Source: Halorarum salinum (GTDB lineage: Archaea; Halobacteriota; Halobacteria; Halobacteriales; Haloferacaceae). From it: a DNA stretch of 64,000 bases. Shown here in pieces: positions 1 through 64,000 of this stretch (position 1 is the first letter of the stretch; the number at the start of each line of letters is the position of its first letter). The translations under genes were made by a program, and so were the position numbers. The DNA lies in contig NZ_CP058579.1 of the NCBI RefSeq assembly GCF_013402875.1, forward strand, positions 868,001 through 932,000. The letters are read 5' to 3'. The notes beneath the pieces were generated by a model. It was not told the DNA's origin. It ran no database searches and saw only the letters and a program-made list of their open reading frames with translations.

Positions 1-1
1 T

Positions 2-277
2 CGACACAGCAGACACGCCCCGCACGGTCTCGAAGTCACCGTCCAGCCGCGGTGGGTGTTCGACGGGTTCGAAGCCGGCACCGAGGCGGGGGAGCGCGCC
101 CGCCGCACGATCCGCGAGCGACTGGAGGAGTACGACGACGTGCCGCGCCACCCCGACGTCGGCGACTACGGGGCGCCCGGCGTCCGCGAGTGGGAGCAGT
201 ACATGCTCCCCGATTCCAACGAAGCGCGGCCGGAGGACTTTCCCATCGCCGGTTGGCCCCGGGAGTCCGCCGAGTAG
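2..277 (+). CDS. C-terminal end of an unidentified protein (5' truncated by window edge)
   Basis: The reading frame is open from the first bases and stops with TAG at 275-277, giving 91 visible residues. A GTG at 56 could serve as an internal start, but the frame continues upstream of it with ordinary haloarchaeal codon use, so I read this as the tail of a longer gene. The visible part is acidic and rich in Arg, Glu and Pro, with an Arg/Glu helix near the middle and a Trp/Pro-containing end. No catalytic motif, membrane segment or cysteine pair is visible. I do not recognise the family. Confidence 0.6.
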   Translation, partial: RHSRHAPHGLEVTVQPRWVFDGFEAGTEAGERARRTIRERLEEYDDVPRHPDVGDYGAPGVREWEQYMLPDSNEARPEDFPIAGWPRESAE

Positions 278-314
278 TACGGGCGCGCCCGCTCCCGCTA
301 CCGCTCGACCGCTA

Positions 315-334
315 GGCGCGACGGGATTCGAACC
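315..334 (-). repeat. 20-nt copy of the 3' end of the adjacent tRNA-Arg
   Basis: Twenty bases (ggcgcgacgggattcgaacc) are identical to 426-445, which is the acceptor-stem 3' strand and T-arm of the tRNA gene immediately downstream. The rest of a tRNA is not present here, so this is a fragment and not a second gene. A duplicated tRNA 3' end is the usual scar of tRNA-targeted integration, but no integrase is visible. The rest of the gap (277-629) holds only this fragment, the tRNA and GC-rich filler. Confidence 0.6.
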
Positions 335-423
335 ACGCCCGGACGCGCTCGCTATCGCTGCTCGCGCCCGGTCTAGTTCGAGTCCCGCCCGCCGGTTCGC
401 TCGTCGCTTCGCTCCTCGCTGTA

Positions 424-529
424 CGGGCGCGACGGGATTCGAACCCGCGACCGTCGGATGGCTCCCCCCACCCGGAACCGGATGCGGTTAGAAGTCCGAC
501 GCTCTGAATCCGGACTGAGCTACGCGCCC
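424..529 (-). tRNA. tRNA-Arg (anticodon TCT) with a 29-nt intron
   Basis: On the minus strand the acceptor stem GGGCGCG (529-523) pairs with CGCGCCC (431-425), followed by a G discriminator. The D-arm is GCTC/GAGC, the anticodon stem is TCGGA/TCCGA, and the T-arm is GCGGG-TTCGAAT-CCCGT. The 7-nt anticodon loop is CTTCTAA, giving anticodon TCT (reads AGA). A 29-nt intron (460-488) interrupts the loop after position 37. A bulge-helix-bulge can be drawn: central helix CTTC/GGAG, 3-nt bulges TAA and CCA holding the two cut sites, and an intron hairpin CATCCG-GTTC-CGGGTG. CCA is not encoded. Exons are 529-489 and 459-424. Confidence 0.93.
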
Positions 530-629
530 TCGTTCGAGGACGGGCGGGGCAGCGCCAAAAACGACCCGGTTCACCCGACCGGTTCGGCTCCCGCAGGCCT
601 TAACACCGCCAGCGGCGAACCGGGGAGCG

Positions 630-1295
630 ATGCGAGTCATCGGAACCGTCGGGCTCCCCGGCAGCGGCAAGGGCGAGGCGGCCGCCGTCGCCGAGGAGCG
701 GGGCGTCCCGGTCGTGACGATGGGGGACGTCATCCGCGAGGAGTGCCGCCGTCGGGGGCTCGACCCCGCCGAGCACCACGGCGCGGTCGCGAAGGCGCTC
801 CGCGAGGAGGAGGGCCCCGCCGCGATCGCCGACCGCACCGTCCCGGCCGTGAACGACGCCGCGGCCGCGGCCGACGCGGACGTCGTCCTCGTCGACGGCC
901 TCCGGTCGACGGTCGAACTGGAGCGCTTCCGCGAGGCGTTCGGCGAGGGGTTCCTGCTCGTCGCCGTCGAGGCGCCGTTCGACCTCCGCGCGGAGCGGCT
1001 GGGCGCCCGCGGGCGCGACGACTCGGACGTGGACGTCGAGGCGCTCCGGAAGCGCGAGGAGCGCGAACTCGCGTTCGGCATGGGCGAGGTGATCGACGCC
1101 GCGGACGTGACGATCGACAACACGGGCACGCTGGCGGCGTTCCGCCGCCGGGTCGCCGACCTGCTGGACGGGGAGCGTGGCCGCACCGACGGCGCGCCCG
1201 AGGCGGACCGGGCCCGGGGGAGCGGAACCCGCGAGGCCGACGGGGCGCGGGAGACGAACGGGACGCGGGAGGCGGACGCCGGTGGTCGGCCGTGA
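630..1295 (+). CDS. UPF0200-family P-loop kinase-like protein
   Basis: The 221-residue protein opens with a Walker A loop, GLPGSGKG at residues 8-15, in an adenylate-kinase/dephospho-CoA-kinase-like fold. This matches the archaeal UPF0200 family, presumed nucleoside or nucleotide kinases of unknown substrate. The enzyme-like part ends near residue 180. After it comes a low-complexity tail made of Thr-Arg-Glu-Ala-Asp-Gly-type repeats that is probably dispensable. The stop overlaps the GTG start of the UPF0201 gene by 4 nt (GTGA), so the two are almost certainly co-translated. The family assignment rests on the P-loop and gene pairing; the reaction is not known. Confidence 0.8.
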   Translation: MRVIGTVGLPGSGKGEAAAVAEERGVPVVTMGDVIREECRRRGLDPAEHHGAVAKALREEEGPAAIADRTVPAVNDAAAAADADVVLVDGLRSTVELERFREAFGEGFLLVAVEAPFDLRAERLGARGRDDSDVDVEALRKREERELAFGMGEVIDAADVTIDNTGTLAAFRRRVADLLDGERGRTDGAPEADRARGSGTREADGARETNGTREADAGGRP

Positions 1296-1723
1296 CGACC
1301 GTCTACAGCATCGACGCCCGCATCCGGGTGCCGGTCCGGGACACGGAGGTGACCGACCGGGTCGCCGACGCCGTGTCGAACCTCTTCCCGAACGCCGAAC
1401 TCGAACACGAACCGGGCGAACTCGTCGCCGAGACCCACACCCTCGACCCGTTCTCGGACCTGCTCCACGAGCAGGAGATCCTCGACACCGCCCGCCGGGA
1501 GTTCGCGAAGGGAACCACGGAGGACGGCTTCTCGTTCGCGCTGAAGAAGCAGGCCGCCTTCCAGGGCGTCGTCAACTTCGCCGTCGGCGAACCCGACGAA
1601 CTCGGCGACGTCGAGGTGACGGTGACCGTCCGCGAACCGAGCGTGGAGGCGTACATCGACCACATCGCCCCGCCGACGGAGGACGGGACGCCGATCGACC
1701 CGGACGGCGGGCGTCGGCGGTAG
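1292..1723 (+). CDS. UPF0201-family RNA-binding-like protein (coaE operon protein)
   Basis: This 143-residue protein starts at GTG 1292, four bases inside the preceding P-loop gene. It resembles UPF0201, a small archaeal family often annotated as RNA-binding and found next to UPF0200/coaE-type kinases. The sequence alternates beta-strands and helices: a strand pair at residues 1-15, acidic helices, and a KKQAAF segment near the middle. No catalytic residues are visible. The tight overlap suggests a shared job with the kinase-like partner, but the biochemical role is unknown. The start is fixed by the overlap, since the frame continues upstream only in sequence used by the other gene. Confidence 0.75.
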   Translation: MTTVYSIDARIRVPVRDTEVTDRVADAVSNLFPNAELEHEPGELVAETHTLDPFSDLLHEQEILDTARREFAKGTTEDGFSFALKKQAAFQGVVNFAVGEPDELGDVEVTVTVREPSVEAYIDHIAPPTEDGTPIDPDGGRRR

Positions 1724-1833
1724 CTCGACCGACTCGCCTCCGCTACTCCCCCCGCCGTCGGTCCACGGGACTCACCCGTCTCGACCTCCCCGTACCGGTT
1801 CGTCGGCGCGCCGGCCGCGGCTCCCCGACCGCG

Positions 1834-2271
1834 CTACGCGCCCGACAGGTGCACGTGGACGACCCGATCACAGCCCCGTTCGCCGCAGACGGGACACTCC
1901 CCGCCGTCGCCGGCCGACTCGTAGGCGTCCGCGAGCGCCGCGGCGCCCTCCGGGTCCAGATCGCCCGCCGCGAGCACGACGCGTTCGCCGGCGTGACCCA
2001 GCACGTAGCCGCCGTCCTCCTCCCGGACGAACCGGTCGCGCAGTTCGCCGAGGTGGTAGTTGAACCGGCCGGTGTCGCACATTCCGACGCGCTCGCGGAG
2101 TTCCGAGAAGCGGAGTGGGCCGTCGGCCGCCGCGAGTTCCCGCAGGATGGCGACTCGGTGTTCGGAGGCAAGCGCGCCCAGCGCGTCGGCGGCCTCGCCG
2201 AGCGTCTCGTCCGCGCGACCGTCCGACTGCCCGTCCGTTCCGGTCCGACGACGGTTCGGGGAATCGGTCAT
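1834..2271 (-). CDS. ArsR-type winged-helix transcriptional regulator
   Basis: The 145-residue protein has a winged helix-turn-helix over roughly residues 25-100, with an ArsR-like helix carrying ALASEHRVAILRELA and a recognition region ending in FNYHLGELRDRF. The C-terminus holds a CPVCGERGC cluster plus a His pair, likely a metal-binding knuckle. I chose the ATG at 2271; the longer open frame reaching 2505 is not acidic and looks non-coding. It belongs to the large haloarchaeal set of ArsR-like proteins with a C-terminal DUF735x-type extension (family number from memory). The target is unknown; the convergent UPF0201 gene gives no hint. Confidence 0.8.
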   Translation of the reverse strand: MTDSPNRRRTGTDGQSDGRADETLGEAADALGALASEHRVAILRELAAADGPLRFSELRERVGMCDTGRFNYHLGELRDRFVREEDGGYVLGHAGERVVLAAGDLDPEGAAALADAYESAGDGGECPVCGERGCDRVVHVHLSGA

Positions 2272-2538
2272 ACTACGGGGGCCACGGCCCGCGTGACAAA
2301 CTTTGTGTATCGGAAACGTGACTGTTCGGCCGGACGCACCCGAGTCCGTCGGCGGTTGGGCCCGTGAGTCGAAGAGCCATCGCGCTCGTCCCACGATCGC
2401 TCCGGTCTCGTCCCAATGGCGCGAAACTGGGTTCACGTTCGTATCAATTCTGACGCAGTGGGACGGAGGTTCGCGTCTTCGGTAGTCGGTTCGGTGAAAA
2501 ACCACCGCCTATTCGTCGTGTTGGTATGAGTTCCCGGT

Positions 2539-3279
2539 GTGTCCCCCACGCTCGACGTCGGCGGTGCCCTCAGTTACGGGTTCGACCGGCTCACGACGCG
2601 CGGCGGCGCGATCCTGATCGGCGCGTACGTCCTCTTCCAGGTCGTGACCCAGGTGAGCTTCCAGTCGCTGTTCGCCGAACTGTTCGCCGGCGTGCTCCCG
2701 GCCGAACGGCTGGCGCAGACGTACCCGCTGGCGCTCGACCTTCCGATCGGGGTCAGCGGTGGATCGACCGTCCTTCTCTTGATCGCCGGCAGCGTGCTCG
2801 CGGTCGTGACGATGCGAGCGATCCACGATGACATCGATCGAATGCCGACGGCCGACCACACCCGGCGACTCGTGCGAACCGTCGTCGTGATGATCGTCGT
2901 CTCGATCGTCACCTTCGTCGCGATACTGATCGGGACCGTGTTTCTCGTCCTCCCCGGGATATTCCTCGCAGTCAGCCTCGTGTTCGCCCAGCCCGCCGTC
3001 GTTCTCGAGGACGCCGGCGTCGTCGAGGCGCTCGAGCGAAGCTGGTCGCTCACGGCCGGGAATCGCATTCGGCTGTTCGCCCTCGGCGTCGTCATCGCCG
3101 TCGTAGCCGGCATCGCAGGTGGCGCCTTCAGCCTCCTCGGCATCGTCTCCCCGACCGTCGGGACGTTGCTGTCGTCGATCGTGTCCGCCATCATGTCCCT
3201 GTTCGGCCTCGCGGTGCTCGTCGGCGCGTACCGGCAACTCGCCGCCGAGAACGGAACGCGAGTCCCGCCGAGCCGGTGA
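2539..3279 (+). CDS. Multi-pass membrane protein (DUF7847-like, glycerophosphodiesterase membrane-domain type)
   Basis: The 246-residue protein is almost entirely hydrophobic, with about six membrane segments (near residues 22-42, 72-95, 112-155 in two passes, and 170-235). A conserved-looking stretch after the fourth segment, with VVLEDAGVVEALERSWSLT, resembles the DUF975/YciC/glycerophosphodiester phosphodiesterase membrane-domain group, which is widespread in haloarchaea as proteins of unknown function. The start is GTG at 2539, because an ATG at 2526 lies in another frame. No catalytic domain is attached. A role in envelope homeostasis would be a guess. Confidence 0.7.
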   Translation: MSPTLDVGGALSYGFDRLTTRGGAILIGAYVLFQVVTQVSFQSLFAELFAGVLPAERLAQTYPLALDLPIGVSGGSTVLLLIAGSVLAVVTMRAIHDDIDRMPTADHTRRLVRTVVVMIVVSIVTFVAILIGTVFLVLPGIFLAVSLVFAQPAVVLEDAGVVEALERSWSLTAGNRIRLFALGVVIAVVAGIAGGAFSLLGIVSPTVGTLLSSIVSAIMSLFGLAVLVGAYRQLAAENGTRVPPSR

Positions 3280-3504
3280 CGACGGCGTAACCGAGACGGG
3301 CGGTTCCTGGGCCCGCTTCTCAGCCGCGAGTTCCGGGCGAACGAACCGGCTGAGCGGCACGTTCACGCCGATTCACGTCCGAAGAAGCCGTCTCAACGGT
3401 CCCCCCGACCCGCCGAGGTACGGATCGATCGCCACACCGTACGGATGCCCGACAGAAATCGATTTCGCGGAAACCCTACCCCTCGGGACCCCCTCCGTCC
3501 CGCC

Positions 3505-4203
3505 ATGTCCGGCGCAGACGTCGAGTTCCGGTTCGAGTCGACCGACGACGAGGAACGGTTCGTGCGCGAGTACCTGACCGACGCATGGCCCCGGTTCGAG
3601 TCGAGCGAGTGGTGGGAGGCCGGCTGGTTCTGGGCGTACCGCCAGTTCGCCGAGTACGACTCGGGCCCGGACCGCGGGCTCGTCCGCGTCGTCTTCGAGG
3701 GCGACCCCGACGAGTTCACCGAGAGCGAAGCCGACCGCTGGGACGGCTTCGAGGGCCTCGACGCGTGGGAGCTCCGGCGGTACGAGGGGACCGACGAGGG
3801 GTACGGGAGCCTGCTCGACCAGCAGCGGGACGCCAAGGGCGCGGTCGGCGGCGAGCGGGAGTACCGGCTCAAGCCGCTCTCGACGCGTTTCGCGCTCGAC
3901 TACTACCGCGAGTTCGACGACCCCGTGCCGGTTCTGGGGGAGGGTGACGAGGACGACCCCGCGGGAGTGGGCTTCTGGGCGCACCTCCACTTCGCGATGG
4001 TCCAGTGCGGCTTCGACTGGTACGACGAGACCGACGCCTGCCTGAAGGGGCTGAAGAACCGCCTGAAGTCGCTCGCCGCCTACCGCGGCGCCGACGCCGC
4101 CAGGGCGGAGTACGACCGGCTGGCGGCCGAGTGGGACGGGTACGAGGCGGAACTGGACGAGTGGCTGGACGAGCATCCGACCGGCGAGGCGAGCGAGCCG
4201 TAG
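3505..4203 (+). CDS. Conserved-looking acidic protein of unknown function
   Basis: The 232-residue soluble protein is strongly acidic and unusually rich in Trp and Tyr, including a WWEAGWFWAYRQ cluster near residue 34. I chose the ATG at 3505 over the in-frame 3445 because the upstream part is basic and Pro-rich, unlike the rest. Helices dominate, with a C-terminal Glu/Ala/Asp helix. One Cys occurs in the second half (VQCGFDWY) and another soon after (DACLKGLKNRL). There is no signal peptide or membrane segment. I do not recognise the family. Confidence 0.65.
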   Translation: MSGADVEFRFESTDDEERFVREYLTDAWPRFESSEWWEAGWFWAYRQFAEYDSGPDRGLVRVVFEGDPDEFTESEADRWDGFEGLDAWELRRYEGTDEGYGSLLDQQRDAKGAVGGEREYRLKPLSTRFALDYYREFDDPVPVLGEGDEDDPAGVGFWAHLHFAMVQCGFDWYDETDACLKGLKNRLKSLAAYRGADAARAEYDRLAAEWDGYEAELDEWLDEHPTGEASEP

Positions 4204-4275
4204 CCGCCCGCCGGTCGACGAGAACGCGTCCGGCCCGCAGAAGACATTTACCCCGACGGGCGGGAGGCTCCGGGG

Positions 4276-5235
4276 ATGCCCTCCAGACGCGCAGTCCTCG
4301 CGTTCGGCGGCACAGCCGCCCTCACAGGCTGTCTCGGCACCCTCCCGGACGACCCGGCCGGGCGTACCGACGAGCCACGGACGGACGAGACCACCGGTCA
4401 CGAGGCGGGCCCCACCGACGGCACGGAGTGCCAGTCCGGCACCGTCGTCCGGGCGCGGGAGTTCGCGCCCGACGCGCTGACGGCGGCCGTCCACGACGCG
4501 GTCGAACCGCTCCTGCGGGAGGCCACGGACGACCCCGTTGAGGTCACGGCCTACGGCGGCGACCCGTTCCGCGACGGCGTCTACGTCCGGTTCGACGGGA
4601 CCTACTACCGGACGAGCGTGACCGGGACGGACGCCGAATCCGTGCCGGCCCGCCTGCTCGCGCTCGACTGGGAGCGGGGCCGGGAGGCGCCCGCTGACGC
4701 CGGGGTCCTCGCCTACGATGACCTCCCGGAGTCGGACCGCGAGGCGCTCCGACTGGCCGTCCACGGCCCGGAGTACGAGCGCGACGAGGGGCTCCCGACC
4801 GAGGGGACGTCGGTCAGCGAGTTCCCGGCGCCCTACCCGGACGGCGCCGAGGACTCGGAGCTCGTCGGCGCCGGCGAGACGTGGGTCCGGTGGGACGGCC
4901 GCGACTACCGGGTCGAACTCGGGGCGGAGACGACGGCGACGCGGCGGAGCTACCGCGTGGCCCTGGAGGCGGTCGGGGCCGACGAGGGAGCCTTCCGCGA
5001 GCACGTCGCGGCCGAGTTCCTGCTCGAACTCGACCCGAGCGAGGCCGAGCGCGAACTCCTCGCCGAAGCGGCCGACGGCAAGTACGAGGAGTGTGAACCC
5101 GCCTCCGACGCGTTGGGGGCGCTCCGGAGCCGCCTCGACGGGGACGCCGAACTCCCCCACCCCGCGGATCGGTCGTGGTACGTCGCCGTCGACGGCGACC
5201 GCCGCGTCGTCGAGGTGACCGGCTGGGTGGTCTGA
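4276..5235 (+). CDS. Secreted lipoprotein of unknown function (Tat/lipobox signal)
   Basis: The 319-residue protein begins with SRR at residues 3-5, a hydrophobic stretch, and a lipobox LTGC with the lipidated Cys at residue 19. This is the usual haloarchaeal Tat-exported lipoprotein signal. A Pro/Asp/Thr-rich linker follows to about residue 50, then an acidic mature domain with no motif I recognise. Within it, two segments around residues 90-125 and 200-245 each hold a YR.S/YRV strand motif (TYYRTSVTG and DYRVELG), hinting at an internal duplication of a small beta domain. It is likely anchored to the outer face of the membrane. Function unknown. Confidence 0.7.
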   Translation: MPSRRAVLAFGGTAALTGCLGTLPDDPAGRTDEPRTDETTGHEAGPTDGTECQSGTVVRAREFAPDALTAAVHDAVEPLLREATDDPVEVTAYGGDPFRDGVYVRFDGTYYRTSVTGTDAESVPARLLALDWERGREAPADAGVLAYDDLPESDREALRLAVHGPEYERDEGLPTEGTSVSEFPAPYPDGAEDSELVGAGETWVRWDGRDYRVELGAETTATRRSYRVALEAVGADEGAFREHVAAEFLLELDPSEAERELLAEAADGKYEECEPASDALGALRSRLDGDAELPHPADRSWYVAVDGDRRVVEVTGWVV

Positions 5236-5300
5236 CGGCGCTTCCCCGGGAGGTCGTCGCGACACCGGCTCCGGCACCGACCACCTCGGTTTCACGACGC

Positions 5301-5951
5301 CTACGCGAACACGATCACCGACGCGAACAGCACCAGCACCCCGAGCACGTCACAGATGTTCGTCACGACCGGGATGACCACGTCGTCCGGGTCGAGCGAG
5401 AGCCGGTAGGCCGCGTACGTCGCGACCATGGTCACCGCCACCGCGAGGACGGAGAGCGCGAGCCCCGAACTCACGGCGACGAGCACCACCGTCCCCGGCG
5501 GGAGCGCGGTGGGGCCGGTCAGCGCCGCGAGCGCCCACGCGCCCAGACCCACGACCGGGAACAGCGTCGCCGCGAGCGCGACCGTCGCGAGGGCGTTGCC
5601 GGCCAGTTCGTCGTCCCTCACGGAGAAGGAGAGCGTCCCCAGGTGGAACGCCGTCGAGAGCCGCGAGGCGAGGATGGAGCCGAGGTTGCCGGCGGTGCCG
5701 ATGGTCACCGGCACGAGCACGAGCAGCGACGGCGCCGCCAGCAGGCGCTCCTCGAAGGCGCCGAGCACCAGCCCCGAGCCGAGTTCGACCAGCGTGAGCA
5801 CGACGAGGACGGGGAGCATCGCCCGCGTGATGCGCCGGACGGTCCACTCGGTCGTCATCCATCGCCCCCACGCCGGCCGGTCAGTCTCCGCCGGTCGAGC
5901 GGTTTCCGCCGGTCGGTCACCGCTCGCGGGTCGCCGGCGGTCATCCGCCAC
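5301..5951 (-). CDS. MgtE-type divalent cation transporter membrane domain, half 2
   Basis: The 216-residue protein corresponds to the integral membrane domain of MgtE magnesium channels (PF01769) without the N-terminal and CBS domains. About five membrane segments follow residue 40. Residues 77-105 carry the family signature around LVLVPVTIGTAGNLG followed by SRLST and a His-Leu-Gly. The same pattern occurs in the neighbouring half gene (5941-6525), so the two are paralogous and probably form one transporter. The GTG start at 5951 overlaps the upstream gene's stop. An ATG at 5858 (residue 32) is an alternative and would remove a Pro/Arg-rich leader. Confidence 0.78.
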   Translation of the reverse strand: MADDRRRPASGDRPAETARPAETDRPAWGRWMTTEWTVRRITRAMLPVLVVLTLVELGSGLVLGAFEERLLAAPSLLVLVPVTIGTAGNLGSILASRLSTAFHLGTLSFSVRDDELAGNALATVALAATLFPVVGLGAWALAALTGPTALPPGTVVLVAVSSGLALSVLAVAVTMVATYAAYRLSLDPDDVVIPVVTNICDVLGVLVLFASVIVFA

Positions 5952-6525
5952 CTCCCGACAGCGCGAGCGTCAGCCTGACCGCGAGGAGGAGAAACAGCGT
6001 CCCGAACACGTCGCCGGTCGTGGTCACGAGCGGCCCGACCAGCGTGTCCGGGTCGTAGCCGCGCCGGTAGCCCGCGAACACGACGAGCACGACGACCGCC
6101 GCCAGCGCGACGCCCGAGCAGACCCCCGCGATCAGGGCGACGACCAGCAGCGTCCCGGCGGGCGCGACCGGGTCCCCCAGCAACCGGAGGACGACGTACG
6201 CGGCGAGCGCGGCGAAGCCGGCGATGCCGACGCCGTTCAGGAGCGCGGCGGCGACCGCCGCCCGGAGGCGCTCGTCGCCCGCCTCGATCCGGGGTTCCAC
6301 GAGCCCCTGGTGGAGCCCCGTGGAGAGTCGCGCACCGAAGCTCCCGTACACGTTCCCGCGCGTCGCGAGCAGCGCGGGAACGAGCACGAGCAGGCCGGGG
6401 ACCGCGCGGAACTCCCCCCGCATCCCGCCGAGGACGACGCCCGCGAGCAGCCCCCCGACGAGGCTCGCCGACAGCGCCGGCAGCGCCTCCCGGTAGGCCG
6501 TCCGCGCGGTCTCCCCGATTCCCAT
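5941..6525 (-). CDS. MgtE-type divalent cation transporter membrane domain, half 1
   Basis: The 194-residue protein starts at ATG 6525 and is the first gene of a two-gene MgtE pair. It holds about five membrane segments, and residues 46-74 repeat the signature of its partner (LVLVPALLATRGNVYG, then ARLSTGLHQG). Full MgtE has a cytosolic N-domain and CBS pair that gate the pore; neither is present, so regulation must differ. Haloarchaea commonly carry such split MgtE domains. The 11-nt overlap with the downstream half supports co-translation. Mg2+ specificity is inferred from the family. Confidence 0.78.
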   Translation of the reverse strand: MGIGETARTAYREALPALSASLVGGLLAGVVLGGMRGEFRAVPGLLVLVPALLATRGNVYGSFGARLSTGLHQGLVEPRIEAGDERLRAAVAAALLNGVGIAGFAALAAYVVLRLLGDPVAPAGTLLVVALIAGVCSGVALAAVVVLVVFAGYRRGYDPDTLVGPLVTTTGDVFGTLFLLLAVRLTLALSGGGG

Positions 6526-6837
6526 GCGCGTCCCAAGAGACCGCCGGGTCAAAAGTCGGGTGTGTGTCGGGGTCGCACGCTCGTGTGTCGGATGCGCCGC
6601 TAGCTAGCGACTGCGCTCGGGGTCTCGTGGCGCTCGGTTATGGTACCGTCTCGTTCGCCGTGGAGCGATGTCCGCACTCCCCCGTGGGGGTCGACCGAAC
6701 GGACGAACCGACCCCATGAGCTGAAAGGCGCAAGGGCGTTCGAGGCCGTGTCGTCTCCACCATTCACGCCAGCCCGATCGAATCCGAACCGACACGAGAC
6801 CGACGTACCCTTGACGCCGGAGCGCCCATGGTCCCCA
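6526..6837. other. Intergenic region, divergent promoters of mgtE halves and surE
   Basis: These 312 bases between divergently transcribed genes contain no convincing gene. A short self-complementary stretch (gctagctagc, near 6600-6609) and a CCCCC/GGGGG hairpin around 6678-6690 are the only structures I see. A weak TATA-like acccttga lies about 28 nt before surE. Confidence 0.5.
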
Positions 6838-7686
6838 ATGACTCGGCCGCACGTCCTCCTCACGAACGACGACGGCATCGACTCGCCCGGCCTCGCCGCG
6901 CTGTACGAGGAACTCCGCGCCGTCGCCGACGTCACGGTCGTCGCGCCGGCCGACAACCAGTCTGGCGTCGGCCGCTCGCGCTCGCGCGCTGTGGACGTGG
7001 ACGACCACGAGTGGGGCTACGCGGTCCACGGAACGCCAGCGGACTGTGCCGCCTACGCCCTCCGCGGGCTCGAGGAGTCGTTCGACCTGGTCGTGTCGGG
7101 CTGTAACCTCGGGCCGAACTGCGGCGAGTACCTCATCGGCCACTCGGGCACCGTCGGCGCGGCCGTCGAGGCGGCCTACCTCGGCGCGCCCGCGCTCGCC
7201 GTCTCGGCGTACCACCGGGCCGACTTCTTCCCGCCGGACGGCATCACCTTCGACGTGCCCGCGACGGTCACCCGCGAACTCGTCGAGCGGCTCCCCGGGT
7301 CGGGCGTGTTCGACGCCGCGGACTACCTCGGCCTCAACGCGCCCCTCGAGGCCCACGGCGACCTCCGGGTCACGGAGCCGCTGGCCGACTACGACGTCGA
7401 GGTCCGCGAGGCGACCGCCGACGAACGCGAGCAGCACGAGGGGGCGATCAGGCTGGAGAGCGACTACTGGGACCGGCTCGACCAGCCGGACCGCTACCCG
7501 ACGCTCGAGCGGGTGGCCGAGCCCTACCCCGCGTGGTCCGACCGCGCGGCCGTCGTAGACGGCGACGTGAGCCTCTCGGCGCTTTCCATCCCGCAGGAGC
7601 CCGTCCACGCCCACGCCATCGACGACCTCGTGGCGACCTACAACGCCGAGGTGTCGGTACGCGCGCCCGCGGCGGACGACGACTGA
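6838..7686 (+). CDS. surE: 5'/3'-nucleotidase SurE
   Basis: The 282-residue protein carries the SurE signature at its start: LLTNDDGIDSPG at residues 7-18, with metal-binding Asp11-Asp12. It is followed by the Ser-containing loop QSGVGRSRS and the SGCNLGPNCG segment that supplies the conserved Asn. SurE is a metal-dependent phosphatase that removes phosphate from nucleoside 5'- and 3'-monophosphates and polyphosphate. The ATG at 6838 gives the standard N-terminus; the frame stays open upstream but that part is atypical. Length fits the family (about 250-280). The gene stands alone, followed by a small ribbon-helix-helix gene. Confidence 0.93.
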   Translation: MTRPHVLLTNDDGIDSPGLAALYEELRAVADVTVVAPADNQSGVGRSRSRAVDVDDHEWGYAVHGTPADCAAYALRGLEESFDLVVSGCNLGPNCGEYLIGHSGTVGAAVEAAYLGAPALAVSAYHRADFFPPDGITFDVPATVTRELVERLPGSGVFDAADYLGLNAPLEAHGDLRVTEPLADYDVEVREATADEREQHEGAIRLESDYWDRLDQPDRYPTLERVAEPYPAWSDRAAVVDGDVSLSALSIPQEPVHAHAIDDLVATYNAEVSVRAPAADDD

Positions 7687-7798
7687 CGGACGACGACCGA
7701 CGCCGGAGTCGGCGGCGTCCCGACCACGGTCCGGTCGGGCCTCGCGAACGGTACCTCCGCAGACAGACCTTTCAGCCTCGGCCGCGCAAGGGTCGAGC

Positions 7799-8044
7799 GT
7801 GACCAAAGTCACCGTCTCGCTGTCGGACCAGATCGAGAGCGACCTCCAGCGACTCGTCGACCAGGGCGAGTTCATCAGCCGGGACCAGGCGATCGAGGAC
7901 CTCCTCTCGCGTGGGCTCTCCGCCTACCAGCCGGTCGACGAGTCGTCGGACGAGATGGACGAGACCCTGTTCGACCGCGTGACCGACGAGCAGCAGGACC
8001 CCGCGCTGCAGGACGACGAGGGAGGCGGCGACCGTCGGCTCTGA
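7799..8044 (+). CDS. Ribbon-helix-helix DNA-binding-type protein
   Basis: The 81-residue protein starts at GTG 7799 with the beta-strand KVTVSLSDQIESDLQRLV, then a helix-turn-helix (GEFISRDQAIEDLLSRGL), matching the CopG/MetJ/Arc ribbon-helix-helix fold over residues 3-42. The remaining half is a strongly acidic tail. A TATA-like cctttcag about 28 nt upstream fits a leaderless start. Such proteins act as dimeric repressors, or as antitoxins when paired with a toxin. No toxin gene is adjacent, so stand-alone regulation is more likely. Confidence 0.8.
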   Translation: MTKVTVSLSDQIESDLQRLVDQGEFISRDQAIEDLLSRGLSAYQPVDESSDEMDETLFDRVTDEQQDPALQDDEGGGDRRL

Positions 8045-8107
8045 CGGCGACCCGTCGCCGACGACCGCCCGTGATCGGGCGCGACGGAACGGCGAGTTCC
8101 GCGCCGG

Positions 8108-8586
8108 TCAGAGCCCGCCGAGCCCCGCGCCGACCGCGGCCGCGCCGACCCCGACGAGCACGACCCGGACGGCCGCCTCGACCGCGTCGGCGCCCGCGTA
8201 CCGCGTCCGGAGCCCGGCGACGGCGGCGAGCACGGCGGCCAGCAGCAGGAACGCCGGCGTGAACGCCGCGCCGGGGGCGACGCCGAACGGGACCGCGGGG
8301 AGGCCGGCCGCGAGGAACGCGGCACCCCCGGCGAGGAGCCCCCGTCGCGTCGGGTCCTCGCGCGACCGGATCGCCCCGTCGTCCTCGAAGGCGGCCGCGA
8401 CTCCCCGCGTGAGCCCCACGGCGACGGCGTCGCGAGGCCCACGAGGAACGCGACCCCGGCGTCGGCGGCCATCGCGGCGGCGAACAGCGGCGCCGGGGCG
8501 ACCGTCGCGCCGGCGGTGGCCCCGGAGAGCGCGGGTCGGACGACCAGCAGGAGGCGCGTCGTCCCCGTCCGCACTCGTGGATGCAT
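8108..8586 (-). pseudogene. VIT1/CCC1-like metal transporter gene with one frameshift
   Basis: Read from ATG 8586, the first about 52 codons are hydrophobic and end in VAFLVGLA, then the frame turns Arg/Ser/Pro-rich. Shifting by one base near 8429-8437 continues as DAVAVGLTRGVAAAFED, followed by two to three clean membrane segments to the stop at 8108. The joined product resembles the C-terminal half of VIT/CCC1 iron/manganese transporters, including the pattern RRGLLAGGAAFLAAGLPAVPF. One missing base explains everything, so this is either a recent frameshift or a sequencing error. The N-terminal VIT part is also shorter than usual, which favours decay. Confidence 0.6.
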
Positions 8587-8718
8587 GCCGCGCCGGTTTC
8601 CGCCGTCCCCTGATGAAACCGCGGGGCGAGGGGTCGAAACGACGTTCGCAGCGACACCGCCGGTCGCGTTCGAGGGCCGAACGGACAGCGATTAGTCGCC
8701 CCGTCGCGGAACCGGGGT

Positions 8719-9714
8719 GTGGACGCCGTCGGCCTGCTCCCCCTGGTGTTCGACGCCCTGCTCCGGGTCGCGCGCATCGCCGCGCTCGTCGCCGGCGGGG
8801 TGTTCCTCGCCGACCTCGCGGTCGAGTTCGGCGCGGTCGAGCGGGTCGCGGGCCTCTCGCGGTACCTCACCGGCCCGGCGAACCTCCCGGACGAGGCCGG
8901 GACGGCCATCCTGACGACGGCGGCCTCGACCACCGCGGGCTACGGGATGCTCGCGGACTTCCGCGAGTCGGGCCGGCTCTCGGACCGCGCGACGCTCGTC
9001 GCCGTCACCGTCAACACCTTCTTCGGCTTCGTCCAGCACGTCTTCACCTTCTACGCGCCGGTGCTGATCCCGATCCTCGGGCTGCAGGTGGGGGTCATGT
9101 ACGTCGGCGCACGCGCGGGCATCGCGCTCGCCATCACCCTCGTCGGCGTGCTCGGCGGCGCGTTGCTGCTCCCGTCGTCGGACGCGGGCGGCCGCGAGGG
9201 CGAACGGCGGGAACCCGTCGACGAAGCGCCGCCCGCGGGCGGGGAGGCGACGGACGGCGGGACGGCGACCGCCCGCGAACGCGCGCGGGCGGCCGCCGAC
9301 TCGTCGCTCTCGACGCTCCGGCGCATCGTCCCCCGCCTCGCGGTCGTCTACGTGCTCGTGACGGTGCTCGTCGCGCGGGTCGACGTGGAGTCGCTGTCCG
9401 CCGCGGCGGGGCCGCTGGCCGAGGTCGCCGGGTTGCCGGCGGCGGCCATCCCCGTGGTCGTGATCTTCGCGTTCGACACGACCTCGGGGGCGGCGACCGT
9501 GGCGCCGCTCGTGGGGGACGCGCTGACGCCCGAACAGGCGGTGGCGACGATGCTGCTCGGGGGCATCGTCTCGTTCGCGGTGTCGACGTTCAAGCGGTCG
9601 ATCCCGTTCCAGTACGGCGTCTGGGGCCCGGAGTTCGGCTCGAAGGTGGTGCTGTTGAACACCGGATTGAAGGTCGCGTTCATCGGGGTCGCGGTGGCGT
9701 TCTTCCTCGTTTGA
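8719..9714 (+). CDS. Nucleoside-recognition (gate) domain membrane protein
   Basis: The 331-residue protein has about eight membrane segments, split by an acidic Gly/Glu/Arg loop at residues 155-190. Two similar halves contain small-residue motifs ([20 protein letters not shown] and [20 protein letters not shown]) typical of the nucleoside-recognition/gate domain found in nucleoside transporters and spore-maturation-type proteins. In archaea this group (COG3366-like, from memory) has no proven substrate. The start is GTG 8719, with a gattagt element about 26 nt upstream. Transport of a small organic solute is inferred only from the fold. Confidence 0.75.
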
Positions 9715-9800
9715 GTGTGGGTTCCGGATCCCGTCGGTCGTGTCGTGGACGTTCTCATCTCGACTGTCCGCGTCAGGAGTACCTGTCTCGACAGGCAGAC

Positions 9801-9945
9801 TGCTACTGCTTGCCCACTGGCATCCTCAAGCCTCCCCAGCCGATTCGCTCGCTGTGGCGCGCCACGAGGGCGCGCCGGCTCGCTCATCCCTCGCGCGCAT
9901 CGGCCGCGCACGAGGCGCGGCCGCCGCGCGCCACCGCACCGGCTG
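9801..9945. repeat. Dispersed GC-rich intergenic repeat, copy 1
   Basis: This non-coding stretch holds, in order, CTGCTTGCCCACTGG-like, CCTCCCCAGCC (9831-9841), GGCGCGCC-flanked CGGCTCGCTCATCCCTCGC, and a 24-nt hairpin (9902-9925) identical to one at 49500-49523. The first and third modules recur near 13590-13740. It fills the gap between two convergent genes. Confidence 0.7.
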
Positions 9946-9967
9946 TCGGAGGATCGGAAATCCAGGG

Positions 9968-10606
9968 TCACGCGGCGCCCACGACCAGCACCCCCGCAAG
10001 CACCACCAGCACGCCCGCCGAAACGACCCTGACGCCGCGCCGCTTCCGGGGGTCCTCGAGAAGTCGCCCCGCCCGCCCGGCGAGCGCGCCGACGGCGCCG
10101 AGGTAGAGCACCGTCAGTACGGCGTACACCGCGCCGAGGAGCAACATCCCGCCCGTGGCGTCAGCGCCGCCGGCGAAGCCGGGAAGGAACGCGAGGAAGA
10201 ACAGCGCCACCTTCGGGTTGGCCGCGTTGGTGAGCAGGCCGCGCCGGTAGCCCGCGCGGACGCCCGGACCGGCCTCGTCGGCGCCGTCGGCGTGAGCTTC
10301 CTCCGACGCGACGAACGCGTCGTCACGGAGCGTCTCGACCGCGAGATAGCAGAGGTAGGCGGCGCCGACGAGCGCGATTCCCCGGGCCACCGCGGGGATC
10401 GCGCGGTAGAGGGCAGCCAGGCCGAGCGCTGCCGCGGTCGCGTGGCCGAGCACGCCCGTCGCGACCCCGAGGGCGGCCGCGACGCCGATCCGGGGCGCGC
10501 GGAGGCCGCGCGTGAGCACCACCACGGTGTCCTGGCCGGGGACGAGGACGAGCGCGCCCGCCGCGAGGACGAAGCCGGCGAGGGTCGGGGCGTCGAGGCC
10601 GAACAC
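9968..10606 (-). CDS. LysE/RhtB-family amino-acid exporter
   Basis: The 212-residue protein has about six membrane segments. Its LysE-family features include [13 protein letters not shown] near residue 20, the [13 protein letters not shown] segment, and the conserved [17 protein letters not shown] motif in the second half. The family exports amino acids such as lysine, homoserine or threonine from the cytoplasm. GTG at 10606 gives a normal N-terminus ([17 protein letters not shown]). A Glu/Asp/Ala-rich loop separates the two halves. It is divergent from SRP54, sharing a 135-base promoter region. Substrate unknown. Confidence 0.87.
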
Positions 10607-10710
10607 GGTTCCCCGTCCACGGCCCGGCGGCAAACGTGTTGTCACCCGGCGGGCGTTCGCCGCCCCCGGCGCACCCGTCGGCGCCCGGCGGTCGCCCCGA
10701 CGAACAAAGC

Positions 10711-10717
10711 CTTTACC
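10711..10717 (+). promoter_or_regulatory. TATA-like box of SRP54
   Basis: The sequence ctttacc is centred about 28 nt before the ATG at 10742, the spacing expected of a leaderless haloarchaeal transcript. A purine-rich cgaacaaag precedes it, fitting a B-recognition element. Confidence 0.5.
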
Positions 10718-10741
10718 GCGCGGACCGCGTACCTCCGTCAA

Positions 10742-12130
10742 ATGGTACTCGACGACCTGGGGAGTTCCCTGCGGGACACCATGGACTCCCTCCGCGGGAA
10801 GTCCCGGCTCGACGAGTCGGACGTCGAGGAGGTGGTCAAGGAGATCCAGCGCTCCCTCCTCTCGGCCGACGTCGACGTCGGGCTCGTGATGGAGCTCTCG
10901 GACAGCATCAAGACCCGGGCGCTGGAGGAGGAGCCGCCGGGCGGCACCACCGCGCGCGATCACGTCCTCAAGATCGTCTACGAGGAGATGGTCGGGCTCA
11001 TCGGCGAGTCCACCGAACTCCCGCTGGAGAACCAGACCATCCTGCTGGCGGGCCTCCAGGGGTCGGGGAAGACCACCTCCGCCGCGAAGATGGCCTGGTG
11101 GTTCTCGAAGAAGGGGCTCCGCCCCGCGGTCATCCAGACCGACACGTTCCGGCCCGGCGCGTACGACCAGGCCAAGCAGATGACCGAGGACGCCGAGGTG
11201 CAGTTCTACGGCGACCCCGACGCGGACGACCCGGTCGAGATCGCCCGCGAGGGGCTCGAAGCCACCGCCGACGCCGAGGTGCACATCGTCGACACCGCCG
11301 GCCGCCACGCGCTCGAGGACGACCTCATCGCCGAGATCGAGGAGATCGAGGGCGTGGTCGACCCCGACCGCTCGCTGCTGGTGCTCGACGCCGCAATCGG
11401 CCAGGGCGCCAAGCAGCAGGCCCGGCAGTTCGAGGAGTCGATCGGCATCGACGGCGTCGTCATCACGAAGCTCGACGGGACCGCGAAGGGCGGGGGCGCG
11501 CTGACGGCGGTCAACGAGACGGACTCCTCGATCGCGTTCCTCGGCACCGGCGAGACGGTCCAGGACATCGAGCGCTTCGAGCCGGACGGCTTCATCTCGC
11601 GGCTGCTCGGGATGGGCGATCTCAGGCAGCTCTCCGAGCGCGTCGAGCGCGCGATGGAGGAGACCCAGGAGGAGGAGGACTGGGACCCCGAGGACATGCT
11701 GGAGGGGGAGTTCACCCTGAACGACATGCGCAACCAGATGCGCGCGATGGACCGGATGGGCCCGCTCGACCAGGTGATGGACATGATCCCCGGCCTGGGC
11801 GGCGGCATCATGGACCAGCTCCCCGACGACGCGATGGACGTGACCCAGGACCGGATGCGCGGGTTCGAGATCCTGATGGACTCGATGACCGAGCGGGAAC
11901 TGGAGAACCCGGGCGTCATCGGCGCGGAGCGCCGCCGACGGATCGCCCGTGGCGCCGGCATCCCGGAGGAGCGGCTGGAGGAACTGCTGGAGCAGCACCG
12001 GATGATGAAGCGGACGATGGAGCAGTTCGCCGGGATGGGCGACGGCGACATGCAGCGGATGATGAAGAAGATGCAACAGGGCGGCGGCGGTGGCGGCGGA
12101 ATGGGCGGAATGGGCCCGTTCGGGGACTAG
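10742..12130 (+). CDS. srp54: Signal recognition particle protein SRP54
   Basis: The 462-residue GTPase has the N domain at residues 1-95, then the G domain with P-loop GLQGSGKTT (104-112), [16 protein letters not shown] and [13 protein letters not shown]. The C-terminal M domain (from about 300) carries Met-rich helices ([17 protein letters not shown]-type segments, MMKRTMEQF) that bind the signal sequence and 7S RNA. It ends in a poly-Gly/Met tail. It directs nascent membrane and secretory proteins to FtsY, whose gene lies 2.4 kb downstream. Full length for the family. The 7S RNA is not in this window. Confidence 0.97.
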
Positions 12131-12372
12131 TCTTCGGGTCCCTTTCGTCGGCGTCGCCGGTGCCGTGGTCGATCCGTTCGCCGAGCGACGGCTGCTACCG
12201 TGACGACGAGCCCGGAAGCCGCGGCTCTCGAGGTCGGCACCGTTCCAGTAACGGCTCACACCCGATCAAACGACCCGCACTCCACCATCCACGCTCGCGA
12301 GTCGGACCCACCGTCGGAGACGCCCGCGAACCGGAGACGCCGCCGACAAACCTCCAAACAGCGGATGGACAA

Positions 12373-12380
12373 GAATTTAA
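12373..12380 (+). promoter_or_regulatory. TATA-like box of the rpl39e-rpl31e-aIF6 operon
   Basis: The sequence gaatttaa is centred about 31 nt before the ATG at 12408, in the otherwise featureless 277-base gap after SRP54. It is the most AT-rich point of the gap and fits a leaderless or near-leaderless transcript. Confidence 0.6.
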
Positions 12381-12407
12381 GCCGTCCGGGACAACCGTCA
12401 CGACACC

Positions 12408-12560
12408 ATGACCAAGAAGTCGAAGGCCAAGAAGAAGCGCCTGGCCAAACTGGAGCGGCAGAACAGCCGCGTCCCGGCCTGGGTGATGATGAAGACCGAC
12501 ATGGACGTCACGCGAAACCCCAAGCGTCGCCACTGGCGGCGAAGCGACACGGACGAGTAA
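12408..12560 (+). CDS. rpl39e: 50S ribosomal protein L39e
   Basis: The 50-residue basic protein starts [18 protein letters not shown], with the typical [10 protein letters not shown] and [14 protein letters not shown] segments of L39e. It lies at the peptide exit tunnel of the large subunit. The ATG at 12408 sits just downstream of the TATA-like element, and the stop TAA abuts the ATG of L31e with no gap, so the two are co-translated. It is the usual length for this tiny ribosomal protein. Confidence 0.97.
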
Positions 12561-12836
12561 ATGAGCGCCACCGACTTCGAGGAGCGGGTCGTCACCGTCC
12601 CGCTCCGCGACGCGAAGCAGGCACCGAAGCAGGAGCGGGGCGACCGCGCGATGTCCATCGTCCGCGGCCACCTCGCCAAGCACTTCTCCGTCGAGGAGGA
12701 CGAGGTCCGGCTCGACCCCGCCGTCAACGAGACCGTCTGGGAGCGCGGGCGGGGGAACCCGCCGAGCAAGATCCGCCTCCGGGCGGCCCGGTTCGACGAG
12801 GACGGCCGGGTCGTCGTCGAGGCCGAGCCGGCCTGA
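12561..12836 (+). CDS. rpl31e: 50S ribosomal protein L31e
   Basis: The 91-residue protein shows the L31e pattern: [21 protein letters not shown] near residue 10, [13 protein letters not shown], then [20 protein letters not shown] and a C-terminal strand. L31e sits at the rim of the exit tunnel near the SRP docking site, fitting its place between SRP54 and FtsY genes. It starts directly after the L39e stop, and 10 bases separate it from aIF6. Confidence 0.97.
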
Positions 12837-12846
12837 TCGGGTCCCC

Positions 12847-13512
12847 GTGCTCCGCGTCTCCTTCGAGGGCTCGTCGTACGTCGGTGTCTACGCACACGTC
12901 TCGACCGGCTGTCTGCTCGTGCGCCCCGACGTGGGCGAGGGCGTCGTCGAGTCGCTCTCCGAGGAGTTCGGCCTCCCCGCAACGACCACCACGGTCGGCG
13001 GCTCGGGCACCGTCGGCGCGCTCGCCGTCGGCAACGAGAACGGCACGCTCGTCTCCCGGCAGGCGACCGACCGCGAGGTCGAGGCCATCGAGGACGCGAC
13101 CGGCGACCCCGTCGCGCGGCTCCCCGGGAAGCTCAACGCCGCCGGAAACGTCGTGCTCGCGAACGACTACGGGGCGTGGGTCCACCCGGACCTCACCGAC
13201 GAGGCGGTCGGCGTCGTCGAGGGGACGCTCGACGTGCCCGTCGAGCGCGGCTCGCTCGCGGACGTGAACACCGTCGGCACCGCCGCGGTCGCGAACAACA
13301 CCGGCGTCCTCTGTCACCCGCAGTCGCGCGAGGAGGAACTGGAGGCCGTCGAGGAGCACCTCGACGTGTACGCCGACCTGGGCACCGTGAACTACGGCGC
13401 GCCGCTGGTCGGATCGGGCCTGCTCGCGAACGACGACGGCTACGTCGTCGGCGAGGACACCACCGGCCCGGAACTGGGTCGCATCGAGGACACGCTCGGC
13501 TTCATCGAGTAG
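12847..13512 (+). CDS. eif6: Translation initiation factor aIF6 (ribosome anti-association factor)
   Basis: The 221-residue protein shows the pentein-like fivefold repeat of IF6, with recurring strand-helix units each ending in a Val-Gly or Asn-rich turn ([38 protein letters not shown]). It binds the large subunit at the L23/L24e face and prevents premature subunit joining. GTG at 12847 starts the canonical [15 protein letters not shown]-terminus. It is third in the L39e-L31e-aIF6 operon. In other haloarchaea rpl18a usually follows, but it is absent here. Confidence 0.95.
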
Positions 13513-13587
13513 ACGACGTTTCGGCTTCTCCCCGTCTCGACGGCTCGGACGCGGACCGTTTTTCCATGCCGGCTCCACGGTCAGGTA

Positions 13588-13790
13588 GATTACTGCTGCT
13601 TGCCCACCGGCGTCCACCAGTTACCTCGGAGCGAGCACCTCGGAACTCACCCCCGCTCGCAGGCTCGCTCGCGTGAGCCTCCCCAGCCGATTCCCTCGCG
13701 CCCGGCGCGCCACAGGGGCGCGCCGGCTCGCTCATCCCTCGCACGCGTGTGCTCGCCCCACGAGGGGGCTCGCGTCACGCGCCCCGACCG
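13588..13790. repeat. Dispersed GC-rich intergenic repeat, copy 2
   Basis: It holds the CTGCTTGCCCACCGG module (about 13595), a CCTCGGAGCGA/CCTCGGAACTCAC module that copy 1 lacks, CCTCCCCAGCC (13678-13688), and the CGGCTCGCTCATCCCTCGC module. It occupies most of the 495-base gap between aIF6 and prefoldin alpha. I see no gene in the rest of the gap (13513-14007) in any frame. Confidence 0.7.
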
Positions 13791-14007
13791 CAAGCGGGCC
13801 CAGATCGAACGTCCAGGGGTCGTCGAACGGAGATTCTCCACGACGCGTTCGGAACCGCCGTCGCTGCGAGGGGCGGCCGAACCGCTCGACCGTCCGAGTC
13901 GGAAGGTACTTCCCGCTCGCGGGGCGATTTCAGCCCATGAATCAGTGTCCCGTGAGCGGTGAGGTCCGAACCCGCAGTCATCGACGCGCGCCCTCCGAGG
14001 TGGCCCG

Positions 14008-14487
14008 ATGAGCCTCGGCGGCGGCGGACAGGGCCAGCAGCAACTCCAGCAGCTCTCCCAGGAGCTACAGGCCATCGACGCGGAGATCGAGGGGATCGAC
14101 GCGGAGATCGAGGAGTACCGTCAGGAGCAGCGCGACATCGACGACGCCAAGGAGGCGCTCGAGACGCTCGAGAGCGGTTCGACGGTCCAGGTGCCGCTCG
14201 GCGGCGGCGCCTACGTCCGGGCCGAGGTCGCCGACATCGACGAGATCGTCGTCTCGCTCGGCGGCGGCTACGCGGCCGAGCAGTCCCAGGACGACGCGGC
14301 GACGGCGCTCGACCGCAAGCGCGACGCGCTCGACGACCGCATCTCCGGGCTCCAGGAGGAGAAGGCGGAACTCGAGTCCGAGAGCCAGCAGCTCGAACAG
14401 CAGGCACAGCAGATGCAACAGCAGATGCAGCAACAGCAGATGCAGCAGATGCAGGGGATGATGGGCGAGGAAGACGAGGACGAGTAG
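14008..14487 (+). CDS. pfdA: Prefoldin subunit alpha
   Basis: The 159-residue protein is two long coiled-coil helices (residues 8-55 and 95-140) around a beta-hairpin core (VQVPLGGGAYVRAEV and EIVVSLGGGYAAE), the standard prefoldin alpha plan. Alpha and beta subunits form the hexameric jellyfish that hands unfolded proteins to the thermosome. The C-terminal tip is a Gln/Met-rich stretch (about residues 125-150), then acidic residues. The beta subunit is not in this window. It lies 4 bases before ftsY, so the two form an operon. Confidence 0.94.
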   Translation: MSLGGGGQGQQQLQQLSQELQAIDAEIEGIDAEIEEYRQEQRDIDDAKEALETLESGSTVQVPLGGGAYVRAEVADIDEIVVSLGGGYAAEQSQDDAATALDRKRDALDDRISGLQEEKAELESESQQLEQQAQQMQQQMQQQQMQQMQGMMGEEDEDE

Positions 14488-14491
14488 GCCG

Positions 14492-15643
14492 ATGTTCGAC
14501 GGGCTGAAGGACAAGCTCTCCTCCTTCCGGGAGGACGCCGCCGAGGAGGTCGAGGAGAAGGCGGCCGAAGCTGAGAGCGTGGAGGCAGAGAGCGCCGACG
14601 CCCCACGAGCCGAGGGTGCGGAGGCCGAAGCGGCGGACCGGGGCGACGCGGCGCCCGCCGCCGAACCGGCCGGGTCCGGCGCCGACGCCCCGGCGGTGGG
14701 GGAGGACGAGGACGCGACGGCCGCCGAGGAGGCCGCCGAGGACGACGGCTCGGCCGCCAGCACGTTCCGGCGCGCGAAGGCGTTCGCGACCGGGAAGGTC
14801 ATCATCGAGGAGGAGGACCTCGAGGAGCCGCTCCGGAACCTCGAGTTCGCGCTCCTCGAGAGCGACGTGGAGGTGAGCGTCGCCGAGGAGATCGTCGACG
14901 CGGTCCGCGAGCGGATGCTCGGCGAGTCCCGGGCGCAGATCGAGACGACCGACGAACTCGTCACCGAGGCGCTCCACGACGCGCTGCTCGATGTCATCTC
15001 GGTCGGCCAGTTCGACTTCGAGGAGCGCGTCGCGGCGGCGGACAAGCCGGTGACGATCGTCTTCACCGGCGTCAACGGCGTCGGCAAGACGACGACCATC
15101 GCGAAGCTCTCGGAGTGGCTCGAGGCGCGGGGCTACTCCTCGGTGCTGGCGAACGGCGACACGTACCGGGCCGGCGCGAACGAGCAGATCCGCGAGCACG
15201 CGGAGGCGCTCGACCGGCGGCTCATCGCCCACGAGAAGGGCGGCGACCCCGCCGCGGTCGTCTACGACGGGATCGAGTACGCCGAGGCGAACGACGTCGA
15301 CGTGGTGCTCGGCGACACCGCGGGACGGCTCCACACCAGCAACGACCTGATGGCCCAGCTGGAGAAGATCGACCGCGTCGTCGACCCCGACCTGACGCTG
15401 TTCGTCGACGAGTCGGTGGCGGGCCAGGACGCCGTCCGGCGCGCGAAGGAGTTCGACGACGCGGCGGCGATCGACGGCGTGGTGCTCACGAAGGCGGACG
15501 CCGACTCCTCGGGCGGCGCGGCCATCTCCATCGCCTACGTGACCGGGAAGCCGATCCTGTTCCTCGGCACCGGGCAGGGGTACGGCGATCTGGCCCGGTT
15601 CGACCCCGAGGCGCTGGTGGACGAACTGCTCGACGAGGAGTAG
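14492..15643 (+). CDS. ftsY: Signal recognition particle receptor FtsY
   Basis: The 383-residue protein has an acidic, low-complexity A region (residues 1-90, rich in Glu, Ala and Asp) for membrane contact, then the N domain and the G domain. The P-loop GVNGVGKTT lies at about 193-201, followed by DTYRAGANEQI, DTAGRLHTSNDLM and TKADADSSGGAA. It pairs with SRP54 to dock ribosomes at the membrane. Its start is 4 bases after the pfdA stop. All G motifs are intact and length is normal. Gene order places it directly after pfdA, as is typical in haloarchaea. Confidence 0.97.
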   Translation: MFDGLKDKLSSFREDAAEEVEEKAAEAESVEAESADAPRAEGAEAEAADRGDAAPAAEPAGSGADAPAVGEDEDATAAEEAAEDDGSAASTFRRAKAFATGKVIIEEEDLEEPLRNLEFALLESDVEVSVAEEIVDAVRERMLGESRAQIETTDELVTEALHDALLDVISVGQFDFEERVAAADKPVTIVFTGVNGVGKTTTIAKLSEWLEARGYSSVLANGDTYRAGANEQIREHAEALDRRLIAHEKGGDPAAVVYDGIEYAEANDVDVVLGDTAGRLHTSNDLMAQLEKIDRVVDPDLTLFVDESVAGQDAVRRAKEFDDAAAIDGVVLTKADADSSGGAAISIAYVTGKPILFLGTGQGYGDLARFDPEALVDELLDEE

Positions 15644-15699
15644 GTCGTCTTCTGCTTTCGGCGTAGCCGGGCCGGTGGTCGGCAGGCTGCGACGGGACA

Positions 15700-15955
15700 T
15701 GGACCTCGAAAGTCCCGCCCGCACCGCGGCCACGCCCTCCCCAGCCGATCGCGATGCTCGGTCACTCGCTCCGCTCGTTTCCTGCGCGTCTCATCTCACC
15801 TCGGAGTGAACTCCTCGGAACTCACGTTCGCTGCGCTCACGTGAGCCTCGCGCGCGTCCGGCGGGCACTACCCGGGACCTGCGGTCCCGTGCGGTCACCC
15901 TCGCTCGCTGGCTCGCTCGCGTGACCGGAGGCCCGCCGCACGCCACCGCCCGCGA
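15700..15955. repeat. Dispersed GC-rich intergenic repeat, copy 3
   Basis: It contains TCGAAAGTCCCGCC (15707-15720), CCTCCCCAGCC (15736-15746), tcactcgctccgctcgtt (shared with 30637-30654), and the CCTCGGAGTGA/CCTCGGAACTCAC module shared with copy 2. It fills most of the 395-base gap between ftsY and hjc; the gap holds no gene that I can see. Confidence 0.65.
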
Positions 15956-16038
15956 GGGTCACGGTTTCGTCTCCGCCGCTTCACTTCCGCCTCGCTTCCG
16001 TCCCCTTTATCCGACCCCCTCCCGGAGTTCCACCCGAA

Positions 16039-16530
16039 ATGCCGGGCAACCCGAAGGGAGACCGCCGCGAGCGCGAACTCGTCAACCGGCTCGACGAGGC
16101 CGGCTTCGCGGTGATGCGCGCGCCCGCCAGCGGCTCCTCCACCGACCGCGAACTCCCGGACGTGCTGGCGGGCGACGGGATCGTCCTCTACGCGGTCGAG
16201 GCGAAGTCCTCCTCCGGAAAACCGATCTACCTCACCGGCGAGGAGGTCGAGGCGCTCATCTACTTCTCGCGGAACTTCGGGGCTAGCCCGAAGGTCGGCG
16301 TCCGCTTCGACCGCGAGGACTGGTACTTCTTCCACCCGAGCGAGCTCCACACGACCGACGGCGGCAACTACCGGGTGAAAAAGGAGTTCGCCGTCGGGTC
16401 GGGCGAGACCATCGGGGACCTGAAGGCCGCCGGCGAGGAGGCCGGGGGCGACAGCTCCGTGGCGGACGTGCTCAACGCCGTCGAACAGGGGGTCCTCTCG
16501 GTCGAGGAGGCCGAGGAGATGCTGGGGTAG
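16039..16530 (+). CDS. hjc: Archaeal Holliday junction resolvase Hjc
   Basis: The 163-residue nuclease shows the Hjc core: [12 protein letters not shown] (catalytic-site Glu13), PDVLAG (Asp41) and YAVEAKSSS (Glu54-x-Lys56), the PD-(D/E)XK triad. It cuts four-way DNA junctions symmetrically. Residues beyond about 125 form an acidic extension ending in [10 protein letters not shown], a short helical tail common in haloarchaeal Hjc. A ctttat box about 30 nt upstream supports the ATG at 16039. It is convergent with the SWIM protein gene. Confidence 0.94.
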
Positions 16531-16566
16531 CGAGCGCGAGGGGCAGCGATCGGCGGGGAACTCGAC

Positions 16567-17226
16567 TCAGACCCCGACGACCGGCAGGTTCGGGGTCACG
16601 TCGGCCGGCACGCGCCGCAGCCGCGAGGCGGGGAACGAGTAGCGTCGCTGGCCGGCGACGTTCAGCCGCCCGTCCGCCGCCTCGGCGCGGCCGACGTAGA
16701 CCGCCTCGACGACCGGTTCGTGGCCGCCGTACTCGCGGTTCGACTCGTAGTCCGCGATCAGGGTCCCGTCCTCCGTCTCGCGCTCGTCTGCCCGCTCGGT
16801 CGTGACGCGGGTGACGAGCAGCAGGCTCCCCGACTCGCGGTCCCGGACGAACTCCCCGCGTGCGGGCCGGTGGGCCCCGCAGAGGTAGCTCCCGGGTCCG
16901 ACGGGGACGAAGATGGGGTCCCCGCAGACCGCGCAGACGCCGTCGCGCTCGCCGGGCGGGGGGACGAGCCCCTCGTTCACCTCCATCGCGACCCGGCGAA
17001 GGTGCTTGCAGCGGGCGTGCCGGATGGTGTGGTCCGGACACTCGCAGCTGCGGGCGTCCAGATCAACGACGTAGCTGTCGTGTTCGGTGTCGACCAGGTA
17101 GGTGTCGTCTCGGAGCGCCCGGACCGCCATCGGCTCGCGACGCGCTCGCCCAGCCCGGCCGGTGAGGCCGTCGTCGGGGAGCGTGCGACGGGCTGCGGAC
17201 GCGGTTGTGTGTACGGAGTGCGTCAT
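16567..17226 (-). CDS. SWIM zinc-finger protein
   Basis: The 219-residue protein carries a SWIM motif, Cys61-x-Cys63 ... Cys73-x-His75 (SCECPDHTIRHARCKH), then a second knuckle, Cys98-x2-Cys101 ... Cys116-x2-His119. SWIM domains bind DNA or proteins and recur in haloarchaea as unknown regulators. The rest is beta-rich with no enzyme motif. I use the ATG at 17226; a later Met (residue 33, MAVRALRDDTYLV) is also plausible and would drop a basic leader. It is divergent from the small membrane protein at 17401. Role unknown. Confidence 0.78.
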   Translation of the reverse strand: MTHSVHTTASAARRTLPDDGLTGRAGRARREPMAVRALRDDTYLVDTEHDSYVVDLDARSCECPDHTIRHARCKHLRRVAMEVNEGLVPPPGERDGVCAVCGDPIFVPVGPGSYLCGAHRPARGEFVRDRESGSLLLVTRVTTERADERETEDGTLIADYESNREYGGHEPVVEAVYVGRAEAADGRLNVAGQRRYSFPASRLRRVPADVTPNLPVVGV

Positions 17227-17400
17227 CCCGTGTTCGGCCGAACGTACGCGCTCGACGGACCTAAACCCTCGTTTCGGGTGCAACTCGGAGGGCTGTAACG
17301 GGCGCTGGCGAACGCGCTCGTCACGTACCCGCACCGGAAAGGATGGCCTCTACGCGGCGGCTTCGAAGCCCTTTTGCCGGGTCACGGGGAAGCCGGGGGC

Positions 17401-17604
17401 ATGGAAATCGACGCGGAGATGCGCCGGAAGATCGCGGTCTCCGTCGGCGCGGTCGGCGTGTTCATCGCGCTCGTGGTCACGGTCGGGAGCCAGTACACCA
17501 CCGACCACCACCTGACGGAGCCAGGCGGCTACGCGCTCGTCGGCATCGTCGCCCTGTTCGTCGTGCTGATGGCGCTCGTCGGCCTGTTCCTCGACCGTTC
17601 CTGA
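17401..17604 (+). CDS. Small two-helix membrane protein
   Basis: This 67-residue protein has two membrane segments (about residues 10-28 and 42-62) joined by a short loop with His-His, ending LFLDRS. A TATA-like cccttttg about 31 nt upstream supports the ATG at 17401. It resembles a short haloarchaeal DUF747x-type family of unknown function (name from memory). Composition matches its neighbours, so I consider it real. Confidence 0.65.
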   Translation: MEIDAEMRRKIAVSVGAVGVFIALVVTVGSQYTTDHHLTEPGGYALVGIVALFVVLMALVGLFLDRS

Positions 17605-17692
17605 CCTCGAACGCGCCGGTCCCGACCGGCCCCGATCACGGACCACGTTCGACCCCTTCTCGCCGTCGGCGCTCCGCCGGATTCGGCCCGGA

Positions 17693-18805
17693 TCAGGCGT
17701 CCACGCTGGCGTCCGGGTTCGCGTCCGCCCCGCGGCGCCGTTCGCGCCAGTCGACGACCTCGTCGGCCTCCCGGAGCCGCCGGGCGTAGAACTCCAGCGG
17801 ATGCGGGGCCTCCCGGCGGTGCTCCCCCTCGTTCTCGCAGACCCCGTAGGCGCCGAGCGTCTCGCAGGACGGCGGCGGGTACTGGGCCCCCGACTCGTCG
17901 CGGAGGGACGCGAACTCGGCGGCGACGTCGTCGGGCGCGAACCCGCCCTCCGTCAGCGTCACGACGCCCTCGACGTCGAGGTTCAGCCCCGCGAGGAACG
18001 ACAGCAGGGCGAACCGCTCCTGGGGGTCGAACTCGTCGGCCTCCCCGGCGCGGGCGCGATCGAGCAGGCGGGCGAGACACGGCGGGAAGTGCTCGGGCGC
18101 GACGACGTCGAAGTCGGCGACGGTCGCGCGCTCGGCGAGCAGGTCGCGGAGGTCGGCGATCTCGTCCTCCAGCTCCGCGGCGAGGTCCCCGTCGACCCCC
18201 TCGAACGGGAGGCCGTCGGCGACGCGCGCCTCGACGGCCTCCCGGAGCACCCGGAACAGGCCCTCGCGGGGCACCCGGACCTCCCCGTCCGCCAGTTCGC
18301 GGTTGACCAGCCGCCACTCGTCGCCCCAGCGCGGGTCGACGTACTCCAGGTAGGCGCCGACGCCGAGGCGGAACCACTGTGGCTCGGGGGCGCCGGCGGG
18401 CGGGTTCTCCGGTCGGGTGCGGTCCGCGAGGTCGAACTCGCGGAACAGCGCGTCGAGGTCGACCCGGGAGGGGTCCGGCGGGCCCTCGCGGGCCACGTCG
18501 GCGGTGAACCGCTCGTGGGCGGTCAGCGCCTCCGCGCCGGCGTACTTCTCGACTGCGGCGGGCGAGTCGAGCAGCGAGACGAGGATGCGGGCGAGCGGGT
18601 ACGAGAGCAGTTCCTCGCGGACCTCCCACTCGCGGGGGGTCTCGGAGGCGACGGTGCCCTCGACCAGCGCGCGTTCGACCCGCTCGCGGCCGCGCTCGAC
18701 GGCCGGGTCGCGCTCGGCGACGAGCGTCGCGAGGTCCACGCCCGCCTCGCGGACCGCCTCGCGGGCGTTCGCGAAGAAGGGGTAGCGGGCGTACAGCGGG
18801 TCCAT
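17693..18805 (-). CDS. priL: DNA primase large subunit PriL
   Basis: The 370-residue protein matches archaeal PriL: an N-terminal helical domain and the C-terminal Fe-S domain with PPC (Cys243) and PPSCETLGAYGVC (Cys314, Cys323), then HPLEFYARRL. PriL regulates the catalytic PriS during primer synthesis. Only three cysteines occur in the whole protein. The fourth cluster ligand expected near residue 330 is replaced by Glu-His-Arg (His329). The start at 18805 gives MDPLYARYPFF, a typical PriL opening. PCNA lies 4 kb away; PriS is not in the window. Confidence 0.93.
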   Translation of the reverse strand: MDPLYARYPFFANAREAVREAGVDLATLVAERDPAVERGRERVERALVEGTVASETPREWEVREELLSYPLARILVSLLDSPAAVEKYAGAEALTAHERFTADVAREGPPDPSRVDLDALFREFDLADRTRPENPPAGAPEPQWFRLGVGAYLEYVDPRWGDEWRLVNRELADGEVRVPREGLFRVLREAVEARVADGLPFEGVDGDLAAELEDEIADLRDLLAERATVADFDVVAPEHFPPCLARLLDRARAGEADEFDPQERFALLSFLAGLNLDVEGVVTLTEGGFAPDDVAAEFASLRDESGAQYPPPSCETLGAYGVCENEGEHRREAPHPLEFYARRLREADEVVDWRERRRGADANPDASVDA

Positions 18806-18964
18806 GCCTGGCCTCCCGGTTGCGAGCGCGTCGGGTTAAGCACGACGGTATGCTCGTTATAACCGGCTTACCTTCGGGCCCGTTTCGGTAGGGTCGGTTT
18901 TCGGATGCTCGACCGTCGAAGGCGCACGCAGTGGGTAGCCGAGCACGACGATCGCAGGCGGACG

Positions 18965-19130
18965 GTCCGAGGGGGTGCGGCGGGCGCACCGCGAGCGGCG
19001 CCGCAGGCGCCGGGAGCCGCGCCCGCCGGGGAGGCGTGGGGAGCCCCACCACGACGCTCGCCCGACCGTCCGCGGGGCGTTCACGCGAGCGGCGGATGGA
19101 GCGTAGCCGTCGGGGGCTTTCGAGCCGTTC
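18965..19130. repeat. Dispersed GC-rich intergenic repeat, copy 4 (inverted)
   Basis: On the minus strand this region reads CGGCTCGAAAGCCCCCGACGG (complement of 19108-19128), the same head module as copies 5-7, and carries a ggcgtggggag that is close to the reverse of CCTCCCCAGCC. It lies in a 435-base gap (18806-19240) between divergent genes; no coding frame stands out. Confidence 0.5.
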
Positions 19131-19240
19131 TGACCGATTCCGTTGCGTCCGACGTCCACGATAGCGTCTCCCGCTCACGATCGAACGCCCACCCGACGAA
19201 CCACGGAACCTAAGACCCGGTAGGTACTCCCTACCCACTG

Positions 19241-19831
19241 ATGCCGCGGTTCGCGTACCCCTGTCCGGGCTGTCGCACCACCAACAGCCTGCACGACGCC
19301 GCCTGCGACTTCGAGGGGACCGCCTGGCACGCCGTCGAGAAGGCCTACACGGACCTGCTCGCGGTGCTCGTCCGCGAGACCGTCGACGAGGACGCCCTCC
19401 GCCACGCGGTCCACGGCGAGTGGTCGGGGCTGCACAACGCCGCGCTCGACCTGCTCGTCCGGGAGGGTCGGGTACGGGAGGCCGACGCGGGCCTCCGGCT
19501 ACTGACCGCCGAGGAGTACCGCGAGGCCGTCTCCGAACCGACGACCGAGCCGATGGCGACCATCCACCGGCGGGGGAGCTACCCCGGCGCACACGACAAC
19601 GCCGTCTTCGCGATGATCGCCTGGTACGAGATGGTCGGCCTGTCGTGGGAGGAGACCCGCCAGCACGCCGTCGAGTGGCTCCGCGAGTCGGGCACCTGGG
19701 CCCGCGGCGGCTTCGAGGAGGCCTCCCCCGAGGCGCTGGTCGACAAGAAGCGCCACGTGTACGAGGCAGGCTACGGCTGGAAGGAGAAGGCCCGCGCGGC
19801 CAAGCGCGTCATCGAGGCCCACCGGGGCTGA
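19241..19831 (+). CDS. Zinc-ribbon-containing haloarchaeal protein of unknown function
   Basis: The 196-residue protein begins MPRFAYPCPGCRTTNSLHDAAC, with Cys8, Cys11 and Cys22 plus a His nearby, likely a zinc site. The rest is mostly helical and acidic, with two winged-helix-like halves (AALDLLVREGRVREADAGLRLLT and the RHVYEAGYGWKEKA end). A conserved-looking WYEMVGLSWEETRQHAVEWL segment lies at residues 128-147. A cctaag element about 29 nt upstream supports the ATG. I recall haloarchaeal relatives only as DUF-type entries. Possibly nucleic-acid binding; no function assigned. Confidence 0.7.
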   Translation: MPRFAYPCPGCRTTNSLHDAACDFEGTAWHAVEKAYTDLLAVLVRETVDEDALRHAVHGEWSGLHNAALDLLVREGRVREADAGLRLLTAEEYREAVSEPTTEPMATIHRRGSYPGAHDNAVFAMIAWYEMVGLSWEETRQHAVEWLRESGTWARGGFEEASPEALVDKKRHVYEAGYGWKEKARAAKRVIEAHRG

Positions 19832-19952
19832 GACCGCTCCCCGCGACCGGGGCCGCTCCACAGCCGGGGCCGGCCCCCGCGACCGGGATCGTCCCTCGCG
19901 GTCGCCCGTCGGTCGACACACTGCTAAACCCCCGGCGACCGAACCCGGAGCC

Positions 19953-21293
19953 GTGTCGCTCACGCGTTCGGGCACCGTCGCCGACGCCGAGACGCCGCCG
20001 ACCGGCTCCCGGCGTGCGGTCACGGTCGTCGTCGGCGTCGTCTTCCTCGACCTGCTCGGCTTCGGCGTCGTCATCCCCATCCTGCCGTTCTACGTGCGCT
20101 CGTTCGGCGTCAGCGACGTGTTCATCGGGCTGCTCGCGGCCTCCTACTCGCTCGCGCAGTTCCTCGCCGCCCCGACGCTCGGCCGCGTGTCCGACCGGTA
20201 CGGCCGTCGGCCGGTCATCATGGCCTCCGTCGCCGCCGCCGCGGTCGCCTGGGCCGTCTTCGGCCTCGCCGCGGAGGTGGGGAACCTCGCGGGTACCGCC
20301 GCCGCGGTCGTCACGCTGTTCGCCTCCAGACTGCTCGCCGGCGCCGCCGGGGGGAACATCGCCGCCGCGCAGGCGTACGTCGCCGACGTGACGCCCGACG
20401 AGCGCCGCGCCGGCGCACTGGGCCTCGTCGGCGCCGCGTTCGCGCTCGGGTTCGTCTTCGGCCCGGCCATCGGCGGCCTCGCGGCGAGCGACGCGGTCGT
20501 CGCGGCCGCCGACGGCGCCCTCCCGGGGTTCGTCCCGACGACGCGCTTCTCGCTGCCGAGTTTCACGGCCGCCGGCCTGTCGCTGCTCGCGTTCGTCGCC
20601 GCCGCCCTCGTACTGGAGGAACCCGACGGGGTCGCCGGGGGGCGCCGCACCGCCGACGGCCGCCCCGCCGGCCGGACCTCGCTCGTCGGCCAGTTCCGCG
20701 CCGCGCTCGCGGACGGGACGCTCCGGCCGCTAGTGCTCGCCTTCTTCCTCGCGTCGGTCGCGTTCGCGGGCATCCAGGTGATGTTCATCCCGTTCGCGGC
20801 GGACTTCTACGGCTACGGCGCGACCGAGGCGGCGCTGTTTCTCACGTACATCGGCGTGCTCGGCACGGTGAACCAGGGCGTGCTCGTGGGGCGGCTGGAA
20901 CGACGGTTCGGTGCGGCGCCGCTCGCGGTCGCGGGGGGCGTCTCGCTCGCGACCGCGCTGGCGCTGCTCCCGTTCACGCCGCAGGTCGGGGGACTCCTCC
21001 CGTCGCCCGGCGGTCCCGCCTGGCTCGACGGGCCGCTCCTCGCCCTGCTGGCCGACGGTGCGCTGCTCTCGTTCGGCAACGGCGCGCTCACGGTGTCGCT
21101 CACGACGCTCGTCTCGCGGGGCGCGAGCAGGGAGACGCAGGGCGCGGCGTTCGGCGTCACCCAGGGCGCGGGGAGCCTCGGGCGGACGGTCGGGCCGCCG
21201 CTCGCGGCCGCGGCGTACGTCGCCGCCTACTGGTCGCCGTTCGTCGCCGGGGCGGCGGTGTTGCTGCCGGCGCTCTGGCTGCTTCGGCGGTGA
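19953..21293 (+). CDS. Major facilitator superfamily drug/metabolite exporter (TetA-like)
   Basis: The 446-residue protein has 12 predicted membrane helices and the TetA/DHA1 hallmarks: FLDLLGFGVVIPILPFY in helix 1 and motif A, GRVSDRYGRRPVIM, between helices 2 and 3. A second, weaker motif A-like loop (LVGRLERRFGAAPLAV) follows helix 8. An acidic/Gly loop around residue 230 divides the halves. Such proteins exchange protons for drugs, sugars or metabolites. GTG at 19953 follows a gctaaac box by 27 nt, arguing for a leaderless start. Substrate unknown. Confidence 0.88.
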   Translation: MSLTRSGTVADAETPPTGSRRAVTVVVGVVFLDLLGFGVVIPILPFYVRSFGVSDVFIGLLAASYSLAQFLAAPTLGRVSDRYGRRPVIMASVAAAAVAWAVFGLAAEVGNLAGTAAAVVTLFASRLLAGAAGGNIAAAQAYVADVTPDERRAGALGLVGAAFALGFVFGPAIGGLAASDAVVAAADGALPGFVPTTRFSLPSFTAAGLSLLAFVAAALVLEEPDGVAGGRRTADGRPAGRTSLVGQFRAALADGTLRPLVLAFFLASVAFAGIQVMFIPFAADFYGYGATEAALFLTYIGVLGTVNQGVLVGRLERRFGAAPLAVAGGVSLATALALLPFTPQVGGLLPSPGGPAWLDGPLLALLADGALLSFGNGALTVSLTTLVSRGASRETQGAAFGVTQGAGSLGRTVGPPLAAAAYVAAYWSPFVAGAAVLLPALWLLRR

Positions 21294-21320
21294 CTGTGCG
21301 GTTTCTCCGGGTGGGTCACC

Positions 21321-22079
21321 TCACCACCCATTCCGCCACGTCCGGGCGAGGACCGCTCCGACCCCGACGAGCGCGCCGAGGGCGGCGACGACCAGTACCG
21401 GCCCGATTCCCAGTCCGGTGAACGCCGCCAGTCCGAGTCCGAGCGCTACACCCGTCACCGCGCTCGCGGCCGCGACCTGCATCGGGACGAGGGCGCCGAG
21501 CGCGACGAGCCCTGCTCCCGTCGCCCCGACCGTCCCGATCAGGACCGCGGCGTCGGTATCGGGGTAGTAGCCGGCGACGACGGGGACGAGCGGCAGCGCG
21601 GCCGCGGCGGCGACGGCGCCCGGCAGATGCTCCGCGTCGGCGCGGTACCCGGCCAGACCGACGAGCGCGACGATACCCCCGAGCAGCGTGAACAGCCCAC
21701 GCTGTATCCAGCGTACGTCGATAGACCCACCGGCGGAGGTCGTCAGCTTGTAGCGCTCCCCACCCTTCTCGACGACGTACCAGCCCTCTCCCCAGGCGAC
21801 GTGGTCGCTGTAGCGGAACTCGGGCGGGCGGTTCGCCTCGCCGATCACGGTTGCCCGGCCGTCGGGCGCCGCGAGCGCGGCGTCGACCGCGTTGCGGGCC
21901 TCCGGGGAGAGGTCGTCGTAGCGGTACGTCGGCGCATCCGACGGGACCTCGCCCGCCTCGACCGGTTCGACGGAGTGGTGGTACGCCGGCGGTTCGGCCG
22001 GGAGCGCGAGCAGGAACGGGTTCCCAAGGAGCGGGACCGCGACGAGGAGGGCGGCTCCCAGGGCGAGACGGCGGTCCAT
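21321..22079 (-). CDS. Membrane protein with N-terminal extracytoplasmic domain, unknown function
   Basis: The 252-residue protein starts at ATG 22079 with a hydrophobic segment (residues 5-27). A soluble stretch of about 90 residues follows (YRYDDLSPEARNAVDAAL and the beta-rich YVVEKGGERYKLT part). Six C-terminal membrane helices, Ala/Val/Gly rich, complete it. The same soluble element occurs in haloarchaeal DUF797x-type proteins (from memory). The region between start and 22496 is open but not coding-like. No enzyme motif. It sits tail to tail with the MFS gene. Confidence 0.68.
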   Translation of the reverse strand: MDRRLALGAALLVAVPLLGNPFLLALPAEPPAYHHSVEPVEAGEVPSDAPTYRYDDLSPEARNAVDAALAAPDGRATVIGEANRPPEFRYSDHVAWGEGWYVVEKGGERYKLTTSAGGSIDVRWIQRGLFTLLGGIVALVGLAGYRADAEHLPGAVAAAAALPLVPVVAGYYPDTDAAVLIGTVGATGAGLVALGALVPMQVAAASAVTGVALGLGLAAFTGLGIGPVLVVAALGALVGVGAVLARTWRNGW

Positions 22080-22138
22080 GGCGGTGCCTCCCGACCCGGC
22101 GGTAAGTGTTTTCAGGTCCGGCGGACCCGGGGACCGGC

Positions 22139-22756
22139 CTACCTGATCTCCGCGACCGCGTCCGGCACCTCCCCCGGCCCGTCGACGTGGACCGCGCGCC
22201 ACCCTCGCTCGCGGGCCGCCGCCACGTCGGCGTCGCGGTCGTCGCCGACCATCGCGTACTCGTCGGCCGGGAGGAGCCTCTCCGCGTGGGCGAACGCCTC
22301 GGGGGCGGGCTTGTGCGCGCCGATCTCGTAACTCGTCACCGTCTCGTCGAAGTAGTCGGCGAGGTCGTTCGCCGCCAGTTTCCCGGCCTGCCAGTCGGCG
22401 AGGCCGTTCGTCAGCACGCCGAGCGAGACGTCCCCGTCCGCGGCGAGGTCCGCGAGCGCGTCGTGGAGCGCCCGGGGCGTCTCGGAAGCCTCGCACTCGG
22501 CCTCCCGGAGGGCGTCGACGAACGCGGCCGCGTCCACGCGGATTCCCGTCGTCACGACGGCGCGCTCGACGCCGGCGCGGAACGGGTCCGGGTGGTAGTT
22601 CCGGAACGCGTCGAAGAACCGCTCGTCGTACGCCTCGAGGAACGGGCCGCCCGGGTCGACGCCCGTCTCCCTGCAGGCGCGCTCGAGGACGGCGCCGTAG
22701 TCGTCGATGGCGAGGAGGGTCCCGTCGAGGTCGAACCAGACGGCGAGGCCTGTCAT
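22139..22756 (-). CDS. HAD-superfamily hydrolase (phosphatase-like)
   Basis: The 205-residue protein has the HAD motifs in order: WFDLDGTLL with catalytic Asp9 and Asp11, LTNG (motif II), KPAPEAF (motif III Lys) and VGDDRDADV (motif IV). The helical cap lies between motifs I and II, which places it in subfamily I with phosphoglycolate phosphatase and haloacid dehalogenase relatives. Substrate cannot be read from sequence. It sits alone, upstream of the membrane protein and downstream of pcn, both on the same strand. Confidence 0.88.
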   Translation of the reverse strand: MTGLAVWFDLDGTLLAIDDYGAVLERACRETGVDPGGPFLEAYDERFFDAFRNYHPDPFRAGVERAVVTTGIRVDAAAFVDALREAECEASETPRALHDALADLAADGDVSLGVLTNGLADWQAGKLAANDLADYFDETVTSYEIGAHKPAPEAFAHAERLLPADEYAMVGDDRDADVAAARERGWRAVHVDGPGEVPDAVAEIR

Positions 22757-22919
22757 ACTGTGCGGGGTACCGGGGCGGTGAAATACGTTGTGGGGGGTGC
22801 GTTGGCGAGGAGCGCGGCGTGGCTCGACCGGGGACCGTGCGGGACGCGGTTACCGGGGCGGGTGGGGTCGGGACCGGGGCGGAACGCCGTCGGCGGTCAC
22901 GGTCGCCGCGGACGGCGGC

Positions 22920-23663
22920 TCAGTCGCTCTGGATGCGCGGCGCGAGCATGTACGTCGTGTGGCCCATCCCCTCGGCGAACTCGTAGTGGAGCTTCACGGG
23001 GAACTCCTCGCCGAGTTCGATGCGGACCTCCGCGTCCGCCGGGATGGCCTTGTTCATGTCCTTCAGGTAGTCGAGCGAGAACAGCGAGTCGGCCGGGCCG
23101 GCCTGCAGGTCGATGAGGTCCTCGCGGGGGAGCTTCAGGTCGACGTCGTCGGTGTCGCCCTCCGCCTCGATGACGAACGCCTCCTCGCCCTCGTCGACGC
23201 GCAGGCGGATGTGATCCGACACCATGTCGGCGGCCGTGATGCCGCGGTTGAGCTGGGCGCCCTCCAGGACGATCTCCGAGGCCAGATCGAGGTCCGGGAT
23301 GTCCGGCTCCTGGCGGATGGAGTCCGGGTCGATGAGCGCGAGCGTGTAGCTCAGCCCCTCGATCTCGATGTGGAGCTTGCGCGTCTCCTCGTCGAGTTCG
23401 AGGTGGACGAGGTCCCCCGAGTTGGCCATGCCGGCGATGTCCTCCAGCCGGTTGAGGTTCACGCCGATGACGCCGCCGTCGGCCTCGTAGGACTCGAACG
23501 CGGCGGCCTCGAGCGAGAGGTCGACCATGCCGACGTTCGCCGGGTCGACGGCCCGGATGGCGAGCTCGTCGTCGTTCAGCCGGATCTTGCACTCGTCGAC
23601 CAGCACGCTCACCGAATCGAGTGCGTCCCGGAGGGTCGACGCGCTCACGATCGCCTTGAACAT
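22920..23663 (-). CDS. pcn: DNA polymerase sliding clamp PCNA
   Basis: The 247-residue clamp starts [22 protein letters not shown] and shows the two-domain PCNA fold: [10 protein letters not shown], the acidic interdomain region around [17 protein letters not shown], and the C-terminal [22 protein letters not shown]. It forms a homotrimer and tethers polymerases, ligase and Fen1. Acidic surface residues are extreme even for the family, as in halophiles. The ATG at 23663 is chosen because the family N-terminus is MFKA; the frame extends a few codons upstream without support. A TATA-like aaaata lies about 30 nt upstream. Confidence 0.96.
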
Positions 23664-23804
23664 ATACGGGCCGCTACGGTTGACCCCCTCAAAATACCCG
23701 CGGTTCACCGCCCCGAGTGCGCCCCCGTCGGCCCGAATCGGGCGTGATCTCGGACCGGCCGGCGCGGTCCGACGGGCGGTCCCCCGCCCCTCGAACCCGG
23801 CGGC

Positions 23805-23978
23805 TCAGTTCGGCCGCCCGTCCGTGCTCGCGAACAGGTAGTAGAGCGCGAGGAACGGCAGCACCGGCAGGAGCAGGAACGCCGACCCGGCGGCGACGAT
23901 CCAGCCCGCGGCGCCCATGTGCGGGACGCGGGTGGGTCCGTGGTTCGGTCCGAGCGAGTGGGTGGAGTCGTCGGCCAT
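23805..23978 (-). CDS. Small single-pass membrane protein
   Basis: This 57-residue protein has a His/Pro-rich soluble N-terminus (residues 1-20), then one long hydrophobic stretch, GWIVAAGSAFLLLPVLPFLALYYLF (two short passes or one bent helix), ending STDGRPN. The ATG at 23978 gives this length. Small membrane proteins of this kind are common in haloarchaea, without known function. Codon use matches its neighbours, but no motif confirms it. Confidence 0.5.
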   Translation of the reverse strand: MADDSTHSLGPNHGPTRVPHMGAAGWIVAAGSAFLLLPVLPFLALYYLFASTDGRPN

Positions 23979-24118
23979 GAGCGCGGATTTCGGGCGGGGC
24001 GGCTTGAACGCCTCGAAAGCGGCTCGCGGACGAGCCAGTCCCCGACCGGACGGCCGTCGGTCCCCGTACGGCCGGCGGAACGAACCGCATAACCGCCTCG
24101 GGCCGCTACGTGAGGGAA

Positions 24119-24904
24119 ATGGGTCGCAAGGACGAGTACTACAACAAGGCGAAACAGCAGGGCTACCGGGCCCGCTCCGCCTACAAGCTCCAGCAACTGG
24201 ACGACGAGGCGGACCTCCTCTCGCCGGGCGACACGGTCGTCGACCTCGGGGCCGCGCCCGGCGGGTGGCTCCAGGTCGCCGCCGAGCGCGTCGGGGACGG
24301 CGGGCGCGTCGTCGGCGTCGACCTCCAGGCCATCGACGACCTGGAGTCACACGTCGTCGAGACGGTCCGCGGCGACATGACCGAGGACAGGACCCGCTAC
24401 TACCTCCGGAAGGCGCTCGGCGCCGGGGAGGACGAGCGCGTCGTCGACGTCGTCGTCTCCGACATGGCGCCGAACATGTCCGGCGAGTACTCGCTGGACC
24501 ACGCCCGCTCCATCCACCTCGCCCGGCAGGCGTTCGACACGGCGCTCGAGTTCCTGAAGCCGGGCGGCGACTTCGTCGTGAAGGTGTTCGACGGCCCCGA
24601 CCTCGCCGACTTCCGGGCGGACGTCGGGGAGGAGTTCCAGTACGTCCGGGCGTACACGCCCGAGGCGAGCAGGAAGCAGTCCTCCGAGCGCTACCTCATC
24701 GCGAAGGGCCGAACCGACGTCCCCGTCACGGCGGGCGAGGAGGTCGAACTCGAGATCGTCGACGTCGGCGACGAGGGCGACGGCATCGCCCGGATCGACG
24801 GGTTCACCGTGTTCGTGAGCGGCGCCGAGGAGGGCGAGACCGTTCGCGTGAGGATCGGCGACGTGAAGCCGCGGTTCGCGTTCGCGGAGCGGCTCGCGGA
24901 CTGA
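24119..24904 (+). CDS. rlmE: 23S rRNA 2'-O-ribose methyltransferase RlmE (FtsJ) with TRAM domain
   Basis: The 261-residue enzyme starts MGRKDEYYNKAKQQGYRARSAYKLQQLD, the canonical RlmE opening. SAM-binding VVDLGAAPGGW is at about residues 40-50, then VVSDMAPNMSG and GGDFVVKVFDG, giving the K-D-K-E catalytic set. After residue 195 a TRAM domain follows (VELEIVDVGDEGDG and RVRIGDVKPRFAFAE), an RNA-binding beta-barrel. It methylates the ribose of U2552-equivalent in 23S rRNA. ATG 24119 follows a gcataacc box by about 28 nt. The TRAM fusion is typical of haloarchaeal members. Confidence 0.93.
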   Translation: MGRKDEYYNKAKQQGYRARSAYKLQQLDDEADLLSPGDTVVDLGAAPGGWLQVAAERVGDGGRVVGVDLQAIDDLESHVVETVRGDMTEDRTRYYLRKALGAGEDERVVDVVVSDMAPNMSGEYSLDHARSIHLARQAFDTALEFLKPGGDFVVKVFDGPDLADFRADVGEEFQYVRAYTPEASRKQSSERYLIAKGRTDVPVTAGEEVELEIVDVGDEGDGIARIDGFTVFVSGAEEGETVRVRIGDVKPRFAFAERLAD

Positions 24905-25098
24905 CGCTCCCGCGGTCGGGATCGACCTCCGATACGGTTCGAAGCGCAACGACCGGACGGTCGAGTCCCGTGTTCGTCACGGACGTCGCTCGCACGCGTG
25001 TCGGGCGACCCGACCTGAGACGTACACGGCGGCAGGTGGTAACTACCGCTAATTGCGTCCTCCACGAATCCGAACGTCCCGGGAGGGAGTGACCCACC

Positions 25099-25272
25099 AT
25101 GGCAGAAGCATATAAACTCGATTGCGAGGCGGCGGAGGCCGATTGCCGGTTCATCGTCCAATCGGAAAACGAGGAGGAAGCGTTCGACCTGGCCAGAAAG
25201 CACATGAGCGAGGTTCACGGGAAGGACTACACGGACGACGAACTTCGGGCTGACCACCTACAAACCGTATAA
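25099..25272 (+). CDS. DUF1059 small protein
   Basis: The 57-residue acidic protein has cysteines at 9 and 16 (LDCEAAEADCRFIV), then the helix EEEAFDLARKHMSEVHG and the end KDYTDDELRADHLQTV, matching the DUF1059 pattern of two Cys plus a His-bearing helix. The role is unknown; related proteins are thought to bind metal or sense stress. The reading frame is too short for routine ORF lists, but composition and motif make it convincing. It lies alone with no clear operon. Confidence 0.8.
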   Translation: MAEAYKLDCEAAEADCRFIVQSENEEEAFDLARKHMSEVHGKDYTDDELRADHLQTV

Positions 25273-25381
25273 CGACCGGCCGGTCTCAGTCCGATAACTC
25301 CCCTTCCGTTTCGGCCGGAGGGGCGACCGAGCCGATCACCGTTCGACGACTTCGACGACGCCGACGCGTTCCGTTCCGCCG

Positions 25382-26113
25382 TCAGTCCGCGACGGACGGG
25401 CGGGCGGCGGCGTCGCGGGACCGGACCGCCCCCACGACGGCGTAGACGAACGGCGTGTCGAGCACGGCGATGAGCAGCTTCAGGGCGTACTGGCCGACGA
25501 TCAGCGCGGCGACGCTCGGCCCCGCGGCGGCCGCGAGCGGGAGGCCGAGCTGGGTGCCGATTCCGAGCCGTGGCAGGACGTAGAACGCGACGCCGACGAA
25601 CAGCACGGTGTCGACGAACTGGCTCGTCGCCGTCGAGCCGACGTTGCGCAGCCAGAGGTGGTCCCCGCCCGTCGCCTCGCGGATGCGGTGGAACGCGACG
25701 ACGTCCCAGTTCTGGCTCACCAGGTACGCGAGGAGGCTGCCGGCGACGATGTTGCCGCTGGCGCCGAGCACCGTCGCGAACGTCGAGGCGAACTCGGGGT
25801 CGGCCGCGGGCGCGGCGATGGTGCTCCACACGAGCGCCAGCACGAGGAAGTTCAGCAGGAACGCGACGTTGACCATCTCCTGGGCCGCGCGCCGGCCGTA
25901 CAGCTCCGCGTAGCAGTCCGACGCGAAGAACGTCAGCGCGTACGCCAGCGCCGCCCCTGGGAGCGTCAGCGTCGCGCCCGCGAACGGGAGCGCGAACGGG
26001 ATGGAAATGGCGAGCAGCTTCGCCGCCGTGAGCTGTGCGACCACCAGCGCCGTCACGAACAGTCCGACGAGCGCGAGGCGGTCGACGGGGAGCGGGTCCG
26101 GCCGGTCACTCAT
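25382..26113 (-). CDS. YhhQ-family queuosine/archaeosine precursor transporter
   Basis: The 243-residue membrane protein has about six helices and the YhhQ (COG1738) pattern: GLFVTALVVAQLTAAKLLAI in the first helix, FFASDCYAELYGRRAAQEMV after the third, and SQFVDTVLFVGVAF, QYALKLLIAVLDTPFVYAV near the end. Bacterial YhhQ imports preQ0/preQ1 or queuine. In haloarchaea, preQ0 feeds archaeosine, the G15 modification in tRNA. Its ATG overlaps the stop of the upstream ribbon-helix-helix gene by 8 nt, so the two are translationally coupled. Confidence 0.88.
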   Translation of the reverse strand: MSDRPDPLPVDRLALVGLFVTALVVAQLTAAKLLAISIPFALPFAGATLTLPGAALAYALTFFASDCYAELYGRRAAQEMVNVAFLLNFLVLALVWSTIAAPAADPEFASTFATVLGASGNIVAGSLLAYLVSQNWDVVAFHRIREATGGDHLWLRNVGSTATSQFVDTVLFVGVAFYVLPRLGIGTQLGLPLAAAAGPSVAALIVGQYALKLLIAVLDTPFVYAVVGAVRSRDAAARPSVAD

Positions 26114-26285
26114 CCTCGTCCTCCAGCCGCCCGTGGCGCTCGTCGATGTCGTCGAGCACGTCCAGCGTCTTGCGGATGGACGCCCGGACGGCGTCGCTCC
26201 GGTTCACGAACTTCCCGTCGTCGCCGACGTGCTCGTCGAGGTCGGCGAGCAGCTCGCCGGGGATCTCGACGCTTATTTTGGGCAT
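26106..26285 (-). CDS. Ribbon-helix-helix DNA-binding-type protein
   Basis: The 59-residue protein begins MPKISVEIPGELLADLDEHV with the beta-strand of the CopG/Arc fold, then GKFVNRSDAVRASIRKTLDVLDDIDE as the helix-turn-helix. A short acidic tail follows. It overlaps the queuosine-type transporter by 8 nt and may repress its own operon, though that is inferred from position alone. The start is fixed by the conserved MPKISVE strand. Confidence 0.82.
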   Translation of the reverse strand: MPKISVEIPGELLADLDEHVGDDGKFVNRSDAVRASIRKTLDVLDDIDERHGRLEDEDE

Positions 26286-26454
26286 ACTCGAGGATTCCTC
26301 TGGGATTATTTGAAGGCTCTCATCGGGGCGCGGTCGAACGCGCCGCCCCTCGAAACCCGTAACCTGACGACGGGCGCCGTCGCGGACGACGCTCGCCGCC
26401 GCCGCGACCCCTCCCGCCGAACCTTTCTTGTCCGCTCCACGCACAGGGTCGTCC

Positions 26455-26883
26455 ATGTACCACGTACTGCTGCCCGTCGACGCCGACGGCACGCACGTCG
26501 ACCGACAGCTCGAGGCGACGCTGGACCTGCCGCGGCCCGTCGAGGTGACGCTGCTGCACGTCCACGAGGAGATCGACGCGCCGGCCGGCGAGGGGGGTCA
26601 CACGTACGTCGACGACGTGAACGAGTCGCTGGAGGAGATCCAGGGGTCCCCCGAGACGCTCGACCGGGCGGCCGCGGAGCTCGAGGACGCGGACGTCGCC
26701 GTCGACGTCCGGCGGGTCGTGGGCGACCCCGCCGACTCGATCATGGCGATCGCCGACGAGGTCGACGCCGACGCGATCGCGCTCGCGGGTCGGAAGCGCT
26801 CGCCCGTCGGGAAGGCGCTGTTCGGCAGCGTCACCCAGTCGGTCATCCTCGAGGGCGACAGGACGGTGCTCGTCGCGCCCTGA
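26455..26883 (+). CDS. UspA-family universal stress protein
   Basis: The 142-residue single-domain USP begins MYHVLLPVDADGTHVDRQ, then the VEVTLLHVHEEID strand, a central helix, and the phosphate-binding tail AGRKRSPVGKALFGSVTQSVI near residues 114-134, a variant of the G-x2-G-x9-G-S nucleotide loop. ATP may therefore be bound. Haloarchaea carry many USP paralogs induced by stress; the specific partner is unknown. I chose the ATG at 26455, which gives the conserved N-terminus, over the in-frame 26428. Confidence 0.88.
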   Translation: MYHVLLPVDADGTHVDRQLEATLDLPRPVEVTLLHVHEEIDAPAGEGGHTYVDDVNESLEEIQGSPETLDRAAAELEDADVAVDVRRVVGDPADSIMAIADEVDADAIALAGRKRSPVGKALFGSVTQSVILEGDRTVLVAP

Positions 26884-26964
26884 GCGGACCGACTGGCGAC
26901 GGGTGAATCGGGGACGAGCGAGCTGAACGACGATCGACCGGAGCGGCGACCCGAGCGCGACACC

Positions 26965-27642
26965 ATGACCGACGACACCGAACACGACGGCGGGACCGAC
27001 CCGGAAGACGACGGCACGGGCTCGCGGGACGCCGGGGCCGAGGCCGAAGCCGGAGCCGGGACCCCCGAGAACGGCGGACGACGGCTCGTCGAGGGCTGGC
27101 ACGGCCGCTACTACGAGGACTTCGCGGTGGGGGACGTGTACAAGCACCCCTACGGACGCACGGTGACCGAGACGGACAACGTCTGGTTCACGAACGTGAC
27201 GATGAACGTGAACCCGATGCACTTCAACGAGGCGTACGCCGCCGGAACCGAGTTCGGGGAGCGCCTCGTCGACGGCACGTTCGTCATCGCGCTCGCGGTG
27301 GGGATGAGCGTCGTCGACGTCTCGGTCAACGCCACCGCGAACCTCGGCTACGACGAGGTGCGCCACCACGCGCCCGTCTTCCACGGCGACACGCTCTTCG
27401 CCGAGAGCGAGGTGCTCTCGAAACGGGAGAGCGAGTCGCGCGAGCACGTCGGCATCGTGGAGACGGAGCTCCGCGCGTACAACGACGGGGGGACGAAGGT
27501 GCTCTCGCTGAAGCGCACGCCGATGGTCCTGAAGCGGTCGTACGCCGACCCCTCGGCGGCCCGGCCGCCGGGGTGGCCGGAGGGTGTCGGGACCCAGCCC
27601 GACGATCCGGCGGGCGAAGCAGCCGGGGAGGACGACGGGTAA
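26965..27642 (+). CDS. MaoC-family hydratase, mesaconyl-CoA hydratase-like
   Basis: The 225-residue protein has an acidic disordered leader to residue 40, then a hotdog fold: the hydratase loop MNVNPMHFNEAYA, the DGTFVIALAVGMSVVDVSVNATANLGYDEV segment in two halves, and HGDTLFAESEVLSKRES, ending KRTPMVLKR. The pattern GMSVxDxSxNAxANLGxDEVR is that of mesaconyl-CoA hydratase/beta-methylmalyl-CoA dehydratase relatives. In the hydratase loop the usual catalytic Asp is Asn, with His kept. The methylaspartate-cycle link is inference. Convergent with tatC2. Confidence 0.8.
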   Translation: MTDDTEHDGGTDPEDDGTGSRDAGAEAEAGAGTPENGGRRLVEGWHGRYYEDFAVGDVYKHPYGRTVTETDNVWFTNVTMNVNPMHFNEAYAAGTEFGERLVDGTFVIALAVGMSVVDVSVNATANLGYDEVRHHAPVFHGDTLFAESEVLSKRESESREHVGIVETELRAYNDGGTKVLSLKRTPMVLKRSYADPSAARPPGWPEGVGTQPDDPAGEAAGEDDG

Positions 27643-27664
27643 CCGCCCGGACGTGGGCGTCGAC

Positions 27665-27722
27665 CCGAGCGATCGCCGGACCGACTCGAGTGACCGCCGG
27701 ACCGATCCGAGTGACCGCTCCG
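27665..27722. repeat. Short tandem repeat of about 21 nt between convergent genes
   Basis: Units cgagtgaccgccggaccga-like occur 2.7 times in direct order, with slight variation, in the 91-base gap between the ends of the MaoC gene and tatC2. It is probably a slippage product in a termination region. Confidence 0.6.
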
Positions 27723-27733
27723 TCGCGCCGACC

Positions 27734-30517
27734 CTACCGCGTCGCGCCGACCGTCGGCTTGGCGAGGTCCCGCCGGCCGCCGAGGGTGAGCACGAACAGG
27801 ACGCCGAGGCCGACGCCGTAGGCCGCCATCAGCGGCACCGTCACGAGGAACATCGTGATGACGTCGGCCGGGGTGAAAAGCGCCGCGAACAGCATGATGG
27901 CGATGGTCGCCTCCCGCCAGCGATCCCGCATCGCGCGGTAGGAGACGCCCGCCGAGTTGAGAAGCACCATCAGGACGGGCACGTCCGCGAGGATGCCGAT
28001 GCCGACCGTCGTGAAGATGACGAGCCAGAAGAAGTCGCTGATGCGGTAGCTGATGACCATCCCCGCCCGGAGCGCGTCGCCGACGAGCCAGGAGATGACC
28101 GCCGGCGCGATTGTCGTGTAGCCGAGCACGAGGCCGCCGAGCAGCCCCGCGACCAGCGCCGCGACCCAGCCGAAGATGACCTGCCGGCGCCCGCGGACGA
28201 ACCCGCGCTCGCGGAGCGCGGGCCAGGCGTAGTAGGCCGCGAACGGGAGCACGGCGGCGACGCCGACCATCGTGGAGAACTTCACCTCGAAGATGAGCGC
28301 CTCGACCGGGTGGAGCACGATGACGCCGAAGTTCGCGGCGCCCTCCCCGACCACCTCCTCCGGGAGACGGTTCACGAAGTTCTCGCGGACGTCGCCGATG
28401 CCGCCGGAGTAGAGCCACGCGAAGACGCTCACCATCGTGACGAGGAACACGAAGACCAGCCGGAACGCCCGCGAGCGGAGCGAGTTGGCGATGAACGCGA
28501 GGTCGTCGTAGTAGCCGCCGATGTCGTCCTCGTCCGACTCCCCGTCGGTCAGCCCCTCGAGGAGCGTCCCGCCCGCGCGGGAGGTCCGATCGTTGAAGTC
28601 GTCGGCCGTGCCGGGGACCGACGGCCCGCCCCCGCCGGCGCCCGTCCCGGCCGCCTCGCGGGCCGCCTGCGCGTCGTCGAAGCGGTCCAGGATGACGCGC
28701 GCCTTCTCGTCGTCGCCCTCCTCGGCGGCGACGCTGGCGAGGAAGTTCGCCCGCCGCTCCGAGACGCCGAGGAACGTCGCGTCGGGCGCACGCCGGACCT
28801 CGTCGGCCGTGAGCGCCTCGAGGTCCACGGCCTCGGGGTCGGTGCCGGCGGCGTACGCGAAGTAGAGCGCGAGCACGGCGCCCAGCAGGAGCGCGAGCAG
28901 CAGCCCCGCGGCGGCGAACAGGCCGAGAGCGGCCTGGCCGGCGACGGGAAGCCCGGCCGTCAACTCGGCCGCGGAGGTGCCGTACTCCGTGAGGATCCCG
29001 TCCGCCAGTTCGGGCCGTTCGAGCAGGACGTAGCCCGCCGCGAACACCAACCCGCCGATGCCGAGCAGGACGTTCCACAGCGCGCCGAACCGGGTCCGCC
29101 AGTCGACGAACCCCGCGCCGCGACGGACGGCCCCGATCACGCCGACGCCGGGCGCGAGGAGGTCGCACACCGGGGCGGTCGATTCTGCCGCGCCGGCCTC
29201 GCCCGCCGTCCCGCCGGCCTGCGCCGCCGCGCCGCCGGCACCGCCGGCGCCGCCCGCTCCGGCCTCCTCGGCCTCGTCGAACCGGTCGAGGATCGCCCGC
29301 GCCTTCTCCGGGTCGTCCGCGTCCATCGCGTCCGACGCCGCGGCGAGCGCCTCATCCTCGGTCAGGCCGTCGAACGCCTCCGGGGGCGCGGCGCGGACGC
29401 CCGCGGCGTCGAGCCCCCCGAGGTCGATGCTCGCCGGGTCGCCCACCCCGCTCCCCCCGACGTCGAGGGCGGCGTCCAGTTCACGGTAGACGTAGTACGC
29501 GAGCGCGGCGGTCGCGGCGAGCAGGCCGACGCCGACCGCGGCCGCGACCGTTCCCGGTTCGGTCAGCGGCAGCATCCGGGTGTCGGTCACCCCGGCGACG
29601 GCGGCGTTGACGGCCGCCGGCCCGCCGCGGGAGTAGAAGAGGTAGACGGCGGCCGCGGCGAGGACGCCGACCCCGACGAGGCCGTTCCAGTGTCTGCGGG
29701 CGGTCGCGGGGAGCTCGACCCGCTCGCTCCCGCGCCTGGCGGTGACGACCACCTTCGCGAGGTAGAGGGAGGCGCCGTACAGCACGAGCAGCGGCACGGC
29801 CCACATGATCTGTGTGAACGGGTCCGGCGGGGAGAAGAACGCCCCGAACACGAAGATGAGCACGACCGCGTGGCGCCACTTGTCGCGGAACGTCTCGTAC
29901 GGGACGATCTCGGCGTACGACAGCGCCGTCATGGCGAGGGGCATCTGGGCGGCGAAGCCGAACGAGAAGGTGAGAAGCAGGATGAACTCGGCCCACTTCA
30001 CGATCGAGTAGGTCGGCGAGATGCCCGCCGAGAGGGCGTTGTTCGCGAGGAAAGCGAACATAAACGGGAAGAAGACGAGGTAGCCGTACAGCACGCCGCC
30101 GACGAACAGGCCGGCCGCGAGCAGGCCGATGACGACCAGCTTCCAGCGCGGGACGGGCGTCTGGGGCCACAGCCCCCGCTCGCGGAGCGGTTCGCGCGCG
30201 AAGTAGAGGAACGGCGGGATCGCGACCAGGATGCCGACCGCGAGCCCGAACTTCGCCTGGAGGAGGATGACGTCGAAGGGCGTCTGGGCGATGATCTCCA
30301 CCTCCTGGGCGGTGAGCGAATCGAGTCGGGCCCTGGTCACCCGCTTGAGGAAGTCCCAGACCCACAGCCGCAGGGCGTAGAACGTCCCGAGGAACCCGAC
30401 GAGGAAGACGACGAACACCTTCTGGAGGTCCTTCTGGGCGGACCGGAGCATGGCGCGGGCCGTGTCCTGGCCCGCAGCCAGCGCCTGCTGGGTGTCCTCG
30501 TCGAGTGCGCTCGACAT
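27734..30517 (-). CDS. tatC2: Double-length TatC (haloarchaeal TatCt)
   Basis: The 927-residue protein holds two complete TatC domains (about residues 15-290 and 640-910) separated by two extra membrane segments in the middle, about 14 helices in all. TatC is the receptor of the twin-arginine pathway, which exports folded proteins; haloarchaea route most secretion this way. The long middle contains two acidic linkers with the same EKARxILDRFDxAxxA block. The start is ATG 30517 (MSSALDEDTQQALAAG), with a box about 28 nt upstream. It is divergent from tatC1; no TatA is in the window. Confidence 0.95.
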   Translation of the reverse strand: MSSALDEDTQQALAAGQDTARAMLRSAQKDLQKVFVVFLVGFLGTFYALRLWVWDFLKRVTRARLDSLTAQEVEIIAQTPFDVILLQAKFGLAVGILVAIPPFLYFAREPLRERGLWPQTPVPRWKLVVIGLLAAGLFVGGVLYGYLVFFPFMFAFLANNALSAGISPTYSIVKWAEFILLLTFSFGFAAQMPLAMTALSYAEIVPYETFRDKWRHAVVLIFVFGAFFSPPDPFTQIMWAVPLLVLYGASLYLAKVVVTARRGSERVELPATARRHWNGLVGVGVLAAAAVYLFYSRGGPAAVNAAVAGVTDTRMLPLTEPGTVAAAVGVGLLAATAALAYYVYRELDAALDVGGSGVGDPASIDLGGLDAAGVRAAPPEAFDGLTEDEALAAASDAMDADDPEKARAILDRFDEAEEAGAGGAGGAGGAAAQAGGTAGEAGAAESTAPVCDLLAPGVGVIGAVRRGAGFVDWRTRFGALWNVLLGIGGLVFAAGYVLLERPELADGILTEYGTSAAELTAGLPVAGQAALGLFAAAGLLLALLLGAVLALYFAYAAGTDPEAVDLEALTADEVRRAPDATFLGVSERRANFLASVAAEEGDDEKARVILDRFDDAQAAREAAGTGAGGGGPSVPGTADDFNDRTSRAGGTLLEGLTDGESDEDDIGGYYDDLAFIANSLRSRAFRLVFVFLVTMVSVFAWLYSGGIGDVRENFVNRLPEEVVGEGAANFGVIVLHPVEALIFEVKFSTMVGVAAVLPFAAYYAWPALRERGFVRGRRQVIFGWVAALVAGLLGGLVLGYTTIAPAVISWLVGDALRAGMVISYRISDFFWLVIFTTVGIGILADVPVLMVLLNSAGVSYRAMRDRWREATIAIMLFAALFTPADVITMFLVTVPLMAAYGVGLGVLFVLTLGGRRDLAKPTVGATR

Positions 30518-30914
30518 ACGGGAAGGGAGCCCCCTCGCGGTTATCAACCTTTTCACACCGCGACCTTTTACGCTGCGCTCGCTCGCCTTCGGCTCACGTG
30601 CTCGGTAAAAGCTCGACCAAAAGCACTCCTCTCCCCTCACTCGCTCCGCTCGTTCAGGTCCCTCGTCGGCCCGCCCGCTCGCTCGGCGCGGCTTCGCCGC
30701 GCCTCCCTCCCTCGCGGCGGGTGAACTGGTGCTCCCGGCGGTTTCTCTGCCGCCATTCCGGCTGCGTTTCGGGGGTGGCGTCGTCCCGGCGGGAACTCGA
30801 CTCGTCGCCCCGACGGGAACCGGCGGGTGTCGCCGTCGACCGGCAGACGGGGGCGCGGCCGCGGCGAGCGAATCGGAAAAGGCCTATAACTGACCGCGGA
30901 TGTAGGACGGGTAG
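30518..30914. other. Intergenic region between tatC2 and tatC1 with GC hairpin and repeat fragment
   Basis: This 397-base divergent region carries tcactcgctccgctcgtt (30637-30654, shared with repeat copy 3), an 8-bp hairpin GGCGCGGC-TTC-GCCGCGCC (30685-30703), and TATA-like elements near each start (ttatcaacc at 30541-30549 for tatC2). No gene stands out. Confidence 0.55.
30883..30890 (+). promoter_or_regulatory. TATA-like box of tatC1
   Basis: The sequence cctataac is centred about 28 nt before the ATG at 30915. The upstream gaatcggaaaa is purine-rich, fitting a B-recognition element and a leaderless transcript. Confidence 0.65.
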
Positions 30915-32213
30915 ATGACCGAGGACGCGGAGACGCCGGCGGAGCCGACGCGCAGCGACGGCGCCGACGAGTCCGCGTCCGGACCGGACGACGACCCCGA
31001 CGACCCCGACGCCGCGGCGAACGGCGCCGGGGAGGTCGACTCGGAGCGGGCGGACGAGTCCGACGACGCGGCCGAGTCGGGGAGCGACGGCGAACCGGAG
31101 GGCGTCACGGAGTCGGACGGCGACGCCGAGGGAACCGGGGACGCGAAACCGGACGAGCGAGGCGGTGCGGACGGGGCGGACGACGGGAACGATGCGGACG
31201 AGGCCGGCCGTATCGAGGCTGTCGATCCGCCGGGTGACCCGGAGAACGACCTCCCCGAGGGGTCCTACGTCGGTCCGGAGGAGTCGGACGACGTGGAAGG
31301 TACCCGGGCGGAGGCGGCCGACGTGGCCGACGCGGACGGCGTGGAAGCGGGCGAGGTGGACGCGGACGAGGAGGAGCTGACGGCCGCGGAGAAGGGCATG
31401 CAGACCGTCGAGAACGTCGGAAGCGCGTTCGCCGGCGGGGGCGAGGGCCCCGAGTCGGACATGGAGATGCCCCTCACCGAGCACATCGAGGAGATGATGC
31501 GCCGGCTGGCGGCCGTCTTCGCGGTCGCGGGGGTCGTCTCCGGGGCCGTGCTGTTCGCGGGGAGCGTCTCGCCGGCAGTGCCGAGCGCCGCGGAGCTCAT
31601 CCGCTACTTCTGGGACTTCCACGTCGGCCTGCCGGCCACGCCCGGCGGACCCGGAGGCCACTCGCCGTACGTGTACGGTCCGCTGGAGTACCTCCTGACG
31701 AAGCTGAAGGTGGTCGCGCTCGCGGGTCTGCTCGCGGGGCTCCCGATGTTCGTCTTCCAGACGTACGGCTTCATGCGCCCGGGACTGTACCCCCACGAGC
31801 GCCGGTACTACATCGCGGCCATCCCCACGAGCCTGGTGCTCGGAATCGTCGGCGCGGCGTTCGCCCACTTCGCCGTGCTCCCGTTCATCTTCGACTACTT
31901 CATCAGCTACACCGTCGGGACCGCGGAGCTCCGCTTCGGGCTGAAGGAGACGTTCAACCTCATCCTCATCATGATGGGCTACTTCGCCATCGTGTTCCAG
32001 ATCCCGCTTTTCATCCAGCTGGCCATCATGATGGGCGTCGTCACCCGGCAGTGGCTGGAGGACCGCAGGCTCATCTTCTGGGGCGCGTTCCTCGGGCTGG
32101 CGCTCACGTTCATCACCGTGGACCCGACGGGCTTCGCGCCCATCATCGTCGTCGCGACGATGATCGTGCTGTTCGAGGGGACGCTGGCGCTGCTGCGCTG
32201 GACCGGGAACTAA
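30915..32213 (+). CDS. tatC1: Twin-arginine translocase subunit TatC (TatCo) with acidic N-terminal extension
   Basis: The 432-residue protein starts with about 175 residues of Asp/Glu/Gly/Ala-rich disordered sequence, then a standard six-helix TatC: MPLTEHIEEMMRRLAAVF in the first loop (the signal-binding region), FVFQTYGFMRPGLYPHERRYY, and FRFGLKETFNLILIMMGYF-type helices. TatC recognises the RR signal. In haloarchaea both TatCo and TatCt are needed. The acidic extension is longer than in most TatC proteins. Start supported by the TATA-like box. Confidence 0.95.
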   Translation: MTEDAETPAEPTRSDGADESASGPDDDPDDPDAAANGAGEVDSERADESDDAAESGSDGEPEGVTESDGDAEGTGDAKPDERGGADGADDGNDADEAGRIEAVDPPGDPENDLPEGSYVGPEESDDVEGTRAEAADVADADGVEAGEVDADEEELTAAEKGMQTVENVGSAFAGGGEGPESDMEMPLTEHIEEMMRRLAAVFAVAGVVSGAVLFAGSVSPAVPSAAELIRYFWDFHVGLPATPGGPGGHSPYVYGPLEYLLTKLKVVALAGLLAGLPMFVFQTYGFMRPGLYPHERRYYIAAIPTSLVLGIVGAAFAHFAVLPFIFDYFISYTVGTAELRFGLKETFNLILIMMGYFAIVFQIPLFIQLAIMMGVVTRQWLEDRRLIFWGAFLGLALTFITVDPTGFAPIIVVATMIVLFEGTLALLRWTGN

Positions 32214-32317
32214 AGGCCCGGCTCGGGTCGTTTCGAGGGTGACGAACGGACGACGAGTTCGACGCCCTCGGGTGAACTACCACAAGGCATTTTATCGGCG
32301 TAATCAACGTCGAAGTC

Positions 32318-32818
32318 ATGCAGCCCTCCAGACGCAGCGTGCTGGGATCGCTCGGCAGTTCCGCCCTCGTCGGCATCGCGGGCTGTACGAGCGGGACCGC
32401 CACGAGCGGTACGCCGACCGACGGGTATCGGCGGGTCGACGAGAGCGATGGGGCGGGCGTAGTGGCCCGATTGCACGGCCCCGACGGGGCACAACTCCTG
32501 TTCGACGAGCGGGACCTCCGCGAGGTCGGGCCGGTCGAGGAGCTGAACGGCTCCCACTCGATCCGGACCCGACTCACCGACGAGGGGGCGTCGTCCGTCG
32601 TCGAGACCGTTCGCCGGGCCGGCGTCGACGGGGATCCCCACGCGTTCGAGATCTCCGTCGAGTTCGACGGCGAGGACCTGAACCGCTTCGGAATCACGGC
32701 CGGCCTCGCGGAAGCGATCGCGGAGGGCGACTGGGACGGTGAGTTCCTGCTGCTGTTCGACGGGCGCGACCGTGCCGCCGAGGTCCGGCGGGCGCTCGTC
32801 GGGACGCCAACCGAGTAA
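32318..32818 (+). CDS. Tat-exported lipoprotein of unknown function
   Basis: The 166-residue protein starts MQPSRRSVLGSLGSSALVGIAGC with a twin-arginine (5-6) and lipobox GIAGC (lipidated Cys23). The mature part is a short acidic alpha/beta domain, with ARLHGPDGAQLLFDERDL, the SIRTRLTDEGASSVVETVRR segment and FEISVEFDGEDL. The pattern resembles SecDF-P1-like/DUF small domains, but I cannot assign it. It follows tatC1 by 104 bases, and a tttatcgg box lies about 25 nt upstream of the ATG, so it is transcribed on its own. Confidence 0.72.
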   Translation: MQPSRRSVLGSLGSSALVGIAGCTSGTATSGTPTDGYRRVDESDGAGVVARLHGPDGAQLLFDERDLREVGPVEELNGSHSIRTRLTDEGASSVVETVRRAGVDGDPHAFEISVEFDGEDLNRFGITAGLAEAIAEGDWDGEFLLLFDGRDRAAEVRRALVGTPTE

Positions 32819-32953
32819 CCCGACGGGTCGGTCCCGCGTCCGGCGACACGAACGCCCACAGTCGCGCGGTCCGCTCCGCCAAGCGGACGGCACGACCACG
32901 CGTTACTTGGACGGCCGTCACGTCCGCTCGACTCGCCGGAATCCGAAGAAGAA

Positions 32954-33169
32954 CTACTTCGACTCGCCCAGTCCCGCCACGTGGGAGGCCGTGACCTCCA
33001 CGTCGTCGGGGAGCCGGTCGATGCAGTCGTAACAGAGGAAGTGCTCGGAGCCGTCGGCCAGTTCCAGCGTCAGGCCGTCGGTGCTCCCCGTCTCGAACGA
33101 CCAGAGGTCGCCGATGCCGCCGCCGAGCCGCACCCGCCGGCCGCAGCCGTCACAGGCCTGTTTCGCCAT
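32954..33169 (-). CDS. Small zinc-ribbon protein
   Basis: The 71-residue protein has two CxxC knuckles, Cys6-x2-Cys9 and Cys46-x2-Cys49, flanking a beta-rich middle (GLTLELADGSEHFLCYDC), a minimal zinc ribbon. Haloarchaea carry many such orphan zinc proteins (a DUF756x-type family, from memory), some shown to affect biofilm or swarming, but no role can be given here. It is divergent from the YkgJ-type gene. Confidence 0.75.
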   Translation of the reverse strand: MAKQACDGCGRRVRLGGGIGDLWSFETGSTDGLTLELADGSEHFLCYDCIDRLPDDVEVTASHVAGLGESK

Positions 33170-33244
33170 ACCCCCACTCGGGCCAGGTGGTACAAAAGCG
33201 CCCGGCAAGCTTCTTGCACGTCCGGCCCCCATCTCTCCCGGAAC

Positions 33245-34147
33245 GTGGACCTGAACTGCGAGGGCTGTGCGGGTTGTTGCGTGGACTGGCGCCCGCTGGG
33301 GGGTGCTCCGGACCACGAGCGCAGCGGCCGCTACCGCGCGCTCGACGACACGTACAACCTCGTCCCGCTCACCCGCGACGAGGTCCGGGAGTTCCTCGAG
33401 GCCGGCTACGGCGACGCGCTCGTCCCGCGGCTGTTCGCCGCCGAGGACCCCGACCGCGCCGTCACGATCGACGGCCACGACGTCGCGGCGATGGGCGACC
33501 GCCCGCTGTTCCTCGTCGGCCTCCGCAAGCCCCCCAAGCCCGTCGCGCCGTTCGGGAGCGACCCGGTCTGGCTCGACGCCTGCGCCTTCCTCGACCCCGA
33601 GACGCTGCAGTGTCGCATCCACGGGGAGGAGCTCTACCCGCGGACGTGCGCGACCTACCCCGGGTTGAACCTCGAACTCGACAGGGAGACCGAGTGCGAG
33701 CGCGTCGAACGTGCCCACGGCGAACCCGGCGAGCGGCTGCGCGACCGCTCGGTCCCGGAGGACCTCCCGCCGCCGGCCTTCGGCCCCCAGGCGCTCGGCT
33801 CGACCGTGTTCGCCTACCCCGATCCGGGAACCCTCGAGGGCGTGATCGCCCGACTCGCGGCCGGGGAGTCGACCCGGGAGGACCGCGTCCTGTTCGTCGG
33901 CGCCGCCGCCGGCTCGGCGCCGGGGATGCCCGAGGTGAACGGGGACCTGGCCGAGGAGGCCCGAGAACTGGCGCTCGAAGCCGACTCGTGGATCGGACGG
34001 GCGGCCGAGGGCTGGGCCCGCGCGGCGGAGGACGCCGGCGGGCCGGGCGCTCCCGCGACCGACGCCCCCGCCCACGGGGACGTCGAGGAGGCCCGCGGCG
34101 CCCCCGAGACGCCGGGCTGGGACGCCCTGCGCGAGGAGGAGCCCTGA
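33245..34147 (+). CDS. YkgJ-family cysteine-cluster protein
   Basis: The 300-residue protein begins DLNCEGCAGCCVDW, with Cys5, Cys8, Cys11 and Cys12. Further clusters follow: LDACAFLDPETLQCRIHG and YPRTCATYPGLNLE, then TECERV. This Cys spacing is that of the YkgJ/UPF0153 family, presumed Zn or Fe-S binding. GTG at 33245 starts the canonical cluster, and the frame upstream is not coding-like. The C-terminus (from about residue 245) is an Ala/Glu-rich tail. Function unknown. Confidence 0.85.
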   Translation: MDLNCEGCAGCCVDWRPLGGAPDHERSGRYRALDDTYNLVPLTRDEVREFLEAGYGDALVPRLFAAEDPDRAVTIDGHDVAAMGDRPLFLVGLRKPPKPVAPFGSDPVWLDACAFLDPETLQCRIHGEELYPRTCATYPGLNLELDRETECERVERAHGEPGERLRDRSVPEDLPPPAFGPQALGSTVFAYPDPGTLEGVIARLAAGESTREDRVLFVGAAAGSAPGMPEVNGDLAEEARELALEADSWIGRAAEGWARAAEDAGGPGAPATDAPAHGDVEEARGAPETPGWDALREEEP

Positions 34148-34275
34148 GGCGGCGGAGTTCGCGGTCGTCCCCGCCGCGTCGGCCGCTTCCCGGGGCGAGC
34201 GGGCCCGATCACCCTTCTCCCGTCGTCCCGTCTCAACGTACCAAGGATTAATTCGGGTGCCCCCGTGGACCGGGT

Positions 34276-35346
34276 ATGCGCGTCCTCGTCACCGGCGCGA
34301 CCGGCTTCGTCGGGAGCCGCCTCGTGCCGGCACTGCTCGCCGCGGGCCACCAGGTCACGACGCTCGTCCGCGACGCCGACGGCTACGACGCCCCCGAGGG
34401 CGTCCGGGTCCTCGAGGGGGACCTGCTCGAACCCAACTCGTTCCGGCTCGTCGCCGGCCCGGGGGAGACGCCCGGCCAACCCCTCGACCGCATCCTCGAG
34501 GCGCTCGACGTCGACGCGGCCTACTACCTCGTCCACTCGATGCGCGCGGGGGAGGGCTTCGCCGAGCGCGACCGGGAGGCGGCCAGGACCTTCCGGGACG
34601 CGGCGGGAGCGGCCGGCGTCGACCGCGTCGTCTACCTCGGCGGCCTCGGCGAGGAGGGCGAGGAGCTCTCGGAACACCTCGCCTCCCGCCGCGAGGTCGA
34701 GACGGTGCTCGCGGAGGGCGAGTACGAGCTCACGACGCTCCGGACCGGCGTCATCATCGGCGACGGGAGCGCCAGCTTCGAGATGGTCCGCCAGCTCGCC
34801 GAGCGGCTCCCGCTGATGATCGCCCCGAGGTGGGTCCGGACCGAGTGCCAGCCGATCGCGGTCGAGGACGTCATCGCGTACCTCGTCGGCGTGCTCGACG
34901 CACCGGAGACCGCGGGCGACACGTTCGAGATCGGCGGCCCCGAGGTCGTCACCTACCGGGAGCTGCTCGCCCGCACGCGCCGTGAACTCGGCGGCCGGCT
35001 GTACGTGCTCACGGTGCCGGTCCTGACCCCGCGGCTCTCCTCGCGCTGGGTCACGCTCATCACGGACGTCGACCCGGCCGTCGTCAGGCCGCTCGTCGAC
35101 GGCCTGCGGAACCCGGTCGTCGTCACCGACGAGGCAATCCGCGAGCACGTGTCCGTCCCGCTGACGCCGCTCGACGAGGCGCTGGATCGGGCGCTCGGGC
35201 GGGATGAGGACGGAGCCGACGGGGCGACCGGCGACGACCCGGCGGGCGAGGAGGTGGCCGGCGACGGGTCGACCGCGGACGGGGCGGACGAACCGAAAAC
35301 GGAGCGGGACGGTGGGGCGGTCGACCCGGGTGACGCTGCGCCGTGA
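34276..35346 (+). CDS. NAD(P)-binding Rossmann protein (atypical SDR, NmrA/DUF2867-like)
   Basis: The 356-residue protein opens MRVLVTGATGFVGSRLVPALL, the GxxGxxG cofactor motif at residues 7-13, then AYYLVHSMRAGEGFAERDREAA and YLGGLGEEGEELSEHL, the pattern of atypical short-chain dehydrogenases near complex I NDUFA9-like/ubiquinone-biosynthesis relatives. TLRTGVIIGDGSASFEMV fits the family. An acidic tail extends from about residue 305. The gene overlaps the next membrane gene by 4 nt (GTGA). A gattaatt box lies about 27 nt before the ATG. Substrate unknown. Confidence 0.87.
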   Translation: MRVLVTGATGFVGSRLVPALLAAGHQVTTLVRDADGYDAPEGVRVLEGDLLEPNSFRLVAGPGETPGQPLDRILEALDVDAAYYLVHSMRAGEGFAERDREAARTFRDAAGAAGVDRVVYLGGLGEEGEELSEHLASRREVETVLAEGEYELTTLRTGVIIGDGSASFEMVRQLAERLPLMIAPRWVRTECQPIAVEDVIAYLVGVLDAPETAGDTFEIGGPEVVTYRELLARTRRELGGRLYVLTVPVLTPRLSSRWVTLITDVDPAVVRPLVDGLRNPVVVTDEAIREHVSVPLTPLDEALDRALGRDEDGADGATGDDPAGEEVAGDGSTADGADEPKTERDGGAVDPGDAAP

Positions 35347-36113
35347 GCCGCGGTTCGGACCCGACCGACCCCGTGTTCGCGGAGGCCTGGACCTACGAGA
35401 GCATCGTGAGCGCGCTGCCGGGAACGAAGTTCTCGATGGGGACGGCGGTCGCCCTCCAGGTCGCCATCTTCGAGGGAGGGCTCCTCGTCCTCGCGGCGGC
35501 CTACGACCTGTGGAACGCGGTGCCGGCGGGCACGGCGGCCGTCGTCGTCGCCGCGGCCGGGAGCTACCTCATGACGAGCATCGCGGCCTCGAACCGGACG
35601 GTCGTCATGCCGGACCGCTACTACCGCCTGCTGTTCGGCTCCAGCATCGAGGTCGTGCTCGCCGTGCTCGCCTTCTCCGCGCTCGTCACCCACCTGTTCG
35701 TGTTCGATCCGCTCCACGCGGGGACGGAACTGCCCGCCGCCCGGTTGCTCCCGTTCGCGGTCGACCCGGCGCCGACGCCGCTGGTGACGACGCTGTTCGG
35801 GACCGAGCCGCCCGTCCCGGCCGTGTTCTTCGCGCTGCTGGTGCTGTGGGACCTCTGTTACCGCATCGGCACGTCGTGGTGGGCCGCGGTCGTCTCGATC
35901 TACCGGGAGCTGCGGCTCGGGCCGACCGGCGAGTCCGCCGTCACCTTCCGTCGGATCGAGTGGTTCAACGTCGCCTTCGCGGTCGTACAGCTCGCGCTGG
36001 TGCCGGTCGTGCTCGACCGGCCGGTTCTGCTGCTCGTCGTGTCCGGACACGTCCTCGCAGTAACGACGGCGTCGGTGACCGCGATCGCGCTCTCGATCCG
36101 TCGGGAGCGCTGA
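35343..36113 (+). CDS. Multi-pass membrane protein, DUF7530-like
   Basis: The 256-residue protein starts at GTG 35343, overlapping the upstream Rossmann gene by 4 nt. It has about six membrane segments, with an amphipathic DPTDPVFAEAWTYESIVSAL start and a conserved-looking VLWDLCYRIGTSWWAAVVSIYREL segment in the third quarter. Composition is typical of the host. I recall relatives only as a haloarchaeal DUF. The overlap suggests it acts with the NAD(P)-binding protein, perhaps as a membrane anchor; that is inference. Confidence 0.72.
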   Translation: MSRGSDPTDPVFAEAWTYESIVSALPGTKFSMGTAVALQVAIFEGGLLVLAAAYDLWNAVPAGTAAVVVAAAGSYLMTSIAASNRTVVMPDRYYRLLFGSSIEVVLAVLAFSALVTHLFVFDPLHAGTELPAARLLPFAVDPAPTPLVTTLFGTEPPVPAVFFALLVLWDLCYRIGTSWWAAVVSIYRELRLGPTGESAVTFRRIEWFNVAFAVVQLALVPVVLDRPVLLLVVSGHVLAVTTASVTAIALSIRRER

Positions 36114-36114
36114 C

Positions 36115-36285
36115 TCACTCGCCCTTCATCTTCTGGAACTGGTCGAGAAGCGCCTCCGCGGACTCGCCGGAGTCGTAGGAGAGTTCGCCGCGATACTCGC
36201 TGCGTTCCTCCGCGAACTCGGTGTCCACTTGCGCTTTCTGCTCGCGCCGTTCGTGTTCGTCCTCGTCGTAGGCACCCATCGACAT
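36115..36285 (-). CDS. DUF5786-like small acidic protein
   Basis: The 56-residue protein is extremely acidic and charged (MSMGAYDEDEHERREQKAQV), ending SYDSGESAEALLDQFQKMKGE. It matches the short DUF5786-type proteins found across haloarchaea (family number from memory), whose role is unknown. An atatacgg box about 28 nt upstream favours the ATG at 36285 over the second Met (36279). It lies tail to tail with the DUF7530-like gene, one base apart. Confidence 0.78.
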   Translation of the reverse strand: MSMGAYDEDEHERREQKAQVDTEFAEERSEYRGELSYDSGESAEALLDQFQKMKGE

Positions 36286-36427
36286 GGTACGCCAACACTT
36301 AGCAATATCCGTATATGAATGTAACGGTCTTTCACGTGCGGATCCGACCCGAATGAATCGTCGTCCGAAGCGGACGCCGAGCCGACGAGGCGGAGGGTTG
36401 AAACCGGATGCCCGCGGATTGGGGACC

Positions 36428-37471
36428 GTGGCACGCCCCCTCCGGTTCAGGTACGCCCCCGGCTCCTGGTCGCGCTCGCGCGTCGAGTCGGACGTGTACC
36501 GGCCGCTCGACTCCAACCTGGGGGCGACGATGCGCGATCCGTGGTTCAAACCGCCCGGCGGCTACGAGGCGGTCCGGCTCGACATGGACGACGGGAGCCT
36601 CGCGCTGCTCTGCTGGACCGACGACGACGAGGGGCCGGCGGGCGTCGGCGGGGGCGGGCCGGGTGCCTACTGGCTCGGCAACACGGAGACGCCCTCGAGC
36701 CTGTGGCGCACCGAGAAGTACGCCTTCGAGGCGGCCCCGTACCCGGTCCGGCGCTGGGCCGAGCGGGAACTGCTCGCCGGCCTCCACGACGAGGAGCCGT
36801 GGCTGGCCGACTACCCGCACGTCTCGTGGTTCTTCCTCACCGTGTTCTGCTCCAAGGACGGCGCCGGGACGACCCGGCGGTTCTTCCGGGACCACGCCGC
36901 GGGCTTCCCGGACGCGACCCGGGAGGAGGCGCTCGCCTTCTACGAGGAGTTCCTGCACACGGGCGTGCTCGACCCGTACCGCGAGGAGATGGCGAGCAAG
37001 CTCGGCACCTCGGAGTACTTCGACGAGACGCGGATGACCGCGACGATGGGCGAGTTCGACGTGGCCCGCCTGCTGACGCTGGCGGGCTACGAGATCGTCC
37101 CCGAGATCGAGGTGACGACCGACCACGTCATCGACTACCGGGCCGAACGGCCGGACGGCACCTCGACGCTCGTGGAGGTGACCCGGCCGGTCGCGCCGAA
37201 CCGCCGGAGCACGAGCAACCCCGCGGCCGCGGTCCGCGACACCGTGGAGACGAAGACCTCGGGCCAGCTGGAGGAGCACGGCGGCGGCGTCACGCTGTTC
37301 GTCGACTGCTCGTCGTTCCCGGACGACGACTGGGCGACGGTCCGGGGCGAACGCCCCGACGTCGGCCACCGGCCGGCGGTCGTGTTCCGGAGCCGCCCCG
37401 ACGGCCGGACGGAGGCCTACGTCAAGGGGAGCGTCCCGCTGGAGCTCGACGAGGCGGTCGAGTGGGTGTAG
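36428..37471 (+). CDS. DUF5784-like protein with a possible nuclease-fold C-terminus
   Basis: The 347-residue soluble protein starts at GTG 36428 (ARPLRFRYAPGSW). Its first half is aromatic and acidic (ALLCWTDDDEG, WRTEKYAFEAAPYPVRRWAERELLAGL). The C-terminal part (residues 207-300) reads like a PD-(D/E)XK core: MGEFDVARLLTLAGYEI helix, HVIDYRAE strand with Asp236, and TLVEVTRP with Glu250, though the usual Lys is Thr252. Haloarchaeal relatives are a DUF5784-type family (from memory). A role in DNA handling is a guess. The alternative longer frame upstream is basic and was rejected. Confidence 0.72.
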   Translation: MARPLRFRYAPGSWSRSRVESDVYRPLDSNLGATMRDPWFKPPGGYEAVRLDMDDGSLALLCWTDDDEGPAGVGGGGPGAYWLGNTETPSSLWRTEKYAFEAAPYPVRRWAERELLAGLHDEEPWLADYPHVSWFFLTVFCSKDGAGTTRRFFRDHAAGFPDATREEALAFYEEFLHTGVLDPYREEMASKLGTSEYFDETRMTATMGEFDVARLLTLAGYEIVPEIEVTTDHVIDYRAERPDGTSTLVEVTRPVAPNRRSTSNPAAAVRDTVETKTSGQLEEHGGGVTLFVDCSSFPDDDWATVRGERPDVGHRPAVVFRSRPDGRTEAYVKGSVPLELDEAVEWV

Positions 37472-37787
37472 CGGCGGCGATCGACCGCCGGTCGACGTGC
37501 GAACCGGCCGGCGTGAGCGCTTTCGCGGGGACGTAACGAACCCGTCATCGACGCGGAGGCTTCCGCCCGCGACGTCGACCGGGGCGCCCGACAAAGCCGT
37601 TCTTACCCGGTTCTAGGATCGCCCCCGGCGCGGCGGTGGTGTCGGCTAACAAACCGACTGCCCGTCCTCCACCCACCCTACCGACTCGCCGGGACGGGAG
37701 GACGCCGCTCGACGGTCGACGGACCGCGCGGGTGCCGCCGGCGTCGAGTCCGGGAACCGACCCCCTTCCGTTCGACCGACCCCACCC
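37472..37787. other. Intergenic region, no gene seen
   Basis: These 316 bases upstream of the FemAB-like gene contain a gttcttacccggttctagg stretch near 37600 that could hold a TATA-like element, but no reading frame with haloarchaeal composition and no repeat module. Confidence 0.5.
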
Positions 37788-38849
37788 ATGTCCGAACTCC
37801 ACGCCGAAACGTACCGACGGATCGACGACGTGAACGGGAACCAGTGGAACAACGTCGTCTCGCAGTCGAAACTGGGGTCGCTGTACAACCGACACGAGTG
37901 GATGCGGGCGATCGAATCGGGGTACGACTTCGAGCCGAGACACGTCGTCGTGGAGAAGAAGGGCAACCCCGTGGCGATCATGCCCAACTTCGTCCGGGAG
38001 CTCCCGGTCCCGGATTCGATCACGCACGCGCTCCTCGGCGGACTCCCGTTCGAGAGCCTCACGTCGACGTACCCGGGGTACGGGGGGCCGCTGATCCTCT
38101 CGGACGAGCGCGAGGCGCTGGACCTGCTGTTCGAGGAACTCGAGTCCTCGCGGGGGCCGACCCTCGTCTACCACCGGATCCAGTCGAACGACCTATCGCA
38201 CGTCCGGTACGGTCGCTACCTCCAGGACCGCGGGTACCAGCCGCGGTTCGACAGCTGTCTGTTCTTCGTGAACCTGGGGGACGGCTGGGAGTCGATCCGG
38301 GACGACATGGACAAGGAGCGTCGCAAGGACCTCAGGAAGGCCGAGGAGCAGGACTACACGGTCGACGTCGCGCCCCTCGCGGACGACTTCGACGGGACGT
38401 ACGACGCGTACGCGCGCAACACCGAGCGGGTCGGCGGGACCGTGCGGCCCCGGGCGTTCATCGAGTCGCTCGCCGACGCGTTCGGCGAGCAGATCCTGGT
38501 GTTCACCGCGCGCGTCGACGGCCGGGAGGTCGGCCGCTACGTCCACCTGCTCGACGAGGAGGCGTCCGTGCTCCGCCACTGGCTCTCGGCGATCCCCGAG
38601 CGGGAGAACTACCGATATCGGCCGTCGGAACTCCTCCACGCGCGCGCCATCAGGTTCGGCATCGAGGAGGGGTACGACGAGTACGGGTTCGGGGTGGCCG
38701 ACGCCCACTTCCACGACGGCGTCTTCCGGTTCAAGCGGAAGTACGGCGCCCGTCCGGTTCCGATGTTCAGGATGGAGAAGGGGTACTCGCGCGTCGTCTG
38801 GCCGCTGTACAGGCTCGGCCGGCGGCTGGTCCGGCGGCGGGGGATCTGA
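37788..38849 (+). CDS. FemAB/GNAT-like acyltransferase
   Basis: The 353-residue protein fits the GNAT-fold family related to bacterial FemAB peptidyltransferases: NNVVSQSKLGSLYNRHEWM at the start, a long middle with DKERRKDLRKAEEQDYTVDV and ARNTERVGGTV, then HWLSAIPERENYRYRPSELLHARAIRFGIEEGYDEYGFG and the closing FKRKYGARPVP. The last two are the signature of FemAB-like/Methicillin-resistance-like N-acyltransferases. Archaea lack murein, so the acceptor is unknown, perhaps a glycan or lipid of the surface. No other cell-surface genes adjoin it. Confidence 0.85.
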   Translation: MSELHAETYRRIDDVNGNQWNNVVSQSKLGSLYNRHEWMRAIESGYDFEPRHVVVEKKGNPVAIMPNFVRELPVPDSITHALLGGLPFESLTSTYPGYGGPLILSDEREALDLLFEELESSRGPTLVYHRIQSNDLSHVRYGRYLQDRGYQPRFDSCLFFVNLGDGWESIRDDMDKERRKDLRKAEEQDYTVDVAPLADDFDGTYDAYARNTERVGGTVRPRAFIESLADAFGEQILVFTARVDGREVGRYVHLLDEEASVLRHWLSAIPERENYRYRPSELLHARAIRFGIEEGYDEYGFGVADAHFHDGVFRFKRKYGARPVPMFRMEKGYSRVVWPLYRLGRRLVRRRGI

Positions 38850-38932
38850 GCGCCGCTCCGGGACCGGTCCGGAAAACGGACGCGGCGGGTCGCGGCGTGG
38901 CAGACGGCGCCGCGGCCCCGGTGCCGCGGATG

Positions 38933-39217
38933 CTAGAACGAGACCGGATCCGGGCCGTCCTCGCCGACGGTCGGCGCGTCGCGGTCGCTGTAGTACCGGC
39001 GGCCGACCGCCTCGTGGCCGACCCCGGACTGGAGCGCCTCGTACGCCTCGGTCGGGGAGGAGAACGTCTCCGCTCCCATCCGGGCGAGCACCGCGCCGAG
39101 CGACTCCGAACCGTCCTGGAGTTCGATCCGGACGTCGCCGTACGCGTCGATGAGTTCGCCGCTCGTCGCGGGGTACTCGTGGCCGTTCAGGAGTTCTCCG
39201 GTGCCGTTCAGGCGCAT
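38933..39217 (-). CDS. DUF5789-like small protein
   Basis: The 94-residue acidic protein has MRLNGTGELLNGHEYPATSGELIDAYGDVRIEL as a beta-rich head and SGVGHEAVGRRYYSDRDAPTVGE as a tail, the pattern of the haloarchaeal DUF5789 family (number from memory). No metal or catalytic motif. Likely cytoplasmic; function unknown. Confidence 0.75.
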   Translation of the reverse strand: MRLNGTGELLNGHEYPATSGELIDAYGDVRIELQDGSESLGAVLARMGAETFSSPTEAYEALQSGVGHEAVGRRYYSDRDAPTVGEDGPDPVSF

Positions 39218-39526
39218 CGGGTGGAGGGAGCGGACGGAGGAACATAACGATTGTCCATGTACGACCTTGGAGTGGTCCGAAGTCCTTAATGTTCCTTAAT
39301 ACACACGCCGTGACACGGCCGCGTCGGGCGTGGAGGCCGAGCGGAGATCGGGAGGGGAGTCGACACGGGACGAGGGGGCAGCACGGGACGGCGGACTACG
39401 GGGCGGGATGACGGACGGGAGCGAGGCGGAGGACGGAACGACGGACGGGAGCGAAGCGGGGGCGAAACGTGCCCCGGTTCGATCCGGCCATCGGAAGCGC
39501 TTTTCGGCGGCGCGGCAAGCCCCGGT
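39218..39526. other. Intergenic region with short direct repeats
   Basis: The 309-base divergent gap carries a double decamer agtccttaat-gttccttaat (39281-39300), likely TATA/BRE elements for the DUF5789 gene, and a near-exact 20-nt direct repeat, gacggacgggagcgaggcgg (39410-39429) and gacggacgggagcgaagcgg (39440-39459). A weak gcttttcg lies about 28 nt before the PHP gene. Confidence 0.55.
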
Positions 39527-40315
39527 ATGGTCGTCGCGGACCTCCACGCACACACGACGGTTTCGGACGGGACGCTGACGCTCTCGACGCTCCCCGCGGC
39601 CGCGCGGGCGGCGGGCGTCGAGGTCGTCGCGGTCACCGACCACGACCGGTTCCACCCGGGGCTGGACGACCCGGTCGCGGAACTGGACGGGGTCACCGTG
39701 GTCCGCGGCATCGAACTCCGGGTCGACGCCGGCTTCGAGCGGGTCGACCTGCTCGGCTACGGCCTGACCGAGACGGCGGCGCTCCGCGCGGAGTGTGAAC
39801 GCCTCCAGCGCGACCGGGCCGAGCGCGGCCGCAGGATCGTCGAGCGCGTCGAGGCGGAGACGGGCGTCGACCTGGGCCTCGAACCGCGTCCGGGGCTGGG
39901 GCGACCCCACATCGCACGCGCCGTCGCGGAGAGCGACGCGGGCTACGACTACGAGGGCGCCTTCGAGCACCTCATCGGGGACGGCGGCCCCTGCTTCGTC
40001 GCGCGGGAGGTCACGTCGTTCGACCGGGGCGTCGACCTGCTCTCGGAGGCGTGTTCGGTCGTGGGGCTGGCCCACCCGTTCCGGTACGCCGATCCGGACG
40101 CGGCGCTCGACCTCTGTTCGGAACTGGACGCGGTCGAGCGCTTCTACCCCTACGGGAACCGGGGGACCGACGACCCCGAACGCGTCGAGGCCGCCGCAGC
40201 CGAGCACGACCTGCTGCTCACGGGCGGGAGCGACGCCCACGGCGAGGAACTCGGCGTCGCCGGCCTCGACCGGCCGGCGTGGGAGCGGGTCCGAAGCCGG
40301 CTGCCGGGGGCCTGA
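39527..40315 (+). CDS. PHP-domain metal-dependent phosphoesterase
   Basis: The 262-residue enzyme shows the PHP motifs: DLHAHTTVSDG (HxH), VAVTDHDRF (DH), RGIELRV (Glu), the GLAHPFRY His near residue 183 and GSDAHG near residue 237. These residues hold three metals in the TrpH/YciV group, which hydrolyses 3',5'-nucleoside bisphosphates or short oligonucleotides. The length is right for TrpH-like proteins. The substrate cannot be read directly. It is followed by a small zinc protein on the same strand. Confidence 0.88.
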   Translation: MVVADLHAHTTVSDGTLTLSTLPAAARAAGVEVVAVTDHDRFHPGLDDPVAELDGVTVVRGIELRVDAGFERVDLLGYGLTETAALRAECERLQRDRAERGRRIVERVEAETGVDLGLEPRPGLGRPHIARAVAESDAGYDYEGAFEHLIGDGGPCFVAREVTSFDRGVDLLSEACSVVGLAHPFRYADPDAALDLCSELDAVERFYPYGNRGTDDPERVEAAAAEHDLLLTGGSDAHGEELGVAGLDRPAWERVRSRLPGA

Positions 40316-40389
40316 AGCCGGCCGAACGAGCATCCGGGGTCGGCCGTCGCAAGCGCGCCCTTAACTACGATGAGGCACCACCATCGAGT

Positions 40390-40560
40390 ATGCAGTGTCA
40401 CTACTGCGATCGCGAGGCCGCCTACGCCGCCGAACGGGACGGACTGCGAGTGGGTCTCTGCGAGCGCCACTTCCGCGACCGCGTCGAGGAACTCGCCGAC
40501 AGCGAGGGGCTCGAGGCGCTCCGCGAGCAGGTGGACGTGACCCAGACGGAGCGGGAGTAG
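40390..40560 (+). CDS. Small zinc-binding protein, DUF6757-like
   Basis: The 56-residue protein has Cys3-x2-Cys6 (MQCHYCDREAAY) and a second Cys/His pair (GLCERHFRDRV, Cys24 and His27), a single zinc knuckle, followed by an acidic helix. A ttaacta box about 27 nt upstream of the ATG at 40390 supports the start. The family number is from memory and its role unknown. Confidence 0.8.
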   Translation: MQCHYCDREAAYAAERDGLRVGLCERHFRDRVEELADSEGLEALREQVDVTQTERE

Positions 40561-40601
40561 CCCCGTTCCGGGCGGTCGTTCCCCGCGCCCGGTAGCCCTC
40601 C

Positions 40602-41156
40602 TCACTCGGTCCCCGCGTCCCCCTGCCCCACCCGCCACTCGCGCGCGAGCAGCCCGTAGCGCAGCGTGTCTCGACGCTCGCCGCCCCAGACGCCGTCCTC
40701 CCTGAGACGGCCCTCCTCGACGAACCCGAGTCCCTCCAGCACGCGCGCGGACGCGTCGTTCCCCTCGTACACCCGTGCGGTGAGCCGGTGGAGCGCGCGC
40801 TCGTCGAAGGCGTGTGCACACAGCAGGTCGGCCGCCTCGGTCGCGTAGCCGTTCCCCCAGGCGTCGGGTGCGAGCCAGTAGCCGAGTTCCGCGACGCCGC
40901 GGCGCTCGTCCTCGCGGAAGAGGAACGTCAGGCCGACGGGGTCGCCGTCGACGCGGATCAGGAGGGTGACCCCGTCGTCGCCCCGGACCACTTCCTCGCG
41001 GTACTCCGCCACGTCCGCGGCCGCGTGGGGACCGACCTCGCCGAGCGGCTTCCGGAGCCGCGGGTCGTTTCGGTGTCGCCGGAGGAACTCGTCGTCCTCG
41101 GGTTCGACGGGTCGGAGCGAGACGCGCTCGCCCGACTTGAAGGCGGAACCTGGCAT
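40602..41156 (-). CDS. GNAT-family N-acetyltransferase (RimJ/RimL-like)
   Basis: The 184-residue protein has the RimJ/RimL arrangement: SLRPVEPEDDEFLRRHRND at the start, GLTFLFREDERRGVAELGYWL in the middle, then APDAWGNGYATEAADLL, the acetyl-CoA-binding motif A, and HRLTARVYEGNDASARVLEGLGF at the end. The family acetylates protein N-termini or small amines. I chose the ATG at 41156 (MPGSAFKSGERVSLRPV); nine extra residues upstream look non-coding. Substrate unknown. Confidence 0.9.
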   Translation of the reverse strand: MPGSAFKSGERVSLRPVEPEDDEFLRRHRNDPRLRKPLGEVGPHAAADVAEYREEVVRGDDGVTLLIRVDGDPVGLTFLFREDERRGVAELGYWLAPDAWGNGYATEAADLLCAHAFDERALHRLTARVYEGNDASARVLEGLGFVEEGRLREDGVWGGERRDTLRYGLLAREWRVGQGDAGTE

Positions 41157-41285
41157 GGACGCCGTGGCTCGCCGGCGGGACAAAAACCCTCACGGTCGCG
41201 GGTCGGAGGCGGAAACTCCCCGTTCCCGGGTCGGAAACGGGGCTGCTGTGCCGCCGCCACACGCCGGAGTCGGCCGGCCGGGGGC

Positions 41286-41816
41286 CTACCAGAGCAGGCC
41301 GACGCTGAACACGTACAGCCCCGCCAGCGCGGCCTCGAAACAGAGCGTCCCGATCGCCGAGAGCACGACGAACTGCCGGTCGTCCATCTCCGAGAGGCCC
41401 GCGGGGACGGTCAACATCCCCCGGGTGAAGAGCAGCGAGTTCGAGACGGGGACGACGATCGGCCCCCAGCGGTCGAACCAGCCGTCGAAGCGGTCGAGGG
41501 TGTCCTCGCTCACGCGGAACCAGCGCTTCCGGAGCAGCCACTCGCGCCCGCCCCGCTGGGCGAGTTTGAACAGCGCGAACTGGCCGATGGTCGCGCCGAG
41601 CACGGCGATGCCGAGGATCGCGAGGACCCGGTCGGGCGAGTGGCCGAGCAGGACGAGCGATCCGGGGACGACGAGTTCGCTCGGGACGAAGTACATCAGC
41701 ATCGCCCCCTCCAGGACGAAGACGCCGAACAGGACGACGTAGGCCCACTCGGAACTGAGCAGCCCCTCGAGCCACGGGGGGAACTCGCCGACGATGCTCT
41801 GGAGCGGGACGTTCAC
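41286..41816 (-). CDS. DedA-family membrane protein
   Basis: The 176-residue protein has about five membrane segments and the DedA/SNARE-associated pattern: LMYFVPSELVVPGSLVLLG and RWGPIVVPVSNSLLFTRGMLTVPAGLSEM near the middle. The usual bacterial E and R-x3-P residues are partly present. DedA proteins are linked to lipid flipping and proton motive force. GTG 41816 lies about 27 nt from the catatag box (41840-41846), so I prefer it to the in-frame GTG at 41831 (181 residues). Confidence 0.82.
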   Translation of the reverse strand: MNVPLQSIVGEFPPWLEGLLSSEWAYVVLFGVFVLEGAMLMYFVPSELVVPGSLVLLGHSPDRVLAILGIAVLGATIGQFALFKLAQRGGREWLLRKRWFRVSEDTLDRFDGWFDRWGPIVVPVSNSLLFTRGMLTVPAGLSEMDDRQFVVLSAIGTLCFEAALAGLYVFSVGLLW

Positions 41817-41933
41817 GGAATCCGGTAGCACATCGGTCGCTATATGGCTTGTGTCACGGAGTTCGACGATTCCGATTCGTGTGGGTCGGACCGTCCGGCG
41901 GTTTCTGGATCCGATCCGTGGGCTCCCGGGGTG

Positions 41934-42036
41934 ACCTCGAAAGCCCCGCGGGGTTCGGGTCGCGCGCCCGACCGCACTCCTCGCGCTGGTTTCACTCGCG
42001 CTGCGATGCTTGAGCGGCCGGGGACTTTCGAGCGGT
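41934..42036. repeat. Dispersed GC-rich intergenic repeat, copy 5 (inverted ends)
   Basis: The region begins with CTCGAAAGCCCCGCGGGG near 41937 and ends with CCGGGGACTTTCGAGCGG (42017-42034), the same head module in reverse, so the element is bounded by inverted repeats about 95 nt apart. It lies between dedA and hemB, which are divergent. Confidence 0.6.
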
Positions 42037-42126
42037 TCCGAATCCCTGCGCCCACTCCACCGGACCGAACTCGGAGCCCGGCGCGTACCCGACGGCGTTT
42101 TCACCGCGCCCCCGCACACCCCCGGT

Positions 42127-43107
42127 ATGGACCTCACGGACCGGCCGCGCCGCCTCCGGACCGACGGCGTCAGGCCCCTCGTCTCCGAGACCGACCTCGA
42201 CGCCTCGGACCTCGTCGCGCCGGTGTTCGTCGACGCGACGACCGACGAGCGCGTCCCCATCGAGTCGATGCCGGGCCACGAGCGCGTGCCCGTGGACCAG
42301 GCCGCCGCCCGCGTGGCCGAGGTGCGCGAGACGGGCGTCGAGGCCGTCATCGTCTTCGGCATCCCGGAGTCGAAGGACGACGTCGGCACGCGCGCGTACG
42401 CCGAGGACGGCGTCGTCCAGCGGGCGGTCCGCGACGTCGCCGCGGAGACGGACGCCTACGTCATCACCGACGTCTGCCTCTGCGAGTACACCGATCACGG
42501 CCACTGCGGCGTCGTCGAGGAGGACGCCGCCGAGGACCCCACCCTGACCGTGAAGAACGACGAGACGCTCGACCTGCTCCGGAAGACTGCCGTCTCCCAC
42601 GTCGAGGCCGGCGCGGACATGGTCGCGCCCTCGTCGATGACCGACGGGATGGTCGGCGCCATCCGGGAGGGACTCGACGACTCCGGCCTCGCCGAGGCGC
42701 CGATCATGAGCTACGCCGCGAAGTACGAGTCGGCGTTCTACGGCCCGTTCCGGGACGCCGCGGACGGCGCGCCGGCGTTCGGCGACCGCCGGCACTACCA
42801 GATGGACCCCGCGAACGCCCGCGAGGCGCTCCGGGAGGCCAGGCTGGACGCCGAGCAGGGCGCGGACGTGCTGATGGTGAAGCCCGCGCTGCCGTACCTC
42901 GACGTGGTTTCCTCGCTCCGCCGGGAGTTCGACCGCCCGATCGCGGCGTACAACGTGAGCGGGGAGTACGCCATGTTGCACGCCGCGGCCGACCGGGGCT
43001 GGTTGGACCTCGAGGAGGTGGCGTACGAGTCGCTGTTGAGCGTCAAGCGTGCCGGCGCGGAGCTGATCGTGACGTACTTCGCCGAGGACCTGGCCGATCG
43101 GTTGTAG
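42127..43107 (+). CDS. hemB: Delta-aminolevulinic acid dehydratase (porphobilinogen synthase)
   Basis: The 326-residue enzyme contains the zinc site DVCLCEYTDHGHCGV (Cys at about 118, 120 and 128) and both active-site lysines, in MSYAAKYESAFYGPF and VMVKPALPYLD (Schiff-base Lys). It condenses two 5-aminolevulinate molecules to porphobilinogen, feeding heme, siroheme and cobalamin. Length is normal for the family. The ATG at 42127 gives the standard MDLTDRPRRLR start. Other heme genes are not adjacent. Confidence 0.96.
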   Translation: MDLTDRPRRLRTDGVRPLVSETDLDASDLVAPVFVDATTDERVPIESMPGHERVPVDQAAARVAEVRETGVEAVIVFGIPESKDDVGTRAYAEDGVVQRAVRDVAAETDAYVITDVCLCEYTDHGHCGVVEEDAAEDPTLTVKNDETLDLLRKTAVSHVEAGADMVAPSSMTDGMVGAIREGLDDSGLAEAPIMSYAAKYESAFYGPFRDAADGAPAFGDRRHYQMDPANAREALREARLDAEQGADVLMVKPALPYLDVVSSLRREFDRPIAAYNVSGEYAMLHAAADRGWLDLEEVAYESLLSVKRAGAELIVTYFAEDLADRL

Positions 43108-43170
43108 GTCGGGTTCGGTGACTCGGCGGTCGCTAGATGGCCAGTGTCTCTCGCCAGTACCACGACGATA

Positions 43171-43400
43171 GTCTCGAAAGCCCCCGCGGGCGTCGACTCG
43201 CGCGGCCGGCTGCGCTCCTCGCTCCCTCGCGATGCTCGGTCGCTACGGTGCTTGTCCGCCCGTGCGTCGTCGACACCCGCGGCCCCTTTCAGTCCCACCC
43301 ACCGCATCCTCGCCCTCCCCAGCCTCCTGCGATGCTCGCGTTCGTTCCCTCCGGTCACATCACGCTGCGCTTCTCGTCCCTCGCGCGCGTTTCTCGCGCG
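43171..43400. repeat. Dispersed GC-rich intergenic repeat, copy 6
   Basis: It starts with CTCGAAAGCCCCCGCGGG (43173-43190), then CGCGGCCCCTTTCAGTCCCA (43279-43298) and CCTCCCCAGCC (43314-43324), ending TCTCGTCCCTCGCGCGCG (43372-43389). Copy 7 has the same modules in the same order over about 260 nt. It fills most of the 380-base gap between hemB and the DHH gene. Confidence 0.75.
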
Positions 43401-43487
43401 CGCCGACCGCAACTGGGTGGACGAGACGACCCGTCCCGAACCGGAGACGAGAGTTTAAACCCGATAGCGACCCACCCCCGCACACGA

Positions 43488-44948
43488 ATGGCGACCGCAG
43501 ACGCGAACCCGGCCCCCGACGGCTTCCCGGTCCCCGCGCTCCGCGACCGCGCCGAGGCCTGCGCCGCACGCCTCCGCGCCGCAGACCGGGTGCTGCTCTG
43601 CTCCCACATCGACGCCGACGGGCTCACCAGCGCCGCGGTCGCCGCCAGCGGGCTCGAACGCGCGGGCATCCCCTTCGAGACGCTGTTCTCGAAGCAGCTC
43701 GACGCCGAGGAGGTGGCGAGCATCGCCGCGACCGACTACGACACCGTCCTGTTCACGGACTTCGGCAGCGGCCAGCTCGACGTCATCGCGGACCACGAGT
43801 CCGCGGGCGAGTTCACGCCGGTCGTCGCGGACCACCACCAGCCCGCCGACGCGAGCACCGAGTACCACCTCAACCCGCTGCTGGAGGGGATCGACGGCGC
43901 CTCGGAACTCTCCGGCGCGGGCGCCGCCTACGTGCTCGCGCGGGCGCTCGAACCCGTCGGCTCGGACGACTCCGCGACCCCCGACAACCGCGACCTCGCC
44001 GCGCTCGCGGTCGTCGGCGCGGTCGGCGACATGCAGGACTCCGAGGGCGGGCTCCGCGGCGCGAACGAGGGGATCGTCGCCGACGGCGTCGCCGCGGGCG
44101 TGCTCGCCGAGGAGACGGACCTCGCGCTGTACGGCAGACAGACCCGGCCGCTCCCCAAGTTGCTCGAGTACGCGAGCGAGGCGCGCATCCCCGGCATCTC
44201 CAACGACGAGGCCGGCGCGATCGAGTTCCTCTCCGGGCTGGACGTCGAGATGAAGGCCGACGGCGACTGGCGCCGCTGGGTCGACCTGACCGGCGAGGAG
44301 CGGCGGGCCGTCGTCTCCGCGCTCATCCGTCGCGCGGTCGCCTCCGGCGTCCCGGCCGAGCGCGTCGACTCGCTCGTCGGCACGACCTACGTGCTCGCGG
44401 ACGAGGAGCCGGGGACCGAACTCCGCGACGTGAGCGAGTTCTCCACGCTGCTCAACGCGACCGCCCGGTACGAGCGCGCCGACGTCGGCCTCGCGGTCTG
44501 TCTCGGCGACCGCGACGCGGCGCTCGACCGCGCGCGGGCGCTCCTGCGGAACCACCGGCGAAACCTCTCGGAGGGGCTCCAGTGGGTCACGAACGAGGGG
44601 GTGGAGCGGGAGGAGCACCTCCAGTGGTTCGACGCGGGCACGCGCATCCGGGAGACCATCGTCGGCATCGTCGCCGGAATGGCCGTCGGCGCCGACGGCG
44701 TCTCCCGGGGCCGCCCCATCGTCGCCTTCGCCGAGAAGGACGACGAGGAGGTGAAAGTGTCCGCGCGCGGGAGCGGTCACCTCGTCCGCGAGGGGCTGGA
44801 CCTCTCGGCGGTGATGCGCGAGGCGTCACGGGCGGTCGGCGGCGACGGCGGCGGCCACGACGTCGCGGCCGGCGCGACCATCCCGCGGGGGGAACGGGCG
44901 GCGTTCCTCGACGAGGCGGACCGGCTGGTCGGGGAGCAACTGGGATGA
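43488..44948 (+). CDS. DHH-family phosphoesterase, RecJ-like
   Basis: The 486-residue protein has the DHH motifs CSHIDADGLTSAAV (Asp42, Asp44), LFTDFGSG (Asp91) and VVADHHQP (Asp115-His116-His117), plus a C-terminal DHHA1 domain with the GGDGGGHDVAAGA motif near residue 450. This is the archaeal RecJ/GAN-type single-strand nuclease family. Haloarchaea have several paralogs in replication and repair, and this could instead be a nanoRNase. A gtttaaac box lies about 31 nt before the ATG. Copy 6 of the repeat family precedes it. Confidence 0.87.
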   Translation: MATADANPAPDGFPVPALRDRAEACAARLRAADRVLLCSHIDADGLTSAAVAASGLERAGIPFETLFSKQLDAEEVASIAATDYDTVLFTDFGSGQLDVIADHESAGEFTPVVADHHQPADASTEYHLNPLLEGIDGASELSGAGAAYVLARALEPVGSDDSATPDNRDLAALAVVGAVGDMQDSEGGLRGANEGIVADGVAAGVLAEETDLALYGRQTRPLPKLLEYASEARIPGISNDEAGAIEFLSGLDVEMKADGDWRRWVDLTGEERRAVVSALIRRAVASGVPAERVDSLVGTTYVLADEEPGTELRDVSEFSTLLNATARYERADVGLAVCLGDRDAALDRARALLRNHRRNLSEGLQWVTNEGVEREEHLQWFDAGTRIRETIVGIVAGMAVGADGVSRGRPIVAFAEKDDEEVKVSARGSGHLVREGLDLSAVMREASRAVGGDGGGHDVAAGATIPRGERAAFLDEADRLVGEQLG

Positions 44949-44979
44949 GAACCGGCGTCGCCCGGGAACGCGCTACCGT

Positions 44980-45561
44980 TCAGACCGATTCGGAGGCCGA
45001 GGACGACGAGCCGATGTCGCGGAACAGCATCCGGTAGTCGTCCGGGGAGAACGCCGTGGCGAGGTCGTCGAGGTCGCCCTGGAGCGATTCGATGCGTGAG
45101 AGGAGTTCCTCGTACTCCTCGCTCGATCGGAGTTCGGCGGGCGTCCGCTCGGTTTCGAGCACCGCCCGCTTCGTGACGAGGGCCGCGGTCCGGCGGAGCT
45201 TCGCGTCGTAGCTCGACCGCGTGCCGAGCCGTTCGACCGCCGCGAGGATGTCGTCCCGGGTCGCCGGCTTCACGAGGTAGAGGTCGAACCCCATCTCGAC
45301 GATGTCCACGTCCGGCTCGACGGCGGTCACCATCGCGACCCGGCAGTCGAGCTCCCGCGAGCGCAGCTCCGCCAGCACCTCCGCGCCGGAGATGTCGGGA
45401 AGCCGTCGGTCGAGCAACACGGCGTCGGCGTCGTCGTCCGCGAGTCGGAGCGCCTCCTCCCCGGTGTTCGCCACCCGTACGTCGTAGAGTCCGTCCAGAT
45501 AACCGCGGTACAGCTCCGCGACCTCCGGCTCGTCCTCGACGATCAGCACGCTCCGGGTCAC
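44980..45561 (-). CDS. HalX-domain response regulator
   Basis: The 193-residue protein has a receiver domain (residues 4-115) with acidic pocket Asp10-Glu11, phosphoacceptor Asp51 (LLDRRLPDISG), Thr79 and Lys98, then a C-terminal HalX domain (KLRRTAALVTKRAVLETERT, SSEEYEELLSRIESLQ). It starts at GTG 45561. HalX is a haloarchaeal output domain of unknown contact. The gene is divergent from the KaiC-like gene beside the archaellum cluster, which suggests motility-related signalling, but no histidine kinase is adjacent. Confidence 0.9.
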   Translation of the reverse strand: MTRSVLIVEDEPEVAELYRGYLDGLYDVRVANTGEEALRLADDDADAVLLDRRLPDISGAEVLAELRSRELDCRVAMVTAVEPDVDIVEMGFDLYLVKPATRDDILAAVERLGTRSSYDAKLRRTAALVTKRAVLETERTPAELRSSEEYEELLSRIESLQGDLDDLATAFSPDDYRMLFRDIGSSSSASESV

Positions 45562-45719
45562 GAACGCCCACCCCCCGTACGCGCGCCCTCGCCGGTCATA
45601 CTCCCTCCCCGGATGTGTTCGCTCATAAAACTATCGCACGAGCGGTACGTTTTCGGGGGCGGAGCGCGGCGGACGGCGCAACCGTTTTCATTTATGAGGC
45701 CGGCGTGATATCCGGATAC

Positions 45720-46451
45720 ATGGTCGAGACGGTCAAGACGGGTGTCGAGGGGCTCGACTCCGTTCTCAACGGCGGACTGGTGGAGAACGCGACGGTACTC
45801 GTGAGCGGGAACCCGGGGACGGGGAAGTCGCTGTTCGGGATCCAGTACCTCTATAACGGGGTTCGCGAGTTCGACGAGCACGGCATCTACATCTCCTTCG
45901 AGGAGAACGCCGAGGACATCCGCCAAGCGGCGGAGTCCATCGGCTTCGACGAGTGGGGTGACCTGGTCGAGCGCGGCGACATCAAGGTGTACGACAAGAG
46001 CACCATGCTCCGGGAGGGCGATTTCAGCTCCGCCATCGACACGCTGCTGGAGGACTTCGCGAACGCGAGCTACGATCGGCTCGTGCTCGACTCGCTCACG
46101 ATGTTCTCGCTGTTCTTCGAGGACGAGAAGGAGAAGCGGACCTACCTCCTCAAGTTCTCCGACATCCTCAAGCAGAACGGGCTCACCTCGCTGCTCATCA
46201 ACGAGCAGGGCGCGGTGTTCCCGGAGACGGAGATCGGCCTGGAGAACTTCCTCACCGACGGCAACGTCTACTTCATCCAGACGCCGACCGACTCGGGCGT
46301 GAACCGCTACGTCTGGGTCGCGAAGATGCGGAAACAGGACATCGACACGGACATCTTCCCGATGGAGATCGCCGACGGCGGCATCAAGGTGTACGAACGC
46401 GCCGGCGGCTTCTCGATGATGGGCCGTGAGGGCCCCGAGGCCGGCTTCTAG
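45720..46451 (+). CDS. KaiC-like / RadA-superfamily ATPase
   Basis: The 243-residue protein has Walker A GNPGTGKS at residues 30-37, GIYISFEENAEDIRQAA, then Walker B in YDRLVLDSLTMF near 113-124, the single-domain KaiC/RAD55 plan. ArlH of the archaellum shares this fold, and this gene lies just upstream of the archaellins, so a regulatory role in motility is plausible. A tttatga box about 26 nt before the ATG supports the start at 45720. Confidence 0.88.
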   Translation: MVETVKTGVEGLDSVLNGGLVENATVLVSGNPGTGKSLFGIQYLYNGVREFDEHGIYISFEENAEDIRQAAESIGFDEWGDLVERGDIKVYDKSTMLREGDFSSAIDTLLEDFANASYDRLVLDSLTMFSLFFEDEKEKRTYLLKFSDILKQNGLTSLLINEQGAVFPETEIGLENFLTDGNVYFIQTPTDSGVNRYVWVAKMRKQDIDTDIFPMEIADGGIKVYERAGGFSMMGREGPEAGF

Positions 46452-46485
46452 GGTCGAACCTCGTCCCCCGTCTGCGCATCGACGG

Positions 46486-46827
46486 CTACCCGTCGGTCAT
46501 CGTCCGCCACACCTGGTCGAGCTTGTTCTTGACCTCGGAGCGCTCCTCGAGTTCCACCGTCAGCCCGTCCCGGAAGGTGACGTTCACGCCGTCGACGCTC
46601 CGCCGGTACACCTTGATGCGCCGGTGCTCGTCCGACAGCGGTCGGTCGTGTAGCTCCAGCAGGTCCGTCTCCTCCAGCTCGTTGATCCGGCGGTAGCAGG
46701 TGGCGATCGGCACCTCCAGCTGGTCCGAGAGCTCCTGTGCCGACTTCGGTTCGCCTGCCGCGTCGAGGATGTCGGGGTTGTACTTGTTCCCCAGCGCCTC
46801 GATGATCTCCTCGTCTTCCCCGGCCAT
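46486..46827 (-). CDS. Winged-helix protein next to archaellin genes (EarA-like candidate)
   Basis: The 113-residue protein has a winged helix-turn-helix at residues 4-70 (IIEALGNKYNPDILDAA, then KSAQELSDQLEVPIATCYRRINELEE). A beta wing follows, with RRIKVYRRSVDGVNVTF and an acidic helix at the end. Its position and fold match EarA, the euryarchaeal activator of archaellum genes, but sequence alone cannot separate it from other ArsR-like proteins. A gacataaac box lies about 25 nt upstream of its ATG, and it is divergent from the archaellin promoter. Confidence 0.75.
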   Translation of the reverse strand: MAGEDEEIIEALGNKYNPDILDAAGEPKSAQELSDQLEVPIATCYRRINELEETDLLELHDRPLSDEHRRIKVYRRSVDGVNVTFRDGLTVELEERSEVKNKLDQVWRTMTDG

Positions 46828-47029
46828 TCAGTATCGCGGTTGATTCTCTCCGACATAAACGTACCGCCACTGATGCGGCGACGCGACGGCGATAGTAGGG
46901 CGAGCTTACCGGGCGGTATCAGCGGTGAGACCCTCCCATGGGCTTCGTAGCTCCGGGTTACCCGACGTTCTCGATGGACGTCCCGGGAGGAACAGTTCAG
47001 TTATCCGCATTGAAAATCAGCGAGACAGG

Positions 47030-47037
47030 TTTAATAG
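47030..47037 (+). promoter_or_regulatory. TATA-like box of the archaellin operon
   Basis: The sequence tttaatag-like at 47030-47037 is the only strong AT-rich core upstream of the archaellins. The start codon lies 85 nt on, so the transcript should carry a leader of about 60 nt, unlike most other genes in this window. The 5' flank (ttcagttatccgcattgaaaatc) is AT-rich and could bind the winged-helix regulator. Confidence 0.55.
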
Positions 47038-47117
47038 TGGATTCCGATTCGCTGGGAGCAGAGCCCGAGCGATGACGCCGCAGGCCGAGCCGGGATCGAA
47101 GCCAAGGTAGACAACAC

Positions 47118-47708
47118 ATGTTCGAATTCATTACAGACGAGGAGGAGCGCGGGCAAGTGGGGATCGGGACGCTCATCGTGTTCATCGCGATGGTGCTCGT
47201 CGCGGCGATCGCGGCGGGAGTCCTGATCAACACGGCCGGGTTCCTGCAGTCGAGCGCACAGGAGACGGGCGAACAGTCGAGCAGCCAGGTGTCCGACCGG
47301 CTGCAAGAGGTCGTGACGACCGGGACGGTCGGTAATGAGGGCACGATCGAGAAGGTGAACGTCACGGTGTCACAGGCACCGGGTTCGGGTGAGGTCGACC
47401 TCTCGAATGCCACCATCAATTGGATCGGGCCGTCAGGGACGCATACCCTGACTCACGAAAACGCGGACGAGTCGGGCTGGCAGTTCAGTACGTCCATCGT
47501 GAAGAATACTGACGGGAACAACGTCGTCCTGAACGACCCGGACGACCGATTCAACATCGAGTTCGATCTAACGGCTACGAACGGACCGGGTGCCCTCGGT
47601 GAGGGCCAGACGGTGACGGTCAAGATCAACACGATGTCGGGCGCGACAACCACCATCCGGTTCACGGCCCCGCAATCGCTCGACGGGAAGGACGCGGTGG
47701 AACTGTAA
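47118..47708 (+). CDS. arlA1: Archaellin A (major filament subunit), first copy
   Basis: The 196-residue protein begins MFEFITDEEERGQVGIG, the class III signal peptide cleaved by the prepilin peptidase after Arg11-Gly12. A hydrophobic helix, GTLIVFIAMVLVAAIAAGVLINTA, forms the filament core. The mature beta domain is Thr/Asn/Gly rich with several N-x-S/T sites (VNVTV, LSNAT). The first 195 nt are identical to the second archaellin gene, which starts 2 bases after this stop. An 89-nt leader precedes it. Confidence 0.95.
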   Translation: MFEFITDEEERGQVGIGTLIVFIAMVLVAAIAAGVLINTAGFLQSSAQETGEQSSSQVSDRLQEVVTTGTVGNEGTIEKVNVTVSQAPGSGEVDLSNATINWIGPSGTHTLTHENADESGWQFSTSIVKNTDGNNVVLNDPDDRFNIEFDLTATNGPGALGEGQTVTVKINTMSGATTTIRFTAPQSLDGKDAVEL

Positions 47709-47710
47709 CC

Positions 47711-48310
47711 ATGTTCGAATTCATTACAGACGAGGAGGAGCGCGGGCAAGTGGGGATCGGGACGCTCATCGTGTTCATCGCGATGGTGCTCGTCGCGGCG
47801 ATCGCGGCGGGAGTCCTGATCAACACGGCCGGGTTCCTGCAGTCGAGCGCACAGGAGACGGGCGAACAGTCGAGCAGCCAGGTGTCCGACCGGCTGCAAG
47901 AGGTCGATACGACCGGTAACGTGTCGGGTTCGGTGGTCGACAAGGTGAACATCACCGTTACGCAGGCAGCCGGTGCGGGCGAGATCGATCTGCGTAACGT
48001 CACCGTCAACTGGGTCGGACCCGACGGGACGTACACGATCGTCCACGATTCGGTGGGGGATGGTGCGACGAGCGCTGACAGCAACTTCTCCGTCACCGAA
48101 CTCAAGGACGCGGACGACTCAAGCCCGGTCCTGAACGACCCGGACGACCGGCTCAAGATGACCTTCGACCTCGGGGACGGCAATAAGCCGGATGAACTCG
48201 GCGAAGGCGAAGAGGTGACCATTAAGGTCAACACGATGTCGGGCGCGACGACCACCATCCGGTTCACTGTCCCGCAGTCGCTCGATGGAAAGCAGGGCGT
48301 TGAGCTGTAG
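47711..48310 (+). CDS. arlA2: Archaellin A, second copy
   Basis: The 199-residue protein has the same class III signal and helix as the first copy, and a diverged outer domain with more Asn/Asp. Both end in SGATTTIRFT and PQSLDGK. The 2-base gap between the genes guarantees co-transcription. Both copies are complete, with no frameshift. Which one dominates the filament cannot be told from sequence. Confidence 0.95.
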   Translation: MFEFITDEEERGQVGIGTLIVFIAMVLVAAIAAGVLINTAGFLQSSAQETGEQSSSQVSDRLQEVDTTGNVSGSVVDKVNITVTQAAGAGEIDLRNVTVNWVGPDGTYTIVHDSVGDGATSADSNFSVTELKDADDSSPVLNDPDDRLKMTFDLGDGNKPDELGEGEEVTIKVNTMSGATTTIRFTVPQSLDGKQGVEL

Positions 48311-48336
48311 ACCGACTACAGGCGTCTGACTACACC

Positions 48337-48341
48337 TTTTT
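48337..48341 (+). terminator. Oligo-T terminator after the archaellin genes
   Basis: Five T residues follow a GC-rich stretch about 26 nt after the second archaellin stop (tacacctttttcatac). A T-run is the usual archaeal termination signal. It may only partly stop transcription, because the next gene starts 32 nt on. Confidence 0.4.
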
Positions 48342-48368
48342 CATACAACACACGGATACAACGAACAC

Positions 48369-49139
48369 ATGACCGACGACGTCGGCGACCCGGCGCTCGA
48401 CCCGGACGATCTCGACATCTCGAAGAGCGAGTACGTCCGCGAGCTGGGCGAGGACCGCTACGTCGTCTCCCCGGGCAGGGCCCCGCCCCGCGAGCCCCGC
48501 TCCGAACCGGCCGAGGAGCCTCGACCCGCGGACCGACCGACCGAGTCCTCCAGGTCCGACGCGTCCGCGGGAACGCCGGCCGCAGAATCCCCTCCACGTC
48601 CGGTCGACGACCGAGAGGACTCCACCGACACCACGACCAAGCCCGAACCCTCCCGAACCGGGGAGCCGACCGACGGCGAGGTCGACCCGTCCGACCCGCC
48701 GAAGCGGGACGCGACCCCTCGAACCGACGTGAAGCGCGGTGCACCCTCACGGCGGACCAGCAGGGACGACGCCTCGGCGGAGGTCGACGCGGCGGCGGTC
48801 GGCCGCTGGCTCGCCGAGTCGCTCGCGGACGCCGAGTTCGAGTACGGCTTCGACGCCACGCTCTCGATCGAGGACGAGGCGGTCCGCCACCGGATGGTGT
48901 CCAACGACGTGACGACGACGTTCGAGACGCTGGCGCTCTGGTTCTCACGCGCGGCGGCAGGCGAGGGGATGACGCCCGAGCGCGCGCTGGGCATCCTGCT
49001 CGCGGAGATGGACGCGGGCGTCACGCTCCCGGCCGTGGCGCTCCGTCGGGCGGTCGACCGCCACGGGCTGACCGCCGAGGACTCCATCGGCGATCTGCTC
49101 CGGGCGGCGGAGGAGGAGGACGGGCTGACGCTGGAGTGA
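48369..49139 (+). CDS. DUF7500-like archaellum-cluster protein
   Basis: The 256-residue protein has a conserved-looking N-terminal block (DDLDISKSEYVRELGEDRYVV), a long disordered Ser/Pro/Arg/Asp linker (residues 45-135) and a folded C-terminal domain with AAAVGRWLAESLADAEFEYGFDATL and LRRAVDRHGLTAEDSIGDLL. I recall this as a haloarchaeal protein found beside archaellum and chemotaxis genes. Its role is unknown; the two folded ends with a tether suggest a scaffold, but this is inference. Confidence 0.72.
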   Translation: MTDDVGDPALDPDDLDISKSEYVRELGEDRYVVSPGRAPPREPRSEPAEEPRPADRPTESSRSDASAGTPAAESPPRPVDDREDSTDTTTKPEPSRTGEPTDGEVDPSDPPKRDATPRTDVKRGAPSRRTSRDDASAEVDAAAVGRWLAESLADAEFEYGFDATLSIEDEAVRHRMVSNDVTTTFETLALWFSRAAAGEGMTPERALGILLAEMDAGVTLPAVALRRAVDRHGLTAEDSIGDLLRAAEEEDGLTLE

Positions 49140-49212
49140 TCTGTGGCCTGTCGAGTTCGTTTCGCGTTCGGACGCGAGCGGAGTGGAACGCGGGGGATTG
49201 CTGTGTAGCTGT

Positions 49213-49540
49213 GTCCGAAAGCCCCCTCGCGGTCCTCTCCCTAGGGTCCGCCCATTTGACGTGGAGCAGCGTTCGAAAGCCCCCGCGGCGGTGGACTCGG
49301 TGCGGCCGCTGTGCTCCTCGGCTCGCTCCCTGCGGTCGCTCGCCTGCGGTGCTTGGCGGTCCGCGCCTTCGTCCACCGCCGCGGCCCCTTTCAGTCCCGC
49401 CCGCCCGCACCGCGTCCTCACCCTCCCCAGCCTCCTGCGCTCCTCGCGTTCGCTCCCTCCGGTCGCTCACACTGCGGTGCTCGTCCCTCGCGCGTCGTTG
49501 GCCGCGCACGAGGCGCGGCCGCCACGCGCCGGCCGGCTGA
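49213..49540. repeat. Dispersed GC-rich intergenic repeat, copy 7 (composite)
   Basis: It holds two TCGAAAGCCCCC-type heads (49214-49225 and 49272-49288), CGCGGCCCCTTTCAGTCCCG (49380-49399), CCTCCCCAGCC (49422-49432), TGCTCGTCCCTCGCGCGTCG, and the 24-nt hairpin (49500-49523) shared exactly with copy 1. It fills most of the 485-base gap before cheY. Confidence 0.75.
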
Positions 49541-49593
49541 TTCCCTGCACGTGAACGCATCTCCGTTTTCATCCCTGATACGCGGGGGAGAGC

Positions 49594-49601
49594 GTTTATC
49601 T
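49594..49601 (+). promoter_or_regulatory. TATA-like box of cheY
   Basis: The sequence gtttatct is centred about 27 nt before the ATG at 49625, a textbook leaderless spacing. It is the only AT-rich run after the repeat element and probably drives cheY-cheC-cheD. Confidence 0.65.
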
Positions 49602-49624
49602 TGATTCCGGGGCCCGTTTCCGCT

Positions 49625-49987
49625 ATGTCGACCAGCGTGCTGATCGCCGACGACTCGGAGTTCATGCGGAACCTCCTCCGCGAGATCCTGGAGGGCGAGT
49701 TCGAGATCGTCGGCGAGGCGGAGAACGGGGTGGAGGCCGTGGACATGTACGGCGAGTACGGCCCGGACATCGTGATGATGGACATCGTGATGCCGATCCG
49801 GAACGGCATCGAGGCGACCGAGGAGATCACCGGCTCGGACCCGGGCGCCCGCGTCATCATGTGCACGAGCGTGGGCCAGGAGGAGAAGATGAAGGCGGCC
49901 GTGAAGGCTGGCGCCGAGGGGTACATCACGAAGCCGTTCCAGAAGCCGAACGTCCTCGAGGCCATCAACGACGTCGTCCCGGCGTAG
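49625..49987 (+). CDS. cheY: Chemotaxis response regulator CheY
   Basis: The 120-residue single-domain receiver has the full acidic pocket (Asp9-Asp10), phosphoacceptor Asp53 in MMDIVMPIRNG, Thr81 in CTSVGQ and Lys103 in ITKPF. Phosphorylated archaeal CheY acts through CheF on the archaellum motor. It is followed 2 bases later by cheC. CheA and CheF are not in the window, so phosphorylation must come from elsewhere in the genome. Confidence 0.93.
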   Translation: MSTSVLIADDSEFMRNLLREILEGEFEIVGEAENGVEAVDMYGEYGPDIVMMDIVMPIRNGIEATEEITGSDPGARVIMCTSVGQEEKMKAAVKAGAEGYITKPFQKPNVLEAINDVVPA

Positions 49988-49989
49988 GG

Positions 49990-51216
49990 ATGTACGTCGA
50001 CATCCAGTCGCTCGGCACCTTCAGCCGCCTCGCGAGCCAGGGCGCCGACCGGGCGGCCGACTCGCTCTCGCAGCTCACCGGCGCGAGCGTGTACGTCGAC
50101 GTGACCGACGTGACGCTGATGGCCGCGGGCGACCTCCGGGAGGCGTTTGCCGACCGGGAGTTCGTCGGCGTCGAGATCGGGCTGACGGGCGGCATCGCCG
50201 GCCAGACCGTCATGGCGTTCGAACGCGGGGCGGCGAACGAACTCGTCTCCCGGCTCATGCCCGGCGCCGGCGACGACCCCGAGTACGTCCGCAGCGGCGT
50301 CACCGAGGCGGGCAACATCCTCACGTCGGGGTTCATCGACGGCTGGGCCGACCACCTCGGGGTCGCCATCGACATGACGCCGCCGTCGTACGTCCGCGCG
50401 TCGGGGGTCGAGGTGCTCCCGGACGGCGCGTTCGACGACGACCGCTCGGGCGTGTTCCTCTTCGAGTCGCGCGTCTCCGCGATGGACTCGGAGCTGGATC
50501 TCACCATCTACATGCTCCCCGAGTACTCCGGGTTCACCGACCTGCTCGGCCACGAGGACGAACGGGCCGCGGCCGCGGGCGAGGCCGTTCCGGTGGACAA
50601 ACTGCCGGCGTTCAGCCGGATGACCAGGCGCGGCGCCGCCAGCGCGGCCGAGAAGGTGACGATGATGACCGGCACCGAGACCGCGGTCGACGTCTCCCGG
50701 ATCCGGTTCGTCCCCGTGGGCGACGTCCCCTCGGAGGTCGGCGACGAGACGCTCGCCGGCACGGTGTTCGAACTCCACGGCGAGCCGAGCGGCTACCTCG
50801 CGGTCCTCTTCGACGAGTCCTCGGCCGAGCGGGTCGCGGGCTCGATGATCCCCACCGAGACCGACGACGGCATCGGGGAGATGGAGCGCGGGGCGCTCCG
50901 CGAACTGGGCAACATCGTGACCTCCGGGTTCATCGACGGCTGGGCGAACGTGCTCGGGACGAGCATCGAGCACACCCCACCTCAGTTCGTCCACGACATG
51001 GGGTCGGCGGTGATGAGCCCGCTCGTGAGCGACCTCGGCCGGACCCAGGACCACGCGTTCATCATCGACTCCACCGTCCGGACCCCCGACGGCGACGTCC
51101 GGTGTGACATCTACGCCCTCCCGGATCAACGTGAACTCGCCGCGGCGCTCGACCGCATCGACCCGGCGGTCGCCGACGGCGGTCACGGGCCCGCGGGGTC
51201 CGATGACGTCCGCTGA
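49990..51216 (+). CDS. cheC: Double-domain CheC-type CheY phosphatase
   Basis: The 408-residue protein holds two CheC domains. The first has the motif Ser102-x3-Glu106-x2-Asn109-x22-Pro132 (VTEAGNILTSGFIDGWAD). The second has Gly301-x3-Glu305-x2-Asn308-x22-Pro331 (RELGNIVTSGFIDGWAN), with the usual Asp/Ser replaced by Gly. CheC dephosphorylates CheY and binds CheD. The ATG is 2 bases after cheY. Fusion of two domains is common in haloarchaea, and each may hold its own catalytic site. Confidence 0.9.
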   Translation: MYVDIQSLGTFSRLASQGADRAADSLSQLTGASVYVDVTDVTLMAAGDLREAFADREFVGVEIGLTGGIAGQTVMAFERGAANELVSRLMPGAGDDPEYVRSGVTEAGNILTSGFIDGWADHLGVAIDMTPPSYVRASGVEVLPDGAFDDDRSGVFLFESRVSAMDSELDLTIYMLPEYSGFTDLLGHEDERAAAAGEAVPVDKLPAFSRMTRRGAASAAEKVTMMTGTETAVDVSRIRFVPVGDVPSEVGDETLAGTVFELHGEPSGYLAVLFDESSAERVAGSMIPTETDDGIGEMERGALRELGNIVTSGFIDGWANVLGTSIEHTPPQFVHDMGSAVMSPLVSDLGRTQDHAFIIDSTVRTPDGDVRCDIYALPDQRELAAALDRIDPAVADGGHGPAGSDDVR

Positions 51217-51751
51217 CGTGGACTCCCCCTCGAACCGATCGGGGTGCGGATACGACGGCGGCTCCCCGAACGACGTCCCGCGACGGAAGGTCGGCCTCTC
51301 GGACGCGGCCGTCGCCACCGACGGAAGCGCGCTCGTCACCAGCGGGCTGGGCTCGTGTCTCGGCGTCGCGGTGCACCACCCGAGCGCCGGGGCGGGCGGG
51401 CTCCTCCACGCGATGCTGCCGGAGGCGAGCGACCATCCGGGCGTCGACCAGAAGTTCGTCGTCCAGGGCGTCGAGGCGCTGCTCGCGGCCCTCGCGGACG
51501 AGGGCGCCCCGCCGGACGGCCTCCGCGCCAAACTCGCGGGCGCCTCCGAGATGATCGAGTTCGACCGCGGGCCGTCCGCGCCGTCGGTCGGCCGCCGGAA
51601 CGTCGAGGCCGCAGAACGGGTGCTGGCGGCCAACGACGTCCCGGTCGTTGCCGCGGACACGGGCGGCCACCGGGGGAGGTCCCTCCGGTTCGACACCGCC
51701 GACGGTCGACTCCGCGTCGCGTACGCGGGCGGTGACACGCGAGTACTCTGA
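51203..51751 (+). CDS. cheD: Chemoreceptor glutamine deamidase CheD
   Basis: The 182-residue protein has the CheD triad region: TSGLGSCLGVAVHHP with catalytic Cys52, GGLLHAMLPEA with His69, then KLAGASEMIEF and SVGRRNVEAAERVLAANDVPVVAADTGGHRGR. CheD deamidates receptor glutamines and stimulates CheC. The ATG lies 14 nt inside the cheC stop, so the two are co-translated, as their interaction suggests. Receptors are not in the window. Confidence 0.92.
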   Translation: MTSADVDSPSNRSGCGYDGGSPNDVPRRKVGLSDAAVATDGSALVTSGLGSCLGVAVHHPSAGAGGLLHAMLPEASDHPGVDQKFVVQGVEALLAALADEGAPPDGLRAKLAGASEMIEFDRGPSAPSVGRRNVEAAERVLAANDVPVVAADTGGHRGRSLRFDTADGRLRVAYAGGDTRVL

Positions 51752-51950
51752 TCTTCGCAACTGGACGGATTCCGGACGTTCGTAATCGGACGGATCGAGT
51801 CCCTCGCCCGACGAACCCGATGGATGGTTCGGCAGATTCCGGGACGGACGCGTTCACCTGCGGCCCGACCCGACCGACCGATCGCGACCGCGGGGGATCG
51901 GACCCGCCCCGACGGCCGACCGTTATCTGTCCTGATAGACGACGGGGAGA

Positions 51951-51957
51951 GTTTAAG
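51951..51957 (+). promoter_or_regulatory. TATA-like box of the arlCE-arlJ operon
   Basis: The sequence gtttaag is centred about 29 nt before the ATG at 51984, in the 232-base gap after cheD. It is probably the promoter of the whole motor operon. Confidence 0.65.
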
Positions 51958-51983
51958 GGCAGTCCGGGGAAGAAATCGCGGTA

Positions 51984-53333
51984 ATGGGTCTCCTCACCGT
52001 ACTGCCCGAGGCGGCGGCCGGCTTCGCCGGGGTCGAACCGGGCCTGCTCGTCTCGGTCGGCCTGCTCGGCGCGAGCCTGCTCGATCGCTTCCGGGACGAC
52101 GACGAGTCGGCCGGGGACGAGAGCGTGGACGACGACCCGTTGCTCGACGACGACGGCGCGTTCGGCGGCGGCGGCGCCGCCGACGGCGACGACCTCGGCG
52201 ACTTCGGCGGGATGGACGACTGGGACGACGACGACCCCTTCGGGGGCGACGAGGAGGAGGACGACGCCGCCGAGCTGGAGAAGCGACTCGAGGACCTCGA
52301 GAACGAGGTCGCCAGCCTCTCCTCGACGGTGAACACCGTCCGGTCGGAGAACGAGGAGATCTCCGGCCAGGTCGACGACATGGGCGAGGACGTCCGCAGC
52401 CTGCTGGACATCTACGAGATGGTCACGCGCGGGATCAACCCGTTCGTCGACGACGTCCAGACGGGCGGGGCCGACCTCGGCGGCGACAACTCGTTCGGGC
52501 TCTTCGACGACGACGGCGAGGAGGACGACGAGGAGGAACTCGACGAGGACCTCGCGAGCGCGGACGCGGAGGGGTTCTTCGACGAGGAGCTCGTCGAGGA
52601 GGACGAGGAGCTCGACGAGGACCTGGACGATCTGGGCGACCTGGACGACCTGGACGACACCGACGACGACACGGAGGACGAAACCATGGCCAGCGACAAC
52701 GGCGGCAAGAGCTTCAGTGAACTGAAAGACGAGTACGAGTCCGGCGACGCGGAGTGGGCCGGCGGCGGGGACGCCGAGGACGGGGACGGTCTCGAGGACG
52801 TCGACGGGAACGGCGACCTCGGCCTCGACCTCGAGGAGGCGGCCGACGACCCGCTCGAGGACGACCCCGGGCCGGAGCCGGACGCGCCGGAGGGCGTGCC
52901 GACGGACCCGACCGTGACCGACGACGACGGCGGCGGCTTCGAGTTCGTCGAGGAGGGCGACCTCTCCGAGGGACCGCGGAAGCCGTACCTCACCTCGCTC
53001 CCCGGCGACTACGTCGGGGACCTGATGGTGATGGAGTGGCTGGAGTTCCTCGTCGAGGAGTCCAGCACGACCGACGCCGTGCGCGCCGTGAACTACTACG
53101 AGCGGGTGGAGTGGATCGGCGAGGACGTCGCGAACCAGCTGAAGGCATTCCTCTCGGGCTTCGGCGACATCGACAGGAACCTGATGGACCGCCCCGGCAC
53201 GTCCGAGCTCGATCTCGACCACCACACGCGGAGCCTGAAGTACATCATGCAGCTGACGAACGCGACGGCGGAGTCGGTCGTCATCGACCGCTGGCCGCAG
53301 CTCTCGGGGGGCCTGCATGGGCCTCAGCGTTAG
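51984..53333 (+). CDS. arlCE: Archaellum motor protein ArlCE (FlaC/FlaE fusion)
   Basis: The 449-residue protein is very acidic. A membrane-like N-terminal stretch is followed by poly-Asp/Glu linkers, a coiled coil (residues 94-140, ELEKRLEDLENEVASLSSTV) typical of FlaC, and a folded C-terminal domain (RKPYLTSLPGDYVGDLMVMEWLEFL, then AVNYYERVEWIGEDV) typical of FlaE/FlaD. The fused protein forms the ring around ArlH/ArlI and connects to CheF. The arlF ATG overlaps its end by 17 nt. Confidence 0.92.
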   Translation: MGLLTVLPEAAAGFAGVEPGLLVSVGLLGASLLDRFRDDDESAGDESVDDDPLLDDDGAFGGGGAADGDDLGDFGGMDDWDDDDPFGGDEEEDDAAELEKRLEDLENEVASLSSTVNTVRSENEEISGQVDDMGEDVRSLLDIYEMVTRGINPFVDDVQTGGADLGGDNSFGLFDDDGEEDDEEELDEDLASADAEGFFDEELVEEDEELDEDLDDLGDLDDLDDTDDDTEDETMASDNGGKSFSELKDEYESGDAEWAGGGDAEDGDGLEDVDGNGDLGLDLEEAADDPLEDDPGPEPDAPEGVPTDPTVTDDDGGGFEFVEEGDLSEGPRKPYLTSLPGDYVGDLMVMEWLEFLVEESSTTDAVRAVNYYERVEWIGEDVANQLKAFLSGFGDIDRNLMDRPGTSELDLDHHTRSLKYIMQLTNATAESVVIDRWPQLSGGLHGPQR

Positions 53334-53751
53334 CGCCGCCACGGCCGTCGTGTTCCTCGGGCTGTTCGTCGCCGCGGGCGCGTTCTACCCCGCGGTGGCG
53401 AACGGCGCGGAACTCGTCACGGACGCACAGCACGATGCGAACGACCGGGCGCTCGACCAGCAGAACACCGACATCACCGTGACCAACGCCACCTACGACG
53501 CAGACAACGACACGCTCGTCGTGAACGCCACGAACGAGGGCTCGACCGCGCTCGACCTCGCCAGCGTCGACCTCATCGCGGACAACACGTACCTCGAGGC
53601 GAACGCGACCGTCGAGGGCGACGGGGACACCGACGTCTGGCTCCCCGGCGAGCGGGCGCGGTTCGAGGTCGACACGGCCGAGGAACCCGACCGCGCGACC
53701 GTCGTCGTCGACCACGGCGTCCGCGACGGCGCGGCGGTGGAGGTGATCTAG
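53317..53751 (+). CDS. arlF: Archaellum stator-like protein ArlF
   Basis: The 144-residue protein has a single N-terminal membrane helix (SVSAATAVVFLGLFVAAGAF) and an outer beta-sandwich domain with N-x-S/T sites (VTNATYDADN, VVNATNEGS). In other archaea ArlF binds the S-layer and anchors the motor. Start at 53317 overlaps arlCE by 17 nt, so the operon is tightly packed. Confidence 0.9.
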   Translation: MGLSVSAATAVVFLGLFVAAGAFYPAVANGAELVTDAQHDANDRALDQQNTDITVTNATYDADNDTLVVNATNEGSTALDLASVDLIADNTYLEANATVEGDGDTDVWLPGERARFEVDTAEEPDRATVVVDHGVRDGAAVEVI

Positions 53752-53752
53752 C

Positions 53753-54205
53753 GTGGCGAGCGGCGGGGTCGCGGAGATGGTCCTGTTCATCGCCGCGCTG
53801 CTCGTGGCGGCCTCGGTCGCCGGCACGCTGACCAGCGAGGTGACGCGGCTCGGCGACGCCATCAGCGAGCGCTCGCTCGACGTGGCCGGCGACGTGCGCG
53901 CCGACACCGAGATCATCTCGGATCCGGGAGCGGAGGTGTACAACGCCTCCGGGGGCGAGAACGTCACCGTCTACGTCCGGAACACGGGCTCGTCGGCGCT
54001 CAGGGCGGAGCCGTCGACGTTCGACGTGCTGCTCGACGGCACGTACCGGACGAACGTCTCCGTCTCGCTCGTGGGCGACGCCACCGGCTGGGGCCAGGGC
54101 GAGGTGGTCGAACTTCGGGTCCACGCACCGGGACTCGAGACGGGCGACCACCGGCTGAAGCTGGTCGTCCGCTCGGACGAGGAGGTGTTGCGGTTCCGCG
54201 TATGA
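53753..54205 (+). CDS. arlG: Archaellum stator-like protein ArlG
   Basis: The 150-residue protein starts at GTG 53753, has one N-terminal helix (VAEMVLFIAALLVAASVAGTL) and a beta-rich outer domain resembling ArlF, with VYNASGGENVTVYVRNTG. ArlG and ArlF together form the stator contact with the S-layer. Overlap with the arlH ATG is 4 nt. Confidence 0.9.
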   Translation: MASGGVAEMVLFIAALLVAASVAGTLTSEVTRLGDAISERSLDVAGDVRADTEIISDPGAEVYNASGGENVTVYVRNTGSSALRAEPSTFDVLLDGTYRTNVSVSLVGDATGWGQGEVVELRVHAPGLETGDHRLKLVVRSDEEVLRFRV

Positions 54206-54963
54206 GCAGTCGAAACCCACACGACAACCTGCTGTCGATCGGCCTGCCCGAGCGCGACCAGCTGAACCAGGAACTGGGCGGCGGCATCCCCCGCGGGAGC
54301 ATCGTGCTCGTCGAGGGCGACTACGGCGCCGGCAAGTCCGCGCTCTCCCAGCGGTTCAGCTACGGCCTCGTCGACGAGGGCGCGAGCGTCACCCTCCTCT
54401 CGACGGAGCTGACCGTCTCCGGGTTCATCGACCAGATGTACTCGCTGGAGTACGACGTGACGAAGCCGCTGCTCAACGAGGAACTGCTGTTCCTCGCGGC
54501 GGACTTCGACTCGGGCGGGGCGTTCTCCGAGGGGGACGGCGAGCGAAAGGAGCTTCTCAAGCGGCTGATGGAGGCCGAGACGATGTGGCAGTCGGACGTC
54601 GTCATCCTCGACACGTTCGACTCCATCCTCCGGAACGACCCGACGTTCGAGGCGCTCGTCCGGAACAACGAGGAGCGGCAGGCCGCCCTCGAGATCATCT
54701 CGTTCTTCCGTGACATGATCTCGAACGGGACCGTGATCGTCCTCACCGTCGACCCGTCCACGGTCGGCGAGGAGGCCATCGGCCCGTTCCGCTCCATCGC
54801 GGACGTCTTCCTCGAGTTACAGATGGTCGAGGTCGGCAGCGACGTCCGCCGGAACATCTCGGTGAAGCGCTTCGCCGGCATGGGGAGCCAGGTCGGGGAC
54901 AGCATCGGCTTCTCCGTGCGGTCGGGCACGGGCATCGTCATCGAATCGAGGAGCGTCGCGTAG
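54202..54963 (+). CDS. arlH: Archaellum ATP-binding protein ArlH
   Basis: The 253-residue KaiC-like protein has Walker A GDYGAGKSAL at residues 39-48 and Walker B in DVVILDTFDS, with SRFSYGL-type and TLLSTELTVSGFIDQM segments between. ArlH binds ArlI and controls its activity; it is a pseudo-ATPase that autophosphorylates. It resembles the KaiC-like gene at 45720, so the two may share ancestry. Confidence 0.95.
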   Translation: MSSRNPHDNLLSIGLPERDQLNQELGGGIPRGSIVLVEGDYGAGKSALSQRFSYGLVDEGASVTLLSTELTVSGFIDQMYSLEYDVTKPLLNEELLFLAADFDSGGAFSEGDGERKELLKRLMEAETMWQSDVVILDTFDSILRNDPTFEALVRNNEERQAALEIISFFRDMISNGTVIVLTVDPSTVGEEAIGPFRSIADVFLELQMVEVGSDVRRNISVKRFAGMGSQVGDSIGFSVRSGTGIVIESRSVA

Positions 54964-54980
54964 CGACGAGGTGACGACGA

Positions 54981-56651
54981 ATGACAGACCAGGGAACCGC
55001 GAAACCGTCGAGCGAACTGAAGCAACTGGCGATGAAGCGCCCCCACCTCCGGGAGCACCTCCAGAAGTTCAAGCAGATCACCGGGGAGTTCCCGATGTTC
55101 GTCGACGACGTCCATGGCGACCACGAGGCGCGCCGGCCGAACGTGCTCTACCCGGTCGGCGGCCCCATCTTCTGTCACGTGTACGGCGACTTCGGGCAGG
55201 ACACGAAGTACTACGCCGTCGAGCCGACGCTCTCGACCGCCGAGGAGCAGGTGCTGGGCGTCGTCAAGAGCAAACTGCTCAACAAGAGCGGCCACCACCG
55301 GGCGCCGGACGAGGAGTCCGGCTACGACGACCTCATCGAGGAACTGCTGGAGGAGGTCACGGTCATCGCGGAGGAGGGGGGCGAGTACGGCCCGCTCTCG
55401 AAGGTGCTGAACTTCGGCCGGACCGAGGTGTCGCGGGAGACGTACGAGAACATCCGGTACCGGCTGAACCGCGACATCGTCGGCTTCGGCCCGCTGGAGC
55501 CGGTCATGCGCGACCCGGAGAACGAGGACATCCACGTCATCGGGCCCAAAGAGTGTCACGTCGACCACGGCGTCTTCGGGATGATGGAGACGACCGTCGA
55601 CTTCGGGACCCCCAAGCAGTTCGACAACTGGCTGCGCAACATGGGCGAGCGGATGGGCGACCCCGTCTCGGACTCGAACCCCATCGTCGACTCGACGCTC
55701 CCGGACGGGTCGCGTATCAACATCATCTACTCCGACGACGTCTCCATCAAGGGCTCCTCGCTCACCATCCGGCAGGGCGAGGGGACGCCGCTCTCGATCA
55801 ACCAGATCACCAACTGGGGGACGCTGTCGCCGGAACTGGCGGCGTACCTCTGGCTCTGTCTGGAGAACGAGCAGACGGTGTTCGTCGTCGGGGAGACGGC
55901 GTCGGGGAAGACGACGACGCTGAACGCCATCCTCTCGTACATCCCGCGGGACTCGAAGATATACACCGCGGAGGACACCGCCGAGGTCGTCCCCCCGCAC
56001 AACACCTGGCAGCAGCTCCTCACGAGGGAGGGCGACGGCGGCGAGTCGAACGACGTGGACATGTTCGACCTGGTCGCGGCCGCGCTGCGTTCCCGCCCCG
56101 ACTACATCATCGTCGGCGAGGTGCGGGGCGCCGAGGGTCGGATGGCGTTCCAGGCCGCCCAGACCGGCCACCCCGTGATGCTGACGTTCCACGCGTCCGA
56201 CATCGTCTCGATGATCCAGCGGTTCACCTCCGACCCGATCAACGTCCCCGAGACGTTCATGGACGTCGCCGACGTCGCGCTGTTCCAGAACCGCGTGAAG
56301 CAGGGCGACGACGTGCTCCGACGGGTCACCTCCGTCCAGGAGATCGAGGGCTACTCGAAGGAGATGGACGGGGTCGTCACCCGGCAGGTGTTCGACTGGG
56401 ACCCCGTGGAGGACGAGATCGTCTTCCGCGGCATGAACAACTCCTACGTCCTCGAGGAGCAGATCGCGACCCTGCTCGGGTACGCGGACACCCGCGACAT
56501 CTACGACGACCTCTCGTTCCGCGCCGACCTCATCGAGCGGATGATCCAGGAGGGAATCCTCGGCTACCACGAGGTGAACGAGGCCATCACGTCGTTCCAG
56601 CGCGACGGCGTCGACGGGCTCCCGTTCGACATGCACCGCTCCACGAGCTAA
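54981..56651 (+). CDS. arlI: Archaellum motor ATPase ArlI
   Basis: The 556-residue secretion ATPase has Walker A GETASGKTT at residues 304-312, the Asp box and Walker B around PDYIIVGEVRGAEG (about 373-386), and the arginine and His boxes, plus an N-terminal docking domain (RHEHLQKFKQIT-type helices and VRKSGHHRAPDEESGY). It powers both filament assembly and rotation as a hexamer. It starts 17 bases after arlH. Confidence 0.97.
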   Translation: MTDQGTAKPSSELKQLAMKRPHLREHLQKFKQITGEFPMFVDDVHGDHEARRPNVLYPVGGPIFCHVYGDFGQDTKYYAVEPTLSTAEEQVLGVVKSKLLNKSGHHRAPDEESGYDDLIEELLEEVTVIAEEGGEYGPLSKVLNFGRTEVSRETYENIRYRLNRDIVGFGPLEPVMRDPENEDIHVIGPKECHVDHGVFGMMETTVDFGTPKQFDNWLRNMGERMGDPVSDSNPIVDSTLPDGSRINIIYSDDVSIKGSSLTIRQGEGTPLSINQITNWGTLSPELAAYLWLCLENEQTVFVVGETASGKTTTLNAILSYIPRDSKIYTAEDTAEVVPPHNTWQQLLTREGDGGESNDVDMFDLVAAALRSRPDYIIVGEVRGAEGRMAFQAAQTGHPVMLTFHASDIVSMIQRFTSDPINVPETFMDVADVALFQNRVKQGDDVLRRVTSVQEIEGYSKEMDGVVTRQVFDWDPVEDEIVFRGMNNSYVLEEQIATLLGYADTRDIYDDLSFRADLIERMIQEGILGYHEVNEAITSFQRDGVDGLPFDMHRSTS

Positions 56652-56652
56652 C

Positions 56653-58404
56653 ATGAGCACCGGAACCGGCGGCGGCACGTCGACCCTGTTCCCCGACTCG
56701 CTGTCGGACCTGGTGAGGGAGCTGCTCGATTCGTACGACGAACTGGAGATGCCGCGGCGGCAGTACGTCGCGTACGTCCTGCTGCCGGCGCTCGGGTTCC
56801 TCCTGCTCACGCTCGCGGGGGCCGTGCTGTTGCCGTTCCCGCTGTCGGTCCGGGTACCGGTTCCGCTGCTCGGCCTGCTCGTGTTCGGCGCGGCGGTCGC
56901 GTACCCGAAGCTGTACCTCAACGGGCGGAAGGTCGCCATCGAGAACCAGCTCCACCTCGTGATGACCCACATGACCGTGCTCTCGACGACGAACATCGAC
57001 CGGATGGAGGTGTTCCGCACGCTCGCGGGCGAGGAGGAGTACGGCGCCGCCGCCGAGGAACTGGGCCGCATCGTCCACCTGGTGGACACGTGGAACCAGT
57101 CGCTCGACGACGCGCTGCGGCGGCGGGCCAAGGAGGTGCCCTCGGACGCCTTCTCGGACTTCTTCGACCGGCTCGGCTACACCATCGGGGCGGGCCAGTC
57201 GATCGACGAGTTCCTGCTGTCCGAACAGGACGCGGTCATCCAGAACTACATCACGGTGTACGAGGGCGCACTGGGGAACCTGGAGGTGATGAAGGACCTC
57301 TACATGTCGATGATCCTCTCCATGACGTTCGCGCTCGTGTTCGCCATCGTCCTGCCCATCCTGACGGGCGACGACCCCACCGTCACCGTCTCGGCGGTCA
57401 TTGTCATGTTCATGCTGGTCCAGCTCGGCTTCTACGTGATGATCCGGGCGATGGCGCCCCACGACCCGGTGTGGTTCCACTCCGAGCGGGGCGCGCCGAC
57501 GGACCTCCGGCTCTGGGGGAGCCTCGTGGTGGGCGTCGGGCTGACGTTCGTCCTCGTCGCCGTCGTCGGAGCGGGGCTGTTCGGGTACGGCCCGGGCCTG
57601 CCGGGGCTGCTGTTCTTCCTCGACGAGACGCCCGTTCCGCTGTACGTCTGTGTCCCCATCACCCCGATGGCGATCACGGGCGTGATGCTCCGGATCGAGG
57701 AGCGGAACATCGGCGAGCGTGACGAGGAGTTCCCGTCGTTCGTCCGGGCGCTCGGCGCGGCCGAGTCCGCGAAGCAGTCGACGACCGGCGACGTGCTCCG
57801 GACGCTCCACCAGAAGGACTTCGGCGCGCTCTCGCCGGCCATCACGCGGCTGTACCGCCGGCTCAACATCCGAATCGACCCCTCCCAGTCGTGGCACACG
57901 TTCGCCGCGGACACGCGCTCGTACCTCATCCAGAAGTTCTCCGATATGTACCTCGAGGGGCGTCGGATGGGGGGACGGCCGAAGATGCTCGGCGAGCTCA
58001 TCTCCGAGAACATGAACACGGTGATGCAGCTCCGCGAGCAGCGCCGGCAGGCGACCGTGACGATGATCGGTCTGCTGTACGGCATCACCGCGGCCTCCGC
58101 GTTCGCGTTCTTCATCGGCCTGCAGGTCGTCGACATCCTCGCGGACCTCTCCGAGCAGTTCAGCGTCCAGGACGCCGGCGGCGTCGGGCAGATCATCTAC
58201 GCCGGCGTGTACGACATCCCGCTCATCGAGTTCCTCCTGTTGCTCGTCATCCTGTTCAACGCCGTGCTCTCGTCGGTGATGATCCGGACCATCGACGGCG
58301 GCAACAAGGCGAACGCGTACCTCCACTTCGTGGCGATGACGTGGCTGGGCTGCGGGGTGGCGCTGTTCACCCAGCGGCTCGTCACGGAGATACTGACGAT
58401 CTGA
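56653..58404 (+). CDS. arlJ: Archaellum membrane platform protein ArlJ
   Basis: The 583-residue protein has about nine membrane helices, with a large cytosolic loop between residues 290 and 420 (IEERNIGERDEEFPSFVRALGAAESAKQS), typical of ArlJ/TadC-type platforms. It anchors ArlI and guides subunits into the growing filament. It starts 2 bases after arlI and closes the operon. No prepilin peptidase gene is adjacent. Confidence 0.95.
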   Translation: MSTGTGGGTSTLFPDSLSDLVRELLDSYDELEMPRRQYVAYVLLPALGFLLLTLAGAVLLPFPLSVRVPVPLLGLLVFGAAVAYPKLYLNGRKVAIENQLHLVMTHMTVLSTTNIDRMEVFRTLAGEEEYGAAAEELGRIVHLVDTWNQSLDDALRRRAKEVPSDAFSDFFDRLGYTIGAGQSIDEFLLSEQDAVIQNYITVYEGALGNLEVMKDLYMSMILSMTFALVFAIVLPILTGDDPTVTVSAVIVMFMLVQLGFYVMIRAMAPHDPVWFHSERGAPTDLRLWGSLVVGVGLTFVLVAVVGAGLFGYGPGLPGLLFFLDETPVPLYVCVPITPMAITGVMLRIEERNIGERDEEFPSFVRALGAAESAKQSTTGDVLRTLHQKDFGALSPAITRLYRRLNIRIDPSQSWHTFAADTRSYLIQKFSDMYLEGRRMGGRPKMLGELISENMNTVMQLREQRRQATVTMIGLLYGITAASAFAFFIGLQVVDILADLSEQFSVQDAGGVGQIIYAGVYDIPLIEFLLLLVILFNAVLSSVMIRTIDGGNKANAYLHFVAMTWLGCGVALFTQRLVTEILTI

Positions 58405-58685
58405 ACGGCTGCTGCCGTGGTTCGGGGAGGAACCCACTGTCGGGGTTCCGTAACGCGATGGCTGGAGAGTGGATGTCACATCGGCCGGACGGAGCAGAAT
58501 CTACCCGTGACTACTCTCGCCCAACCTCGCTGTGCTGGCTTCCACCCACGCTGCGTCGGTGCACATCGACGAAGCACCTCACCCGTTCACAACGCCAGCG
58601 GACCCCTCGATCCGGTCGAAGATGCTCCTCACCCGATCACACGGCATTCGACTCCGGTTCTCCGCCACGATCGTCGGCCCGACCG

Positions 58686-59186
58686 TTACGCATCTTCCGG
58701 GGACAGGAGATAGTCCATGTTCAGGTACTGCGTCATGTCCTGGTTCCGTTCCGTCACGACGATGTAATCCACCTTCTGGACGCTGTCCGCCTCGCGGACG
58801 GTGGTGACCAGTTCATCCACCTTTTCGAGCGAAGGGAGGCTCCCGACGGCGTAGATGTCGTACGTCCCGACGCCACGGGAGACGTGCCAGAACGGCTGCT
58901 CACAGAGGAGGTCGAAGGCTTCGTCCTTGGCATCTTCAGTATCGGCCGTTGAGACGGCCACCCGGAGGATTTCCCAGGAGACCTTTCGCGGATCGACGAG
59001 GAAGAACACGGTCGTTAGCTCGATGATCTTGTCGACCCGGTATCTGACTCCTTCCGAACTCATCTCGTAGCCCAGGTCAGCCAGGGTATCCGTGATCTCG
59101 GAATAGGGGACTCTCGGATTCTCGGCGAGGGTCTGCAGAATCACGCCGTCGATGTCGTCGAACGATTCGAACGTCTGTTTTGCCAT
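58686..59186 (-). CDS. Lrp/AsnC-family transcriptional regulator
   Basis: The 166-residue protein has an N-terminal winged helix (residues 8-70, GVILQTLAENPRVPYSEITDTLADLGYEMSSEGVRYRV) and an AsnC/RAM ligand-binding beta-sandwich over the rest (FLVDPRKVSWEILRVAVSTA, RGVGTYDIYAVG). Such proteins sense amino acids or other small molecules. It is divergent from the peptide ABC operon, and a TATA-like gtttagc lies about 30 nt upstream, so it probably controls that operon and itself. Confidence 0.88.
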   Translation of the reverse strand: MAKQTFESFDDIDGVILQTLAENPRVPYSEITDTLADLGYEMSSEGVRYRVDKIIELTTVFFLVDPRKVSWEILRVAVSTADTEDAKDEAFDLLCEQPFWHVSRGVGTYDIYAVGSLPSLEKVDELVTTVREADSVQKVDYIVVTERNQDMTQYLNMDYLLSPEDA

Positions 59187-59290
59187 AGGGTCGCCTCACC
59201 TTCCCCCACGGATTGCTAAACGTTGTTGGTCGATTCTACCACGGGATTTCCTGTTGGATCTCGTTCCGTCACAGCGAGCCATGATTCTGT

Positions 59291-59402
59291 GAACAACAAG
59301 TGCCTATTTGGGTTTTGGGGAACAATTGTGATTAATCGCCTGTATCGCCAATCGATTTAGCCATCAAAAAGAACCATAAGAATTATTTCAGTAAGCTATA
59401 TG
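59291..59402 (+). promoter_or_regulatory. AT-rich regulatory region of the ABC operon with palindrome and TATA box
   Basis: This unusually AT-rich stretch carries two GAACAA elements 29 nt apart (59291-59296, 59320-59325), a perfect palindrome ACAATTGT (59322-59329) and a TATA-like ctatatg (59396-59402) about 28 nt before the ATG at 59427. The palindrome is a plausible binding site for the divergent Lrp/AsnC protein. Confidence 0.6.
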
Positions 59403-59426
59403 GGGGTGTGGCATTCAGCAACAACC

Positions 59427-61100
59427 ATGCGGAAGACTACCAAAACCCGCAGGGACGTACTGAGAAAAACAGCCGGTGCCGGGAGCGCGGGGATCTCCCT
59501 CGCGCTGGCCGGGTGTGGGGGGTCGGGCGGCGGGAACGGAGGGGGTGGTGGTGCGGGCGACCCGGTCGATCCGATCGAACTCATCGTGACGACGCAAGAC
59601 TACGACCCAGTTCGGTACGAGTTCGGCAACCTCATCGCCGACAACTGGCGGGAACTCGGATTTGAGGTCGAAGTCAACCCGCTGGCGTGGAACTCGATCG
59701 TCGATCAAGCGATGACCCAGCAGGACTTCGACGCGTTCACCCTGAACTGGGCCGGTCGGGCCGAACGGCTCGATCCCGACGTCTTCAGTTACTCGCTGCA
59801 CCACTCCTCACAGACCGACAAGGGGTCGTACAACCACATCAACTACGTGAACTCCGAGTACGACGAGTACGCCGAAACACAACGGGAGACGTACGACGAG
59901 GAGGAACGGCGCGAGGCCGTGATGAAGTGTCAGGAGATCTTCGCCGAGGACCAGCCGCGGACGCCGATCGCGAACCAGACGCAGGCGATGCCCTACCTTG
60001 AGGACCGGTTCGACGAGGTCGTGAACATGATGGGAGAGGGGTTGATGTCCTTCTGGACGGCGGTCGACTCGGTCCCGGCCGACGGGGTCGAGCAAATCAG
60101 CCTCGGCTACCCGTCCGACGTCAACAACCTGAACCCGGTCGACGGGGCGGCGACCCACGACACGCAGACGATGCGGCTGATCTACGACAAACTCGTCCGG
60201 ATCGACAGGGACGGCACCACCCGCAACTGGCTCGCAGAAGAGATCGAGGAGGTCGACGACACGACGATCAGGGCCACGATCCGGGAGGGAGAACAGTGGC
60301 ACGACGGGGAGGATCTGACGATCGAGGACGTGAAGTTCTCCTTCGACTACCTGGGTGAACACTCGTCCGTCCTCGGTGGATTCATCGACACCCTCGAGTC
60401 GACCGAGATCGTCGACGATCGAACGGTCGAGTTCTCGTTCGAGGAGCCGTTCGCGCCGTTCATCCCGATCGGTCTCGGGCAGGTGTTCATCATCCCGCAA
60501 CACATCTGGGAGGGGGTCCCCGACGACCTCGACGGCGTCTCGGAACCCGTCGAGTGGGAGAACCCCGAACCCGTCGGCAGCGGGCCGTTCAAGTTCGTCG
60601 AGTGGAACCGCGACGAGCAGATGACCCTCGAAGCGAACGAGGATCACTTCAACCCGCCAAACATCCAGGAGCTCATCAAGGTCCCGGGCGCCGACATGCA
60701 GAGTCTAGTGCGACTCGTCGAGGACGAGTCGCTCGACATGATCGGATGGGTCGCGGGTCCCGACACGGTCAACCGCCTCGACTCCGAGGTCGATCACGTC
60801 GGCATCAGTTCGATCGACAGCCACGGGTGGTACCACATCAACTACCAGCTCGACCGCGCCCCGTTCGACGACGTCGCCGTCAGGCATGCCCTCGCGGACG
60901 CGATTCCGAAACAGGACATCGTCGACATCGTGATGGACGGGATGGCGTCCGTGGCTCACACGTTCATGGCGGAGGTCAACGAGTTCTGGCACAACCCGGA
61001 CGTGATGGAGTTCGGGGACGACATAGAGGGAGCGCAGGCGACGCTCGAGGAGGCGGGCTACACGCTCCAGAATGGCCGACTCTACTACCCGGAGGAGTAG
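59427..61100 (+). CDS. Peptide/oligopeptide ABC substrate-binding lipoprotein, apparently circularly permuted
   Basis: The 557-residue lipoprotein has a twin-arginine signal (TRRDVLRKTAGAGSAG) and lipobox LAGC with Cys30, then a Gly-rich linker. Residues 50-212 (ELIVTTQDYDPVRYEFGNLI, NWAGRAERLDPDVFSYSL, SEYDEYAE) match the C-terminal lobe of family-5 binding proteins. Residues 222-557 (QISLGYPSDVNNLNPVDGAA, WHDGEDLTIEDVKFSF, GSGPFKFVEWNRD, DAIPKQDIVDIVMDGM, ending EEAGY) match the usual N-terminal and middle parts. The order is therefore swapped. The TATA box favours ATG 59427 over 59400. It heads the operon; substrate inferred as peptides. Confidence 0.88.
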   Translation: MRKTTKTRRDVLRKTAGAGSAGISLALAGCGGSGGGNGGGGGAGDPVDPIELIVTTQDYDPVRYEFGNLIADNWRELGFEVEVNPLAWNSIVDQAMTQQDFDAFTLNWAGRAERLDPDVFSYSLHHSSQTDKGSYNHINYVNSEYDEYAETQRETYDEEERREAVMKCQEIFAEDQPRTPIANQTQAMPYLEDRFDEVVNMMGEGLMSFWTAVDSVPADGVEQISLGYPSDVNNLNPVDGAATHDTQTMRLIYDKLVRIDRDGTTRNWLAEEIEEVDDTTIRATIREGEQWHDGEDLTIEDVKFSFDYLGEHSSVLGGFIDTLESTEIVDDRTVEFSFEEPFAPFIPIGLGQVFIIPQHIWEGVPDDLDGVSEPVEWENPEPVGSGPFKFVEWNRDEQMTLEANEDHFNPPNIQELIKVPGADMQSLVRLVEDESLDMIGWVAGPDTVNRLDSEVDHVGISSIDSHGWYHINYQLDRAPFDDVAVRHALADAIPKQDIVDIVMDGMASVAHTFMAEVNEFWHNPDVMEFGDDIEGAQATLEEAGYTLQNGRLYYPEE

Positions 61101-61208
61101 CGTGCGTGGGAACGACTCACTCGCCCACGAGCGAGCGGAGGACGCGTCACCGTCGGTCGTACGGCGACGGCGGTGCTCGCACGCGGGTTCACGGGAGGGG
61201 CGTCGATA

Positions 61209-62186
61209 ATGGGGCTCCAGGAGTTCGTCGTTCGACGCATCGCCCAGTTGATCTTCACGTTCTGGGTGTTCGTCACCATCCTCTTCGTCCTGTTCAGGGC
61301 GGCGCCGGGGGACCCGACCTCGATGTTCGTCGGGCAGGGGATGTCCGCGGAGGCACGCGAAGAGACGATACAGCGCCTCGGCCTGAACGAACCGCTCCAC
61401 GTGCAGTACTTCGACTACATGGGCCAGTTGCTGACGGGGAACTTCGGGACCTCCTTCCGGTACAACGAACCGGTCTGGGACATCCTCGTCGTGAAGTTCT
61501 GGAACACCATCATTCTGATGGGGTCAGCGCTGGTGCTCGCGTACGTGCTCGGCGTCACGTTCGGCGCCCTGCTGGGGTGGTATCGGGGAACGTCGTTCGA
61601 ACGCGGCGGGATCATCGTCGCGCTGATGGCCCGCTCCTCGCCGGAGTTCTGGACGGGAATCATCGTGCTTTCGATCTTCTCGTTCTGGCTCGGCGTGTTC
61701 CCCTCCGGGGGGATGCGTTCCATCGGAGTGGAGACCACGAGTTTCGCGGGGAGGTACCTCGCCTGGGACTTCGTCTACCACATGGTCCTCCCGATGCTGG
61801 CGGGCGCCATCTACTACATGGCGACGCCGATGCTGCTGATGCGGAACACGATGCTGGACGTGCTGAAAGCCGACTTCATCGAGATCAAGAAGGCGGAGGG
61901 ACTCCCCGAGAGTCAGGTCCTGTTCCGGCACGCGGCCAGGAACTCGGTGCTGCCGCTGGTCACCGTCATGGCGCTCGTATCGGGAACCGCGATCGGCGGC
62001 TCCCTGGTCATCGAGACGGTGTTCAACTGGCCGGGGATGGGGCGGGAGATGGTCCAGTCCATCAACTACAACGACTACCCCGTCGCCATGGGGTCGTTCT
62101 TCCTCATGGGGTCGGTGGTCATCGTCATGAACTTCCTGGCCGACCTGGCGTACGGCTTCCTCGATCCACGGGTGCAGTATGATTGA
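61209..62186 (+). CDS. Peptide ABC transporter permease (DppB-like)
   Basis: The 325-residue permease begins MGLQEFVVRRIAQLIFTFWVF, with the classic Arg-rich first helix and long periplasmic loop (RAAPGDPTSMFVGQGMSAEAR, then LGLNEPLHVQYFDYM), and the EAA loop EIKKAEGLPESQVLFRHAARNSVLP that contacts the ATPase. About six helices. It follows the binding protein by 108 bases and precedes a DppC-like gene by 65 bases. Confidence 0.93.
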   Translation: MGLQEFVVRRIAQLIFTFWVFVTILFVLFRAAPGDPTSMFVGQGMSAEAREETIQRLGLNEPLHVQYFDYMGQLLTGNFGTSFRYNEPVWDILVVKFWNTIILMGSALVLAYVLGVTFGALLGWYRGTSFERGGIIVALMARSSPEFWTGIIVLSIFSFWLGVFPSGGMRSIGVETTSFAGRYLAWDFVYHMVLPMLAGAIYYMATPMLLMRNTMLDVLKADFIEIKKAEGLPESQVLFRHAARNSVLPLVTVMALVSGTAIGGSLVIETVFNWPGMGREMVQSINYNDYPVAMGSFFLMGSVVIVMNFLADLAYGFLDPRVQYD

Positions 62187-62251
62187 GACGATGAACGGGA
62201 CGTGCACGACGGAACGACCGGGCGTCGCAGCGACGGCCGGGAGGTGTAGCG

Positions 62252-63196
62252 ATGGGAACTGACGATGGACGGGCCGAGCTCCCGGACTCACTCTCCGGCG
62301 GTGCTGGAGGGTTGACGTCGACCGAGCGGCTCGTCAAGCAGGTGTCCGGCATCGTCGGGGTGCTGTGGAACAACCGGATGGGACAGGCCGGCGTGGGCAT
62401 CCTCTTCGTCTTCGTACTGCTCGGGGTGTTCGGCCCGTACCTCGCTCCACACGACCCGACCGTGATCAACCGCGCCAGCGACGGCTCGGCGCTTCGGCTC
62501 GCGGAGCCGTCCCTCACCCATCCACTGGGAACGACGAACCTGGGGCGCGACGTCGCATCGCAGGTGATCCTGGGCGCTCGAGTGTCGCTACTCATCGGGT
62601 TCTTCGCGGCGTTCATCGCCGTGTTCATCGGCCTGAACATCGGCCTCGTCAGCGGATACTTCGGCGGCTGGGTGGACGACGGGCTGATGCGCCTCACGGA
62701 CATCGCCTACGGGCTTCCGTTCCTCCCGTTCGTCCTCGTCCTGGTGTTCCTGCTGGGGCCGAGTCTCAGGAGCATTGCCATCGTCATCAGCCTGCTCCTC
62801 TGGCGCTCGACCGCCCGCGTGATCCGATCGCAGGTTCTCAGTCACAAACAGCGCCCGTACGTCGAGTCGGCGCGGGCCATCGGCGCGAGTGACTTCCGGA
62901 TCATGTACTATCACATCCTCCCGAACGTTCTCCCGCTCGCGTTCCTCTACGGTTCGTTTTCGGTGGCGTGGGCGGTGATCGGGGAGGCGAGCATCTCGTT
63001 CCTGGGGTTCGGCGACCCCACCATGACGTCGTGGGGACAGATGCTCTTCGACGCCTACAGCGCCGGCGCCATCCGGTTCGCGTGGTGGTGGGTAGCGCCA
63101 CCCGGGATCTGTATCATGCTGATGGTGATGTCCGTGTTCTTCATCGGACGTGCGCTCGAGCAGGTGACTAACCCAGAACTCCGCCATTCCGAGTAG
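62252..63196 (+). CDS. Peptide ABC transporter permease (DppC-like)
   Basis: The 314-residue permease starts with a cytosolic leader, then WNNRMGQAGVGILFVFVLLGVFGPYLAPHDPT, the typical DppC opening, HPLGTTNLGRDVASQVILGARVSL and the EAA loop YVESARAIGASDFRIMYYHILPNVLP. The motif PHDPT and HPLGTT pair is diagnostic of the family. About six helices. Confidence 0.94.
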   Translation: MGTDDGRAELPDSLSGGAGGLTSTERLVKQVSGIVGVLWNNRMGQAGVGILFVFVLLGVFGPYLAPHDPTVINRASDGSALRLAEPSLTHPLGTTNLGRDVASQVILGARVSLLIGFFAAFIAVFIGLNIGLVSGYFGGWVDDGLMRLTDIAYGLPFLPFVLVLVFLLGPSLRSIAIVISLLLWRSTARVIRSQVLSHKQRPYVESARAIGASDFRIMYYHILPNVLPLAFLYGSFSVAWAVIGEASISFLGFGDPTMTSWGQMLFDAYSAGAIRFAWWWVAPPGICIMLMVMSVFFIGRALEQVTNPELRHSE

Positions 63197-63313
63197 AATG
63201 AGTACACTACGAACCGACCGGACGGGAACGTCCGACCGAAACCGGGTGCAGTTGCGGGCGCGTCGACGCGCCTCGAGACACGCGACGCGATTCCAGCGGG
63301 GGAAACCGCCCGC

Positions 63314-64000
63314 ATGACGCTGATACGACTCGACGGACTGAAGACGTACTACCGTACGGAGGAGGGGGACGTCGCTGCGGCGGACGGCGTGTCGCTGTCG
63401 GTGTCTCCCAACGAGACGTTGGGACTCGTCGGCGAAAGCGGCAGCGGAAAGACGACCGTCGCCAAGTCGATCATCCGACTCCTCCCCGACAACGGGGAGA
63501 TCGTCGACGGAACGATCGAGTATCGGGACGAGAACGTCACGGAAATGTCGATGAAGGAGGTGCGACGGAACCTCCGCTGGAAGGAGATCTCGATGATCCC
63601 GCAGAACGCGATGAACGGGTTCGACCCCGTCCAAACCGTCTGCGATCAGATCGTCGAGGCGATCCGGGCGCACGAACCGGACACCTCCCGAGCCGAGGCC
63701 CGTTCGCGGGCCGAGGACCTGTTCGAGGAACTCGGACTCGACGCGGAGCGGATCGACGACTACCCCCACCAGTTCTCGGGCGGGATGGCCCAGCGGGCGA
63801 TGATCGCGCTCGCGCTGGCGGTCAGCCCCTCGGTCGTCCTCGCGGACGAACCGACGACCGCACTGGACGTGGTGATCCAGGACCGAATCCTGGGGACCAT
63901 CTCGGACCTCCAGGAGGAGTACGACACCGCGATGATACTGATCACCCACGACATGTCCGTCGTCTCGGAAACCTGCGACAGGATCGCGGTTATGTACGGC
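63314..64000 (+). CDS. Peptide ABC transporter ATP-binding protein (DppD-like), 3' truncated by window end
   Basis: The 229 visible residues contain Walker A GESGSGKTT (40-48), Q-loop SMIPQNAMNGF, the signature DYPHQFSGGMAQRAMI, Walker B SVVLADEPTTALDVV and the switch His in ILITHDMSVV. These are the hallmarks of DppD/OppD. The C-terminal solute-binding-specific tail and stop lie beyond the window. It follows dppC by 117 bases; a DppF partner is expected next. Start at ATG 63314 gives MTLIRLDGLKTYYRTEEGDV. Confidence 0.93.
   Translation, partial: MTLIRLDGLKTYYRTEEGDVAAADGVSLSVSPNETLGLVGESGSGKTTVAKSIIRLLPDNGEIVDGTIEYRDENVTEMSMKEVRRNLRWKEISMIPQNAMNGFDPVQTVCDQIVEAIRAHEPDTSRAEARSRAEDLFEELGLDAERIDDYPHQFSGGMAQRAMIALALAVSPSVVLADEPTTALDVVIQDRILGTISDLQEEYDTAMILITHDMSVVSETCDRIAVMYG

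Follow-up and report, generated by a model that had tools for sequence, protein, structure and literature searches.

Few nutrient receptors are commoner than the family-5 solute-binding proteins (SBPs), and the order of their chain is assumed to be fixed. One gene in the 64,000-nucleotide stretch of Halorarum salinum DNA analysed here (the window) raises the question of whether such a protein can carry its segments in another order, as a preliminary description had read its product as a true circular permutation rather than an assembly join. Sequence, structure model and the order seen in many independent genomes agree with that reading, and the permutation event is ancient, not particular to the window gene. 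Taken as a whole, the evidence is best explained by an ancient, conserved, two-lobed family-5 permutant, most likely the receptor of an OppBCDF-type importer, an account that we regard as very probable.

Exchanged blocks in a family-5 binding protein

The gene occupies one continuous frame, as had been noted, within which the ATG at 59427 is the likelier start, yielding a protein of 557 residues numbered as in the preliminary description (Table 1). A twin-arginine motif (TRRDVLRK) and a lipobox (LALAGC) mark it as a putative Tat lipoprotein, the signal preceding block X at the new N-terminus, where it had been placed; haloarchaeal orthologues bear a signal peptide of the same type, as read from their sequences.

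Table 1. Features of the permuted binding-protein gene and its operon (window coordinates)
Feature	Position	Strand	Basis or remark
ORF of permuted family-5 SBP	59400..61100	+	566 aa from first ATG (59400); uninterrupted frame
Predicted Tat-type signal peptide with lipobox (MRKTTKTRRDVLRKTAGAGSAGISLALAGC) at new N-terminus	59427..59516	+	sequence; Cys30 is the predicted lipidation site
Gly-rich spacer behind predicted lipid anchor	59517..59555	+	sequence; within low-confidence model residues 1-39
Block X, C-terminal in ordinary family-5 proteins	59556..60056	+	AppA 356-491; PF00496 290-366 and beyond
Linker of 13 residues, old C-terminus to old N-terminus	60057..60095	+	model pLDDT >90
Block Y, N-terminal plus central part of ordinary family-5 proteins	60096..61097	+	AppA 17-358; PF00496 3-285
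New C-terminus, loop past EAGY helix	61056..61097	+	identical cut in all type-1 permuted relatives
OppB/DppB-type permease	61209..62186	+	PF00528 + PF19300
OppC/DppC-type permease	62252..63196	+	PF00528 + PF12911
OppD-type ATPase, truncated by window end	63314..64000	+	PF00005 + PF08352 (on L079)
Divergent Lrp/AsnC-type regulator	58686..59186	-	orthologue annotated Lrp/AsnC; HTH_AsnC in L232 counterpart

The window protein matches PF00496 (SBP family 5, cluster C) in two stretches (2e-64; 218.4 bits, cut-off 32.4). When the blocks are scanned separately, X matches positions 290-366 of the 368-position model (1.8e-9) and Y positions 3-285 (1.1e-53), both above the cut-off, so that the cut points are complementary and do not overlap, as had been proposed. 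The best PDB match found by phmmer, AppA (1xoc), is likewise covered in two stretches of exchanged order: in the numbering of the 566-residue ORF, query 234-559 aligns to AppA 28-349 (i-E 2.7e-26) and query 65-198 to AppA 366-496 (i-E 1.9e-8), and the swap is seen with templates 8efz and 5isu as well. At the loop past the EAGY helix, where ordinary members continue into block X, the window protein stops. The canonical linear segment order of SBP family 5 is therefore absent; two homologous segments are exchanged at complementary cuts, the hallmark of a circular permutant, which assigns the protein to a permuted subfamily rather than to the ordinary members of family 5. The swapped order is thus confirmed: every motif quoted in the preliminary description is present, and its assignment of residues 50-212 to the normally C-terminal segment, and of residues 222-557 to the normal beginning and middle, agrees with the PF00496 and AppA ranges of X and Y.

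An AlphaFold2 model, built from a 14-row alignment of permuted relatives, covers the whole protein with a mean pLDDT of 88.5 and a pTM of 0.85, residues 1-39 being its sole disordered part. Aligners that respect sequence order (Foldseek, VIA-align) pair only model residues 217-557 with known structures, at TM-scores near 0.5; this stretch superposes on AppA 17-358 (Z 25.2) and DppA 1-345 (Z 22.8). Block X modelled alone (pLDDT 68.5, a middling confidence) superposes 135 residues on AppA 356-491 at 2.1 A (Z 10.7) and also matches DppA 339-480 (Z 10.2). Taken together, these two alignments account for the template a single time and in swapped order, and the window protein is accordingly predicted to take the usual two-lobed family-5 fold. 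The two observations that had been named as counter-evidence were not made: there is no end-to-end standard alignment to unpermuted DppA, and residues 50-212 align to the C-terminal part of AppA rather than resembling the N-terminal lobe. The new termini lie in what we take, from the domain assignment of DppA, to be a loop of lobe II.

Since the blocks score separately and sequential aligners pair Y alone, X and Y might be regarded as leftovers of two proteins, with Y functioning without a C-terminal part and X serving as an extra domain; however, the two match, on the same templates, parts that complement each other without overlap, are modelled as one compact fold (at the pTM given above), and meet at a junction of constant length, which makes this reading very unlikely. 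In nearly all relatives the linker across the old ends has a length of 13 residues, the full range being 11-16, and orthologues in other haloarchaeal genomes (77-87% identical), and one on Halalkalicoccus jeotgali plasmid 2 (∼80% identity), retain the X-then-Y order independently, as a circular permutant should; together, the retained order and the near-constant linker show that no assembly join is involved. Although binding-protein genes are frequently multicopy and a join can preserve the frame, the mistaken fusion of two adjacent genes by assembly or annotation has a negligible probability, being already refuted by these orthologues and countered by an order, cut and linker identical in many independent genomes and plasmids, by the single unbroken frame, and by a GC3 that is even over the blocks (0.865 and 0.898). 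The window protein is thus supported as a true circular permutation of a family-5 SBP.

Distribution of two permuted orders

Rather than the single odd gene of the preliminary description, the window protein belongs to a large, conserved family, and the search of haloarchaeal genomes suggested there found proteins with the same order widely. Scanning genome contigs with a single sequence gave no match, whereas scanning with an alignment did. At least 35 of 61 haloarchaeal genomes contain a match spanning both blocks, and 121 of ∼254 family ORFs in the fetched loci, which are partly redundant, have the X-then-Y order. The window's own genome harbors at least four permuted genes (further paralogues at L002, L003 and L004/L010) along with several paralogues of ordinary order (e.g. 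L007 and L008).

The order and cut of the window protein (type 1) recur in haloarchaea, Thermoproteota, Pseudomonadota, Bacillota, Atribacterota and Thermodesulfobacteriota, several of these represented by MAGs only. Profile classification of ORFs places type 1 on alphaproteobacterial plasmids (Nitratireductor, Microvirga, Neorhizobium, Roseomonas, Ketogulonicigenium, Maritalea), and also in Marinibacterium, Lentibacter, Roseibium, Brevibacillus reuszeri and Desulfurococcaceae archaeon AG1. It is further found in MAGs, whose names may be wrong, labelled Desulfobacteraceae, Desulfobacterales, Clostridiales and Atribacteria, as well as Acidiferrobacteraceae, Micromonosporaceae, Gammaproteobacteria and ANGP1. 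In surveys with even sampling of larger groups, a clear type-1 match occurred in 11 of 289 genomes when the class of Marinibacterium was sampled and in 6 of 249 for the phylum of Brevibacillus; type 1 is, by these counts, frequent in haloarchaea and sporadic outside them. Plasmid matches that came in two pieces in Cytobacillus and Cetobacterium gave the appearance of permutation when tabulated, but proved to be of ordinary order. On Neorhizobium galegae plasmid pNgVX (L070:5929-7582), the permuted gene is annotated as a hypothetical protein plus a binding protein, probably through a frameshift or sequencing error, as it is one piece in other strains.

A Synergistaceae protein (L132:6476-8326) is cut differently (type 2), its signal peptide being followed by Y(193-308), X and Y(5-192) as matched; the type-2 order as a whole reads Y193-340, X, Y1-192. 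Homologues collinear with it over nearly the full length are present in 27 of 83 Synergistaceae genomes, and all 20 Synergistaceae loci fetched (L193-L212) show the type-2 order. Eight Thermoproteota loci (L214, L215, L223-L228) combine the type-2 cut with a C-terminal extension that ends in a transmembrane segment.

Reasons for and number of permutations

Export signals differ over the family: haloarchaeal permuted SBPs have a Tat lipoprotein signal and those of Brevibacillus a lipobox, alphaproteobacterial and Synergistaceae proteins have a non-lipidated Sec or Tat signal, and the type-2 Thermoproteota have their membrane anchor at the C-terminus. The authors of the TpMglB-2 study put forward surface tethering for that permuted protein (PMC4990184), and the family-5 permutation might similarly be an adaptation that shifts the anchor to the other lobe. 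Lipid or transmembrane anchors in haloarchaeal, Brevibacillus, Clostridiales-MAG and Thermoproteota members are in keeping with this idea, but in members from alphaproteobacteria, Desulfobacterota and Synergistaceae neither a lipobox nor a membrane anchor could be recognised, and the type-2 Thermoproteota are anchored at the opposite end. Tethering is therefore rather unlikely as an explanation and, given the varied signals, cannot be the general reason. In the simplest view the permutation was fixed near-neutrally, which the closeness of the old ends in the fold would allow. Duplication followed by loss, the route proposed in the preliminary description, is the textbook one to circular permutation (PMC3320104); a duplicated intermediate sought among ∼250 family ORFs was not found. 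The very long ORFs considered as candidates (L028, L033, L236-L240) either just extend into open frame upstream of the gene, where the DNA is GC-rich, or are of ordinary order.

For phylogenetic analysis, all proteins were rearranged to the canonical order before tree building. The type-1 proteins first sampled fall on one side of one branch in a 104-row tree (aLRT 94) and again in a 66-row tree (35 rows, 91/81). With Thermoproteota added, a main type-1 set of 18 rows, including the window protein, forms a clade (98/95), and the type-2 Thermoproteota group with the Synergistaceae proteins (98/98); five Thermoproteota proteins of type-1 order (L213, L178, L217, L219, L229) lie outside the main clade. 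For groups picked after seeing the tree, a single clade of all type-1 rows is rejected (p-AU 0.0003), mainly because of L213, which is itself rejected from the main clade (p-AU 5.6e-7), while L178 (p-AU 0.43) and L217/L219 (0.23) are not individually rejected. Deep branches are long, and support for the wider clade is moderate.

Two independent permutation events are well supported, and L213 may represent a further, third one. We advance as a tentative proposal, with appreciable but minority weight, that archaea and bacteria hold the products of three or more permutations of the family at two different loops: main type 1, a type 1 like L213, and type 2. If true, the fold would provide a natural series on chain order versus export, folding and docking, in which permuted forms would dock or be anchored via a different lobe. 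A single permutation ancestral to types 1 and 2 would fit the identical loop cut of all type-1 proteins and the one clade formed by the main set, but type 2 is cut elsewhere and forms a separate clade, and the all-type-1 clade is rejected, chiefly through L213; we consider this alternative improbable. A permuted branch common to archaea and bacteria, together with a second cut, indicates that the fold tolerates moved ends, and, as permuted and ordinary paralogues coexist in one genome, a culturable host offers a direct test of what chain order does to export, folding and docking to the transporter.

Operon context and comparison with known systems

The permuted gene is the first of an operon with OppB-, OppC-, OppD- and OppF-type partners, whose two permeases contain the Pfam domains of normal OppB/DppB and OppC/DppC proteins, as the preliminary description had it. 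Past the window end follow OppF and, at L079:7418-11099, genes for an amidohydrolase of the creatininase family, an M20 hydrolase and two proteins with a metallo-beta-lactamase fold; Halalkalicoccus and other haloarchaea have conserved the first two of these four. A Pfam scan of the window's own copy of the divergent Lrp/AsnC-type gene gave no match; judged by its sequence relatives, this gene likely regulates the operon. At 54981-58404, near the locus, the window also holds a secretion-type ATPase and a membrane protein that, as read from the sequence, have the look of an archaeal type IV pilus pair (PilB/PilC-like).

OppBCDF-type partners also stand beside the permuted gene in Halalkalicoccus and alphaproteobacteria, and bacterial permuted genes with such partners are often accompanied by M28 or M20 peptidases, or by hydantoinase/oxoprolinase. 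Comparison of neighbourhoods shows that M28, M20, hydantoinase, racemase, creatininase and gamma-glutamyltranspeptidase recur near permuted genes in some lineages, with no single neighbouring enzyme common to all. Family and operon suggest that the window protein is most likely a lipoprotein exported by the Tat route that serves an OppBCDF-type importer as an ordinary receptor. Block X stands first behind the Tat lipoprotein signal, followed by the fixed linker over the old termini and then by Y, and the predicted two-lobed protein would serve at the cell surface as receptor for the importer encoded downstream. Our guess at its substrate is a weak one, since neighbouring enzymes vary by lineage (M28, hydantoinase, none): the receptor might catch a small peptide- or amide-like compound, to be processed by the co-encoded creatininase-family and M20 hydrolases.

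Annotation passes permuted forms as ordinary binding proteins, and NCBIfam has no model that fits them. No report of permuted family-5 binding proteins was found in the open-access literature searched, and the main text of CIRPIN (PMC12667903) does not refer to solute-binding proteins or transporters; the family-5 case thus appears to be new, while permuted SBPs are already known in cluster B and among betaine binders. TpMglB-2 (Tp0684) of Treponema pallidum, a permuted glucose-binding protein, is like the window protein a natural circular permutant and an ABC-importer binding protein, has a lipid anchor (predicted for the window protein), and is conserved in a set of bacteria; in contrast to it, TpMglB-2 is a type I/cluster B sugar binder of unrelated sequence, in which only the last strands of one lobe have moved, and its form is reported from spirochaetes and Gram-positives, not archaea (PMC4990184). 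The CPSARST paper describes glycine betaine-binding proteins related by circular permutation, citing the OpuAC and ProX structures; these share with the window protein a permutation in ABC-importer binding proteins of type II fold, but are smaller, belong to another family without family-5 overlap, and were found by structure only (PMC2395249). Closest in sequence are the ordinary cluster C proteins AppA of Bacillus subtilis (1xoc), DppA, OppA and NikA, which have in common with the window protein the Pfam family, OppBCDF-type operon partners and, as modelled, the two-lobed fold, whereas in the window protein the blocks are swapped, the new termini lie in a loop assigned to lobe II, and the old termini are bridged by 13 residues.
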